NCBI GenBank assembly: GCA_902765395.1
Contig: CACWZP010000032.1
Span: 1 to 40,399, forward strand
Source of the DNA: an uncultured Eubacteriales bacterium
GTDB lineage: Bacteria > Bacillota > Clostridia > Christensenellales > Aristaeellaceae
Length of the DNA: 40,399 nucleotides
Reading direction: 5' to 3'
A program made the position numbers and the translations under genes. The notes beneath the pieces are model-generated. The model searched no databases and was not told where the DNA came from. It was given only the letters and a program-made list of their open reading frames with translations. This document shows, one piece after another, positions 1-40,399 of this stretch (position 1 is the first letter of the stretch; every line of letters begins with the position of its first letter).

Positions 1-142
1 GCCTGGCCTGGGCCGGACGCGGCGCGGGCCGGACCGGGCGCGCGGCTCCGCCGCCCTGCGCGGGCCTGCGCAGCACGCTCTGGCTGTCGTCCAGTTCGCC
101 AAACCGGCTGGGCCCTGTCGACGGCCTGTTGTTATCAGTCAA
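1..142 (-). CDS. 5' end of an unidentified gene, cut by window edge
   Basis: On the minus strand, 36 bp past the DUF4956 stop, a GGGAGG ribosome site sits 8 nt before a TTG codon at 142-140. The frame stays open to the window edge and reads TDNNRPSTGPSRFGELDD, then a Pro/Arg/Ala-rich stretch (RPVRPAPRPAQAR). The low-complexity, basic, proline-rich start looks like a disordered cytoplasmic N-terminus or linker. It would be the fourth gene of the CotH-VTC-DUF4956 operon. I cannot name a family from 47 residues. The frame could be fortuitous in such GC-rich DNA, but the ribosome site and tight spacing favour a real gene. Confidence 0.5.
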   Translation of the reverse strand, partial: MTDNNRPSTGPSRFGELDDSQSVLRRPAQGGGAARPVRPAPRPAQAR

Positions 143-178
143 GGAGAATCCCTCCCAGTGGTTCAATGGAATACGTCA

Positions 179-838
179 TCAGACGGCCTCGCCGGAGTAG
201 GACACCAGGGTGGCGTCGTACACGCCGGGCACGCCGCGCAGCTTGTTCAGGAAGGCGTCGGGCTTGTCCACGCGCACTTCGTAGGTCGCCTCGATGCCGT
301 TGGCGGAGACGGTCTTGCTCTTCAGCTGCTGCATCTTCAGGCCGTTCACCAGCTGGTTGGCCTGGCGCTCGGCATCGTCGCCCATGCGCACCACCAGCAG
401 ATAGCTGTTCAGGCCCTTGGACTGCATGTGGGTCAGCAGGGTCAGCAGCAGGCCGATGCCCACCACCGCACAGGCGGTGAGGAAGAACTGGCCCGCGCCC
501 AGCAGGATGCCCATGGTCAGCGCCCAGAACATATAGGCGGTGTCCAGCGGGTCCTTCACGGCGGTGCGGAAGCGCACGATGGACAGCGCGCCCACCATGC
601 CCATGGAGAGCTGGATGCTCTCGCGGATGCACATGACCACCGGGCAGGTGATCAGCGTCATCATCACCAGCGTGAGGGTGAAGTTGTTGGAGAACATCAC
701 GCCGCGATAGTTGCGCCGATAGATCCAGGCGATGAACAGGCCCGCCGCCAGCGCAAGCACCAGCGAAAGCAGGATCGTCGGGAAGGACGCGGGAGTGATG
801 GTCTGGGAGCTGAATAGATTGGCAAAGATGCTGTTCAT
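179..838 (-). CDS. DUF4956 family integral membrane protein
   Basis: 219 residues. About four hydrophobic helices fill residues 15-140 (for example TILLSLVLALAAGLFIAWIY and the run around 100-135), followed by a soluble C-terminal domain of about 80 residues (LNSYLLVVRMGDDAERQAN, then a short beta-rich end). The RTAVKDPLDTAYMFWALTMG stretch between helices is typical of DUF4956 proteins. Known: this family travels with CotH kinases and VTC polyphosphate polymerases; its molecular role is not established. The gene lies 46 bp downstream of the VTC gene, with an AGGAGG ribosome site 9 nt before the ATG. Inferred: the membrane partner of the surface-modification or polyphosphate system encoded upstream. 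Confidence 0.88.
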   Translation of the reverse strand: MNSIFANLFSSQTITPASFPTILLSLVLALAAGLFIAWIYRRNYRGVMFSNNFTLTLVMMTLITCPVVMCIRESIQLSMGMVGALSIVRFRTAVKDPLDTAYMFWALTMGILLGAGQFFLTACAVVGIGLLLTLLTHMQSKGLNSYLLVVRMGDDAERQANQLVNGLKMQQLKSKTVSANGIEATYEVRVDKPDAFLNKLRGVPGVYDATLVSYSGEAV

Positions 839-884
839 GGGCTGCTTCCTCCTATTGGTTCTGATTGTATATCAGGGATATTGC

Positions 885-1592
885 CTATCCTAAGGGTTCA
901 TATCTGCGACAGAGGATATACTTGCTCACCGCGCTGCGCTCGGCCTCCACGCCGTGGAGCAGGGCGTTGATGTGATCCGGCAGGTATTCGTCAAACTTGA
1001 CCTCCAGGATCTCCACGTTGCGGTCGTGGGGGCACACCGTGGGCAGGCCCGCGTTGAACAGATCGCGGCTGGCCAGCCCCGTGCGCAGCTTCATATCGAA
1101 GGTGATGCGCACGTCCTCGGCCGGGTGGACGTAGGCCTCCCGCTCGTAATCCACGATCACCCGGGGGCGCAGAAGCCGCGTGCGCATCTGCACGTACACG
1201 TCCTGCAGCAGCGGGTTCTGGGCCTTGAACAGGCCGGCGGGGTTGCCGTCCGCCAGCTGGTCGCACAGCCGGCGGGTGATCTGCACGCTGCTCTTCTGGA
1301 TCAGATCGCCCATCTTGCGCTTGCGCTCCAGGAAGATGGCCTTGTCCGAGCCGTTGTAGATGCGGATGCGGTACTTGTCGCGGTGCATCACGCCCGCCTG
1401 CTTGTCGTAGAAGGCGGAATCGTCGATGTCGTCGAAGTACAGCGAGCGGATGACGTAGGGCCGGCCGCCTGTGCAGTGCTCGTCCATGGCCAGCGCCCCC
1501 CGCAGCCGCTTGCGCAGCGCCTCCAGCTCCGCCGGGTTGATGAAGTACTTCAACTCGTGGCGGGCTGGCAGTCCGTTTCTCTTTTGCTGCAT
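885..1592 (-). CDS. VTC domain polyphosphate polymerase-like protein
   Basis: 235 residues, starting at the ATG (MQQKRNGLPARHELKYF) preceded by AAGAAGG about 6 nt upstream; an in-frame upstream extension has no ribosome site and runs through repeat DNA. The VTC/CYTH-like tunnel-fold signatures are present in order: RHELKYFI, RSLYFDD, YRIRIYNG, IFLERKRK (basic triphosphate-binding strand), RPRVIVDYERE, ITFDMKLR and ILEVKFDEYLP. The charged Arg/Lys and Glu residues that line the tunnel in yeast Vtc4 are the expected kind. Known: VTC domains make polyphosphate from nucleoside triphosphate. It follows the CotH gene by 172 bp and precedes DUF4956, the usual trio. Cytoplasmic, no signal peptide. 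Substrate in this setting is inferred, not shown. Confidence 0.9.
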   Translation of the reverse strand: MQQKRNGLPARHELKYFINPAELEALRKRLRGALAMDEHCTGGRPYVIRSLYFDDIDDSAFYDKQAGVMHRDKYRIRIYNGSDKAIFLERKRKMGDLIQKSSVQITRRLCDQLADGNPAGLFKAQNPLLQDVYVQMRTRLLRPRVIVDYEREAYVHPAEDVRITFDMKLRTGLASRDLFNAGLPTVCPHDRNVEILEVKFDEYLPDHINALLHGVEAERSAVSKYILCRRYEPLG

Positions 1593-1764
1593 AGTATACC
1601 TTCTTCTTGGTTTTCTGTCGCCGTGTCGCAGGCAGGCGGCCTCTTTCGACCTCGCTTCGCACGGCCATACCTGCTGCAAACCCCTCTGGCCTGCGGGCCG
1701 CCTTCCCTGAAGGGGAAGGCAAGGGAAGCGCGGCAGCAGCCATTCCTGTTCCCTGTTGCCTCAA

Positions 1765-4700
1765 TCAGGGCTTCTTGATATCCCCGTAGCCCACGCCCAG
1801 CTGGGCCATGACCTGGCCGAAGTATTTTTCGAACTGGCTCTGGTTCAGCGGCGTGTAGTCGTTGTACTTGATGAACTGCAGCATGCGCATGGGCCGCTGC
1901 TCGGCGTACCGCAGGAAGGCGCGGATCTCGCTCTTGTGCTTGGATTCGGTGAAGTTCCAGCGCTCGTAGTGCTCCGGCATCAGCGGCGCGATGGCGTTGT
2001 AGAACTCCTCGGCCATCTTCTTGATGCTGTCGGCGCTGTAGGTGGTGGCCATCTTCTCGCCCAGGAAGGTGAGGAACTGATCCCGGAAGCGGTCGTTTTT
2101 CATGCAGGCGATGAACAGCGTGTTGTCGGTGCGGTTCTTGTTGCCCATGCCGCCGGGGGTCTGCCAGCGCTTGGGGGAGTTGGTGTCGGTGTAGAACGCC
2201 CAGTCCAGATCGAACAGCACCCAGCGCCACTTGCCGTCGGTCTTGGGGTTTCGGTAGCGCTTCACGTTCAGCGTGTCGGTGTTGCCGGTATACATCTCCG
2301 CAGCCATGTATTCGATGTAGTTGGGGATGTCGATGGCGCTGTCCAGCACCTGCCAGGCCTCGTCGGTGTTCATGTTGTGGGACTTGACGTACTCCAGCAG
2401 CTGGGCCATGGTCTCGTTGGAGCCCTGCATCACGTTGGTGTTGGCCTTGATCAGGTCGATGTCGTCCTCGTCGCCCTCCCAGCCCTCGAACTGGCAGATC
2501 TGGCTCTTGCAGATGCGCTCGCGCAGGTTGTAGTGGCCCCAGTACTGGCCGTCGATGTACAGCACGCCGATCTCCGTCTCCTGGTAGTCCACGCAGCCGC
2601 CCTCCACCAGCCGCTGCAGCAGCGCGTCGCGGAAGCGGGTCTTGTCGCCGTCCTCGCTGGAGGAGCGGAGCAGGAAGGACTGGTACTCGGTATAGGGCCG
2701 GTGGGAGAAGATGGCCGCCTGGAAGCGGTTCGCGCCGTACTGGTTGCGGGCGATCACCTTGAAGGCCTTCTGGTCCTCGGCGCGGCTGAACTGGCCGTGC
2801 AGCTTGATGCCGCACTCCTGGGAGATCATGGTGCTGCCGTCGGGGTTGAACACCTCCACATGGGCCTCCCGCTCCCAGTCCATCCAGAAGTTCGCGCCCT
2901 TGTTCATGGAGCCGTAGGGATAGGACGCCGTGGCGTTGGGGCCCTTGACCATGATGCCGGCCTCGTCGCTGGTGAGGTTGTAGGGGTCGGAAACCAGGGA
3001 CACCACGAACACGGTGCCATCTGCGTTGTTCACGTCATAGAGATAGCTCTGGCTGTCCATGAAAGACTCCAGGTAGCCCTCGCCGTACACGCGGGTGCGC
3101 AGGATGGTGGTGCCGGTGATCTGGATGGGGCCGGTGTAGACCGGGCTGTCCAGGGTGGGATCTGTGTAGTCCAGGGTGTAGTGGATCTGGCAGTTGGAGG
3201 GCACGGACAGCTCCACGTTCAGCACGTCGCCGGTATTGAACAGGCCGCCCTCCACGGAATAGACGGGCCGCGCCGCCCGGCCGTAGTAGGCCTGGCCGCT
3301 GTTGGCCGCGCCGGGCGTGACGGTGGTGAAATACCTGAGGCCGCCCTGGCCCTCCATGCGCCCGAAGGAGATGTCCTGGTACTGCATGGGTACGAAGACG
3401 CGGTCGAAGATGGTGCCGTCCGGCTCGGAGAGCACCACGGAATAGCCGCCGTCGGAGGACAGTCGATAGCTGGTCTGGACACGGTCGCCGGAGGCGGTGT
3501 CCAGGCCGTTGGCGAAGATGCCCATGTACTGCCCGGGCTGGATCACCGTGCCGGAGGGGAACTGCCACTTGCGGGGACGGCCCGCGTTGTCGGACAGGCC
3601 GCAGCCGGACAGGTCCACCGCCGCGCCGGTGGGGTTGTACAGCTCGATCCAGTCGTCGGACTTGGAGGAGGAGGCCAGCACCTCGGTGATGCGCACGCCC
3701 CGGGTGTTGTTCAGGGCGATCTGCTCCGCCGCGGCGTCCGCGCCGGCGGGCGTGTTGGCATAGCCCGGCGACGGGGAGAACTGCTTGCTCCAGCCGGTCT
3801 CAAGCAGGCTGTAGCACTGGTCGGCCTCCATCAGCGGGGTCTTGACATGGCTGACGGTCACGCCGTCGGGGTTGGTCAGGAACACGTCGTCGCCCTTCTT
3901 GGACAGCTTGAAGCTGGCGTGCAAATGGGAGGCGTCGGCGCTGCGGTCCTCGCCGGAGCAGTGCACGGCCAGATAGCCGTCCGCCGGGAGGGTGATGCCC
4001 GGGAAGGCCCAGCGCATCAGCTTTTCGGATTTATCGGACAGGCACCAGCCCTCCAGGTTCACCGGGGCATTGGTGCGGTTGTGGATCTCGATATAGTCGG
4101 GATACTGGCCGTCTTCGTCGGCAAAGAAGGTGGCGTTGTTGGTCATCACCTCGGTGATCTCCAGCGCGCCTTCCTGCACCCTGATCTCCTTCTCCGCCGC
4201 GCTGTCCAGCCGCTCGGCGCGGTTGACCTGGCCGGGGGTGGGATAGTCGCTGACGGCCCACTCCCCCGCCGCGTCGCGGCAGTACACCTGGTCGCGGGCC
4301 AGGGCGGGCAGCTGCACCAGATCCACGCCGTTGCCGGCCTTGTCGATCAGGGCCAGTTCGTCGCCGGAGGCGGGCAGCCGGAAGGGGGCGTGCCAGCCGT
4401 CGACCTGCTGGGGCTTGCCGCTGCCGTCGGTATAGACCAGCACAAACTCGCCGGGCTGCAGCGTGCCGCCGGTGAAGGTGAAGGCCTGGGAGGGCTTCAT
4501 CTGGCGCATAAGGGCATAGCCGTCCAGGTTGATGGGCTGGTCGGAGGTGTTCTCCAGCTCGACCCAGTCCACGATGCCGGCGTCCCCCACCAGGGTGGAG
4601 GCGTTGGCGGTCATCACCTCGCTGATGCGCAGACCGGAGCCCGACGCCGCCTTGCCGCCGGTAAACAGCGGGCTGGACTGGGCCAGCCAGGTCACCGCCA

Positions 4701-4803
4701 GAGCTGCCGCGCCGATCAGCGCGATCAGGCCGGGCAGCGTCCCCAGGCTTCTGCGGGGCTGCCAGGCCGGTTTACTGTTCTTTTTTGAGGATTGCTTAGC
4801 CAC
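1765..4803 (-). CDS. CotH kinase family surface protein with three lamin-tail domains
   Basis: 1012 residues from a GTG (4803-4801) with GGGAGG 6 nt upstream; a TTG eight codons earlier lies before the ribosome site and was not used. A basic N-terminus precedes one hydrophobic anchor (LPGLIALIGAAALAVTWLA, residues about 23-41). Three lamin-tail (LTD) repeats follow, each opening with ISEV/ITEV and a W/YIEL strand (about 58-190, 213-335, 370-495). Next is a chitobiase/hexosaminidase C-terminal-like Ig domain (about 515-590, IHYTLDYTDPTLDSPVYTGP), then the CotH kinase domain (about 640-960) with GHYNLRE and WRWVLFDLDWAF, the latter carrying the metal-binding DLD. Known: CotH proteins phosphorylate secreted proteins. 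The domain order suggests an extracellular, membrane-anchored kinase or adhesin-like protein. First gene of the operon with VTC and DUF4956. Its stop is followed at once by repeat DNA. Confidence 0.92.
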   Translation of the reverse strand: MAKQSSKKNSKPAWQPRRSLGTLPGLIALIGAAALAVTWLAQSSPLFTGGKAASGSGLRISEVMTANASTLVGDAGIVDWVELENTSDQPINLDGYALMRQMKPSQAFTFTGGTLQPGEFVLVYTDGSGKPQQVDGWHAPFRLPASGDELALIDKAGNGVDLVQLPALARDQVYCRDAAGEWAVSDYPTPGQVNRAERLDSAAEKEIRVQEGALEITEVMTNNATFFADEDGQYPDYIEIHNRTNAPVNLEGWCLSDKSEKLMRWAFPGITLPADGYLAVHCSGEDRSADASHLHASFKLSKKGDDVFLTNPDGVTVSHVKTPLMEADQCYSLLETGWSKQFSPSPGYANTPAGADAAAEQIALNNTRGVRITEVLASSSKSDDWIELYNPTGAAVDLSGCGLSDNAGRPRKWQFPSGTVIQPGQYMGIFANGLDTASGDRVQTSYRLSSDGGYSVVLSEPDGTIFDRVFVPMQYQDISFGRMEGQGGLRYFTTVTPGAANSGQAYYGRAARPVYSVEGGLFNTGDVLNVELSVPSNCQIHYTLDYTDPTLDSPVYTGPIQITGTTILRTRVYGEGYLESFMDSQSYLYDVNNADGTVFVVSLVSDPYNLTSDEAGIMVKGPNATASYPYGSMNKGANFWMDWEREAHVEVFNPDGSTMISQECGIKLHGQFSRAEDQKAFKVIARNQYGANRFQAAIFSHRPYTEYQSFLLRSSSEDGDKTRFRDALLQRLVEGGCVDYQETEIGVLYIDGQYWGHYNLRERICKSQICQFEGWEGDEDDIDLIKANTNVMQGSNETMAQLLEYVKSHNMNTDEAWQVLDSAIDIPNYIEYMAAEMYTGNTDTLNVKRYRNPKTDGKWRWVLFDLDWAFYTDTNSPKRWQTPGGMGNKNRTDNTLFIACMKNDRFRDQFLTFLGEKMATTYSADSIKKMAEEFYNAIAPLMPEHYERWNFTESKHKSEIRAFLRYAEQRPMRMLQFIKYNDYTPLNQSQFEKYFGQVMAQLGVGYGDIKKP

Positions 4804-4844
4804 ACGCTGCCTCCCTGTATAAATCAAAACACTATATCTTGTAT

Positions 4845-4878
4845 ATTATACTCTGTTTATATTGTGATATGATGTCAA
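4845..4878 (-). promoter_or_regulatory. possible CotH operon promoter (poor spacing)
   Basis: The AT-rich leader upstream of the CotH gene has a perfect TTGACA (4878-4873 on the minus strand) and a perfect TATAAT (4850-4845), but they are 22 bp apart, too far for a normal sigma-A promoter. One box may be unused or the promoter may need an activator. The sequence between them includes ATCATATCACAATAT, weakly symmetric. Confidence 0.3.
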
Positions 4879-4938
4879 CAATCGGGCATTCCGATAAAAA
4901 GTTTCCTAATCCAGTGAAATAATTGTCGGAACCGTCTG

Positions 4939-6516
4939 TCAGCGCCTGTACCTGCGGCGGCGGCGACGGCGCTGCCTGCGGCGAAGCATCCACCAGCCCG
5001 CCGCGCCGATAGCGCCGACGCCCGCGACGATGCCCAGCACCGCGCCGATGCCCGGGCCGCCGGAGCGCTCGTTGGCGGTCTGGGGCTCGGCCGTGGGGGC
5101 GGGCGCTTCCGTCGCCTCCGCCAGGGGCTCGGCCGGCGCGCTGTCGGCTGCCTCCGCGTCGGAATCCTCCGTGACGTCCTGGCCGGGGTCGTCCTCCTCC
5201 GAATCGGTCATCTCCGGGGTCAGCGCGTCCTCCCAGTCGCCGCCCTCCAGGTCGGCGTCCTCCAGGTCGTCATCGAGCCCGGCTTCGCCGATGCCGGCGG
5301 CGCGCTCCTCGTCGGTGATGGCCCCGTCGGTGTGCTCCAGGAAGTCGTTCTTGGCCTCGTCCTCGCCCACGGTGGAGAAGTACAGGCCGAACTTGGCGTT
5401 GTCGTACTTGCCGCCCTTCTTGACGTTGTAGTACTTCAGCTGGGAGGCCTGCTCCTGCATGCCGATCCAGGCCATCTTCAGCGCGGTCTTGCCGCCCAGG
5501 CCCGCCAGCCTCGTGTTCCAGTCCATCTTGATCCGGTGCTTGTTGTACAGGTGGTGGTACAGCTTCTTCACCTGCCAGGCCCCGTAGCGCAGCGCCGATT
5601 CGGGATACAGGTTCGGGTCGGCGGCGGCCTCGATGGCGGGCATCATGGCGTAGGCGGTCAGCTTGTGCTGGTCGTGGCCGTACTCACCGTTCAGGTCCTG
5701 GGTGACGATCACCTCCGGCTGATAGCGGCGAATCTGCTCCGCCACCAGCTCCAGCAGTGCGTCCTTGCCGCCCCACTTCTTCAGGCCCGCCTCCATGGTC
5801 TTGGAGTGGCCGTCGGGCAGGTTCAGGAACTGGGGATAGTTGCGCACGCCCATCTTCCACAGCGCGGCGAGGGCCTCGGCGCGGCGGAAGCGGGTGCAGT
5901 TGGCCATATACATCACCACGGTGGGGCGCTGGAAGGCCACGGCGTAATAGGGGATCGTGCCGCCCAGGAAGATCAGCTCGTCGTCCTGGTGGGCGGAGAC
6001 CACCATCAGATCCGCCTTGTCCACCGGCGGCTCCCAGATCTGCAAGTCCTCCGGCGGGGTGCCGCTGGAGTATACCGCCAGGGTGCAGATCTGCTGGCCC
6101 GGTTCGGTCATGCGCAGCTGGACGTACTTGGTCTCGGCCAGCAGGTCGAACACGGTATAGATGTTGGGAAAGGTGTCGTCCTGGTTGCGGATGCGCAGCA
6201 CTTCCTTGTCCGCGCTGTACTCGATCAGCTCAAAGCCCGTGGGGTCGAACAGCCACTCGATGCGCAGCCAGCCGGCCTCTTTGTTTTCGGGAATGTGCAC
6301 GCCCACATAGGCGTCCTTGCGGGAATACTCCCAGCAGGTGCGGATGTTCTTGTCGATCAGCTTGCGCTTGGAGCCCTCGGAGACCACGAACTGGCACTTG
6401 TCTGTGATGCTCTTCGCCTTGGAGCCCTCCGCCAGGGCGCCCTGCGCAGCGGTGAGCGCCGCCGCCAGCAGGCACAGGCACATGAGCGCCGTCAGCCTGC
6501 CAAGTCGCTTCTTCAT
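4939..6516 (-). CDS. secreted PIG-L (LmbE-like) deacetylase, copy 1
   Basis: 525 residues from ATG at 6516 (GGAAG 8 nt upstream; an earlier in-frame start lacks a site). Signal peptide 1-29 ending ALA|EG. Residues about 38-155 form a beta-rich discoidin-like domain (DKNIRTCWEYS, GWLRIEW, KYVQLRM). The PIG-L domain follows (about 168-400) with AHQDDE (H176, D179, E180) and GHDQH (H281, H284); canonical members read AHPDDE, so Pro is replaced by Gln while the zinc ligands H, D and H remain. Then an acidic linker (about 400-475), one membrane helix (VLGIVAGVGAIGAAGWWML) and an extremely basic tail. Known: the family removes N-acetyl groups from sugars. Inferred: a membrane-tethered extracytoplasmic deacetylase of a glycan. 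Starts 22 bp after its paralogue ends, so co-transcribed with it and hemW. Confidence 0.9.
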   Translation of the reverse strand: MKKRLGRLTALMCLCLLAAALTAAQGALAEGSKAKSITDKCQFVVSEGSKRKLIDKNIRTCWEYSRKDAYVGVHIPENKEAGWLRIEWLFDPTGFELIEYSADKEVLRIRNQDDTFPNIYTVFDLLAETKYVQLRMTEPGQQICTLAVYSSGTPPEDLQIWEPPVDKADLMVVSAHQDDELIFLGGTIPYYAVAFQRPTVVMYMANCTRFRRAEALAALWKMGVRNYPQFLNLPDGHSKTMEAGLKKWGGKDALLELVAEQIRRYQPEVIVTQDLNGEYGHDQHKLTAYAMMPAIEAAADPNLYPESALRYGAWQVKKLYHHLYNKHRIKMDWNTRLAGLGGKTALKMAWIGMQEQASQLKYYNVKKGGKYDNAKFGLYFSTVGEDEAKNDFLEHTDGAITDEERAAGIGEAGLDDDLEDADLEGGDWEDALTPEMTDSEEDDPGQDVTEDSDAEAADSAPAEPLAEATEAPAPTAEPQTANERSGGPGIGAVLGIVAGVGAIGAAGWWMLRRRQRRRRRRRYRR

Positions 6517-6538
6517 CCCAATCACTTCCAACGGTAAA

Positions 6539-8065
6539 CTACTTCTTCCTGCGTTTGTGCCCACGGCGGCGCTTGCCGCCGGCCAGCGTCTTCCAGGCGT
6601 ACCACCCGCCGCCGCCCAGGGCCGCCACGCCCGCCAGGATCATCACCACAGCCAGGCCGCTGCCGCCGCCCTTTTCGTTGGCGGGCTGGGGTTCTGGCGC
6701 GGGCTGGGCCGTGACCACAGGGGCCTGGGTCGCCGCAGGCGCGGCCTCCACACTCTCCTCCACCGGCACCGGCTCGGGCGCGGGCTCGGCCGTGGGCTCC
6801 GGGGTGGACAGGTTCCAAACGGGATAGGCCGCGATCTCATCGGCGTGCTCGGCCACGTAGTTGGCGCTGGCGTCGGGGTCGATGTTCTCCAGGAAGTCCT
6901 TCTTCTCCACGTCCTCGCCCACGGTGGAGTAGTACAGGCCGAACTTGGCGTTGTCGTACTTGCTGTGGCTCTTCACGGCGTAGTACTTGTCCTGGGAGGA
7001 ATGCTCCTTGAAGCCGATCTGGGCCACCTGCAGCGGCGAATATCCGTTCAGGCTGTCCAGCTTGGTCTCCCAGTCCATCATGATGACGTTTTCCTTGTAC
7101 AGGTGATGGTACAGCTTCTTCACCTGCCACGCGCCGTAGATCTCAGCGGACTCGGGATATTGCGCCGGGTCAGCGGCGGCGTCGATGGCGGATTTCATGA
7201 TCCGCGCCGTGGCCTTGTGCTGGGCATGGCCGTATTCGCCGTCCAGATCATGGGTGACGATCACCTCCGGCTTGTAGCGCCGGATGCGCTGCACCACCAG
7301 GCCGCGCACGACGTCCTCGCCGCCCCAGAGCTTATACGCCTGGTTCACGGTGTCGCACTTCTCGTCGGGCAGGTTGATGAACTCCGGATAGTTCTTCACG
7401 CCCATCACCCACAGCGCGTTCAGCGCCTCCCGGCGGCGGTTGCGGCTGCAGTTGGCCATGTACATCACCACGGTGGGCTTCTTCAGCGCCGTGGCGTAAT
7501 AGGGAATCGTGCCGCCCAGGAAGATCAGCTCGTCGTCCTGGTGGGCGGAGACCACCATGATGTCCGCCTTGTCCACAGGCGGCTGCCACTGATGCAGGGA
7601 CTTGGCCGGCGTGCCGGGGCCGTAGACGCGCAGGTTGACGATCTTCTGGTCCTTCTCGCCCATCTGCAGCTTGATGTACTTCGTGCCGTCCAGCAGGTCA
7701 AACAGCATGTAGATGCAGGGGAAGGTGGATGTCTGGTCCCGCTGCCGCAGGATGTTCATGTCCGCGTCGTACTCGACCAGCTGGAAGTCGGTGGGCTCGA
7801 AGAACCACTCGATCCTGAGCCAGCCGGCGCCGCCGTCGGGCAGCTTGATGCCCACGTAGCCGTCGGAGTGCTCGGCCCACCAGGCGGTGCTGACGGTGGT
7901 GTCGAACATCCGGTCCTTGTCGCCGGACTTCTCCGACACCTTGACGGCGCACTTCTTGGTGATGTCCGCTGCCTCGCCGCCCTCCGCGCGGGCGATGACC
8001 GGCATCCCGGCCAGCAGGCACAGGCACAGCGCAAGCGCCGCCAGCCGTCCCATCCATCTCTTCAT
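6539..8065 (-). CDS. secreted PIG-L (LmbE-like) deacetylase, copy 2
   Basis: 508 residues, same architecture as the downstream gene: signal peptide ending ARA|EG (about 1-27), discoidin-like domain (about 38-150, FDTTVSTAWW, GWLRIEWFFEP), PIG-L domain (about 168-400) with AHQDDE (H175, D178, E179) and GHAQH (H280, H283), a Pro/Glu-rich linker of TAEPAPEP type, one membrane helix near the C-terminus and a Lys/Arg tail. The two copies share long identical blocks such as SAHQDDELIFLGGTIPYYA and DNAKFGLYFSTVGED (Y for F in this copy), so they arose by tandem duplication and then diverged in linker and tail. ATG overlaps the hemW stop by 4 bp (ATGA), with GGAGG 7 nt upstream, so translation is coupled to hemW. 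Substrate unknown; likely cell-wall or exopolysaccharide amino sugar. Confidence 0.9.
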   Translation of the reverse strand: MKRWMGRLAALALCLCLLAGMPVIARAEGGEAADITKKCAVKVSEKSGDKDRMFDTTVSTAWWAEHSDGYVGIKLPDGGAGWLRIEWFFEPTDFQLVEYDADMNILRQRDQTSTFPCIYMLFDLLDGTKYIKLQMGEKDQKIVNLRVYGPGTPAKSLHQWQPPVDKADIMVVSAHQDDELIFLGGTIPYYATALKKPTVVMYMANCSRNRRREALNALWVMGVKNYPEFINLPDEKCDTVNQAYKLWGGEDVVRGLVVQRIRRYKPEVIVTHDLDGEYGHAQHKATARIMKSAIDAAADPAQYPESAEIYGAWQVKKLYHHLYKENVIMMDWETKLDSLNGYSPLQVAQIGFKEHSSQDKYYAVKSHSKYDNAKFGLYYSTVGEDVEKKDFLENIDPDASANYVAEHADEIAAYPVWNLSTPEPTAEPAPEPVPVEESVEAAPAATQAPVVTAQPAPEPQPANEKGGGSGLAVVMILAGVAALGGGGWYAWKTLAGGKRRRGHKRRKK

Positions 8066-9192
8066 TCGTCTGCCTCCATCAATTCAAGAACCACGGCGTC
8101 CTGCACCTGCATCCCCCGCGGGGTCAGGCGCAGAAAGCCATCGGAAATCGCAATAAAGCCGCCCTGTTCCAGCCGGCACAGCGCCGCTTCCCGGCCGCGC
8201 TCAAAGGGCGTGCCGAACGCCGCCGCCCACGCGGCCATGTCCAGCCCCCGCGTGGTGCGGGTGGAGAGCATCAGCGTCTCCTCCATGGCGTCCGCCGCCG
8301 TCAGGCGCTGTGCGTCCAGCCGGCGCGTGCCGGAGAGGTAATCCTCCAGCGTTGCGGGATTGGAGAACCGGACGCCGTCCACCAGCGAATGGGCCGCGCA
8401 GCCCAGGCCCAGGTAGTCGCCCCGGTTCCAGTAGACCAGGTTGTGACGGCTCTCAAAGCCGGGCCGGGCGTAGTTCGAGATTTCATAGCGCGCAAGGCCC
8501 GCTTCCCCCAGCAGATTCAGCGCCAGCTGCTGCTGGGCGTTCACAGCGTCGTCGTCCGGGACGACGGCCTCGCCGCTGGCCACCCGCGCCGCCATGGGCG
8601 TGCCCTCCTCCACGATCAGGCTGTAGGCGGAGACGTGGGGAACGCCCAGCGCAAGGGCCGCCTCCAGCGCGTCCCGCCACTGGGCCATGGTCTGCCCCGG
8701 CAGGGCGTACATCAGGTCGAGGTTGATGTTGGAAAAGCCCGCGTCCCGGGCCATGCGCACGGCCTCGCCGATCTGCGCCGCCGTGTGGATGCGGCCCAGG
8801 GACTTCAGCAGCCCGTCGTCAAAGCTCTGGGCGCCCATGCTGAGCCGGTTGACGCCCGCCCGCCTGTAAGCGGCCAGCTTCTTCAGCGTCAGCGTGCCGG
8901 GGTTGCCCTCCAGGGTGATTTCCGCATTCGGCGCGAAGGGCCATATCCGCCTCGCCCGGGCGAGGGTCTGTTCAATATACCCGGCGTCCACCAGCGTGGG
9001 CGTGCCGCCGCCAAAGAACACCGTGGCGATCTCACAGCCCGAAAGCCCGTCCTTCCAGCCCTCCATCTCGCCCCAGAGCGCCTCGAAATATTGGCCCCAC
9101 TCCCCTTCCCTGCCCGGGAAGGAGGCGAAGTCGCAGTAGGCGCACTTCGACCGGCAAAACGGAACGTGGATGTAGAGGGAAAGCGGCTTCAT
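8062..9192 (-). CDS. hemW: HemW-type radical SAM protein (coproporphyrinogen oxidase-like)
   Basis: 376 residues starting MKPLSLYIHVPFC at the ATG with GGTGGAG 6 nt upstream; a GTG four codons earlier overlaps the ribosome site. The radical SAM cluster motif CRSKCAYC (CxxxCxxC) is at residues 12-19, followed by FFGGGTPT, TLEGNPGTL, NRLSMGAQSFDD and the HemN C-terminal signature HNLVYWNRGDYLGLGCAAHS. Known: HemW binds heme and is thought to deliver it to respiratory enzymes; it is not the true HemN oxidase. It follows lepA, as in many Firmicutes, but the hrcA-grpE-dnaK genes usually next are replaced by two PIG-L genes. 232 bp of hairpin-rich repeat DNA separates it from lepA; I saw no promoter there. 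Confidence 0.93.
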   Translation of the reverse strand: MKPLSLYIHVPFCRSKCAYCDFASFPGREGEWGQYFEALWGEMEGWKDGLSGCEIATVFFGGGTPTLVDAGYIEQTLARARRIWPFAPNAEITLEGNPGTLTLKKLAAYRRAGVNRLSMGAQSFDDGLLKSLGRIHTAAQIGEAVRMARDAGFSNINLDLMYALPGQTMAQWRDALEAALALGVPHVSAYSLIVEEGTPMAARVASGEAVVPDDDAVNAQQQLALNLLGEAGLARYEISNYARPGFESRHNLVYWNRGDYLGLGCAAHSLVDGVRFSNPATLEDYLSGTRRLDAQRLTAADAMEETLMLSTRTTRGLDMAAWAAAFGTPFERGREAALCRLEQGGFIAISDGFLRLTPRGMQVQDAVVLELMEADE

Positions 9193-9204
9193 ACATTGCT
9201 CCAC

Positions 9205-9424
9205 CCATCTGTCTGGGGTGTTGGGGGCGACAGCGCCCCAACGCTTGATCGTTCGCGGCGGCGTGTACGGCGCGAACGCAGGTCATTTTTCAGAAGTGGA
9301 AATCTCATTTCCCGGATGAAAAATGCCAACCTTGCAGATTTTGCGGCCGGAGGACTTCAGTCCTCAAGCAAAATCTGGTGGGGGTGGTATTGGCGGGGGA
9401 GCTCGCTCCCCCGTCCAAAGAACG
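9205..9424. repeat. cluster of inverted repeats between lepA and hemW
   Basis: No gene here. At least four separate inverted repeats lie end to end: GTTGGGGGCG with CGCCCCAAC (about 9220-9242), CATTTTTCA with TGAAAAATG (9284-9325), CAGATTTTGC with GCAAAATCTG enclosing GGACTTCAGTCC (9336-9376), and GGGGGAG-CTCG-CTCCCCC (9395-9412). The last directly follows lepA. The whole looks like a composite of short mobile or RNA-forming repeats of this genome rather than a single element. Confidence 0.6.
9392..9415 (-). terminator. stem-loop after lepA
   Basis: GGGGGAG-CTCG-CTCCCCC, 7 to 8 bp and very GC-rich, 10-33 bp past the lepA stop on the minus strand. No T-tract follows, so it may act as a weak terminator or a 3'-end stabiliser before hemW. 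Confidence 0.4.
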
Positions 9425-11230
9425 TCAGTCCATCTTCAAAACCGCCATGAACGCCTCGGAAGGCACGGCCACGCTGCCCACCTGGCGCATGCGCTTCTTG
9501 CCCTCCTTCTGCTTTTCCAGCAGCTTCTTCTTGCGGGAGATGTCGCCGCCGTAGCACTTGGCCAGCACGTCCTTGCGCAGGGCCTTCACGGTCTCCCGGG
9601 CGATCACCTTGCCGCCGATGGCCGCCTGGATGGGGATCTCGAACAGCTGCCTCGGGATGGCATCCTTCAGCTTCTCGGCGATGCTGCGGCCCCGGGGATA
9701 GGCCCGGTCCTTGTGCACGATGATGGACAGCGCGTCGCACTGCTCGCCGTTCAGGAGCATGTCCAGCTTGACCAGGTCGCTGCGGGCATAGCCCTTGAGC
9801 TCGTAGTCGAAGGAGGCGTAGCCCCGGGTGCGGCTCTTCAGCTGGTCAAAGAAGTCGTAGATCACCTCGTTCAGCGGCATGTCGTATTTCAGCAGCACGC
9901 GGCCGCCCTCGATGTATTTCATGTCCTTGAAGGTGCCCCGCTTGTCCTGGCACAGCTCCATGATCGCGCCCACGTAGTCCTGGGGCGTGATCACCTGGGC
10001 GTCCACCATGGGCTCCTCCATCCAGTCGATCTCCTGCACCGGGGGCAGGTTGGTGGGGTTGTCGATGTACACAGTCTCGCCGTCGGTCCTGACCACCTTG
10101 TACACCACGCTGGGCGCGGTGGTGACAAGGTCCAGGTCGAACTCCCGCTCCAGGCGCTCCTGGATGATCTCCATGTGCAGCAGCCCCAGGAAGCCGCAGC
10201 GGAAGCCGTAGCCCAGGGCCACGGAGGTCTCCGGCTCGTAGGACAGGGCCGCGTCGTTGAGGCGCAGCTTCTCCAGCGCGTCCCGCAGGCTCTCGTAATC
10301 CGCGCCGTCGGCAGGATAGATGCCGCAGTACACCATGGGCAGCACCGGCTTGTAGCCCGGCAGGGGCTCGGCGGCGGGATTGTCCGCCAGGGTGATGGTG
10401 TCCCCCACGCGGATATCGGCGATGTCCTTGATGGAGGCGGCGATGTAGCCCACCTCGCCGGCGTTCAGGCTGTCCTTGGGGCTGTAGCCCAGGGGCAGGT
10501 AGGCCCCGACCTCGGTGACCTCGAACTCCCGGTTGCCCGCCATCATGCGGATGCGGTCGCCCACCTTCACGCTGCCGGCCTTGAGCCGCACCGAGGAGAT
10601 GGCCCCGCGATAGTTGTCGTAGTAGGAATCGAAGATCAGCGCCTGCAGCGGCGCGTCCGCGTCGTCGGCGGGGGCGGGCACGTTCTTCACGATGTCCTCC
10701 AGCACGTCGTCGATGCCGATGCCCTGCTTGGCGGACACCAGCGGGCAGCCCTCGCAGTCCAGGCCGATCTCGTCCTCGATCTCCTGCTTCACCACCTCCG
10801 GCTGGGCCGAGGGCAGGTCGATCTTGTTGATGACCGGCAGGATCTCCAGATCGTGCTCCAGCGCCATGTAGACGTTGGCCAGCGTCTGGGCCTCGATGCC
10901 CTGGCTGGCGTCCACCACCAGGATCGCGCCTTCGCAGGCCGCCAGCGCCCGGGACACCTCGTAGGTGAAGTCCACGTGGCCGGGGGTGTCGATCAGGTTC
11001 AGGATGTACTCCTTGCCATCCTTCGCCACATAGGGCATACGCACAGCCTTCGACTTTATGGTGATGCCCCGCTCCCGCTCCAGCTCCATGCTGTCCAGCA
11101 CCTGGTCGGTCATGTCCCGCTGCTTCATCACGCCCGTGCGCTCCAGTATGCGATCCGCCAGGGTGGACTTGCCGTGGTCGATGTGGGCAATGATGCAAAA
11201 ATTGCGGATTCGGCTCTGGTCGTAGCTCAA
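9425..11230 (-). CDS. lepA: elongation factor 4 (LepA), ribosome back-translocation GTPase
   Basis: 601 residues. I chose the TTG at 11230 because a GGAGG lies 8 nt before it and the product then begins [26 protein letters not shown], as LepA proteins do; an ATG 11 codons upstream is in the AT-rich promoter region. G1 AHIDHGKS, switch 2 DTPGHVDF and G4 NKIDLP are intact; the LepA C-terminal domain ([28 protein letters not shown]) is complete. Length equals that of E. coli LepA (599). Known: it remodels stalled or mistranslocated ribosomes. It has its own sigma-A promoter and heads the lepA-hemW-PIG-L cluster. Confidence 0.97.
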
Positions 11231-11268
11231 AACGCAGTCCTCCGTCCCGTGAAATTCATACATTATAT

Positions 11269-11297
11269 ATCATAGAATATCAGTGTTAATTAATCAA
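11269..11297 (-). promoter_or_regulatory. lepA sigma-A promoter
   Basis: On the minus strand TTGATT (11297-11292), 17 bp, TATGAT (11274-11269), about 40 bp before the chosen lepA start. A second AT box (TATAAT) lies just downstream. Confidence 0.65.
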
Positions 11298-11349
11298 GCG
11301 GTTCGGGGGAACAGCGGATTCCCGCAAATGGCGTGAAGCTCAAAAACAG

Positions 11350-11510
11350 CCCTCCCCTTTGGGAAAGGTAGATTGCAAGCGAAGCGCGGCAAGACGGATG
11401 AGGTCCTCCTCGGCCAGGTTCAAACCTTAATCGCCACTGCGGCGCGAGGCGCATCGTACGGGGACCTCATCCGCCCCCCTTCGGGGACACCTTCCCAAAG
11501 GAGAAGGCCA
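11350..11510. repeat. intergenic inverted-repeat element, family A
   Basis: In the 11264-11741 gap. Outer arms CCTCCCCTTTGGGAAAGGT and ACACCTTCCCAAAGGAGAAGG are inverted, as are GGATGAGGTCC and GGACCTCATCC further in; the whole can fold as one long branched hairpin. Related ends (CCTTCCCC...GGGGAAGG next to a GACCTC-TTCCGTC word) occur near 1695-1735, 15070-15135, 29087-29147 and 40240-40310. No coding frame is convincing. Confidence 0.65.
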
Positions 11511-11664
11511 AATTGTGCATATATATTAATCTATTCTGTATATTTATTCGTTTACCATGGAAAATTATCAGGATTTCGATTTTCGATTTGATGCAAAAAT
11601 AATCCGCATCGTCGATTTGTGGCAGGAAAATGCAATTCTTAACATTCGGGTTGGCAGTTCTCTA

Positions 11665-11694
11665 TTGCCTTTTGGGGAGGGTTTATTGTATAAT
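11665..11694 (+). promoter_or_regulatory. promoter of the TAXI transporter genes
   Basis: TTGCCT (11665-11670), 18 bp, TATAAT (11689-11694). Transcription would start just before a small stem-loop GGCCGC-CTTT-GCGGCC (11708-11723), which then sits at the 5' end of the mRNA directly ahead of the GGAGG ribosome site and could protect it from decay. Confidence 0.7.
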
Positions 11695-11741
11695 ACAATT
11701 ATTAAAAGGCCGCCTTTGCGGCCATGAATGGAGGAACCAAC

Positions 11742-12686
11742 ATGAAGAAGATCCTGTCCCTGGTCATCGCGATGGTCCTGGCCCTGGGCTGCACCGCGGC
11801 TCTGGCTGACCTGCAGTTCGGCACCGGCGGCGAGTCCGGCACCTACTACGGCTACGGCACCGTGCTGGCCCAGTACATCTCCGACAACACCGACGTGAAG
11901 ATCACCGTCGTCTCCAGCGGCGGCTCCGCCGCCAATATCGACGACCTGGAAGCCGACACCCGCCAGCTGGGCTTCGTGCAGAACGACGTGGCCTACTACG
12001 CGGTGAACGGCGTCCGCCTGTTCGACGGCGCGCCCGTGGAGAACATCTCCGCCCTGGCCGCCCTGTACATCGAGGCCGTGCAGGTCGTGACCAACAACCC
12101 CGACATCAAGTCCATCGAGGATTTGAAGGGCAAGAACGTTTCCATCGGCGCCGCCGGTTCCGGCGTGTACTTCAACGCCATCGACTTCCTGCAGGTCTAC
12201 GGTCTGACCGAGGATGACATCAACGCCCAGTACCTGAACTTCCAGGAGACCTGCGACGCGCTGAAGGACGGCAAGATCGACGCGGGCTTCATCGTGGCCG
12301 GCGCTCCCACCCCCGCCATCACCGAGCTGTGCACCACCCAGGGCGCCCAGCTGCTGAGCCTGGACGCGGACCACATCGCCGCGCTGCAGGATATCTCCGC
12401 CGCCTACGCCGAGACCACCATCCCCGCCGGCACCTATGACGGCATCGATGCGGATGTCACCACCGTGGGCATGAAGGCCACCATCGTCGCCAACGACTCC
12501 GTGACCGAGGACGAGGCCTACACCATCGTCAAGACCATCTTCGAGGGCAAGGACGAGATCACCGAGGGCCACGCCAAGGGCGCCGAGCTGGATCTGGAGT
12601 TCGCCTCCACCTGCGGCATCCCCTACAACGCCGGCGCTGCCAGGTACTTCGCCGAGCAGGACATCGAGGTCGAGACCGCTGAATAA
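11742..12686 (+). CDS. TAXI family TRAP transporter solute-binding protein
   Basis: 314 residues, start MKKILSLVIAMVLALG with GGAGG about 7 nt upstream. Signal peptide ends AALA|D near residue 22; a lipobox is not convincing. The mature protein opens with LQFGTGGESGTYYGYG, the TAXI family hallmark, then SSGGSAANIDDLEADTRQLGFVQNDVAYYA, ALYIEAVQVVTN and DLKGKNVSIGAAGSG, all typical. Known: TAXI proteins deliver small organic acids or amino acids (for example glutamate-like compounds) to TRAP permeases driven by ion gradients. The fused permease gene follows by 254 bp. The strong codon bias toward GC-ending codons and the 5' stem-loop suggest high expression. Substrate cannot be read from sequence. 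Confidence 0.94.
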   Translation: MKKILSLVIAMVLALGCTAALADLQFGTGGESGTYYGYGTVLAQYISDNTDVKITVVSSGGSAANIDDLEADTRQLGFVQNDVAYYAVNGVRLFDGAPVENISALAALYIEAVQVVTNNPDIKSIEDLKGKNVSIGAAGSGVYFNAIDFLQVYGLTEDDINAQYLNFQETCDALKDGKIDAGFIVAGAPTPAITELCTTQGAQLLSLDADHIAALQDISAAYAETTIPAGTYDGIDADVTTVGMKATIVANDSVTEDEAYTIVKTIFEGKDEITEGHAKGAELDLEFASTCGIPYNAGAARYFAEQDIEVETAE

Positions 12687-12718
12687 GCCCCTCGCCCCAA
12701 AGGCACTCTGATTCGTTC

Positions 12719-12747
12719 GGGGCTGCGGTTGACAAAGCCGCAGCCCC
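12719..12747 (+). terminator. stem-loop after the solute-binding protein gene
   Basis: GGGGCTGCGG and CCGCAGCCCC, 10 bp stem, 9-nt loop, 32 bp past the stop. There is no T-tract. It could be an attenuator or RNA stabiliser giving more binding protein than permease. Confidence 0.5.
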
Positions 12748-12782
12748 GTATCATCATCGAATCGTCCCGTTTAAACATCGTA

Positions 12783-12897
12783 CAGATCCTTCGACTGCGC
12801 CTTGCATCACGCAAGGCTTCGCTCAGGATGACAAGTGCCAGGCTTATGTCATTCCGGGCGGAGCATCGCAGCCGGCGATGCGCAGTCGAAGAATCTG
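12783..12897. repeat. palindromic repeat, family D, copy 1
   Basis: Inverted arms AGATCCTTCGACTGCGC and GCGCAGTCGAAGAATCTG enclose inner inverted words GGATGACA and TGTCATTCC. Between TAXI protein and permease genes. A second copy is at 32984-33084. Repeats of this wording (TTCGACTGCGCTCAGAATGACA type) are known to be widespread in bacterial genomes. Confidence 0.75.
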
Positions 12898-12940
12898 TGC
12901 GTCATGTGCTGAATCAACAACATAGAAGGAGGCCGACCGC

Positions 12941-14992
12941 ATGTCTGAAAACAAACCCCAGGACCCCAAACTGAACACGACGCAGGCCGATGTCGCCGCG
13001 AACGTCGAAGCCGTTATGAAGAAGTTCGACCGCGAGTCGAACGTTCGCATCTGGACGGGCGTCCCGAAGATCGTCGTCAGCTGCGTGCTGGTGCTGTTCT
13101 CGCTGTTCTGCCTGTATGTCACGCTGTTCGCTAACTTCCTGGAGCAGGTACGCCTGTCCAGCTTCCTGGGGCTGGTGATCATCATGGGCTTCCTCACGTT
13201 CCCCGTGAAGAAGGGCTATGTGAAGGAAAACTACATGCCCTGGTATGACATCGTGCTGATGGTGGCCGGCGCGGCGGCCTTCTTCTACTTCACCTTCAAC
13301 GCCCAGGAGATCGTGGCCATGCGCCCGAAGATGCTGCTGGCACCCAAGTACACGGTGATCGCCGTGGTGGGCATCGTGGTGCTCAGCGAGCTGTGCCGCC
13401 GCAGCGTGGGCCTGCCGGTGCTGTGCGTGGCGCTGTTCTTCCTGGCCTACACCTTCATCATCAGCAAGCAGACGCTGCCCATGGCGGCCCGTCAGCTGTT
13501 CTTCACCACCACCGGCGTGCTGGGCACCCCCATCAACGCCTGCTCGAAGTTCATCGTGGTGTTCACCATCTTCGGCGCGTTCCTGGAGCGCACCGGCGTG
13601 TCCGACTTCTTCATCAACCTGGCCAACAGCATCACCGGCCGCTTCGCGGGCGGCCCGGCGAAGGTGGCCGTCATCTCCTCGGCGCTGTGCGGCATGGTGT
13701 CCGGCAGCTCCGTGGGCAACACCGTCACCACCGGCTCGGTCACCATCCCAATGATGAAGGAGACCGGCTACAAGCCGGAGTTCGCCGGCGCGGTCGAGGC
13801 GGCGGCCTCCACCGGCGGCCAGATCATGCCGCCCATCATGGGCGCGGCGGCCTTCCTGATGGCCGAGATCGTGGGCGTGCCCTACTCCGACATCATCGTG
13901 CGCGCCATACTGCCCGCGGTGCTGTACTTCCTGGGCATCTTCATCGCCGTGCACCTGGAGGCCAAGAAGCTGGGCCTGAAGGGCATCGACCGGAACCTGC
14001 TGCCCCGGATGCGCAGCCTCATCAAGCAGACCTACATGCTGATGCCGCTGATTATACTGATCTACCTGGTGTCCACCAACAGCCGCACCATGCAGTTCTC
14101 CGCGGCCATCGCCATCATCGCCACCATCGTGGTGGGCGTCATCAACAACATCGTGGACTACTTCGCCACCAGCAAGAAATCCGGCGAATCCGCCAGCGCG
14201 GGCGGCGCGCTGTCCGCGGCGGTGGGCGCCAGGGGCGGCTTCACCGCCAAGAGCATCTTCGACGCGCTGGAGTCCGGCGGCCGCAGCTGCATCACCGTGG
14301 CCGTGGCCTGCGGCATGGCCGGCATCATCACCGGCTGCCTGACCATCACCGGCCTGGCCAGCCAGATGATCAACGGCATCGTGTCGCTCACCCAGTCCCC
14401 CGCCCTCCAGGGCGTGCCCGGGCTGGCGCTGCTGCTGGGCCTGCTGTTGACCATGCTGTGCTGCATCGTGCTGGGCATGGGCGTGCCCACCACGGCCACC
14501 TACTGCATCATGGCGGCCACCTGCGCGCCGATCCTGACCAAGATGGGCGTACCGGTGCTGGCGGCCCACTTCTTCGTGTTCTACTACGGCATCGTGGCGG
14601 ACATCACCCCGCCTGTGGCCCTGGCGGCCTACGCCGGCGCGGCCATCGCCAAGGGCAAGCCGATGCAGACCGGCGTGACGGCCACGCGGCTGGCCATCGG
14701 TGCGTTCATCATCCCCTTCGTGTTCGCCGCCAGCCCGGCGCTGCTGTTCATCGACACGGTGTGGTATGAGGTCATCCTGATCGCCATCACCGCCACCATC
14801 GGCATGTTCGGCGTGGCCGCAGGCCTGTCCGGCTACCTGCTGGTGAACATGAACATCCTGGAGCGCCTGCTGCTGATCGGCGGCGGCCTGGCGCTGATCA
14901 TCCCCGGCACGCTGACCGACTTCATCGGCCTGGGCCTGATCGCCCTGGGCGTGGTGCTGCAGCTGCCGAGGCGGAAAAAAGCCACGGCGTAG
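12941..14992 (+). CDS. TRAP transporter permease, fused small and large subunits
   Basis: 683 residues, ATG preceded by AAGGAGG at 8 nt. A polar N-terminus (about 1-45) is followed by the small-subunit-like helices (SCVLVLFSLFCLYVTLFANF onward) and then the large DctM-like domain of about 12 helices. Conserved stretches include KVAVISSALCGMVSGSSVGNTVTTGSVTIPMMK, AAASTGGQIMPPIMGAAAFLMAE and GMGVPTTATY, the two substrate/ion-site hairpins of DctM, and ITPPVALAAYAGA. Known: fused TRAP permeases pair with TAXI binding proteins, so with the upstream gene this is a complete Na+ or H+-driven uptake system. A repeat element and stem-loop lie between the two genes. Confidence 0.94.
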   Translation: MSENKPQDPKLNTTQADVAANVEAVMKKFDRESNVRIWTGVPKIVVSCVLVLFSLFCLYVTLFANFLEQVRLSSFLGLVIIMGFLTFPVKKGYVKENYMPWYDIVLMVAGAAAFFYFTFNAQEIVAMRPKMLLAPKYTVIAVVGIVVLSELCRRSVGLPVLCVALFFLAYTFIISKQTLPMAARQLFFTTTGVLGTPINACSKFIVVFTIFGAFLERTGVSDFFINLANSITGRFAGGPAKVAVISSALCGMVSGSSVGNTVTTGSVTIPMMKETGYKPEFAGAVEAAASTGGQIMPPIMGAAAFLMAEIVGVPYSDIIVRAILPAVLYFLGIFIAVHLEAKKLGLKGIDRNLLPRMRSLIKQTYMLMPLIILIYLVSTNSRTMQFSAAIAIIATIVVGVINNIVDYFATSKKSGESASAGGALSAAVGARGGFTAKSIFDALESGGRSCITVAVACGMAGIITGCLTITGLASQMINGIVSLTQSPALQGVPGLALLLGLLLTMLCCIVLGMGVPTTATYCIMAATCAPILTKMGVPVLAAHFFVFYYGIVADITPPVALAAYAGAAIAKGKPMQTGVTATRLAIGAFIIPFVFAASPALLFIDTVWYEVILIAITATIGMFGVAAGLSGYLLVNMNILERLLLIGGGLALIIPGTLTDFIGLGLIALGVVLQLPRRKKATA

Positions 14993-15006
14993 GCGGCTAT
15001 ACGGAG

Positions 15007-15036
15007 GACGGGGCGTCGCAAACGCGACGCCCCGTC
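15007..15036 (+). terminator. terminator-like hairpin after the TRAP permease
   Basis: Perfect 13-bp stem around an AAAC loop (GACGGGGCGTCGC and its complement), 15 bp past the stop. The following CGTTCTGTG is only weakly T-rich. Confidence 0.65.
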
Positions 15037-15069
15037 GTTCTGTGCAGCGGCAGTTTCTGCGCCGCCGCA

Positions 15070-15135
15070 TATTGGGGAGACGACCTCTCCCGCCCCCTCC
15101 GGGGGCACCCTCCCCTGAAGGGGAGGGCCTTTTCC
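15070..15135. repeat. family A repeat fragment
   Basis: GACCTCTCCCGCCCCCTCCGG, then CCCTCCCCTGAAGGGGAGGG, matching one end of the family A element, between the convergent TRAP permease and CYTH genes. Confidence 0.5.
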
Positions 15136-15138
15136 CCA

Positions 15139-15651
15139 CTAAATCTCTTCGTAAATCACGTTCTCCGCCAGGCTGCGGTTTTTGTAGGCCGGATTGTCGC
15201 TGACGTCGCGGATGATGTGCACATAGTCGGGAATGGCCGCGCCTTCGTCCTCGCGCTCCAGCTCGATCTCCATGATAGCCCGGTCCTTCCAGAAGGGATA
15301 GATGTCGAACTCCAGCACGTGGCCCTGGTAGGGGATGCGATAGCGGGTCTTGCCCAGGGGCTTGCAGCCGGGCTGCATCTCGTGGGACAGGCGGATGTAC
15401 TCCATCTGGTCGATCTCGCCCTCGTCCTCCTCGTTCTTCACGCTGGACAGGTGCCGCTTGAAGGTCTTGTAGTACCGGATCTGGCCGTCGGAGACCACCT
15501 GGCGGATGCGCCGGGTCTCCCCCGGGCCGGAGACGGTCAGGTAGATCTGCACGATCTCCCACTGTTCCACGCCCTTTTGCTTGAGCAGCGTGGGGATGTC
15601 CGGGTAGCGGATCAGGTACTTCCGCTCGATCTCATAGTGCTTGCCGTTCAT
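15139..15651 (-). CDS. CYTH domain protein (triphosphatase/adenylate cyclase-like)
   Basis: 170 residues, starting MNGKHYEIERKYL: the GGAGG lies 7 nt before this ATG, too close to the ATG two codons earlier. The ExExK signature of the CYTH fold is residues 7-11 (EIERK). Further tunnel strands are visible: RRIRQV, YYKTFKR, TRYRIPYQGHVLEFDIYPFW and IMEIELE. Known: bacterial CYTH enzymes of this size hydrolyse inorganic triphosphate or related compounds in the cytoplasm with Mg2+ or Mn2+. It starts 24 bp after surE ends, so the two are one operon; both act on phosphate esters. Exact substrate unknown. Confidence 0.9.
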   Translation of the reverse strand: MNGKHYEIERKYLIRYPDIPTLLKQKGVEQWEIVQIYLTVSGPGETRRIRQVVSDGQIRYYKTFKRHLSSVKNEEDEGEIDQMEYIRLSHEMQPGCKPLGKTRYRIPYQGHVLEFDIYPFWKDRAIMEIELEREDEGAAIPDYVHIIRDVSDNPAYKNRSLAENVIYEEI

Positions 15652-15675
15652 ATCCATTCCTCCCCGTGATGGGAA

Positions 15676-16437
15676 TCACAGTTTGATGTCATTCAGTTCG
15701 TCGTCCGGCGCGTTCAGCCTGAAGTCCCAGGTCAGCTTCGTCAGGCTGCACCAGCCCCTGTCACACAGCCCCACGTCCCACTTCGGGTCGTCCATGGGCG
15801 GGAAGTCCACGTTGCCGTACAGCCAGCCGCCGTCGTCGATCTGGGTGAAGACGGGGTCGTTCAAAAACACCGGGGCCAGCGTGGCCGGCGCGATGCCCTT
15901 CAGCTGCTCATAGGGCAGCGCGGGCACGTTCAGGTTGTACAGCATGCCCCTGGGCAGCGGGTGCGCGGGCACCCACTCGGCCACCCGCAGCGCCGCCCGG
16001 GCCGCGGGGGCGTAGTTCTCCCCCACCGTCCCGTGGGGGTCGAAGTACAGCGACACCGCCAGCGCCTGCACGCCCGCCATGGCGGCCTCCATCGCCGCGC
16101 CCACCGTGCCCGAATAGACGCAGGCGCCGCCCGCGTTCATGCCCCGGTTGATGCCGGAGACCGCCAGGTCGAGCTTCGCCTGCCGCCTGACCAGGAACAC
16201 CCCCAGCGAGGCGCAGTCCGAGGGCGTGCCGTCGCAGGCCCAGGCCGCCTTCGCGCCGGGATAGTCCACCGGTTCGGCCCACAGCGCCCGGTTGAAGGTG
16301 CCGCTGTGGCTGGCGGCGGAGCGCTCCTGGTTCGGCGCGCAGATGTACACTTCGTGGCCCGCCGCGCTGAACACGTCCGCCAGGGCCTTGAGACCCGGCG
16401 CGCGGATGCCGTCGTCGTTGGTGAGAAGTATGTTCAT
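15676..16437 (-). CDS. surE: 5'/3'-nucleotidase SurE
   Basis: 253 residues starting MNILLTNDDGIRAPGLKALA, with GAGAGGG a few nt before the ATG. The metal-binding NDDG is at residues 7-10, and the family blocks PNQERSAASHSGTF (S/N ligands) and SGINRGMNAGGACVYSGTVGAAMEA are intact. Known: SurE is a divalent-metal nucleotidase acting on nucleoside monophosphates, sometimes short polyphosphate. Length is usual (250). Upstream, 16438-16518 is a family B repeat and then the 166-bp element, so a promoter was not found; it may lie in that repeat DNA. Confidence 0.96.
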   Translation of the reverse strand: MNILLTNDDGIRAPGLKALADVFSAAGHEVYICAPNQERSAASHSGTFNRALWAEPVDYPGAKAAWACDGTPSDCASLGVFLVRRQAKLDLAVSGINRGMNAGGACVYSGTVGAAMEAAMAGVQALAVSLYFDPHGTVGENYAPAARAALRVAEWVPAHPLPRGMLYNLNVPALPYEQLKGIAPATLAPVFLNDPVFTQIDDGGWLYGNVDFPPMDDPKWDVGLCDRGWCSLTKLTWDFRLNAPDDELNDIKL

Positions 16438-16461
16438 AAGCCCTCTCGTATTTTCGTGGAT

Positions 16462-16518
16462 GGGCGGGCGCCGCAACGGCGCCCCTACAGGAACGCGGCA
16501 GAGGCTTTCCCTACTCCC
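16462..16518. repeat. family B repeat (GC palindrome plus heptamers)
   Basis: GGGCGGGCGCCGCAACGGCGCCCCTACAG is abbreviated here as a GGGCGCCG-CAA-CGGCGCCC hairpin (by pairing of the two halves), followed by an ACGCGGCAG word and TCCCTAC heptamers. The same order occurs at 29159-29245 and 31080-31192. It abuts the 166-bp element exactly. Confidence 0.6.
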
Positions 16519-16684
16519 TAAGTAGACGATGATTAATTCAAGTGACGAGGCTGCGAGTGAATTTTCCGGCAGATGGCCTTGCAGATTTCGAAGGTTTACT
16601 GGAGGTAAATCGAGAATTCTGCAAGAGACAGATGCCAGAAAAGGCGCCGCAGAATCGATGCGGGAATTAATCAGCGGCTACCTA
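16519..16684. repeat. 166-bp MITE-like palindromic element, copy 1
   Basis: Compared by eye with 20726-20891, the reverse complement differs at only 3 of 166 positions. Ends are imperfect terminal inverted repeats: TAAGTAGACGATGATTAATT on one side and TAGGTAGCCGCTGATTAATT on the other. The inner sequence is also an imperfect palindrome folding at TTTAC-TGGAG-GTAAA. No coding capacity. The lysR stop codon (TAG, 16684-16682) is the last three bases of the element. Confidence 0.85.
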
Positions 16685-17593
16685 ATCCCCCGCGTTCTTG
16701 AACACCCGCACGGACTCGTTGTAGATCTTCACGATGTCCTGCAGGATGTCGGCGTGGCGAAAGCTCTTGTGGTAGAGTATGTTCATCTCCCGGATCATGC
16801 TCAGGTTCTCGATGGGCAGCACGGTCATCTTGCCCTTCTTCAGCTCGTCCATGCAGGCGCTGCGGGGCAGTATGGACACGCCGTAGTTGCGGCGCACCAG
16901 GTCCTTGATGGTGGCGATGTTGTCCACCTCAAGGGTGACGTTGAACTCGTCGATGGAGATGTTGCGGCTCTCCAGGTGGGCGGCGAACAGGTTGCGCGTG
17001 CCGGAGCTGGGCAGGCGCAGGATCAGCCGCTCGCGCTTCAGCTCGTCCAGCGTGACGATGCTCTTGCGGGACAGCGGGCTCTCGTTGGACACGGCGCAGA
17101 CCAGGAAGTCGGTGTCCAGCATGATGGAGTTGATGTTCTCATCCTGCACCGCGCCTTCCACGATGGCGATGTCGATCTTATAGTTCTTCAGCATCGCATA
17201 AAGATTATTAATCGTGTCGGTCTGGATCGTGATGCTCACGTTCTCGTTCTGCTCGGCATACTTCGCCAGCACCTCCGTGACCACGTTGCTCTCGGAGGTG
17301 TGGGTGACGCCCACGCGCAGCCGGTCGATGGAACGCTGCTGGTCCCGCAGGGCCTGCTGCAGGTTCTGGTACAGCGACACCACGCGCTCGGCATACTCGA
17401 TCACCAGCTTGCCGTCCGGCGTGGGGCGGATCTTGCCGCCGCTGCGCACGAACAGGCTGATGCCCATTTCCTTCTCGATCTGCTTGATGTGCTGGCTCAC
17501 GGCGGGCTGGGTCAGAGAGAGCTGCTCCGCCGCCCGCGTGTAGTTGCCGGTCTCGTTCACCTTTAACAGCGTCAACAGCTTCACGTCGATCAT
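16682..17593 (-). CDS. LysR family transcriptional regulator 1
   Basis: 303 residues starting MIDVKLLTLLKVNETGNYTRAA at the ATG with GGAGGGG 6 nt upstream. The winged helix-turn-helix is at residues 1-60 (AAEQLSLTQPAVSQHIKQIEKEMGISLFVR). The periplasmic-binding-like effector domain follows from about 90 to 295 (RLRVGVTHTSESNVVTEVL, RLILRLPSSGTRNLF). Known: LysR proteins sense small metabolites and often control a neighbour. The closest candidates are surE-CYTH downstream or fba upstream; its own terminator-separated promoter means it is a single-gene unit. The stop codon lies inside the 166-bp element. Effector unknown. Confidence 0.93.
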   Translation of the reverse strand: MIDVKLLTLLKVNETGNYTRAAEQLSLTQPAVSQHIKQIEKEMGISLFVRSGGKIRPTPDGKLVIEYAERVVSLYQNLQQALRDQQRSIDRLRVGVTHTSESNVVTEVLAKYAEQNENVSITIQTDTINNLYAMLKNYKIDIAIVEGAVQDENINSIMLDTDFLVCAVSNESPLSRKSIVTLDELKRERLILRLPSSGTRNLFAAHLESRNISIDEFNVTLEVDNIATIKDLVRRNYGVSILPRSACMDELKKGKMTVLPIENLSMIREMNILYHKSFRHADILQDIVKIYNESVRVFKNAGD

Positions 17594-17660
17594 GGCAGTC
17601 CCCTCCATTATTTAATATTATTCCCTGCGGCATCGCGATAATGGCCGCTTATCCTCTTTT

Positions 17661-17689
17661 ATATTAACATACTTAACAATAAAGTGCAA
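17661..17689 (-). promoter_or_regulatory. promoter of lysR 1
   Basis: Minus strand TTGCAC (17689-17684), 17 bp, TAATAT (17666-17661), about 70 bp before the start codon. The region between contains the partly symmetric TTGTTAAGTATGTTAATA, a possible regulator site. Confidence 0.6.
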
Positions 17690-17710
17690 TAGATAGCGGG
17701 CATGTTTTGC

Positions 17711-17746
17711 AAAAAAAGAGGGCGTGCCTTTTCAGGCGCGCCCTCT
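17711..17746 (-). terminator. intrinsic terminator of fba
   Basis: On the minus strand a GC-rich hairpin (GAGGGCG-C-GCCT-GAAA-AGGC-A-CGCCCTC) is followed by seven T. Begins 18 bp past the fba stop. Among the clearest terminators in the window. Confidence 0.92.
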
Positions 17747-17764
17747 CGGGGTTCGACCGGAAAT

Positions 17765-18748
17765 TTATGCCTTGCCGTCGCAGCCCAGGACGTCGACCAG
17801 CTTGTGCTCGACCATTTCCTTGATGGCGATGCGAGCGGGCTTCAGGTACTGGCGGGGATCGAAATGATCCGGATGCTCCGCGAAATGCTGGCGGATGCAG
17901 GCGGTCATGGCCAGGCGCAGGTCAGAGTCGATGTTGATCTTGCAGACCGCGCCGCGGGCAGCCTGACGCAGCTGCTCCTCGGGGATGCCGACGGCGTCGG
18001 GCATCTTGCCGCCGTTGGCGTTGATGATCTTCACGAACTCCTGCGGCACGGAGGAAGAGCCGTGCAGCACGATCGGGAAGCCGGGCAGGCGCTTGGCGAC
18101 CTCGTCCAGGATGTCGAAGCGCAGCGGCGGGGGCACCAGGATGCCCTTTTCGTTGCGGGTGCACTGCTCGGCCTTGAACTTGTAGGCACCGTGGGAGGTG
18201 CCGATGGCGATGGCCAGGGAGTCGCAGCCGGTCTCCTCGACGAAGTGCTGCACGTCCTCGGGACGGGTGTAGCTGGAATCCTCGGCGGAGACGTTGACCT
18301 CGTCCTCGACGCCGGCCAGGGTGCCCAGCTCGGCCTCGACGACCACGCCGTGGTCGTGGGCGTACTCGACGACCTGCTTGGTGATCTTGATGTTCTCCTC
18401 GATGGGCAGGCCGCTCTTGTCGATCATGACGGAGGTGAAGCCGCCGTCGATGCAGCTCTTGCACAGCTCGAAGCTGTCGCCGTGGTCCAGATGGACGACG
18501 ATGGGCAGGTCGAAGCCGGCGGTCTGCTCGGCGTCCTCGATGGCAGCCTTGATCAGGTGCATCAGATAGACGTGCTTGGCATAGGCGCGAGCGCCCTTGG
18601 AAACCTGCAGGATCAGGGGGGCGCGCTTTTCGATGGCGGCCTCGGTGATGCCCTGGATGATCTCCATGTTGTTCACGTTGAAAGCGCCGATGGCGTAGCC
18701 GCCATTGTAAGCTTTCTTGAACATCTCGGTGGAAGTAACAAGAGCCAT
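17765..18748 (-). CDS. fba: class II fructose-1,6-bisphosphate aldolase
   Basis: 327 residues, ATG with AAAGGAG 9 nt upstream. The class II zinc site is visible: VVHLDHGDSFE (D88, H89), the TSHGAYKF loop with the second His, and the HGSSSVPQEF block with the third; NANGGKMPDAVGIP and the KINIDSDLRLA strand give the phosphate and Schiff-base-free active site. Known: cleaves fructose-1,6-bisphosphate to dihydroxyacetone phosphate and glyceraldehyde-3-phosphate in glycolysis and gluconeogenesis, cytoplasmic. A strong promoter and a strong terminator make it a single-gene unit, as expected for a highly expressed enzyme. A tagatose-bisphosphate specificity cannot be ruled out by eye. Confidence 0.95.
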   Translation of the reverse strand: MALVTSTEMFKKAYNGGYAIGAFNVNNMEIIQGITEAAIEKRAPLILQVSKGARAYAKHVYLMHLIKAAIEDAEQTAGFDLPIVVHLDHGDSFELCKSCIDGGFTSVMIDKSGLPIEENIKITKQVVEYAHDHGVVVEAELGTLAGVEDEVNVSAEDSSYTRPEDVQHFVEETGCDSLAIAIGTSHGAYKFKAEQCTRNEKGILVPPPLRFDILDEVAKRLPGFPIVLHGSSSVPQEFVKIINANGGKMPDAVGIPEEQLRQAARGAVCKINIDSDLRLAMTACIRQHFAEHPDHFDPRQYLKPARIAIKEMVEHKLVDVLGCDGKA

Positions 18749-18780
18749 GTGTATACACTCCTTTATATTAGGCTGGATTA

Positions 18781-18809
18781 ATTATACCAGCTACCGAGGA
18801 TAAAATCAA
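18781..18809 (-). promoter_or_regulatory. fba promoter
   Basis: Minus strand TTGATT (18809-18804), 17 bp, perfect TATAAT (18786-18781), 32 bp before the ATG. Confidence 0.85.
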
Positions 18810-18856
18810 GCAGTATTTTTGTCGCAGGCGAAATGAATGGCCACAAAGCATGGCAA

Positions 18857-18875
18857 GCCCGGCCATAGGCCGGGC
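18857..18875 (-). terminator. hairpin after the secreted acidic protein
   Basis: GCCCGGCC-ATA-GGCCGGGC, 8-bp stem, 32 bp past the stop on the minus strand; a smaller GCGCGATTTCGCGC palindrome lies between. The T-content after it is low. Confidence 0.5.
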
Positions 18876-18907
18876 CTGTCATCGAAAGCGCGATTTCGCG
18901 CCTGTCC

Positions 18908-19765
18908 TTACTGTCCCTTCTCAAACACCATCTCGTCCTGGCCGGGGGTCTCCTTGAAGTCCGTCCAGGTGAGGGTGCCATCCTCGTTCAGCACGAAGGA
19001 CGCCGCGCCATCGTCAAAGACGAGCTCCTCGTCAACGATATCGCCGTCCTCGCCGTAGGTGATGTTGTACTTCTCGCCGGTCTCCAGGCTGGTCAGCGCG
19101 CCGGAAACCTCGTCATAGGTGCACTCATATTCCCACACCGTGGATTCGGTGGCGCTGCTGCCCCACTCGATCGTGCAGTGAACCTCGTCGCCCTCATCGC
19201 TGACGACCAGCACCGCGCGGCCGGCGACCCACATGCCTTCAAAGGCGGTGACGGGGCTGTCGCCATCCTGCGCCTCCTCCTCGTCCGCTTCGGCCTCGGA
19301 ATCCTCCGCCAGAGCGGTGTAGTAGTCGTCCTGGTTCACCAGTTCGATCCGCTCGAAGATGGCATCGCCGCCGTCCGCATCGTCGATCACGTCCAGCAGG
19401 AAGTAGGCGGAAGTGCCCACGGAGAGCACATAGTAGGTGCCGTCGTCCGCCACGTAGCAGACGCCGTTCTCGATCTCCCGGCAGCTTTCGCTCCTCTGGG
19501 CCTCGGCGAGGTACTCCTCATAGACCTCCTTGTCCAGCGTCAGGCCGATGGCGCTGGCGGGTTCTTCGTCGTTGACTTCGCCCTCGTACAGGTAAAGCGC
19601 GCCGGGCGCGAACTCCACCGACCAGCCGCCAGACAGGTCCACCGTGACGATGACGGCCTGGGCCTCCTGGTCCAGCACGGCAATAGCGGTCGGCTTGCCC
19701 TCGGCCATCGCGCCCATCGCCAGCAACAGGCAGAGCGCCAGCAGCGCGGAAATCAGCTTCTTCAT
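18908..19765 (-). CDS. secreted acidic protein of unknown function
   Basis: 285 residues from MKKLISALLALCLLLAMGAMAEG, with GGGGG 8 nt upstream; an upstream in-frame extension crosses the -10 box and is rejected. Signal peptide ends AMA|EG near residue 21. Two beta-rich halves are joined by a very acidic linker (SEAEADEEEAQDGDS, about 180-195). The N-terminal half (VDLSGGWSVEFAPGALYLYEGE) and the C-terminal half (GMWVAGRAVLVVSDEGDEVHCTIEW) resemble lipocalin-like or repeat beta-sandwich folds, but I recognise no family. No catalytic motif, no anchor and no lipobox. It has its own promoter and is divergent from the TIM-barrel gene. Net charge is strongly negative. Confidence 0.85.
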   Translation of the reverse strand: MKKLISALLALCLLLAMGAMAEGKPTAIAVLDQEAQAVIVTVDLSGGWSVEFAPGALYLYEGEVNDEEPASAIGLTLDKEVYEEYLAEAQRSESCREIENGVCYVADDGTYYVLSVGTSAYFLLDVIDDADGGDAIFERIELVNQDDYYTALAEDSEAEADEEEAQDGDSPVTAFEGMWVAGRAVLVVSDEGDEVHCTIEWGSSATESTVWEYECTYDEVSGALTSLETGEKYNITYGEDGDIVDEELVFDDGAASFVLNEDGTLTWTDFKETPGQDEMVFEKGQ

Positions 19766-19797
19766 CCGGGAATCCCCCTTTATATCAAGATAACGTG

Positions 19798-19826
19798 AGT
19801 ATAACATAGTCCACAGGGGACGTCAA
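19798..19826 (-). promoter_or_regulatory. promoter of the secreted acidic protein
   Basis: Minus strand TTGACG (19826-19821), 17 bp, TATACT (19803-19798), 33 bp before the start codon. Confidence 0.8.
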
Positions 19827-19881
19827 GTCCCGGCATCACAGGAAAATAACGCGCCTGCGGCCTTTCTTAATGCCTTTGGAT

Positions 19882-19910
19882 TTGACGAAAGGGGCAAAGA
19901 GGGGTATACT
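19882..19910 (+). promoter_or_regulatory. promoter of the TIM-barrel gene
   Basis: TTGACG (19882-19887), 17 bp, TATACT (19905-19910), the same two boxes as the divergent promoter 56 bp away, so the two genes may be controlled alike. Confidence 0.8.
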
Positions 19911-19958
19911 GTATACATTCTATAGATGGATAATTGTCGCGACAGGAGGGATGGACCG

Positions 19959-20732
19959 TTGAAGCTGGGCATACGCACCGATTTCGTGAACCTGCCGGAG
20001 GTGGCGGCGCTGGGCTGTGACTACGTGGAGATCCCCCTGAACGCGCTGGCAGCGCTGCCGGAAGGCGACTTCAGCGACTTCGTGGACTATGTGGAGGGAA
20101 ACGGCATCCCCGTGCTGGCCTGCGGCGACATGCTGCCGGACGATCTGCCCATCACCGGGCCGGACGTGAGCGCCACGGCGCTGCACGGCTACCTGAAGCA
20201 CGCGCTGGGCCGCGCCCAGCGGCTGGGTGTGAAGGTGGCGGCGCTGGACGGCGCGAAGAGCCGCTCGGTGCCCCTGGACGGCGACTTCCCCTTCGCCTGG
20301 CGGCAGCTGGGCAACTTCCTCAGGCTCCTGCAGGGCCACGCCCGGGACGCCGGCATCGCCGTGGCGCTGGAGCCGCTGCGCAAGGCGGACTGCAACCTGC
20401 TGAACCTGGTGTCCGAGGCCACGCTGATCGCCGGGCTTTTGCAGCTGGAAAACATCGCCGTGGCGGCCCACTTCGGCCACATGGCCATGGCCAGCGAACC
20501 GCTGAGCGCCCTGAGAAAGGCCGCGCCGCTGTTGAAGCACGTTTATATTGAAAACGCCCTGACCCGCGCCCTCCCCCGCCCCGGCGACGGCGAGGACTAC
20601 GGCCGGATGCTGGAGACCCTCTCCGACATCGACTACGGCGGCGGCATCACGTTATGCGGAAGCATCACGGATACGTTCATCGAGGACGCAAGGACGGCGC
20701 TTCAATATATCCGTCAATTAGGAATTAGGTAG
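19959..20732 (+). CDS. sugar phosphate isomerase/epimerase-like TIM barrel protein
   Basis: 257 residues from a TTG at 19959 with AGGAGGG 8 nt upstream; an ATG 11 codons earlier precedes the ribosome site. The opening KLGIRTDFVNLPEVAALGCDYVEIPLNAL is the beta1-alpha1-beta2 pattern of the AP-endonuclease-2-like sugar isomerase fold. Later barrel strands are VLACGDML, GVKVAALDG, IAVALEPLRKADCNLLN (with the metal-binding Glu), IAVAAHFGHM (His) and YIENALTR. Known: the family includes xylose isomerase-like epimerases of sugars and inositols. No specific substrate is suggested by neighbours. The last four residues, LGIR, and the TAG stop come from the repeat words AATTAGGAATTAGGTAG. Confidence 0.85.
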   Translation: MKLGIRTDFVNLPEVAALGCDYVEIPLNALAALPEGDFSDFVDYVEGNGIPVLACGDMLPDDLPITGPDVSATALHGYLKHALGRAQRLGVKVAALDGAKSRSVPLDGDFPFAWRQLGNFLRLLQGHARDAGIAVALEPLRKADCNLLNLVSEATLIAGLLQLENIAVAAHFGHMAMASEPLSALRKAAPLLKHVYIENALTRALPRPGDGEDYGRMLETLSDIDYGGGITLCGSITDTFIEDARTALQYIRQLGIR

Positions 20733-20891
20733 CCGCTGATTCATTCCCGCATCGATTCTGCGGCGCCTTTTCCGGCATCTGTCTCTTGCAGAATTCTCGA
20801 TTTACCACCAGTAAACCTTCGAAATCTGCAAGGCCATCTGCCGGAAAATTCACTCGCAGCCTCGTCACTTGAATTAATCATCGTCTACTTA
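20726..20891. repeat. 166-bp MITE-like palindromic element, copy 2
   Basis: Inverted relative to copy 1 (16519-16684), same length, 3 differences. Starts with TAGGTAG, of which the last TAG is the stop codon of the TIM-barrel gene, and ends CTACTTA. The 12-bp word TTAGGAATTAGG is present on both sides, overlapping the ends, and may be a target-site duplication or simply the heptamer repeat into which it was inserted. Confidence 0.85.
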
Positions 20892-21024
20892 GGAATTAGG
20901 AATGAGGAATTGTTGAGCAAATCCTTACGGATTTGTTTTCATTCAAAAGCATCTCATTTCCGCGAAATCGTAGAAATCCGCCAGGATTTCCACCGCCATT
21001 CCTCATTCCTAATTCCTCATTCCA
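20889..21024. repeat. heptamer-bounded repeat, family F, copy 1
   Basis: Inverted arms built of the heptamers GGAATTA/GGAATGA on the left and ATTCCTC/ATTCCTA on the right, enclosing the small hairpins AAATCC-TTAC-GGATTT and GAAATCC-GCCA-GGATTTC. The second copy is at 25859-25955. Fills most of the 20733-21070 gap; no gene is visible there. Confidence 0.7.
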
Positions 21025-21070
21025 CATTATATCGCAAACATCGGTTTTTACGGTGCAAGGAGGCTTTCGT

Positions 21071-22441
21071 TTGAACATCATCATCGTCGGCAACGGCAAG
21101 GTGGGCTACACGCTGGCCCAGTATCTGAGCAAGGACGGGCACGACATCACCGTGCTGGACCGGAACCAGCAGGCGCTGAACCGGGCCAGCGAAACGCTGG
21201 ACGTGATGTGCGTGCGGGGCAACGGCGCCAACGTGAAGACGCTGATCGAGGCGGGCGTGGAGTCCGCGGACGTGATCGTGGCCGTCACCGGCAACGACGA
21301 GCTGAACATGGTGTGTTGCCTGGCCGCCAAGCAGCTGGGCGCGAAGTATTCCATCGCCCGCATCCGCGACCCGGAGTACACCGAGAGCCTGACGCTGCTG
21401 CAGAAGAAGCTGGACATCGACCAGGTGATCAACCCCGAGCGCACCACCGCCCAGGAGATCTCCCGGCTGCTGCGCTTCCCCTTCGCCATCAACATCGAAT
21501 CCTTCGCCCACGGCCGGGTGGAGATGGTCGAGTTCCGCACCGAGGAGCGGGACGCCATCCTCAACACGCCCCTGTCCCGGCTGCACAGCCGCTATCCCCG
21601 CATCCAGTTCACCGCCGTGCAGCGCAGCGGCGACGCCTTCATCCCCGACGGCAACAGCATCCTGCTGCCCGGGGACCGGGTGTACGCCACCGGCGACCGG
21701 GAGAGCGTGACCAAGTTCTTCAAGCAGCTGGGCAAGGACACCCAGCGGATGAAGTCCGCGCTGCTGATCGGCGGCGGCCACATCAGCTACTACCTGGCCA
21801 AGATCATCGCCGGCATGGGCGTTTACCTGCGGCTGATCGAGATCGACGAGAAGAAGTGCCTGCGGCTGGCGGACCAGCTGGACGACGTGATGGTCATCAA
21901 CGCCGACGGCACCGACCAGGAGGTGCTGGAATCGGAGAACGTGGGCGACTGCGGCGCGCTGATCTGCCTGACCAACCGGGACGAGGAGAACCTGATCACC
22001 GGCATGTACGGCGCGCGCCACGGCGTGAAGAAGGTCATCGTGAAGGTGAACCGGCTGAACGCCATGGACGTGATGGAGGACCTGGGCATCGACAGCGCCG
22101 TCAGCCCCAAGCTGACCACCGCCAACGCCATCCTGCGCTCGGTACGCGCGCTGAACAACAGCGCCGGCTCCGTGGTGGAGAAGGTCTATGGCATGCTGGG
22201 CGGCCAGGTGGAGGCCTATGAGTTCACCGCCCTGGAGGGCGCGCCCTACCTGAACATCCCGCTGAACCAGCTGAACATCCGCAAGGGCATCCTGGTGTCC
22301 GTGCTGGTGCGCGAGCGCAGGTGCATCATCCCCTTCGGCAGCGACCACATCGAAGCCGGCGACACCGTCATCCTCACCGCCAAGGCGGGCACCGTGGTGA
22401 ACCTGGAGGACGCCTTCGACATTACGGAGATCAGAAGATGA
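21071..22441 (+). CDS. trkA: Trk potassium uptake regulatory subunit TrkA
   Basis: 456 residues from a TTG at 21071 with AAGGAGG 7 nt upstream; the open frame extends upstream through repeat DNA but without a start signal. Two RCK modules: NIIIVGNGKVGYTLAQYLSKDGHDITVLD (Rossmann GxGxxG, residues 2-30) and KSALLIGGGHISYYLAKIIAGMGVYLRLIEID (about 225-256), each followed by a TrkA-C domain. Length matches the E. coli protein (458). Known: TrkA binds NAD(H) or ATP on the cytoplasmic face and gates TrkH. The second Rossmann motif reads GGGHIS rather than GxGxxG, so that half may bind nucleotide weakly. Its stop overlaps the trkH start (ATGA). Confidence 0.96.
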   Translation: MNIIIVGNGKVGYTLAQYLSKDGHDITVLDRNQQALNRASETLDVMCVRGNGANVKTLIEAGVESADVIVAVTGNDELNMVCCLAAKQLGAKYSIARIRDPEYTESLTLLQKKLDIDQVINPERTTAQEISRLLRFPFAINIESFAHGRVEMVEFRTEERDAILNTPLSRLHSRYPRIQFTAVQRSGDAFIPDGNSILLPGDRVYATGDRESVTKFFKQLGKDTQRMKSALLIGGGHISYYLAKIIAGMGVYLRLIEIDEKKCLRLADQLDDVMVINADGTDQEVLESENVGDCGALICLTNRDEENLITGMYGARHGVKKVIVKVNRLNAMDVMEDLGIDSAVSPKLTTANAILRSVRALNNSAGSVVEKVYGMLGGQVEAYEFTALEGAPYLNIPLNQLNIRKGILVSVLVRERRCIIPFGSDHIEAGDTVILTAKAGTVVNLEDAFDITEIRR

Positions 22442-23919
22442 ACAAACGACTGCTATGCCACCTGGTGGGCAACGTGGTGCGCGTGTGCGGCGCGCTGATG
22501 GCGCTGCCCGTGCTGGTTTCGCTGATCCTGCGCAGCGGCGACACCATGCCGCTGGTGCTTTCCATGCTCATCGCCCTGGCGGTGGGCACGGCGATGGCGC
22601 TCGTCCAGCCCCGGCGCGACACCCTGCGCGCCCGGGAGGGCTTCGCCATCGTGGCCTTCAGCTGGATCATCGTGTCCTTCCTGGGCGGCCTGCCCTTCTA
22701 TTTCAGCGGCTACATTCCCTCGCTGGTGGACTGCTTCTTTGAGACCGTCTCCGGCTTCACCACCACCGGCGCCACCATCCTCACCGACGTGGAGGCCCTG
22801 CCCAAGGGGCTGCTGTTCTGGCGCAGCTTCACCCACTGGGCCGGCGGCATGGGCGTGCTGGTGCTGAGCCTGGCGCTGATCCCCAAGATGGGCGCGCGCT
22901 CCATCCACCTGATGCGGGCGGAGAGTCCCGGCCCCAGCACGGACAAGCTGGTGCCCCGGGTGGCCAACAACGCCAAGATCCTGTACGAGATCTACGTGGC
23001 CCTGTCGCTGTTCATGGTGGCGGCGCTGCTGTTCTGCAGGATGGACCTGTACGACGCGCTGGTGCACATGTTCGGCGCGGCCGGCACCGGCGGCTTCGGC
23101 ACCTACGGCAACAGCATCGCCCACTGGAATTCCGCCGCGGTGGACATCGTCACCGGCGTGTTCATGGCGCTGTTCGGCGTGAACTTCTCCATCTACTATT
23201 TCCTGATCCACCGCAACTGGAAGGCCGGCCTGGGCAACAGCGAATTGAGGGTGTACTGGGCCATCCTGCTGGGCGCCACGGTGCTGATCGCCATCAACAT
23301 CATGCCCCTGGCCGGCCAGGGCTTTTACAGCATGGCGGAGAACCCGCCCAAAGACGGCAACTTCTTCACCGCCCTGCGATACAGCTTCTTCCAGGTGTCC
23401 TCGGTGATGACCACCACCGGCTACGCCACGGCGGACTTCAACCTGTGGCCCCAGTTTTCCCGGGTGCTGCTGGTCGTCATCATGTTCATCGGCGCCAGCG
23501 CCGGCTCCACCGGCGGCGGCATGAAGGTGATCCGCCTGCAGCTGCTGGTGAAGAGCATGGTGCGCGACATCCGCCGCACGGTGCATCCCAAGTCCGTCAA
23601 CACCGTCAAGCTGGACGGCCACACCGTGGACGAGAGCATCCTCTCCGGCGTGCAGGGCTTCTTCTTTGCCTACATGGCGGTGCTGCTGCTGTCCACCATC
23701 ATCGTCTCGCTGGACGGCTTTTCCTTCGAGACCAACTTCACCGCCGTGGTCGCCACGCTGTCCAACATCGGCCCGGGTCTTGGCATGGTGGGCCCCACCG
23801 GCAACTTCGCCGCCTTCAGCGACCTGAGCAAGATCGTGCTTTCCCTGTGCATGCTCATCGGCAGGCTGGAGGTCTTCCCCATCCTGATGCTCTTCTCCCG
23901 CAGCGCGTGGAAGAAGTAA
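22438..23919 (+). CDS. trkH: Trk potassium transporter membrane subunit TrkH
   Basis: 493 residues, ATG overlapping the trkA stop by 4 bp. Four M1-P-M2 repeats are seen through their filter loops: SGFTTTGATI, GAAGTGGFGTYG, SSVMTTTGYATAD and TLSNIGPGLGMVG; the conserved filter Gly is present in each. Helices alternate throughout, ending with EVFPILMLFSRSAWKK as in TrkH proteins. Known: K+ uptake in symport with H+ or Na+. With trkA this is a complete two-gene K+ uptake operon followed by a strong hairpin. Confidence 0.97.
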   Translation: MNKRLLCHLVGNVVRVCGALMALPVLVSLILRSGDTMPLVLSMLIALAVGTAMALVQPRRDTLRAREGFAIVAFSWIIVSFLGGLPFYFSGYIPSLVDCFFETVSGFTTTGATILTDVEALPKGLLFWRSFTHWAGGMGVLVLSLALIPKMGARSIHLMRAESPGPSTDKLVPRVANNAKILYEIYVALSLFMVAALLFCRMDLYDALVHMFGAAGTGGFGTYGNSIAHWNSAAVDIVTGVFMALFGVNFSIYYFLIHRNWKAGLGNSELRVYWAILLGATVLIAINIMPLAGQGFYSMAENPPKDGNFFTALRYSFFQVSSVMTTTGYATADFNLWPQFSRVLLVVIMFIGASAGSTGGGMKVIRLQLLVKSMVRDIRRTVHPKSVNTVKLDGHTVDESILSGVQGFFFAYMAVLLLSTIIVSLDGFSFETNFTAVVATLSNIGPGLGMVGPTGNFAAFSDLSKIVLSLCMLIGRLEVFPILMLFSRSAWKK

Positions 23920-23932
23920 AAAGAATAACGCA

Positions 23933-23958
23933 AGGCCGCACGCGAAAGCGTGCGGCCT
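23933..23958 (+). terminator. hairpin between convergent trkH and typA
   Basis: Perfect 11-bp stem with a GAAA tetraloop in the plus sense (CGC-GAAA-GCG), 14 bp past trkH. On the minus strand it ends 31 bp past typA and is followed by a T-richer run (TTATTCTTTTT), so it may serve both genes. Confidence 0.75.
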
Positions 23959-23988
23959 CATCATATGCGGTCATGGCAGGCGCAGGGC

Positions 23989-25821
<1,833 letters not shown>

Positions 25822-25858
25822 TGTGGTTACCTCTTTTCGGTGTGTAGGGTCGTTTTCA

Positions 25859-25955
25859 ATAAGGAATGAGGAAGCGCACTGCGCTTCATAAATCCGTAGA
25901 AATCCGTCAGGATTTCAACCACAATTCCTCATTCCTGATTCCTAATTCCTCATTT
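25859..25955. repeat. heptamer-bounded repeat, family F, copy 2
   Basis: AAGGAATGAGGAA on the left and AATTCCTCATTCCTGATTCC with a further AATTCCTCATT on the right, enclosing GAAATCC-GTCA-GGATTTC, which is shared with copy 1. Upstream of typA. Confidence 0.65.
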
Positions 25956-26002
25956 TTATTCGAGCTCGTCCGCAGTCATCCGGCCAGCGGTATCATGTGG
26001 CA

Positions 26003-27025
26003 TCAGGCACTCCGGACAATCAGGCGCTTGAGCCGCTCCCCCAGCCGCTTTTCGATGATCTCATAGCAGATCTTCGCCACGACCAGGGCGACGAGCAGGA
26101 CGGGGACGACCATGAGCATCTGTCGCACGCCCAGGCGATGGAAGTTGACCACGCGCCCGGCCGCCACCACCACAAAGTAGTGGGTCAGGTAGAAGGAGTA
26201 GCTCAGGTTCCCCATCTGCACGAGCAGCCCCGGCATCTTCCCATCGCGCAGGCTCAACACCACGGCGCACAGGAACACCCCGAAGCATGCCGCCCGGGCC
26301 GCATTCGCCCCCATGCAATACCCGGCGACGGCTGCGGCGACGCCTGCCGCCAGCAGCGCGGCCCTGCCCGCCCGGGTCGGGATCGGGCGATCCCACAGCT
26401 TCAGGGCGACGGCATAGCACAGTATGCCCGCCACAAAGCAGAACCAGCTGCTGCTCTTCAGCACGACCACCGCCGGCACCGTGGACCGGGACAGCTTCGC
26501 CGCGGCCCACACTGCGACGCAGAGCGCGCCGGCGATCAGGCCCCGATACCGCTGGCTGATCGCCCTCGCCAGCGCGAACAGCAGCACGAACGCCACTTCG
26601 AGGTACAGCGTCCACGCCATCCCCAGCAGCGGCCTGATGACCACCGTGCCGCTCGTGCTGGTGCGGGCATAGGGGATGAGGCACATGGATTTCACGAACT
26701 CCATCCAGGAGGCCGGTTCGCCGTCCAGGTTGATCCCCAGGAGCCGGTCCGCCGCGAATATCAGCATCGTGAGGATCCAGTAGAGCGGCAAAATCCGGAT
26801 GAGCCGCCGCCGCACGAAGGTCCTCCGGTCGTCATGCCGCGTGGTGTACATGGTCAAAAACCCGGTGATGACATAGAAGAGCTGGACGGAGGCGTTGAAC
26901 GCGACGGACTTGCAATAATGCCTGCCAAAGCCAATGTGGTACAGGGCGATCATCGTAAACCCCAGCACGCGGATGCATTGGATGCAATCCAGGCGGCCTT
27001 CAAAGCGCCTGCCTTCCATCGACAT
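26003..27025 (-). CDS. acyltransferase family 3 membrane protein
   Basis: 340 residues from ATG 27025 (GGAGAGG just upstream; the ATG two codons later is equally possible). The acyltransferase-3 opening RLDCIQCIRVLGFTMIALYHIGFG carries the R-hxxH-type histidine, then VQLFYVITGFLTMY and RRRLIRILPLYWILTML, then about ten helices (AGALCVAVWAAAKL, ALLAAGVAAAVAGY, YSFYLTHYFVVVAAGRVV). Known: these proteins O-acylate sugars on surface polysaccharides or peptidoglycan. It follows prfC by 68 bp across a GC-rich hairpin. Codon use is less biased than in lepA or fba, consistent with an accessory gene. Confidence 0.88.
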   Translation of the reverse strand: MSMEGRRFEGRLDCIQCIRVLGFTMIALYHIGFGRHYCKSVAFNASVQLFYVITGFLTMYTTRHDDRRTFVRRRLIRILPLYWILTMLIFAADRLLGINLDGEPASWMEFVKSMCLIPYARTSTSGTVVIRPLLGMAWTLYLEVAFVLLFALARAISQRYRGLIAGALCVAVWAAAKLSRSTVPAVVVLKSSSWFCFVAGILCYAVALKLWDRPIPTRAGRAALLAAGVAAAVAGYCMGANAARAACFGVFLCAVVLSLRDGKMPGLLVQMGNLSYSFYLTHYFVVVAAGRVVNFHRLGVRQMLMVVPVLLVALVVAKICYEIIEKRLGERLKRLIVRSA

Positions 27026-27049
27026 TCCCCCCTCTCCGGGATTTCGCCG

Positions 27050-27077
27050 GCCGGAGGGCCTGCGCAGGCCCTCCGGC
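27050..27077 (-). terminator. hairpin between prfC and the acyltransferase
   Basis: Perfect 28-bp palindrome, GCCGGAGGGCCTGC and its complement, 16 bp past the prfC stop. No T-tract; may end or attenuate the prfC transcript. Confidence 0.55.
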
Positions 27078-27093
27078 GGCGTTGGCGATGCCC

Positions 27094-28736
27094 TTATTCC
27101 ATCTCGTCCGCGGTCATGCGATCCGCGGTTTCGGCCAGCACCAGGCCCTCGTTGTTTTCGCAGGCCAGCCGGATGGACCATTCGTTTTCAAACATCAGTA
27201 CGGGCCGCCCGGCGCGGTCCTCGGCGATGGCGGTGGTGCTGGTCAGGCGCAGCCTGTCCAGCGGCTTGGGCGTCTCCACCACCCAGCGCACGAAGCGGAA
27301 GGGCAGGTTCTCGCGGGTGATGTTCACGCCGTACTCGCCCTTCAGGCGGTACTCCAGCACGTCCATCTGCAGAACGCCCACCACGCCCGCGATCATCTCT
27401 TCGCGCCCGATGTTGGGCCGCTTGAAGGTCTGGATGGCGCCTTCCTGGGAAAGCTGGTTCACGCCCTTCAAAAACTGCTTGCGCTTCATGGAGTCCTCGG
27501 GGCTGACGCGGCAGAAAAACTCCGGCGCGAACAGCGGGATGCCCGAATAGCGCACGGGATTGCCGGTGCAGATGGTGTCGCCCAGGCGGAAGATGCCGGG
27601 GTCGAACAGGCCGATGATGTCGCCGGGATAGGCGGTGTCCACCGTCTCGTGCTCCTGGGCCATGAAGGTCTGGGGCTGGGCCAGCTTCACGCGGCTGTTT
27701 GAGGAGGAGTGCCACACGGTCATGCCCTTTTCAAACACGCCGCTGCACACCCGCATGAAGGCCAGGCGGTCCCGGTGGGCCGGGTTCATGTTGGCCTGGA
27801 TCTTGAAGATGAAGCCGGTAAACTTTTCGTCGGCGGGGTCAATGGGGCCCACCTCCTCGGCTACGCGGGGCGTGGGCGACTTGGTGTAGCTCAAGAACCG
27901 GTTCAGGAACGGTTCCACGCCGAAGTTGTTGGTGGCCGAGCCGAAGAACATGGGCGTCAGCTGTCCGGAGAGAATCTTCTCCATGTCGAACTCGTCCCCC
28001 GCCACGTCATGTCGAACTCGTCCCCCGCCACGTCCAGCAGCTCGATGTCCTCGATCAGCTTGTCGTAGTAGGTCTGGCCGATCTTGGCCGGGCAGCCGGG
28101 GTCGTCGATGGAGACGGTCTCCACGTTCACCTGGCCCTGGCCGTGATCGCCGCCGGAGTACAGCTCGATCAGCCGGGTGTCCCGGTGATAGACGCCCTTG
28201 AAGTCGCCGTGGATGCCGATGGGCCAGTTCACCGGGCAGCTGCGGATGCCCAGCACGGATTCGATGTCCTCCATCAGCTCGAAGGGGTCGCGGCCGGTGC
28301 GGTCCATCTTGTTGATGAAGGTGAAGATGGGAATGCTGCGCAGCCGGCACACCTTGAACAGTTTGATGGTCTGCTCCTCCACGCCCTTGGCGTTGTCGAT
28401 CAGCATCACGGCGCTGTCGGCGGCGACCAGGGTGCGGTAGGTGTCCTCGGAAAAGTCCTGGTGGCCGGGGGTGTCCAGGATGTTGATGCGATAACCGTTA
28501 TAGTCAAACTGCATGGCCGACGACGTGACCGAGATGCCGCGCTGCTTTTCGATCTCCATCCAGTCGGAGGTGGCGTGGCGCGCGGCCTTGCGGGCCTTGA
28601 CGGAGCCCGCCTGGCGAATGGCCCCGCCGTACAGCAGCAGCTTTTCCGTCAGCGTGGTCTTGCCGGCGTCGGGATGGGAAATGATGGCGAAGGTGCGCCT
28701 GCGCGCCACTTCCGCCGCGAGTTCGGGATGATTCAT
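27094..28736 (-). pseudogene. prfC: peptide chain release factor 3, frameshifted by a 26-bp duplication
   Basis: The start (ATG 28736, GGAGGAG 6 nt upstream) gives a proper RF3 N-terminus: [19 protein letters not shown] (G1), [21 protein letters not shown] and [10 protein letters not shown]. At residue 243 (DEFDM) a 26-bp direct tandem repeat shifts the frame, adding 16 foreign residues and a stop at 27959-27957. The other frame continues [26 protein letters not shown] and runs to a normal C-terminus at 27094. Removing one copy restores 538 codons, close to E. coli RF3 (529). RF3 recycles RF1/RF2 after termination. Both halves keep normal codon bias, so the lesion is recent or an assembly error. 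As given, the product would lack domains II and III. Confidence 0.93.
27982..28033. repeat. 26-bp perfect tandem duplication inside prfC
   Basis: 27982-28007 and 28008-28033 are identical (CATGTCGAACTCGTCCCCCG and six more bases). 26 is not a multiple of three, which breaks the reading frame of prfC. Confidence 0.97.
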
Positions 28737-28789
28737 GATAATCTCCTCCAGATTCAGTCTCGTTTCATTTCATCGTTCCGCGGCGCGGC

Positions 28790-28807
28790 TTAAATCGGCC
28801 TGGTCAT
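28790..28807 (-). CDS. possible 5-residue leader peptide upstream of prfC
   Basis: Minus strand AAAGGAG, 7 nt, then ATG ACC AGG CCG ATT TAA, encoding MTRPI. It lies in the leader of the prfC transcript, between the promoter (28890-28861) and the prfC start, 53 bp upstream of the latter. The ribosome site is as good as those of real genes here. Its sense could be regulatory: slow or faulty termination at UAA would report on release-factor activity. It could equally be a chance match. Confidence 0.35.
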   Translation of the reverse strand: MTRPI

Positions 28808-28860
28808 GAAAATGCTCCTTTGTGAAATACTTGCTGCGGCTCATAAAAACCACAAATTAT

Positions 28861-28890
28861 ATTGTAGTATTCCCCAAAGGAGCGTGTCAA
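28861..28890 (-). promoter_or_regulatory. prfC promoter
   Basis: Minus strand perfect TTGACA (28890-28885), 18 bp, TACAAT (28866-28861). A leader of about 115 nt follows before prfC. Confidence 0.75.
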
Positions 28891-28953
28891 TCGCGCGGGG
28901 CAATTGATTGCGTTAATATTCATATACAGGGCTGAACAGTTCTCAAAAGGAAG

Positions 28954-29081
28954 AACCGGATTGCCACGTCGGCCTGACGGCTTCCTCGCAATGGCGCTGT
29001 ACCGGCGCGCTGTGTCAGGCGATAGGCATGCGCGGTACGTCATTGCGAGGAACCCCGAAGGGGTGACGTGGCAATCCGGTT
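28954..29081. repeat. palindromic repeat, family C, copy 1
   Basis: Perfect 17-bp inverted ends AACCGGATTGCCACGTC and GACGTGGCAATCCGGTT, with inner inverted words CCTCGCAATG and CATTGCGAGG. Lies in the 28808-29232 gap. The second copy is 30272-30411. Confidence 0.8.
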
Positions 29082-29086
29082 TCCCA

Positions 29087-29245
29087 TTATGTCGGGCGGC
29101 GACCTCTTCCGTCTTGCGCTTCGCGCAAGCCACCTTCCCCAAAGGGGAAGGCTTGGTTTGCCGGGCGGGCGGCGCAACGCCGCCCCTGCAGAAGCGCGGC
29201 AGCCATTATTCCTGCTCCCTACTCCCTGCTCCCTACTCCCTGATC
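29087..29245. repeat. composite of repeat families A and B with heptamers
   Basis: Family A fragment (GACCTCTTCCGTC, then CCTTCCCCAAAGGGGAAGG), then family B hairpin (GGGCGGCG-CAA-CGCCGCCC with CTGCAGAAGCGCGGCAGCCA), then heptamers TCCCTAC/TCCCTGC running into the last codons of lysR 2. The lysR 2 stop codon TAG (29235-29233) is the TA-G of a heptamer. Confidence 0.7.
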
Positions 29246-30156
29246 CCCAAATACCGTTTGATCTCGGCGATATACCGCTCGCCCATGGCGGAGAGGATGG
29301 CGTTGTTCTTCACCACATAACCCACCTCCATGACGGAGTTCGGGTTGTTGCTGTCGGCCTCGTAGGGCACGGCGATGAAGTCGTCGCCGTTCAGCTCCTC
29401 GCAGATGATGCCGGAGCAGAGTGTGTAGCCGTTCAGGCCGGTCATCAGGTTCAGGTTGGTGGCCCGGTCGGTGGTCTTGATGCTGCGGGGATAATCGTTG
29501 GTGGACAGGATCTCCTCGGCAAAGTAGAAGGAGCTGTCGTCGCCCTGTTCGAAGGACAGGCAGGGATAGGGCGCCAGGTCGTCAAAGGAGATGGAGGCCC
29601 TGTTCGCCAGCGGGTGGCCGCGCCACAGGTAGACATAGGCGTTGCAGTTGATCAGGTGGTGGAAGGCCAGGCCGCTGGAGTGCAGCAGCTTCAAAAGCGC
29701 CTTGCGGTTGAAGTCGCTCATGTACAGGATGCCGATCTCGCTGCGCATGCTGGCCACGTCGCTGATGACCGACAGGGTCTTGGTCTCGCGGATGGCGAAT
29801 TCGTACTTGGCCACGTCGTAGCCCTTCACCATCTCCACAAAGGCCTTCACCGCGAAGGAATAGTGCTGGCAGGACACGCCGAACTTCTGCTTGCGCTCGC
29901 CGCCCTTGCCGTACTTCTCCAGCAGATTCAGGTATTGGCCGTACACCTGCCGGGCGTAGGGCAGGAAGTCCACGCCCTCGGCCGTCAGCGTCACGCCCCG
30001 GCCCGTGCGGTTGAACAGCACGATGCCCAGCTCCTTTTCCAGTTCCTTGATGGCGCTGGTCAGCGAGGGCTGGGACACGTACAGCTTCTCCGCCGCCCGG
30101 TTGATGGAGCCGATTTCTGAGATGGTGATGATGTAGTTCAGCTGTTGCAGGGTCAT
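29233..30156 (-). CDS. LysR family transcriptional regulator 2
   Basis: 307 residues starting MTLQQLNYIITISEIGSINRAAEKL at the ATG with AGGAGG 7 nt upstream. Winged helix at 1-60 (AAEKLYVSQPSLTSAIKELEKELGIVLFNRTGRG), effector-binding domain from about 90. Not closely similar to the other LysR of this window (different residues at most effector positions). Two TATAG-N7-CTATA sites lie in its promoter, fitting the LysR T-N11-A rule and suggesting autoregulation; there is no divergent gene, since the plus side of the promoter holds only repeats. The C-terminus LGIRE and stop are written by the heptamer repeat. Confidence 0.93.
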   Translation of the reverse strand: MTLQQLNYIITISEIGSINRAAEKLYVSQPSLTSAIKELEKELGIVLFNRTGRGVTLTAEGVDFLPYARQVYGQYLNLLEKYGKGGERKQKFGVSCQHYSFAVKAFVEMVKGYDVAKYEFAIRETKTLSVISDVASMRSEIGILYMSDFNRKALLKLLHSSGLAFHHLINCNAYVYLWRGHPLANRASISFDDLAPYPCLSFEQGDDSSFYFAEEILSTNDYPRSIKTTDRATNLNLMTGLNGYTLCSGIICEELNGDDFIAVPYEADSNNPNSVMEVGYVVKNNAILSAMGERYIAEIKRYLGIRE

Positions 30157-30188
30157 GGCCGGGCCTCCTCGCCGCTTCATATATCGGT

Positions 30189-30218
30189 ATTATAGTCCAA
30201 ATCTATAGCTTTGTCCAA
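30189..30218 (-). promoter_or_regulatory. promoter of lysR 2
   Basis: Minus strand TTGGAC (30218-30213), 18 bp, perfect TATAAT (30194-30189), 33 bp before the start codon. Confidence 0.7.
30191..30207. promoter_or_regulatory. LysR-type operator candidate, site 1
   Basis: TATAG-TCCAAAT-CTATA, a perfect inverted repeat of 5 bp arms with 7 bp between, overlapping the -10 box of lysR 2. Binding here would repress. Confidence 0.65.
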
Positions 30219-30239
30219 TAATTTAGCGCTATGGTATGT

Positions 30240-30256
30240 TATAGAATCAATCTATA
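30240..30256. promoter_or_regulatory. LysR-type operator candidate, site 2
   Basis: TATAG-AATCAAT-CTATA, identical arms and spacing to site 1, centred 49 bp further upstream (about five helical turns), as expected for a tetramer that loops the DNA. Confidence 0.65.
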
Positions 30257-30271
30257 ATATCTTTGGCAAAG

Positions 30272-30411
30272 AACCGGATTGCCGCGTCGGGACATTCATG
30301 CCCCTCCTCGCAATGGCGCCGCGAATCACGGAATACGCAAGGTCAACCGCCGCGCGCGATGTCATTGCGAGAAGGTCGAGGCGTAGCCTTGACCGACGTG
30401 GCAATCCGGTT
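30272..30411. repeat. palindromic repeat, family C, copy 2
   Basis: Ends AACCGGATTGCCGCGTCGG and CCGACGTGGCAATCCGGTT, inverted with one mismatch, and inner CCTCGCAATGGCG / TGTCATTGCGAG. Copy 1 is at 28954-29081; the two flank the lysR 2 gene. Confidence 0.8.
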
Positions 30412-30465
30412 TCCAAAACATGAGTTGATTGGTCAGATCATGCCGCAGGCAGGCGGCAGCCACCA

Positions 30466-30590
30466 TCCCTACTCCCTACTCCCTTCGGGCCTAACCGGCC
30501 CCATCGACGGGGGTCTAACCGACCCGTTCTCGCTGGAAACAGTTCACTGAACTGTTTTCCGGGCGCTCGATGTCCCTACTCCCTCTTTCC
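30466..30590. repeat. heptamer runs interrupted by a palindromic insert
   Basis: TCCCTAC heptamers at 30469-30492 and 30572-30585 are separated by about 80 bp holding two related words, GGCCTAACCGGCCC and GGTCTAACCGACCC, and the palindrome AACAGTTCACTGAACTGTT (30539-30557). It looks as if one repeat was inserted into another. The thioesterase stop codon lies in the distal heptamer. Confidence 0.55.
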
Positions 30591-30968
30591 CAGCTTCGCA
30601 TAGGTCTTTTCGATGAACCGGGCCCTGTCCACGATGAAGCGCTCGTGGGTGCCCTCGCTGATCGTCCCGGCGGCGTCCCAGGCGCGCACGTCAAAGACCA
30701 GCCGGCGGCGGTCGATCTCCGTCAACACCGCCTCGCAGGTCACGTCCATGCCCACCGGCGCGGCGGCCAGGTGTCGGATGTTCACCGCCGTGCCCAGGGT
30801 GATCTGCTCATCCGGCAGCTCGCCCTCCACGCACTTCGCGGCGGTGTCCTCCAGGAACGCCACCAGGTAGGGCGTGGCCAGCACGGGCATCAGGCCCTCG
30901 CCGAAGGAAGCCGCCGTCACGGCGTCGGTGACGGTCTTCGTCTGCTGATATTTCTGTCCGATTTCCAT
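30576..30968 (-). CDS. hotdog-fold acyl-CoA thioesterase, FlK-like
   Basis: 130 residues starting MEIGQKYQQTKTVTDAVTAASFGEGLMPVLATPYLVAFLED, with GGAGG 6 nt before the ATG. It aligns by eye to the fluoroacetyl-CoA thioesterase family: T32, E40 and H66 fall at the positions of the FlK triad (T42, E50, H76) with a constant offset of 10; GTAVNIRHLAAAPVGMDVTCEAVL is the typical central strand. Known: FlK-like proteins hydrolyse small acyl-CoAs; most do not act on fluoroacetyl-CoA. It lies between hflX and lysR 2 on the same strand, with repeats on both sides, so a separate unit is likely. The C-terminus GKRE and TAG stop are part of the heptamer. Confidence 0.88.
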   Translation of the reverse strand: MEIGQKYQQTKTVTDAVTAASFGEGLMPVLATPYLVAFLEDTAAKCVEGELPDEQITLGTAVNIRHLAAAPVGMDVTCEAVLTEIDRRRLVFDVRAWDAAGTISEGTHERFIVDRARFIEKTYAKLGKRE

Positions 30969-31007
30969 GTGAATCCTCCAATATACAACCCCTCCGGCGC
31001 TCCGCAC

Positions 31008-31192
31008 CACCTCCTCTTTCAAGGGGAGGCGAGGGGCAGCCATCGGCGCTTTGCGCCACTGTTTTGCACAGGGAAGGCGAACATGGGCGGGCGGCGCAAC
31101 GCCGCCCCTGCAGAAGCGCGGCAGCCACAATCCCTACTCCCTGCTCCCTGCTCCTTACTCCCTGCTCCCTGCTCCCTGCTCCCTCTTCCCCA
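31008..31192. repeat. composite of repeat families A and B with a long heptamer run
   Basis: Family A fragment (CTCCTCTTTCAAGGGGAGGCGAGG region), family B hairpin (GGGCGGCG-CAA-CGCCGCCC, 31084-31106) and then about eight heptamers of TCCCTGC/TCCCTAC/TCCTTAC (31132-31192). The run crosses the hflX stop codon and covers its last nine codons. Confidence 0.7.
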
Positions 31193-32939
31193 GCATACCC
31201 AGCACCCGCTGGTACAGCGCCGCGTCCATCAGCGCCACCACCCGGGTGCCCTCGGCGGTGTATTCCTCCTCGACGACCTGCCCCTTGCCGTGGATCAGCG
31301 ACAGCACGCCGCCCTTGTCGTAGGGGATCACCAGCTCGGCCCTGTGGCGCATGGCCGCGATCCGCCGGGAGATCTCCGCCTTCAGCTTGTCCAGTCCCGC
31401 ACCCTGCTTGGCGGAGATCAGTATGGCGTCGGCGGGTTCGATCATGCCGCCGATGTGGGCCTGGTCGGCCTTGTTCAGCGCCTCCAGGATGGGCTTGTCG
31501 GAGGCGCCCAGGTCGTTCAGCACCTCGAACACCGTGGCGCGCTGCTGGGCGTAGTGGGGGCTGGACAGGTCGGAGACCACCACCAGCAGGTCGGCGTACA
31601 GCGCCTCCTCCAGCGTGGAGCGGAACGCCTGCACCAGCTGGTGGGGCAGCTTGCGGATGAAGCCGACGGTGTCCACCACCAGGCAGCTGCGGTTCTCCGG
31701 CAGGTCCACGTTGCGCATCACCGGGTCCAGCGTGGCAAACAGCTTGTCCTCCACCAATACGTCCGCGCCGGAGAGGGCGTTCAGCAGCGTGGACTTTCCG
31801 GCGTTGGTGTAGCCCACCAGCGCCACGGTGGTCTGGCCGGTCTTTTCCCGGCGGGCACGGCGCAGGTCCCGCTGCTTTTTGATCTCCTTCAGCTGGCCCT
31901 CCAGGTCGTCGATGCGCTTGCGGATGCGGCGGCGGTCCACCTCCAGGCGGGTCTCGCCGGGGCCGCGGGTGCCGATGCCGCCGCCCAGGCGGGACAGGGA
32001 CGTACCCAGGCCGGTGAGCCGCGGCAGGCGATACTTCATCTGGGCCAGCTCCACCTGCAGCTTGCCCTCGGCGGACTGGGCCCGCTGGGCGAAGATGTCC
32101 AGGATCAGCGCCGTGCGGTCGATCACCCGCACGCCCAGTATGTTCTCCAGGTTCTTCTGCTGGGCGCCGGTCAGCTCGTCGTCCAGGATCGCCAGGTCGA
32201 TCTCAAGCGCCTGGCAGGTCAGTGACAGCTCCTCGGCCTTGCCGCTGCCGATGTAGGTGGCGGAGTCCGGCTTCTGGCGGTTCTGGATCACCCGGGTGAT
32301 GACCATGGCCCCGGCGGTCTCCGCCAGGCTTGCCAGCTCGTCCAGGGATTCCTCGGAATCGGTGGAGATCAGCATCACCTTCTCGGCCTCCTCCACCAGC
32401 CCGCCCTTTTCGATGGCCTTCTTCACCCGCTCCTCGGCCAGCTCGATCTCCTTCATCCACAGCATCTGCGGAATGCGGCCGGGCTTCACGGGGCCCTTCA
32501 GGACGATGGACAGGTTGTCATACTCCACCTCGCCCAGGAACGCCGCGCTGATGCCCGTGCAGCGGCCCTCGCCCACGCCCACGGCGCACATGCTGTCAAA
32601 CCGCAGCAGCCGTAGCGCCTGCAGGTCCACGTCCGAAAGCCGCGCGTCCCCGCCCGGATGGGTGTGGATGCAGCGGAAGCCGGACAGCCGGTCGATGTTC
32701 CTGCGCAGGTGCAGTTCCGGCAGGGCGATGGAGCCGATGGAGCCGATGGCGATCTCCAGCACCTCACCGTCCCGGCTGAGGTACACCAGCATCTCCCGGT
32801 TCAAAAGGTCCGTGTACCTAACCAATATATTGAGCAGGCGGTCCGGCAGGAAGGCCTCGCGGCCGAACTCGGCGTCGTACAGCTTTTCCAGCTCGTTCAA
32901 TGTGCTCTCGCGTATGCCGGTCAAATTGCCGTGTATCAT
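31155..32939 (-). CDS. hflX: ribosome-splitting GTPase HflX with JAMM-like N-terminal domain
   Basis: 594 residues, ATG with AGGAGG 7 nt upstream. The HflX core starts near residue 185: VMLISTD, the glycine loop GLGTSLSRLGGGIGTRGPGET (about 310-330), a coiled coil (331-365), and the G domain with P-loop GYTNAGKST (376-384), DTVGFIRKLPH and NKAD. Typical HflX is about 420 residues; the extra 185 N-terminal residues carry HTHPGGDARLSDVD (H92, H94, S102, D105), a full HxH-x7-S-xx-D JAMM/MPN+ metal motif, with candidate Glu at 59 or 62. Known: HflX splits stalled 70S ribosomes; long versions with this domain occur in Clostridia. The last residues EQGAGSRE are encoded by the heptamer repeat. Confidence 0.95.
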   Translation of the reverse strand: MIHGNLTGIRESTLNELEKLYDAEFGREAFLPDRLLNILVRYTDLLNREMLVYLSRDGEVLEIAIGSIGSIALPELHLRRNIDRLSGFRCIHTHPGGDARLSDVDLQALRLLRFDSMCAVGVGEGRCTGISAAFLGEVEYDNLSIVLKGPVKPGRIPQMLWMKEIELAEERVKKAIEKGGLVEEAEKVMLISTDSEESLDELASLAETAGAMVITRVIQNRQKPDSATYIGSGKAEELSLTCQALEIDLAILDDELTGAQQKNLENILGVRVIDRTALILDIFAQRAQSAEGKLQVELAQMKYRLPRLTGLGTSLSRLGGGIGTRGPGETRLEVDRRRIRKRIDDLEGQLKEIKKQRDLRRARREKTGQTTVALVGYTNAGKSTLLNALSGADVLVEDKLFATLDPVMRNVDLPENRSCLVVDTVGFIRKLPHQLVQAFRSTLEEALYADLLVVVSDLSSPHYAQQRATVFEVLNDLGASDKPILEALNKADQAHIGGMIEPADAILISAKQGAGLDKLKAEISRRIAAMRHRAELVIPYDKGGVLSLIHGKGQVVEEEYTAEGTRVVALMDAALYQRVLGMLGKREQGAGSRE

Positions 32940-32983
32940 GATCTGTCCTCCTGTGAGGTGTTATACAAAATAAGAAGCCATTA

Positions 32984-33084
32984 AGATTCTTCGACTTCAG
33001 TTGCGCCTGCGCTCAGAATGACAGCTTCGCTGTTCGTCTTGTCATTCTGAGCGGAACCGCGTCAGCGGTGCAGTCGAAGGATCT
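32984..33084. repeat. palindromic repeat, family D, copy 2
   Basis: Inverted ends AGATTCTTCGAC and GTCGAAGGATCT; inner CTCAGAATGACA and TGTCATTCTGAG words. It lies between hflX (start 32939) and the stop codon of the membrane-protein gene at 33084, touching that stop. Confidence 0.75.
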
Positions 33085-33689
33085 CAGACTATCTCTCGAA
33101 AGTGCCGATAGGCCAGGATTCCGATGGGCAGGAAGTAGGCGCACCAGCACACCAGGGCCATCGACCCGCCACGGCTGGTTTCACCGCCCGCCATGCCGCG
33201 GAACAGGCCCGTCATCGGCAGGATGAAGCAGCTGATGAAGAACGCGCCGTGGATGAGCATCAGCCGCTTCAGCCACACATCCCGCCCGCCGACCGCTTTC
33301 ATGGACAAGCCGAGGAAGAACGTGGAAAGCGCCATCATGCCGTAGCCCAGCAGGTCGTAGTTGAAGATCAGGCCGCCGCGCCGGAAATCCAGCACGCGCA
33401 ACGCCTCGTCGCCCAGCCCGTCCAGCCGCACGCTGGTGGTCTGGGCGAAGTAGACCAGCAGGATCAGCGCGGCATAGATCGCCGCGAAGGTCATACCGAT
33501 GGTCGCGGGGACTTTGCCTTCCTCCCCCGCCTCGTGGCACAGGCCCGCCGCCATCATGATGTAGCCGATGGGCAGCAGCATGCAAACGAAGTATGAGCCA
33601 AAGCTGAAATCCAGGATCAGGAACAGCGCGAACAGGAACACGGTGACAGCGACGATGGCCGCGCCGATTCGGGGAACTTGTCGATTCAT
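33084..33689 (-). CDS. membrane protein of unknown function, about six helices
   Basis: 201 residues from the ATG overlapping the hydrolase stop (ATGA), starting MNRQVPRIGAAIVAVTVFLFALFLILDF. Six helices are apparent (about 8-28, 30-50, 63-82, 108-128, 140-160, 172-192). Loops hold TTSVRLDGLGDEALRVLDFRRGG and GRDVWLKR. I recognise no named domain; similar small clostridial membrane proteins are usually annotated hypothetical. Coupled to the alpha/beta hydrolase gene, so probably works with it, for example as a membrane partner. The coding sequence ends directly at the family D repeat. Confidence 0.8.
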   Translation of the reverse strand: MNRQVPRIGAAIVAVTVFLFALFLILDFSFGSYFVCMLLPIGYIMMAAGLCHEAGEEGKVPATIGMTFAAIYAALILLVYFAQTTSVRLDGLGDEALRVLDFRRGGLIFNYDLLGYGMMALSTFFLGLSMKAVGGRDVWLKRLMLIHGAFFISCFILPMTGLFRGMAGGETSRGGSMALVCWCAYFLPIGILAYRHFREIV

Positions 33690-34522
33690 AGCTTGCCACC
33701 GCCTTGCGATTCGATTTCCGCCAGCAGCCCTTCGATCAGTCGATTGACTTCCTCCGGCCGGTCCGTGTTGGAATTGTGGCCCGCGCCCTCGATCCAGTGC
33801 AGCGGGATGCCGGTCTGCCTGTGCCAGGCCTTGCTGTAGCGCCTGCAGGAGCCGGCCTTGTCCGACCTGCCACAGATCAGCAGCGCCGGACAGTCGATCT
33901 GATACGGCAGGTCCGCCTCCATGGCCTCCGCCAGCATCCTCATGCCGTGGCCGGAGATCGCGGCGTAGCGGGCCTTGTCGCCGTCGTAGGCCATCATCAT
34001 GTCCCGCATCAGCGCCCGCCCGTATTCGGTGGTGGAAACGCCGTTCGTGCCGCTCTTCAGCAGCCACTTCCAGGGATACCTTCGGTACACCGGCTCCATC
34101 TTCTTCAGAAGCGCGATCTCGATGCCCGTCACGTAACGGCGTCCCAGCGGCGCGGAATCCACAGACACGAAGCCCGCCAGCCTTCCCGGAAACCTCTGGG
34201 CATAGGCCTGGCCCACGTAGCCGCCCATGGACTGGCCCACGATCACGGGCCTTGAAAAGCCCTCCCGGGTCAATATCTCATCCAGCCACCCGGCCTTGTC
34301 CATCAGCGTGAAGTCCAGCCGGAAGGGCCAGGACGCGGCGTGGCCCGGGGCGTCCCAGACCAGCAGGCTGTATCTGCCCCGGAAGTGTTCGATCTGCCGG
34401 TCGAACAGCCGGTGATCCGCCGTCAGCCCCGGCAGGAACACCAGCGCCGGGCCGTCCCCGCCCAGGGCGTCCACCCAGTAGTGGATCGCGCCCCGGGGCG
34501 TCTCATGCACGCGCTCCCGCAT
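33686..34522 (-). CDS. alpha/beta hydrolase
   Basis: 278 residues from ATG 34522 (GGGAGG 8 nt upstream; a GTG three codons earlier overlaps the site). The fold is clear: oxyanion region FLPGLTAD, YSLLVWDAPGHAAS, nucleophile elbow GQSMGG (S98), acid CGRSDKAG (D221) and EGAGHNSNTDRPEEVN (H249). Known: esterase, lipase or C-C hydrolase-type enzymes of this size are diverse; no specific substrate can be read. No signal peptide. It has its own consensus promoter, a 5' stem-loop, and is divergent from the C11 protease gene. Co-translated with the downstream membrane protein. Confidence 0.92.
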   Translation of the reverse strand: MRERVHETPRGAIHYWVDALGGDGPALVFLPGLTADHRLFDRQIEHFRGRYSLLVWDAPGHAASWPFRLDFTLMDKAGWLDEILTREGFSRPVIVGQSMGGYVGQAYAQRFPGRLAGFVSVDSAPLGRRYVTGIEIALLKKMEPVYRRYPWKWLLKSGTNGVSTTEYGRALMRDMMMAYDGDKARYAAISGHGMRMLAEAMEADLPYQIDCPALLICGRSDKAGSCRRYSKAWHRQTGIPLHWIEGAGHNSNTDRPEEVNRLIEGLLAEIESQGGGKL

Positions 34523-34550
34523 GGGCCGCACCTCCCGTCATTTCCAAAGG

Positions 34551-34574
34551 CGCCATCCCATGTGCAGGATGGCG
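34551..34574 (-). promoter_or_regulatory. 5' leader stem-loop of the hydrolase gene
   Basis: CGCCATCC-8 nt-GGATGGCG, an 8-bp stem in the first transcribed bases and about 16 bp ahead of the GGGAGG ribosome site. Could be a stabiliser or a protein-binding site. Confidence 0.45.
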
Positions 34575-34581
34575 TGTAAAC

Positions 34582-34610
34582 AATATACTATGAAAACCCG
34601 GGAATGTCAA
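34582..34610 (-). promoter_or_regulatory. promoter of the hydrolase gene
   Basis: Minus strand perfect TTGACA (34610-34605), 17 bp, TATATT (34587-34582). Confidence 0.8.
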
Positions 34611-34645
34611 CGACCGGTGCCCGCGACAGATCCCGTTCGCGGCGC

Positions 34646-34674
34646 TTGTATTTTCCCGGAAATTGGTTTATACT
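34646..34674 (+). promoter_or_regulatory. promoter of the C11 protease gene
   Basis: TTGTAT (34646-34651), 17 bp, TATACT (34669-34674), 41 bp before the ATG. Its -35 lies 36 bp from the divergent -35. Confidence 0.7.
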
Positions 34675-34714
34675 CAAAGCAGTACGGAATGAAGCGAAGG
34701 AGGCGACGCGCGCC

Positions 34715-36763
34715 ATGAAGAAGAGCAGGCTGCTGTGGCTTTTGCCGGCGCTGCTCCTGCTTTGGCTGGTGGGCACCGGTGAACCGGCCCTGGCCGAAGG
34801 GGAAGCGACCGCGGAGTGGACGTTCATGATGTACATGTGCGGCTCCGATTTGGAATCGAAGCACGCCCTGGCCAGCTACAACATGCGCGAGATCACCTCC
34901 ATGTGGTTCCCCGCGCAGGTCGTCGCCAGTACGGACGAAGGCGTGGAGCTGGTGGACTGGCAGGCCAGCGGCGTCAACCTGGTGATGCAGACCGGTGGCG
35001 CGAAGCAATGGCACGGCATGGATGTGGACGACGATGGCAAGAGCCTCGGCGTGGAATTCGCCACGGACCGCCTGCAGCGCTTTGCCTTCAATCTGGAATA
35101 CAACGAGGATCGCCACGGCTATATGCCGGCGCTCAGCCTGGTGGACGAACAGCCGCTGGCCAGCATGGCCAGGCCCGAGACGCTTTCAGAATTCATACGC
35201 TGGACCGTGGCGCATTATCCGGCGAAAAAGTACGGCCTTTTGCTGTGGGACCACGGCGGCGGCAGCCGCACGGGCCTGTTCGTGGACGAGTTGTTCGACA
35301 ACGACATCATGTACCTCTACGAGCTGGGCGACGCGCTCTCAGGCGCACAGGCCCACTTTGAACTCATCGCCATCGACGCCTGCCTGATGTGCAGCCTGGA
35401 GACCGCCCGAACGGTGGCGCCCTACGCGGATTTCATGGTCGCCTCGGAGGAAGTGGCAGCGGGCAACGGCAGCGCTTTTGCGGAATGGATGCATGAATTG
35501 TACCGCAATCCGGGCTGCAGCGGCGGAGAGCTGGGCTGCGAGTTCTGCGACGCGACCCAGCTGAAGTACGCCGAGCAGAGCGACGCGTTGCAGGAGGAGC
35601 AGTTGACCTATTCGACGATCCAGCTGGACGCCATCGACGAGGTGGCCGAGGGCTTCGACCGCCTGTTTGACTTCGCGGGCCAGCTCTATGAGAGCTATCC
35701 CTCCCGGTTCAACATGTTCTGCAACTATCTGGTCAACGCGGAATCCTACGGGCAGGGCGGCGCCGACATGATCGACCTGGGCAGCTTTCTCTACAATAAC
35801 GACACCATGGCCCTGCTGGACGCCGATATCCGCAACGGCCTGGTCGCGGCGCTGGAGCAGGCGGTGTATTACAACATCAAGGGCAGCGGGCGGAGCGCCT
35901 CGAAGGGCCTTTCCTTCTGCTACGCGCCAAACATGACCCCCAGCGAGCTGGACATCTATGCCCGAAACTGCCAAAGCCCGGCCTATCTGGCGCTGCTGGA
36001 CGCCGTCAACCCCGAGTGGGAAGCGCCGGAATGGGCGTATCAGAAGGCGCGCCGCCTGACGCCCATCGACGAGCTGGAGGCCTATCAGATGACGCTGGAG
36101 CTGCTCCAGGGCGACGGCCTGCCGCGGCTGCACGTCATCAACCGGGGCGGCAGCCTGCTCAGATGCGATTTCAATCTGTATTTCATGGACGAGGGATCCG
36201 GCGAAATCTGCTCCCTGGGGAGCACCAGCGCATTCGCGGATTGGGACGAAGAGCTGGGCGACGCCGTCTATCTCATGGACAATTCCGGCCATTGGCCGGC
36301 CATCGAAGGGCATGGCTGCTGCATAGAGCTGATCGACCAGGCGGACGGTGAATTTCTGTACAACGTTCCCATACAGATCGGAACCGACAACATCATCCTC
36401 CGCCTGCGCGCCAATCCCCGCTACGACGAGGATATGGGCCAGATGGTCTATGAATGCGACGCGATCGGGCTCTGGCAAGGCTACGATCAGGACACCCGCA
36501 TGCCCGACCGCTCCATCATCTCCTTCAACCAGATGCAGGGCCGGGAATACAGGCTGCTCTATCCCTGCTGCGACGATGACGGCACAAAAACAGAAGGCTT
36601 CCAGTTCAGCGATACCATGACGATGCATCGCGGACTGGAAGTCGATTACGCACCCCTGCCCGTGGGAGAATACTATTGCAGCTTTACCGTGCGGGACATC
36701 TTCAGGCGCAGCCACACGACGCAGCTGGTGAAGCTGTCCTGGGACGGAGAGAGCTTCGGTTAA
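34715..36763 (+). CDS. secreted clostripain-family (C11) cysteine protease
   Basis: 682 residues from MKKSRLLWLLPALLLLWL, with AAGGAGG 11 nt before the ATG, somewhat far but the only site. Signal peptide ends ALA|EG near residue 27. The C11 fold is clear: WTFMMYMCGSDLES (about 35-48), GLLLWDHGGGSRTG with catalytic His H180, and FELIAIDACLMCSLETA with catalytic Cys C223; ASEE follows. About residues 500-680 form a C-terminal domain rich in beta-strands and Trp/Tyr (DDDGTKTEGFQFSDTMTMH), of unknown type. Known: clostripain cleaves after Arg and is self-activated. No anchor or LPxTG is seen, so probably released. Its stop is 1 bp from the stop of the small peptide on the other strand. Confidence 0.93.
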   Translation: MKKSRLLWLLPALLLLWLVGTGEPALAEGEATAEWTFMMYMCGSDLESKHALASYNMREITSMWFPAQVVASTDEGVELVDWQASGVNLVMQTGGAKQWHGMDVDDDGKSLGVEFATDRLQRFAFNLEYNEDRHGYMPALSLVDEQPLASMARPETLSEFIRWTVAHYPAKKYGLLLWDHGGGSRTGLFVDELFDNDIMYLYELGDALSGAQAHFELIAIDACLMCSLETARTVAPYADFMVASEEVAAGNGSAFAEWMHELYRNPGCSGGELGCEFCDATQLKYAEQSDALQEEQLTYSTIQLDAIDEVAEGFDRLFDFAGQLYESYPSRFNMFCNYLVNAESYGQGGADMIDLGSFLYNNDTMALLDADIRNGLVAALEQAVYYNIKGSGRSASKGLSFCYAPNMTPSELDIYARNCQSPAYLALLDAVNPEWEAPEWAYQKARRLTPIDELEAYQMTLELLQGDGLPRLHVINRGGSLLRCDFNLYFMDEGSGEICSLGSTSAFADWDEELGDAVYLMDNSGHWPAIEGHGCCIELIDQADGEFLYNVPIQIGTDNIILRLRANPRYDEDMGQMVYECDAIGLWQGYDQDTRMPDRSIISFNQMQGREYRLLYPCCDDDGTKTEGFQFSDTMTMHRGLEVDYAPLPVGEYYCSFTVRDIFRRSHTTQLVKLSWDGESFG

Positions 36764-36764
36764 A

Positions 36765-36995
36765 TCAATCGCGGATCGTGCCGCAGATGTTGCAGACCCA
36801 GCCCCCATTGCGCCTGAGCTGGTGCGAGGTGATGTGCCCGCATCTTTCACAATACTTATCGGATGTGGAGGCCTGGCTCAGAGGCGAAACGAACGGAAAG
36901 TCCGGGAAAAATGACAAGCCGCCAGCGACCTGCTGGAGCTCCTCACCGTTGAGATCGCGCACGTCGGCTTCCCTCTCGTTATTCTTGTTTTCCAT
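36765..36995 (-). CDS. 76-residue double-glycine leader peptide with CxxC-CxxC core
   Basis: ATG at 36995, GGAGG 6 nt upstream. The N-terminus MENKNNEREADVRDLNGEELQQVAGG is a double-glycine leader (E..L..V.GG form, cleavage after residue 26). The predicted 50-residue core starts LSFFPDFPF, is Pro/Ser/Phe-rich and ends in a zinc-ribbon-like knot: YCERC (C49, C52), 15 residues, VCNIC (C68, C71). Known: GG leaders are cut by C39 peptidase-containing exporters and are typical of class II bacteriocins, pheromones and Nif11-type RiPP precursors. A consensus sigma-A promoter (37059-37031) shows it is transcribed on its own. No PCAT exporter, radical SAM or other maturase gene is in the window. It could also be an ordinary small zinc-ribbon protein with a chance GG. 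Confidence 0.8.
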   Translation of the reverse strand: MENKNNEREADVRDLNGEELQQVAGGLSFFPDFPFVSPLSQASTSDKYCERCGHITSHQLRRNGGWVCNICGTIRD

Positions 36996-37030
36996 AATTT
37001 TCCTCCTCGGAATGATTTAATCGCAAATTA

Positions 37031-37059
37031 ACTATACCATTATCCTCAGAAAAAGTCAA
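37031..37059 (-). promoter_or_regulatory. promoter of the GG-leader peptide gene
   Basis: Minus strand TTGACT (37059-37054), 17 bp, TATAGT (37036-37031), 35 bp before the ATG. It lies between nifU and the peptide gene. Confidence 0.8.
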
Positions 37060-37071
37060 GCGAGATCGCAC

Positions 37072-37102
37072 AAGGCCGACCCCAAACCCTGGAGCCGGCC
37101 TT
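37072..37102 (-). terminator. weak hairpin after nifU
   Basis: AAGGCCG and CGGCCTT, 7-bp stem with a long 17-nt loop, 13-44 bp past nifU on the minus strand. Downstream T content is modest (CTTGACTTTTTC is the next promoter). Read-through into the GG-leader gene is possible. Confidence 0.35.
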
Positions 37103-37115
37103 CCTGCGCGGCAGC

Positions 37116-37538
37116 TCAGACGTACTTGATCTCCTCGTCGTCCTCCTCGGTGCGGGGCTTTTCGCCCCTGGCGAGGCGGTCGCGATAGTCCTGGATGGCG
37201 GCGTGCAGGGCCTCCTCGGCCAGCACGGAGCAGTGCACCTTCACCGGCGGCAGCCCGCCCAGCGCTTCCATGACCATCTTGTTGGTCAGCTTCTCGGCCT
37301 CCTCCAGCGTCATGCCCTTCACCATTTCCGTGGCCTTGCTGGACGTGGCGATGGCCGCGCCGCAGCCGAAGGTCTTGAACTTCACGTCGGTGATCACGTC
37401 GTTCTCCACCTTGATGTAGATGCGCATGATGTCGCCGCACTTGGCGTTGCCCACGGTGCCCACACCGCTGGCGTCGTCCATCTCGCCCATGTTGCGGGGG
37501 TTCATGAAGTGGTCCATGACCTGCTCGGTATATTCCAT
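37116..37538 (-). CDS. nifU: Fe-S cluster scaffold NifU/IscU-like
   Basis: 140 residues, ATG with AGGAGG 7-8 nt upstream. Ligand cysteines C34 (NAKCGD), C59 (FGCGAA) and C103 (VHCSVLA) are those of IscU (E. coli C37, C63, C106), and D36 is the conserved cluster-release Asp. There is no C-terminal NFU domain; the acidic end EEDDEEIKYV is typical of the clostridial short form. Known: receives S from the desulfurase and builds [2Fe-2S] and [4Fe-4S] clusters. It follows nifS by 31 bp in the iscR-nifS-nifU operon. Confidence 0.96.
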   Translation of the reverse strand: MEYTEQVMDHFMNPRNMGEMDDASGVGTVGNAKCGDIMRIYIKVENDVITDVKFKTFGCGAAIATSSKATEMVKGMTLEEAEKLTNKMVMEALGGLPPVKVHCSVLAEEALHAAIQDYRDRLARGEKPRTEEDDEEIKYV

Positions 37539-37569
37539 AATCGTGCCTCCTGTTTGCGCGTTTTTATCG

Positions 37570-38763
37570 TCAGTCGTCGGTGCCCACGGTCTCCACGCCC
37601 TTGAGGAAATCGCTGTACAGCGGGCTCATGGCGCGCAGCCGCTCCACGGTCTTCTTCAGGCAGTCCACCACGTAGTCCGCTTCCTCCAGGGTGTTCTCAT
37701 CGCTCAGGCTCAGCCGCACGGAGCCGTTGGCGTGCTCGTGGCTGACGCCGATGGCCAGCAGCACGTGGCTGGGGTCCAGGGAACCGGAGGTGCAGGCGGA
37801 ACCGGAGCTCGCCGCGATGCCCATCATGTCCAGGTGCAGCAGCACGCTCTCGCTCTCGATGAAATAGAAGGAGACGTTGATGTTGCCGCACATGCGCCGG
37901 GTGGGATGGCCGTTCAGCTGCACGTGAGGGATCTCATTCATGATGCGCTCGATCATGTGGTCGCGGATGGCGGCCATCTTCCCGGCGCGGGCGGGGATGT
38001 CCGCCGTGGCCAGCTCGATGGCCTTGCCAATGCCCACGATGCCCGCCAGGTTCTCGGTGCCGGGGCGCTGGCCGCGCTCCTGGGCGCCGCCCTGCATCAG
38101 CCGCTGGATGCGCACGCCGTGCTTCACGTACAGCGCGCCGATGCCCTTGGGCGCGTGGAACTTGTGGCCGGACATGGACAGCATGTCGATGCCCTGCGCC
38201 TTCACGTCGATCTCCACATGCCCGATGGCCTGCACCGCGTCGGTGTGGAACAGCACGCCGTGCTTCTTCGCCACCGCCGCCAGCTCGGGAATGGGTTCGA
38301 TGGTGCCGATCTCGTTGTTGGCATACATGATGCTCACCAGCACGGTGTCCGGCCGGATGGCCGCCTCCAGCTGCTCGGGGGTGATCAGCCCGCCCTCGTC
38401 CACGGGCAGGTAGGTGACCTCAAAGCCCTCCTTCTCCAGCTGCTGGCAGGTGTGCAGGATCGCGTGGTGCTCGAAGTTGGTGGTGATGATGTGCTTGCCC
38501 TTGCGCGCGTTGGCGCAGGCCGCGCCGCGCAGGGCCCAGTTGTCGGCCTCGGTGCCGCAGCCGGTGAAGTAGATCTCCCGCGGCTCGGCGCCGATGGCCT
38601 TCGCCACCTGCGCCCGGGCCGCCTCCACGGCCTTGCGGGCCTCGCGGCCAAAGCCGTGCACCGACGATGGGTTGCCGTAGATCTCGCAGAAATAGGGCTG
38701 CATCGCCGCCATGACCGGCTCGGTCACGCGGGTCGTCGCACCGTTGTCCATGTATACTCTCAT
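37570..38763 (-). CDS. nifS: cysteine desulfurase, NifS/IscS type
   Basis: 397 residues, ATG overlapping the iscR stop (ATGA). PLP enzyme: NFEHHAILH, the PLP lysine in SGHKFHAPKGIGALY (H200, K201), NPSSVHGFGREAR, RPGTENLAGIVG, and the active-site loop ASSGSACTSG (C324). Known: removes S from cysteine to give alanine and a persulfide, passed to NifU. The SSGSACTSG loop is of group I. It carries no assembly proteins of the Suf type, so this is an ISC/NIF-type system. Coupled translation with iscR. Confidence 0.97.
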   Translation of the reverse strand: MRVYMDNGATTRVTEPVMAAMQPYFCEIYGNPSSVHGFGREARKAVEAARAQVAKAIGAEPREIYFTGCGTEADNWALRGAACANARKGKHIITTNFEHHAILHTCQQLEKEGFEVTYLPVDEGGLITPEQLEAAIRPDTVLVSIMYANNEIGTIEPIPELAAVAKKHGVLFHTDAVQAIGHVEIDVKAQGIDMLSMSGHKFHAPKGIGALYVKHGVRIQRLMQGGAQERGQRPGTENLAGIVGIGKAIELATADIPARAGKMAAIRDHMIERIMNEIPHVQLNGHPTRRMCGNINVSFYFIESESVLLHLDMMGIAASSGSACTSGSLDPSHVLLAIGVSHEHANGSVRLSLSDENTLEEADYVVDCLKKTVERLRAMSPLYSDFLKGVETVGTDD

Positions 38764-39197
38764 GTGGTCTTATCCTCCTGCGCGCATTGGCGCTCATATT
38801 CAGTAATCATATCCCTGAGCGTGATACCGTCCACGATGGCGTTCAGCCCGTCCCGCAGCTTCATCCACACGATGCGCGAGGCGCAGGCACAGCTCTTGCC
38901 GCAGGCGTCCTCCTCGTCCAGGCAGTCCACCAGGCTGAGGCCGCCCTCCAGCGCGCGCAGCACGTCCCCCACGGTGATCTCCTCCGGCGCGCGGGCCAGC
39001 GTGTAGCCGCCCTGGGCGCCCCGGGTGCTGGTCACGAGCCCCGCCCGCTTCAGCGGCGCGATCAGCTGTTCCAGATAGGCCTCGGGGATGCCCTCCCGCT
39101 CGGAGATGGCCTTGATGGACTGAGGCCCGCCATCGGCGTACTTCGCCAGGTCGTACATGGCGTGGATGCCGTAGCGCCCCCGGGTCGACAGCTTCAT
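38760..39197 (-). CDS. iscR: IscR/Rrf2 family Fe-S sensing repressor
   Basis: 145 residues, ATG 39197 with GGGAGG 8 nt upstream. Winged helix at 1-65 (MKLSTRGRYGIHAMYDLA ... GAQGGYTLARAPEEITVGDVL). Cysteine cluster DCLDEEDACGKSCAC (C92, C99, C103, C105) is the Fe-S binding loop of Rrf2 proteins (E. coli IscR C92, C98, C104). Known: the cluster-bound form represses its own operon, so expression of nifS-nifU rises when clusters are lacking. The inverted repeat over the -35 box (39277-39300) is the expected operator. First gene of the operon. Confidence 0.96.
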   Translation of the reverse strand: MKLSTRGRYGIHAMYDLAKYADGGPQSIKAISEREGIPEAYLEQLIAPLKRAGLVTSTRGAQGGYTLARAPEEITVGDVLRALEGGLSLVDCLDEEDACGKSCACASRIVWMKLRDGLNAIVDGITLRDMITEYERQCAQEDKTT

Positions 39198-39250
39198 CGT
39201 CTCGACCTCCCGAAATGAATTCCGAGTTATTCACTCATGTTTGCCCATGT

Positions 39251-39279
39251 ATTGTAGCACCGATTTGCGCCCACGTCAA
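39251..39279 (-). promoter_or_regulatory. isc operon promoter
   Basis: Minus strand TTGACG (39279-39274), 17 bp, TACAAT (39256-39251), 53 bp before the ATG of iscR. Confidence 0.82.
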
Positions 39280-39300
39280 TAATTCCGACTTGTATTATTG
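39277..39300. promoter_or_regulatory. IscR operator candidate
   Basis: CAATAAT-10 bp-ATTATTG, perfect 7-bp arms, overlapping the -35 box. The spacer holds TCCGACT, which recurs as TCCGAGT 63 bp downstream (39221-39227) in the leader next to the ribosome site. Position and symmetry fit autorepression by IscR. Confidence 0.7.
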
Positions 39301-39400
39301 GAATTTAACGAACGATATCCGGCGAAGTCCTGCGGCCTCCACCGGATCGCACGATGTCCGCCCCTGGCGGCCCGCCCGTTGATCGTGCACAATTCCAATG

Positions 39401-39425
39401 AAAAAGGCCGCGCTTATGCGCGGCC
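39401..39425 (-). terminator. intrinsic terminator of the C39-like gene
   Basis: Minus strand GGCCGCGC-ATAA-GCGCGGCC followed by TTTTT, 14 bp past the stop. A clear intrinsic terminator. Confidence 0.95.
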
Positions 39426-39439
39426 CTGTTTCCAGTGGG

Positions 39440-40012
39440 TCAATCCATCACATACCAGATCTTGTCTATGGTGTTCACCTTGTCCTGCTGGGTCTCGCCC
39501 CGGATGATGCTCTCCACCAGAGGGATAGCGCGCCCGCCGGTGCGGGTGATGGTGTCGGCGCAGTAAAAGGTGTCGCTGTCCTCGTCGTAGCCGAACAGGT
39601 AGATCGCGTGGGGCATGCCGGTGTCGTAGATCACCACGCCCTCCGGATGGAACTGCAGCACGTTGATCAGGTACGCCTTCTTGTCGATGGCATTGCGGAT
39701 ATCGGCGTTGCATGTCACCTGCACCTGCCCGATGGTGAAGTTCTGGCTCAGGCCCCACTGCTTCGTCCAGGCATAGTGGCCCACGCCGGTGTCCGTCACC
39801 ATCTCGTAGGGCGTGCCCCGCTGGCAGGAGTAGTTGCGCAGCATCATCGTGGCCGAAACCAGCGTGCAGGTGTGTGGCACATTCTGGGTGATGAACACGC
39901 CTTCGTCCGGGTGCGAGCCGAAGTACAGCCCCTCCGCGCCGGCATTCACAGCCAGCGACGCGATTAGCGCCAGCACAAACGCGATCGCCCATATTCTCCG
40001 CGTCTTTCGCAT
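39440..40012 (-). CDS. secreted C39-like (papain-fold) protein
   Basis: 190 residues from MRKTRRIWAIAFVLALIASL, with GGAGGTGA 5 nt before the ATG; in-frame upstream codons precede the -35 box and were rejected. Signal peptide ends AGA|EG near residue 26. The rest matches the peptidase_C39_2-like (papain-fold) pattern: NVPHTCTLVSATMMLRNYS with nucleophile C49 in the usual QxxCxxxSxxMxL place, then GMPHAIYLFGYDEDSDTFYCADT with His H135 and an Asp after it. Q is replaced by N/H-T. Known: secreted members are putative cysteine peptidases or transglutaminase-like cross-linkers of the cell wall. No partner domain or anchor. Single-gene unit with its own promoter and terminator. Confidence 0.85.
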   Translation of the reverse strand: MRKTRRIWAIAFVLALIASLAVNAGAEGLYFGSHPDEGVFITQNVPHTCTLVSATMMLRNYSCQRGTPYEMVTDTGVGHYAWTKQWGLSQNFTIGQVQVTCNADIRNAIDKKAYLINVLQFHPEGVVIYDTGMPHAIYLFGYDEDSDTFYCADTITRTGGRAIPLVESIIRGETQQDKVNTIDKIWYVMD

Positions 40013-40043
40013 GAAAATCACCTCCGTAAACCGGTACTCTACC

Positions 40044-40072
40044 AGTTTAGCGGCTGCGACATTCGATTGCAA
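40044..40072 (-). promoter_or_regulatory. promoter of the C39-like gene
   Basis: Minus strand TTGCAA (40072-40067), 17 bp, TAAACT (40049-40044), 31 bp before the ATG. A moderate match. Confidence 0.55.
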
Positions 40073-40239
40073 AGACATTCCCGCAAACAAAACTTGCCAA
40101 TAATCGGGCAGGTGGTGACAGAACTTAGTTTCGTAATAGCTTCTGGACAAGGGCGTGCCATCGCTGTGAAAACCTGTGACAATATTACCAGGCGCGCATA
40201 TTTCACATACCTTCGCAACATTTGCATCCTTAGCCGTTC

Positions 40240-40310
40240 AAAGCCTTCCCCTATGGGGAAGGTGGCATTGCGAAGCAAATGACGGAAGAGGTCTCCGTCA
40301 GCCGCTTTCC
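40240..40310. repeat. family A repeat fragment before the 5S terminator
   Basis: CCTTCCCCTATGGGGAAGG followed by TGGCATTGCGAAGCAAATGACGGAAGAGGTC, wording also seen at 29087-29147 in the other order. In the 40013-40351 gap; nothing else coding is visible there. Confidence 0.55.
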
Positions 40311-40344
40311 AAAAAGAAAAGAGGACATTCTTTCGAATGTCCTC
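40311..40344 (-). terminator. rRNA operon terminator
   Basis: Minus strand GAGGACATTC-GAAA-GAATGTCCTC (10-bp stem, tetraloop) followed by TTTTCTTTTT, directly after the 5S rRNA 3' end. Confidence 0.95.
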
Positions 40345-40351
40345 ATTGAGA

Positions 40352-40399
40352 TCCGGCGACGACCTACCCTACCGGGCCGTTTCCAGCCAAGTACTATCA
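40352..40399 (-). rRNA. rrf: 5S rRNA, 3' part, cut by window edge
   Basis: On the minus strand the last 48 bp read TGATAGTACTTGGCTGGAAA, then a CGGCCCGGTAGGGTAGG-like helix and CGTCGCCGGAT, matching the 3' third of bacterial 5S rRNA (loop E to the closing helix I; compare the GATGGTAGT...GTAGGACGCCGCC of Bacillus). The rest, and presumably 16S and 23S genes, lie beyond the right edge. The exact 3' end is uncertain by a few bases. Confidence 0.88.

What the first reader, a model, noticed from the sequence alone, without database searches (positions are those of the whole stretch)
36765..36995. Double-glycine leader joined to a CxxC-CxxC zinc-ribbon core, tail to tail with a clostripain
A 76-residue product has a textbook GG leader (EELQQVAGG) and a 50-residue core with two CxxC pairs 15 residues apart. 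GG-leader peptides usually carry bacteriocin or pheromone cores; a zinc-ribbon core is unusual. It has a consensus promoter and ribosome site of its own and its stop lies 1 bp from that of a secreted C11 protease, which cleaves after Arg; the core has an RR pair (61-62) between the Cys pairs. It may be an exported metal-binding or cysteine-crosslinked peptide.
Basis: partly seen in the sequence, partly recalled or inferred. Interest (0 to 1): 0.72.

Follow-up and report, generated by a model that had tools for sequence, protein, structure and literature searches.

The report
Exported zinc-ribbon peptide beside a protease
A bacterium related to uncultured Clostridiales carries a small gene that looks like an exported zinc-binding miniprotein paired with a secreted protease gene, and it belongs to a diverse family of such predicted exported zinc miniproteins, some of them in tandem arrays beside peptide exporters.

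Summary
On the minus strand, 36765-36995 encodes 76 residues: a double-glycine leader with V(-4), L(-7), L(-12), the PCAT pattern, then a 50-residue core with two CxxC pairs. Six relatives keep leader and four Cys; 0 of 200,000 shuffles gave both motifs. The genome has one C39 exporter, an NHLM-type PCAT on another contig.

The wider family is the real find. GG-leader peptides with zinc-ribbon or zinc-finger-like cores occur in many genera of this bacterial family, about 20 in tandem in G070; in 7 of 37 loci an NHLM gene lies in the fetched stretch. Ligand sets vary by pattern (C4, C3H, C2HC, C2H2), favouring zinc over Cys crosslinks; no LanC-like gene is in the own genome.

The C11 link is real but narrow: all 5 loci of the window's subfamily have a C11 gene or remnant tail-to-tail, but none of 40 other C11 stretches of the genus shows a GG-zinc peptide. 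The RR site is not conserved.

Export, zinc binding and function are inferred, not shown. Nine paper searches found no such cargo.

The parts
36765..36995 (-). gene for the 76-residue GG-leader zinc-ribbon peptide (stop included)
   Evidence: relatives
36918..36995 (-). double-glycine leader, residues 1-26; L15(-12), L20(-7), V23(-4), G25 G26
   Evidence: pattern as reported for PCAT1/LahT (passages); L15, L20, G25, G26 invariant in the 7 members of A4
36768..36917 (-). 50-residue core
36768..36860 (-). zinc-ribbon-like part, residues 46-76, ligand candidates C49 C52 C68 C71; T56 and H58 also invariant
   Evidence: (strands 46-49, 54-60, 66-68; block pLDDT 65-79)
37002..37007 (-). ribosome site AGGAGG, 6 nt before the ATG
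   Evidence: read
37031..37059 (-). promoter-like site TTGACT-17-TATAGT with TG
34715..36763 (+). secreted C11 (clostripain-like) peptidase, convergent neighbour; signal-like N-terminus MKKSRLLWLLPALLLLWLVG, His in WDHGGG and Cys in DACLM by eye
   Evidence: the start at M38 of the listed ORF (34604) is my choice

Best explanation
The gene encodes an exported zinc-ribbon miniprotein. Its amphipathic leader is read and cut after Gly26 by the genome's single C39 exporter (NHLM-type PCAT, contig C22), and the 50-residue core is released. The four Cys bind one Zn ion and hold a small beta-ribbon. Outside, it acts together with the secreted C11 protease encoded tail-to-tail: I think most likely as a competition or surface-acting effector whose amount or activity the C11 sets (activation, trimming or turnover). 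Shown here: leader pattern, exporter gene, conservation of leader and Cys, conserved C11 neighbourhood, Cys/His variation across the family, exporter linkage of some other family members. Inferred: cleavage, export, zinc binding, action outside, and any physical contact with C11.
For: Leader fits the PCAT substrate rule -4/-7/-12 plus GG and resembles that of the GG peptide beside the own exporter (LNLEELEEVTGG against LNGEELQQVAGG). One C39 gene, over the NHLM_micro_ABC1 cut-off, with an ABC2 over cut-off and an HlyD-like match below cut-off; full-length match to PCAT1 4ry2, E 7e-98. The 4 genomes with the subfamily all have NHLM ABC1 over cut-off, against 19 of 28 in the genus. Seven subfamily genes at 5 loci in 4 genomes (E <= 2.9e-20; these are the profile's own members) keep L-12, L-7, GG, CxxC, TxH, CxxC. 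C11 tail-to-tail at 5 of 5: own, G108 and G016 intact; G283 C182, C11 end cut by the contig edge, E 3e-32; G283 C81, a degenerate remnant, E 1.4e-10. Genes beyond the pair differ (NifU, cysteine desulfurase, Rrf2 in the window; P-type ATPase in G016). Own genome has only 4 C11 genes. Wider family: an NHLM gene in the stretch in 7 of 37 loci, one of them in G016 of the same genus (that contig may be mis-binned). The strongest rows of a family profile against solved structures are zinc proteins (designed fingers, GATA, eS31, eL42).
Against: No exporter in the window. AF2 model is poor overall (mean pLDDT 60, two sequences only; residues 51-76 at 76-79) and Foldseek matches are weak (best E 0.26). 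No Pfam zinc family passes its cut-off. C11 linkage does not extend to other C11 genes: in 40 stretches covering 41 of the 88 C11 rows of the genus, profiles A3/A4 find a GG peptide in one only, and that is the Cys-less one of G108's copy of the own exporter locus. G128 for example has four C11 matches and no subfamily peptide. No conserved basic site in the core for C11. 30 of 37 GG-zinc loci show no NHLM gene in the stretch, though several contigs are short. G000 and G108 are close relatives, so the 5 loci are not 5 independent cases. The competition role rests on array diversity alone: in six close G070 pairs core dN exceeds dS in 4 and not in 2, without a significance test.
Confidence: 0.6

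Rival explanations
1. A bacteriocin-like zinc peptide; the C11 gene is a linked bystander or serves only general protein turnover.
For: Tandem arrays with kept leaders and varied cores: 190 pairs in G070, mean leader identity 0.75, core 0.37; bacteriocin-type models are the commonest weak NCBIfam matches of the family.
Against: C11 converges at 5 of 5 subfamily loci; no immunity gene recognised among the 9 neighbouring proteins scanned.
Confidence: 0.25
2. The exported ribbon is an inhibitor, stabiliser or partner of the C11 protease, protecting the producer or directing the enzyme.
For: Conserved convergent pairing; another GG-zinc cluster lies beside another enzyme gene, an alkyl sulfatase.
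Against: No contact shown; other C11 genes have no such peptide nearby; two own C11 genes sit by a GG peptide without Cys.
Confidence: 0.2
3. Cysteine-crosslinked RiPP (thioether or disulfide) rather than a zinc protein.
For: NHLM loci L203, L211 and L077 carry radical SAM genes and other Cys-rich GG precursors.
Against: No LanC-like gene in the own genome; no modifying enzyme among the 7 window neighbours with a Pfam match; by pattern 28 of 107 family cores use His for one or two ligands; profile resembles solved zinc proteins. Radical SAM genes elsewhere in the own genome were not searched for.
Confidence: 0.12
4. Zinc scavenger or zinc carrier released to the surroundings.
For: Many copies of zinc-site domains predicted to leave the cell; the neighbouring alkyl sulfatase has a metallo-beta-lactamase domain.
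Against: Nothing at the loci points to zinc uptake, but zinc transport or regulator genes were not searched for; C11 enzymes are not zinc enzymes (recalled).
Confidence: 0.1
5. An intracellular zinc-ribbon protein with a chance GG.
For: Tiny zinc-ribbon proteins are usually intracellular (recalled); no exporter in the window.
Against: Leader positions -12, -7, -2, -1 invariant in 7 members; arrays with kept leaders near NHLM exporters.
Confidence: 0.04

Closest known systems
PCAT / double-glycine peptides (PCAT1-CtA; LahT; ComA-ComC)
   Same: Leader with hydrophobics at -4, -7, -12 and GG (rule from passages); exporter with full-length match to PCAT1
   Different: Core is a predicted zinc ribbon, not a pheromone, class II bacteriocin or modified peptide; exporter lies on another contig
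NHLM export systems (TIGR03796/03797)
   Same: Own exporter pair scores over both cut-offs (ABC1 887 bits, ABC2 730 bits)
   Different: No NCBIfam leader model matches P0001 at E <= 0.01
Small zinc-ribbon proteins (Pfam zinc-ribbon families, GATA-like, eL43-like ribbons)
   Same: Two knuckles; three short strands predicted
   Different: Carries a PCAT leader; below every Pfam cut-off
Fragipain-activated bacteriocin Fab1 of Bacteroides fragilis (PMC8406203, abstract and outline seen)
   Same: A C11 protease acting on a secreted antibacterial protein
   Different: No activation shown here and no conserved basic site in the core

Membership tests
PCAT-exported double-glycine peptides | Leader with hydrophobics at -4, -7, -12 and GG at -2, -1 | tested here: met
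   V23, L20, L15, G25 G26; rule from passages
PCAT-exported double-glycine peptides | C39-type exporter in the genome | tested here: met
   One PF03412 match, E 3.6e-34
PCAT-exported double-glycine peptides | Exporter in the same locus (usual, not obligatory) | tested here: not met
   Exporter is on C22, window is C32; other family members: NHLM gene in 7 of 37 loci
PCAT-exported double-glycine peptides | Cleavage after GG and secretion | not testable with these tools
   needs bench work
Zinc ribbon | Two CxxC knuckles kept in relatives | tested here: met
   C49 C52 C68 C71 invariant in 7 members
Zinc ribbon | Zinc-ribbon fold | tested here: inconclusive
   C-terminal part pLDDT 76-79, weak PDB matches
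Zinc ribbon | Score above a curated Pfam zinc-ribbon cut-off | tested here: not met
   14 families listed, all below cut-off
Zinc ribbon | Bound zinc | not testable with these tools
   needs bench work
Lanthipeptide-type RiPP | LanC-like cyclase in the genome | tested here: not met
   0 matches of PF05147 in the own genome, 95.9% complete
Radical-SAM RiPP | Radical SAM maturase at the locus | tested here: not met
   None among 9 neighbouring window proteins, 2 of which have no Pfam match; rest of the genome not tested
Bacteriocin_IIc (Pfam PF10439) | Match to the model | tested here: not met
   Not among matches of P0001 at E <= 5
C11 peptidase (neighbour) | PF03415 over cut-off | tested here: met
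   98.7 bits against 25.8

The most novel reading that the evidence does not exclude
PCAT/NHLM exporters of this bacterial order secrete a diversifying repertoire of small folded domains (zinc ribbons, C2HC and C2H2-like fingers, and also SH3b domains), partly from tandem arrays that keep the leader and vary the core; some lineages pair one member with one secreted enzyme, here a C11 protease, as a dedicated module.
Probability: 0.45. Interest if true: 0.85.

Novelty: new variant of a known kind. Interest (0 to 1): 0.64.

Why it matters
GG-leader exporters are known for pheromones, class II bacteriocins and modified peptides. A family whose cores are small zinc domains would add a new cargo type, would mean that metal-site domains are made for use outside the cell, and gives a compact testable pair (peptide and C11 protease) for what such cargo does.

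Full report
WHAT IS THERE. The ORF is real and sits at the stated place on the minus strand. Its leader ends VAGG; counted back from the cut the hydrophobics are V(-4), L(-7) and L(-12), the set reported for PCAT1 and LahT (passages of PMC6959990 and PMC10885120). The core is 50 residues with CERC and CNIC, 15 residues between them. It has its own promoter-like site and ribosome site. The C11 gene converges on it with 1 bp between stops. Shuffling the protein gives leader plus two CxxC pairs in 0 of 200,000 trials, and it is the only one of 261 short window ORFs with either motif.

EXPORTER. The own genome (3.38 Mb, 53 contigs, 95.9% complete) has one C39 domain, in contig C22. That gene scores 887 bits against NHLM_micro_ABC1 (cut-off 853), with an NHLM ABC2 (730, cut-off 709) and an HlyD-like protein below its cut-off. 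It matches PCAT1 (4ry2) over the full length. Next to it are a GG peptide without Cys, whose leader LNLEELEEVTGG resembles that of the window peptide, and two C11 genes in divergent orientation. So three of the four C11 genes of the genome lie in loci with a GG peptide; the fourth (C4) does not by the pattern used.

SUBFAMILY. A profile of seven members (A4) run over 308 genomes of the family finds those seven genes at E <= 2.9e-20, at five loci in four genomes of the genus: own, G108, G016 (three in tandem), G283 (two loci); 13 weaker rows were not counted. M1, L15, E19, L20, G25, G26, the four Cys, T56 and H58 are invariant. At all five loci a C11 gene converges: intact in own, G108 and G016; in G283 C182 the last 83 residues are visible before the contig ends (65% identity, E 3e-32), and in G283 C81 there is a degenerate remnant (E 1.4e-10). 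Own and G108 are close relatives, and the gap between the genes runs from 1 bp (own, G108) to about 600 bp (G016). Flanks differ: in the window NifU, a cysteine desulfurase and Rrf2, in G016 a P-type ATPase. Against a general link, in 40 further stretches around C11 genes of the genus the A3 and A4 profiles find a GG peptide only in G108's copy of the own exporter locus, and that one has no Cys. The pairing is therefore a property of one C11 lineage.

WIDER FAMILY. Using the first relatives as a profile (A1) revealed GG-leader genes with CxxC cores in many genera, among them about 20 in one 6.5-kb contig of G070, six or seven in G131, four-gene clusters in G089, G264 (one copy reads GS instead of GG), G299 and G045. 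With the broader profile A3 at E <= 1e-6, 12 of 396 genomes drawn from the order and 2 of 398 from the phylum match, own included, so the family looks concentrated in this order. Of 45 stretches examined, chosen for profile hits, 37 hold a GG-zinc gene by my pattern and 7 of these also hold an NHLM ABC gene of at least 300 bits (in G045 it is about 9 kb away). In G131, G270 and G384 the arrays lie within about 2 kb of the operon. G016, of the window's genus, has such a gene after NHLM ABC2, but that contig is 86-91% identical to G384 DNA of another family, so it is either transferred or mis-binned.

ZINC OR CROSSLINKS. I sorted 107 distinct cores by pattern, chosen beforehand for a CxxC or CxH: 71 C4-like, 20 C3H, 6 C2HC, 2 C2H2-like (one of these is more likely C3H by eye), 8 other; one or more are Cys-rich precursors of another kind. 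The choice favours Cys, so only the presence of His sets is evidence. In G070 close paralogues differ by CxxC against CxxGH at the last knuckle. The strongest rows of the family profile against solved structures are zinc proteins; lower rows include a cytochrome c protein. No LanC-like gene is in the own genome. Radical SAM genes occur at L203, L211 and L077 (SPASM match in the first two), where other Cys-rich GG precursors lie; whether zinc-type peptides are also modified there is open. The AF2 model of P0001 on two sequences is weak overall (pLDDT 60) with a stranded C-terminal part at 76-79, and Foldseek gives only weak matches (best E 0.26), several to ribosomal ribbons at about 1.5 A over 30 residues.

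SELECTION. P0001 against G108: dN 0.064, dS 0.160; C11: 0.027 and 0.101. The core alone has 2 synonymous and 6 other changes, too few to read. In the G070 array the 190 pairs average 75% identity in the leader and 37% in the core; of the six pairs with core identity above 0.6, leader dN is below dS in 5 and core dN above dS in 4. Pairs share members and no test was made.

HOW IT LIKELY WORKS. Leader recognition and cutting by the NHLM PCAT, export, zinc folding, and action outside the cell with the C11 enzyme. For the last step I favour an effector whose activity or lifetime is set by C11; a precedent for C11 acting on a secreted antibacterial protein is fragipain and Fab1 (abstract of PMC8406203). 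A C11 inhibitor or partner role is nearly as likely. None of these steps was shown here.

KNOWN OR NEW. The export principle is known. I found no description of PCAT cargo with zinc-ribbon or zinc-finger cores in the nine searches listed, in a library that lacks most subscription journals. No Pfam or NCBIfam model matches P0001 above its cut-off.

Noticed in passing
L014 (own genome C22) 8489-13423; L149: NHLM exporter operon with a GG peptide lacking Cys and two C11 genes in divergent orientation; the arrangement is kept in G108.
   Followed up: partly
L132 4199-4483 (-); L130 4699-5016 (+): GG-leader peptides in NHLM exporter loci whose cores match SH3_3 (49 and 34 bits, cut-off 27).
   Followed up: partly
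L061, L062, L064, L065 (L066 and L067 in part): Four-gene GG-zinc cluster kept in three genera next to an alkyl sulfatase gene (Pfam for L061), near a sigma-factor-like gene (by eye) and, in L064, an arylsulfotransferase.
   Followed up: partly
L017 5449-5634; L061 8224-8448; L062 8064-8288; L064 8748-8972; L065 4329-4583; L077 9111-9341: Small ORF with a leader-like end LE(L/M)VSAAG, in several loci just before a sigma-factor-like gene; perhaps a signal or regulator peptide.
   Followed up: no
L211 (G016 C61) against L203 (G384 C2): Cluster of NHLM, sigma factor, GG zinc-finger peptides and radical SAM gene shared at 86-91% DNA identity between different families: recent transfer or a mis-binned contig.
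   Followed up: partly
L078 5081-5341; L050 1513-1773; L052 291-551: Near-identical GG-zinc peptide WTFHSNGKYHTW... in three genera (G120, G086, G209).
   Followed up: no
L209 3813-8425; L077 10227-10577; L066 10258-10572: Cys-rich GG precursors with repeated CxC and GGGG motifs; in L209 and L077 with NHLM genes, in L066 with none seen.
   Followed up: no
window 36763-36785: Convergent stops 1 bp apart leave no room for a terminator between the genes; one terminator-like site lies inside the peptide gene's end (36785..36770, -), so the two transcripts may overlap.
   Followed up: no
window 39440-40150 (-): Secreted-looking 236-aa protein without a Pfam match; a papain-like look is by eye only.
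   Followed up: no
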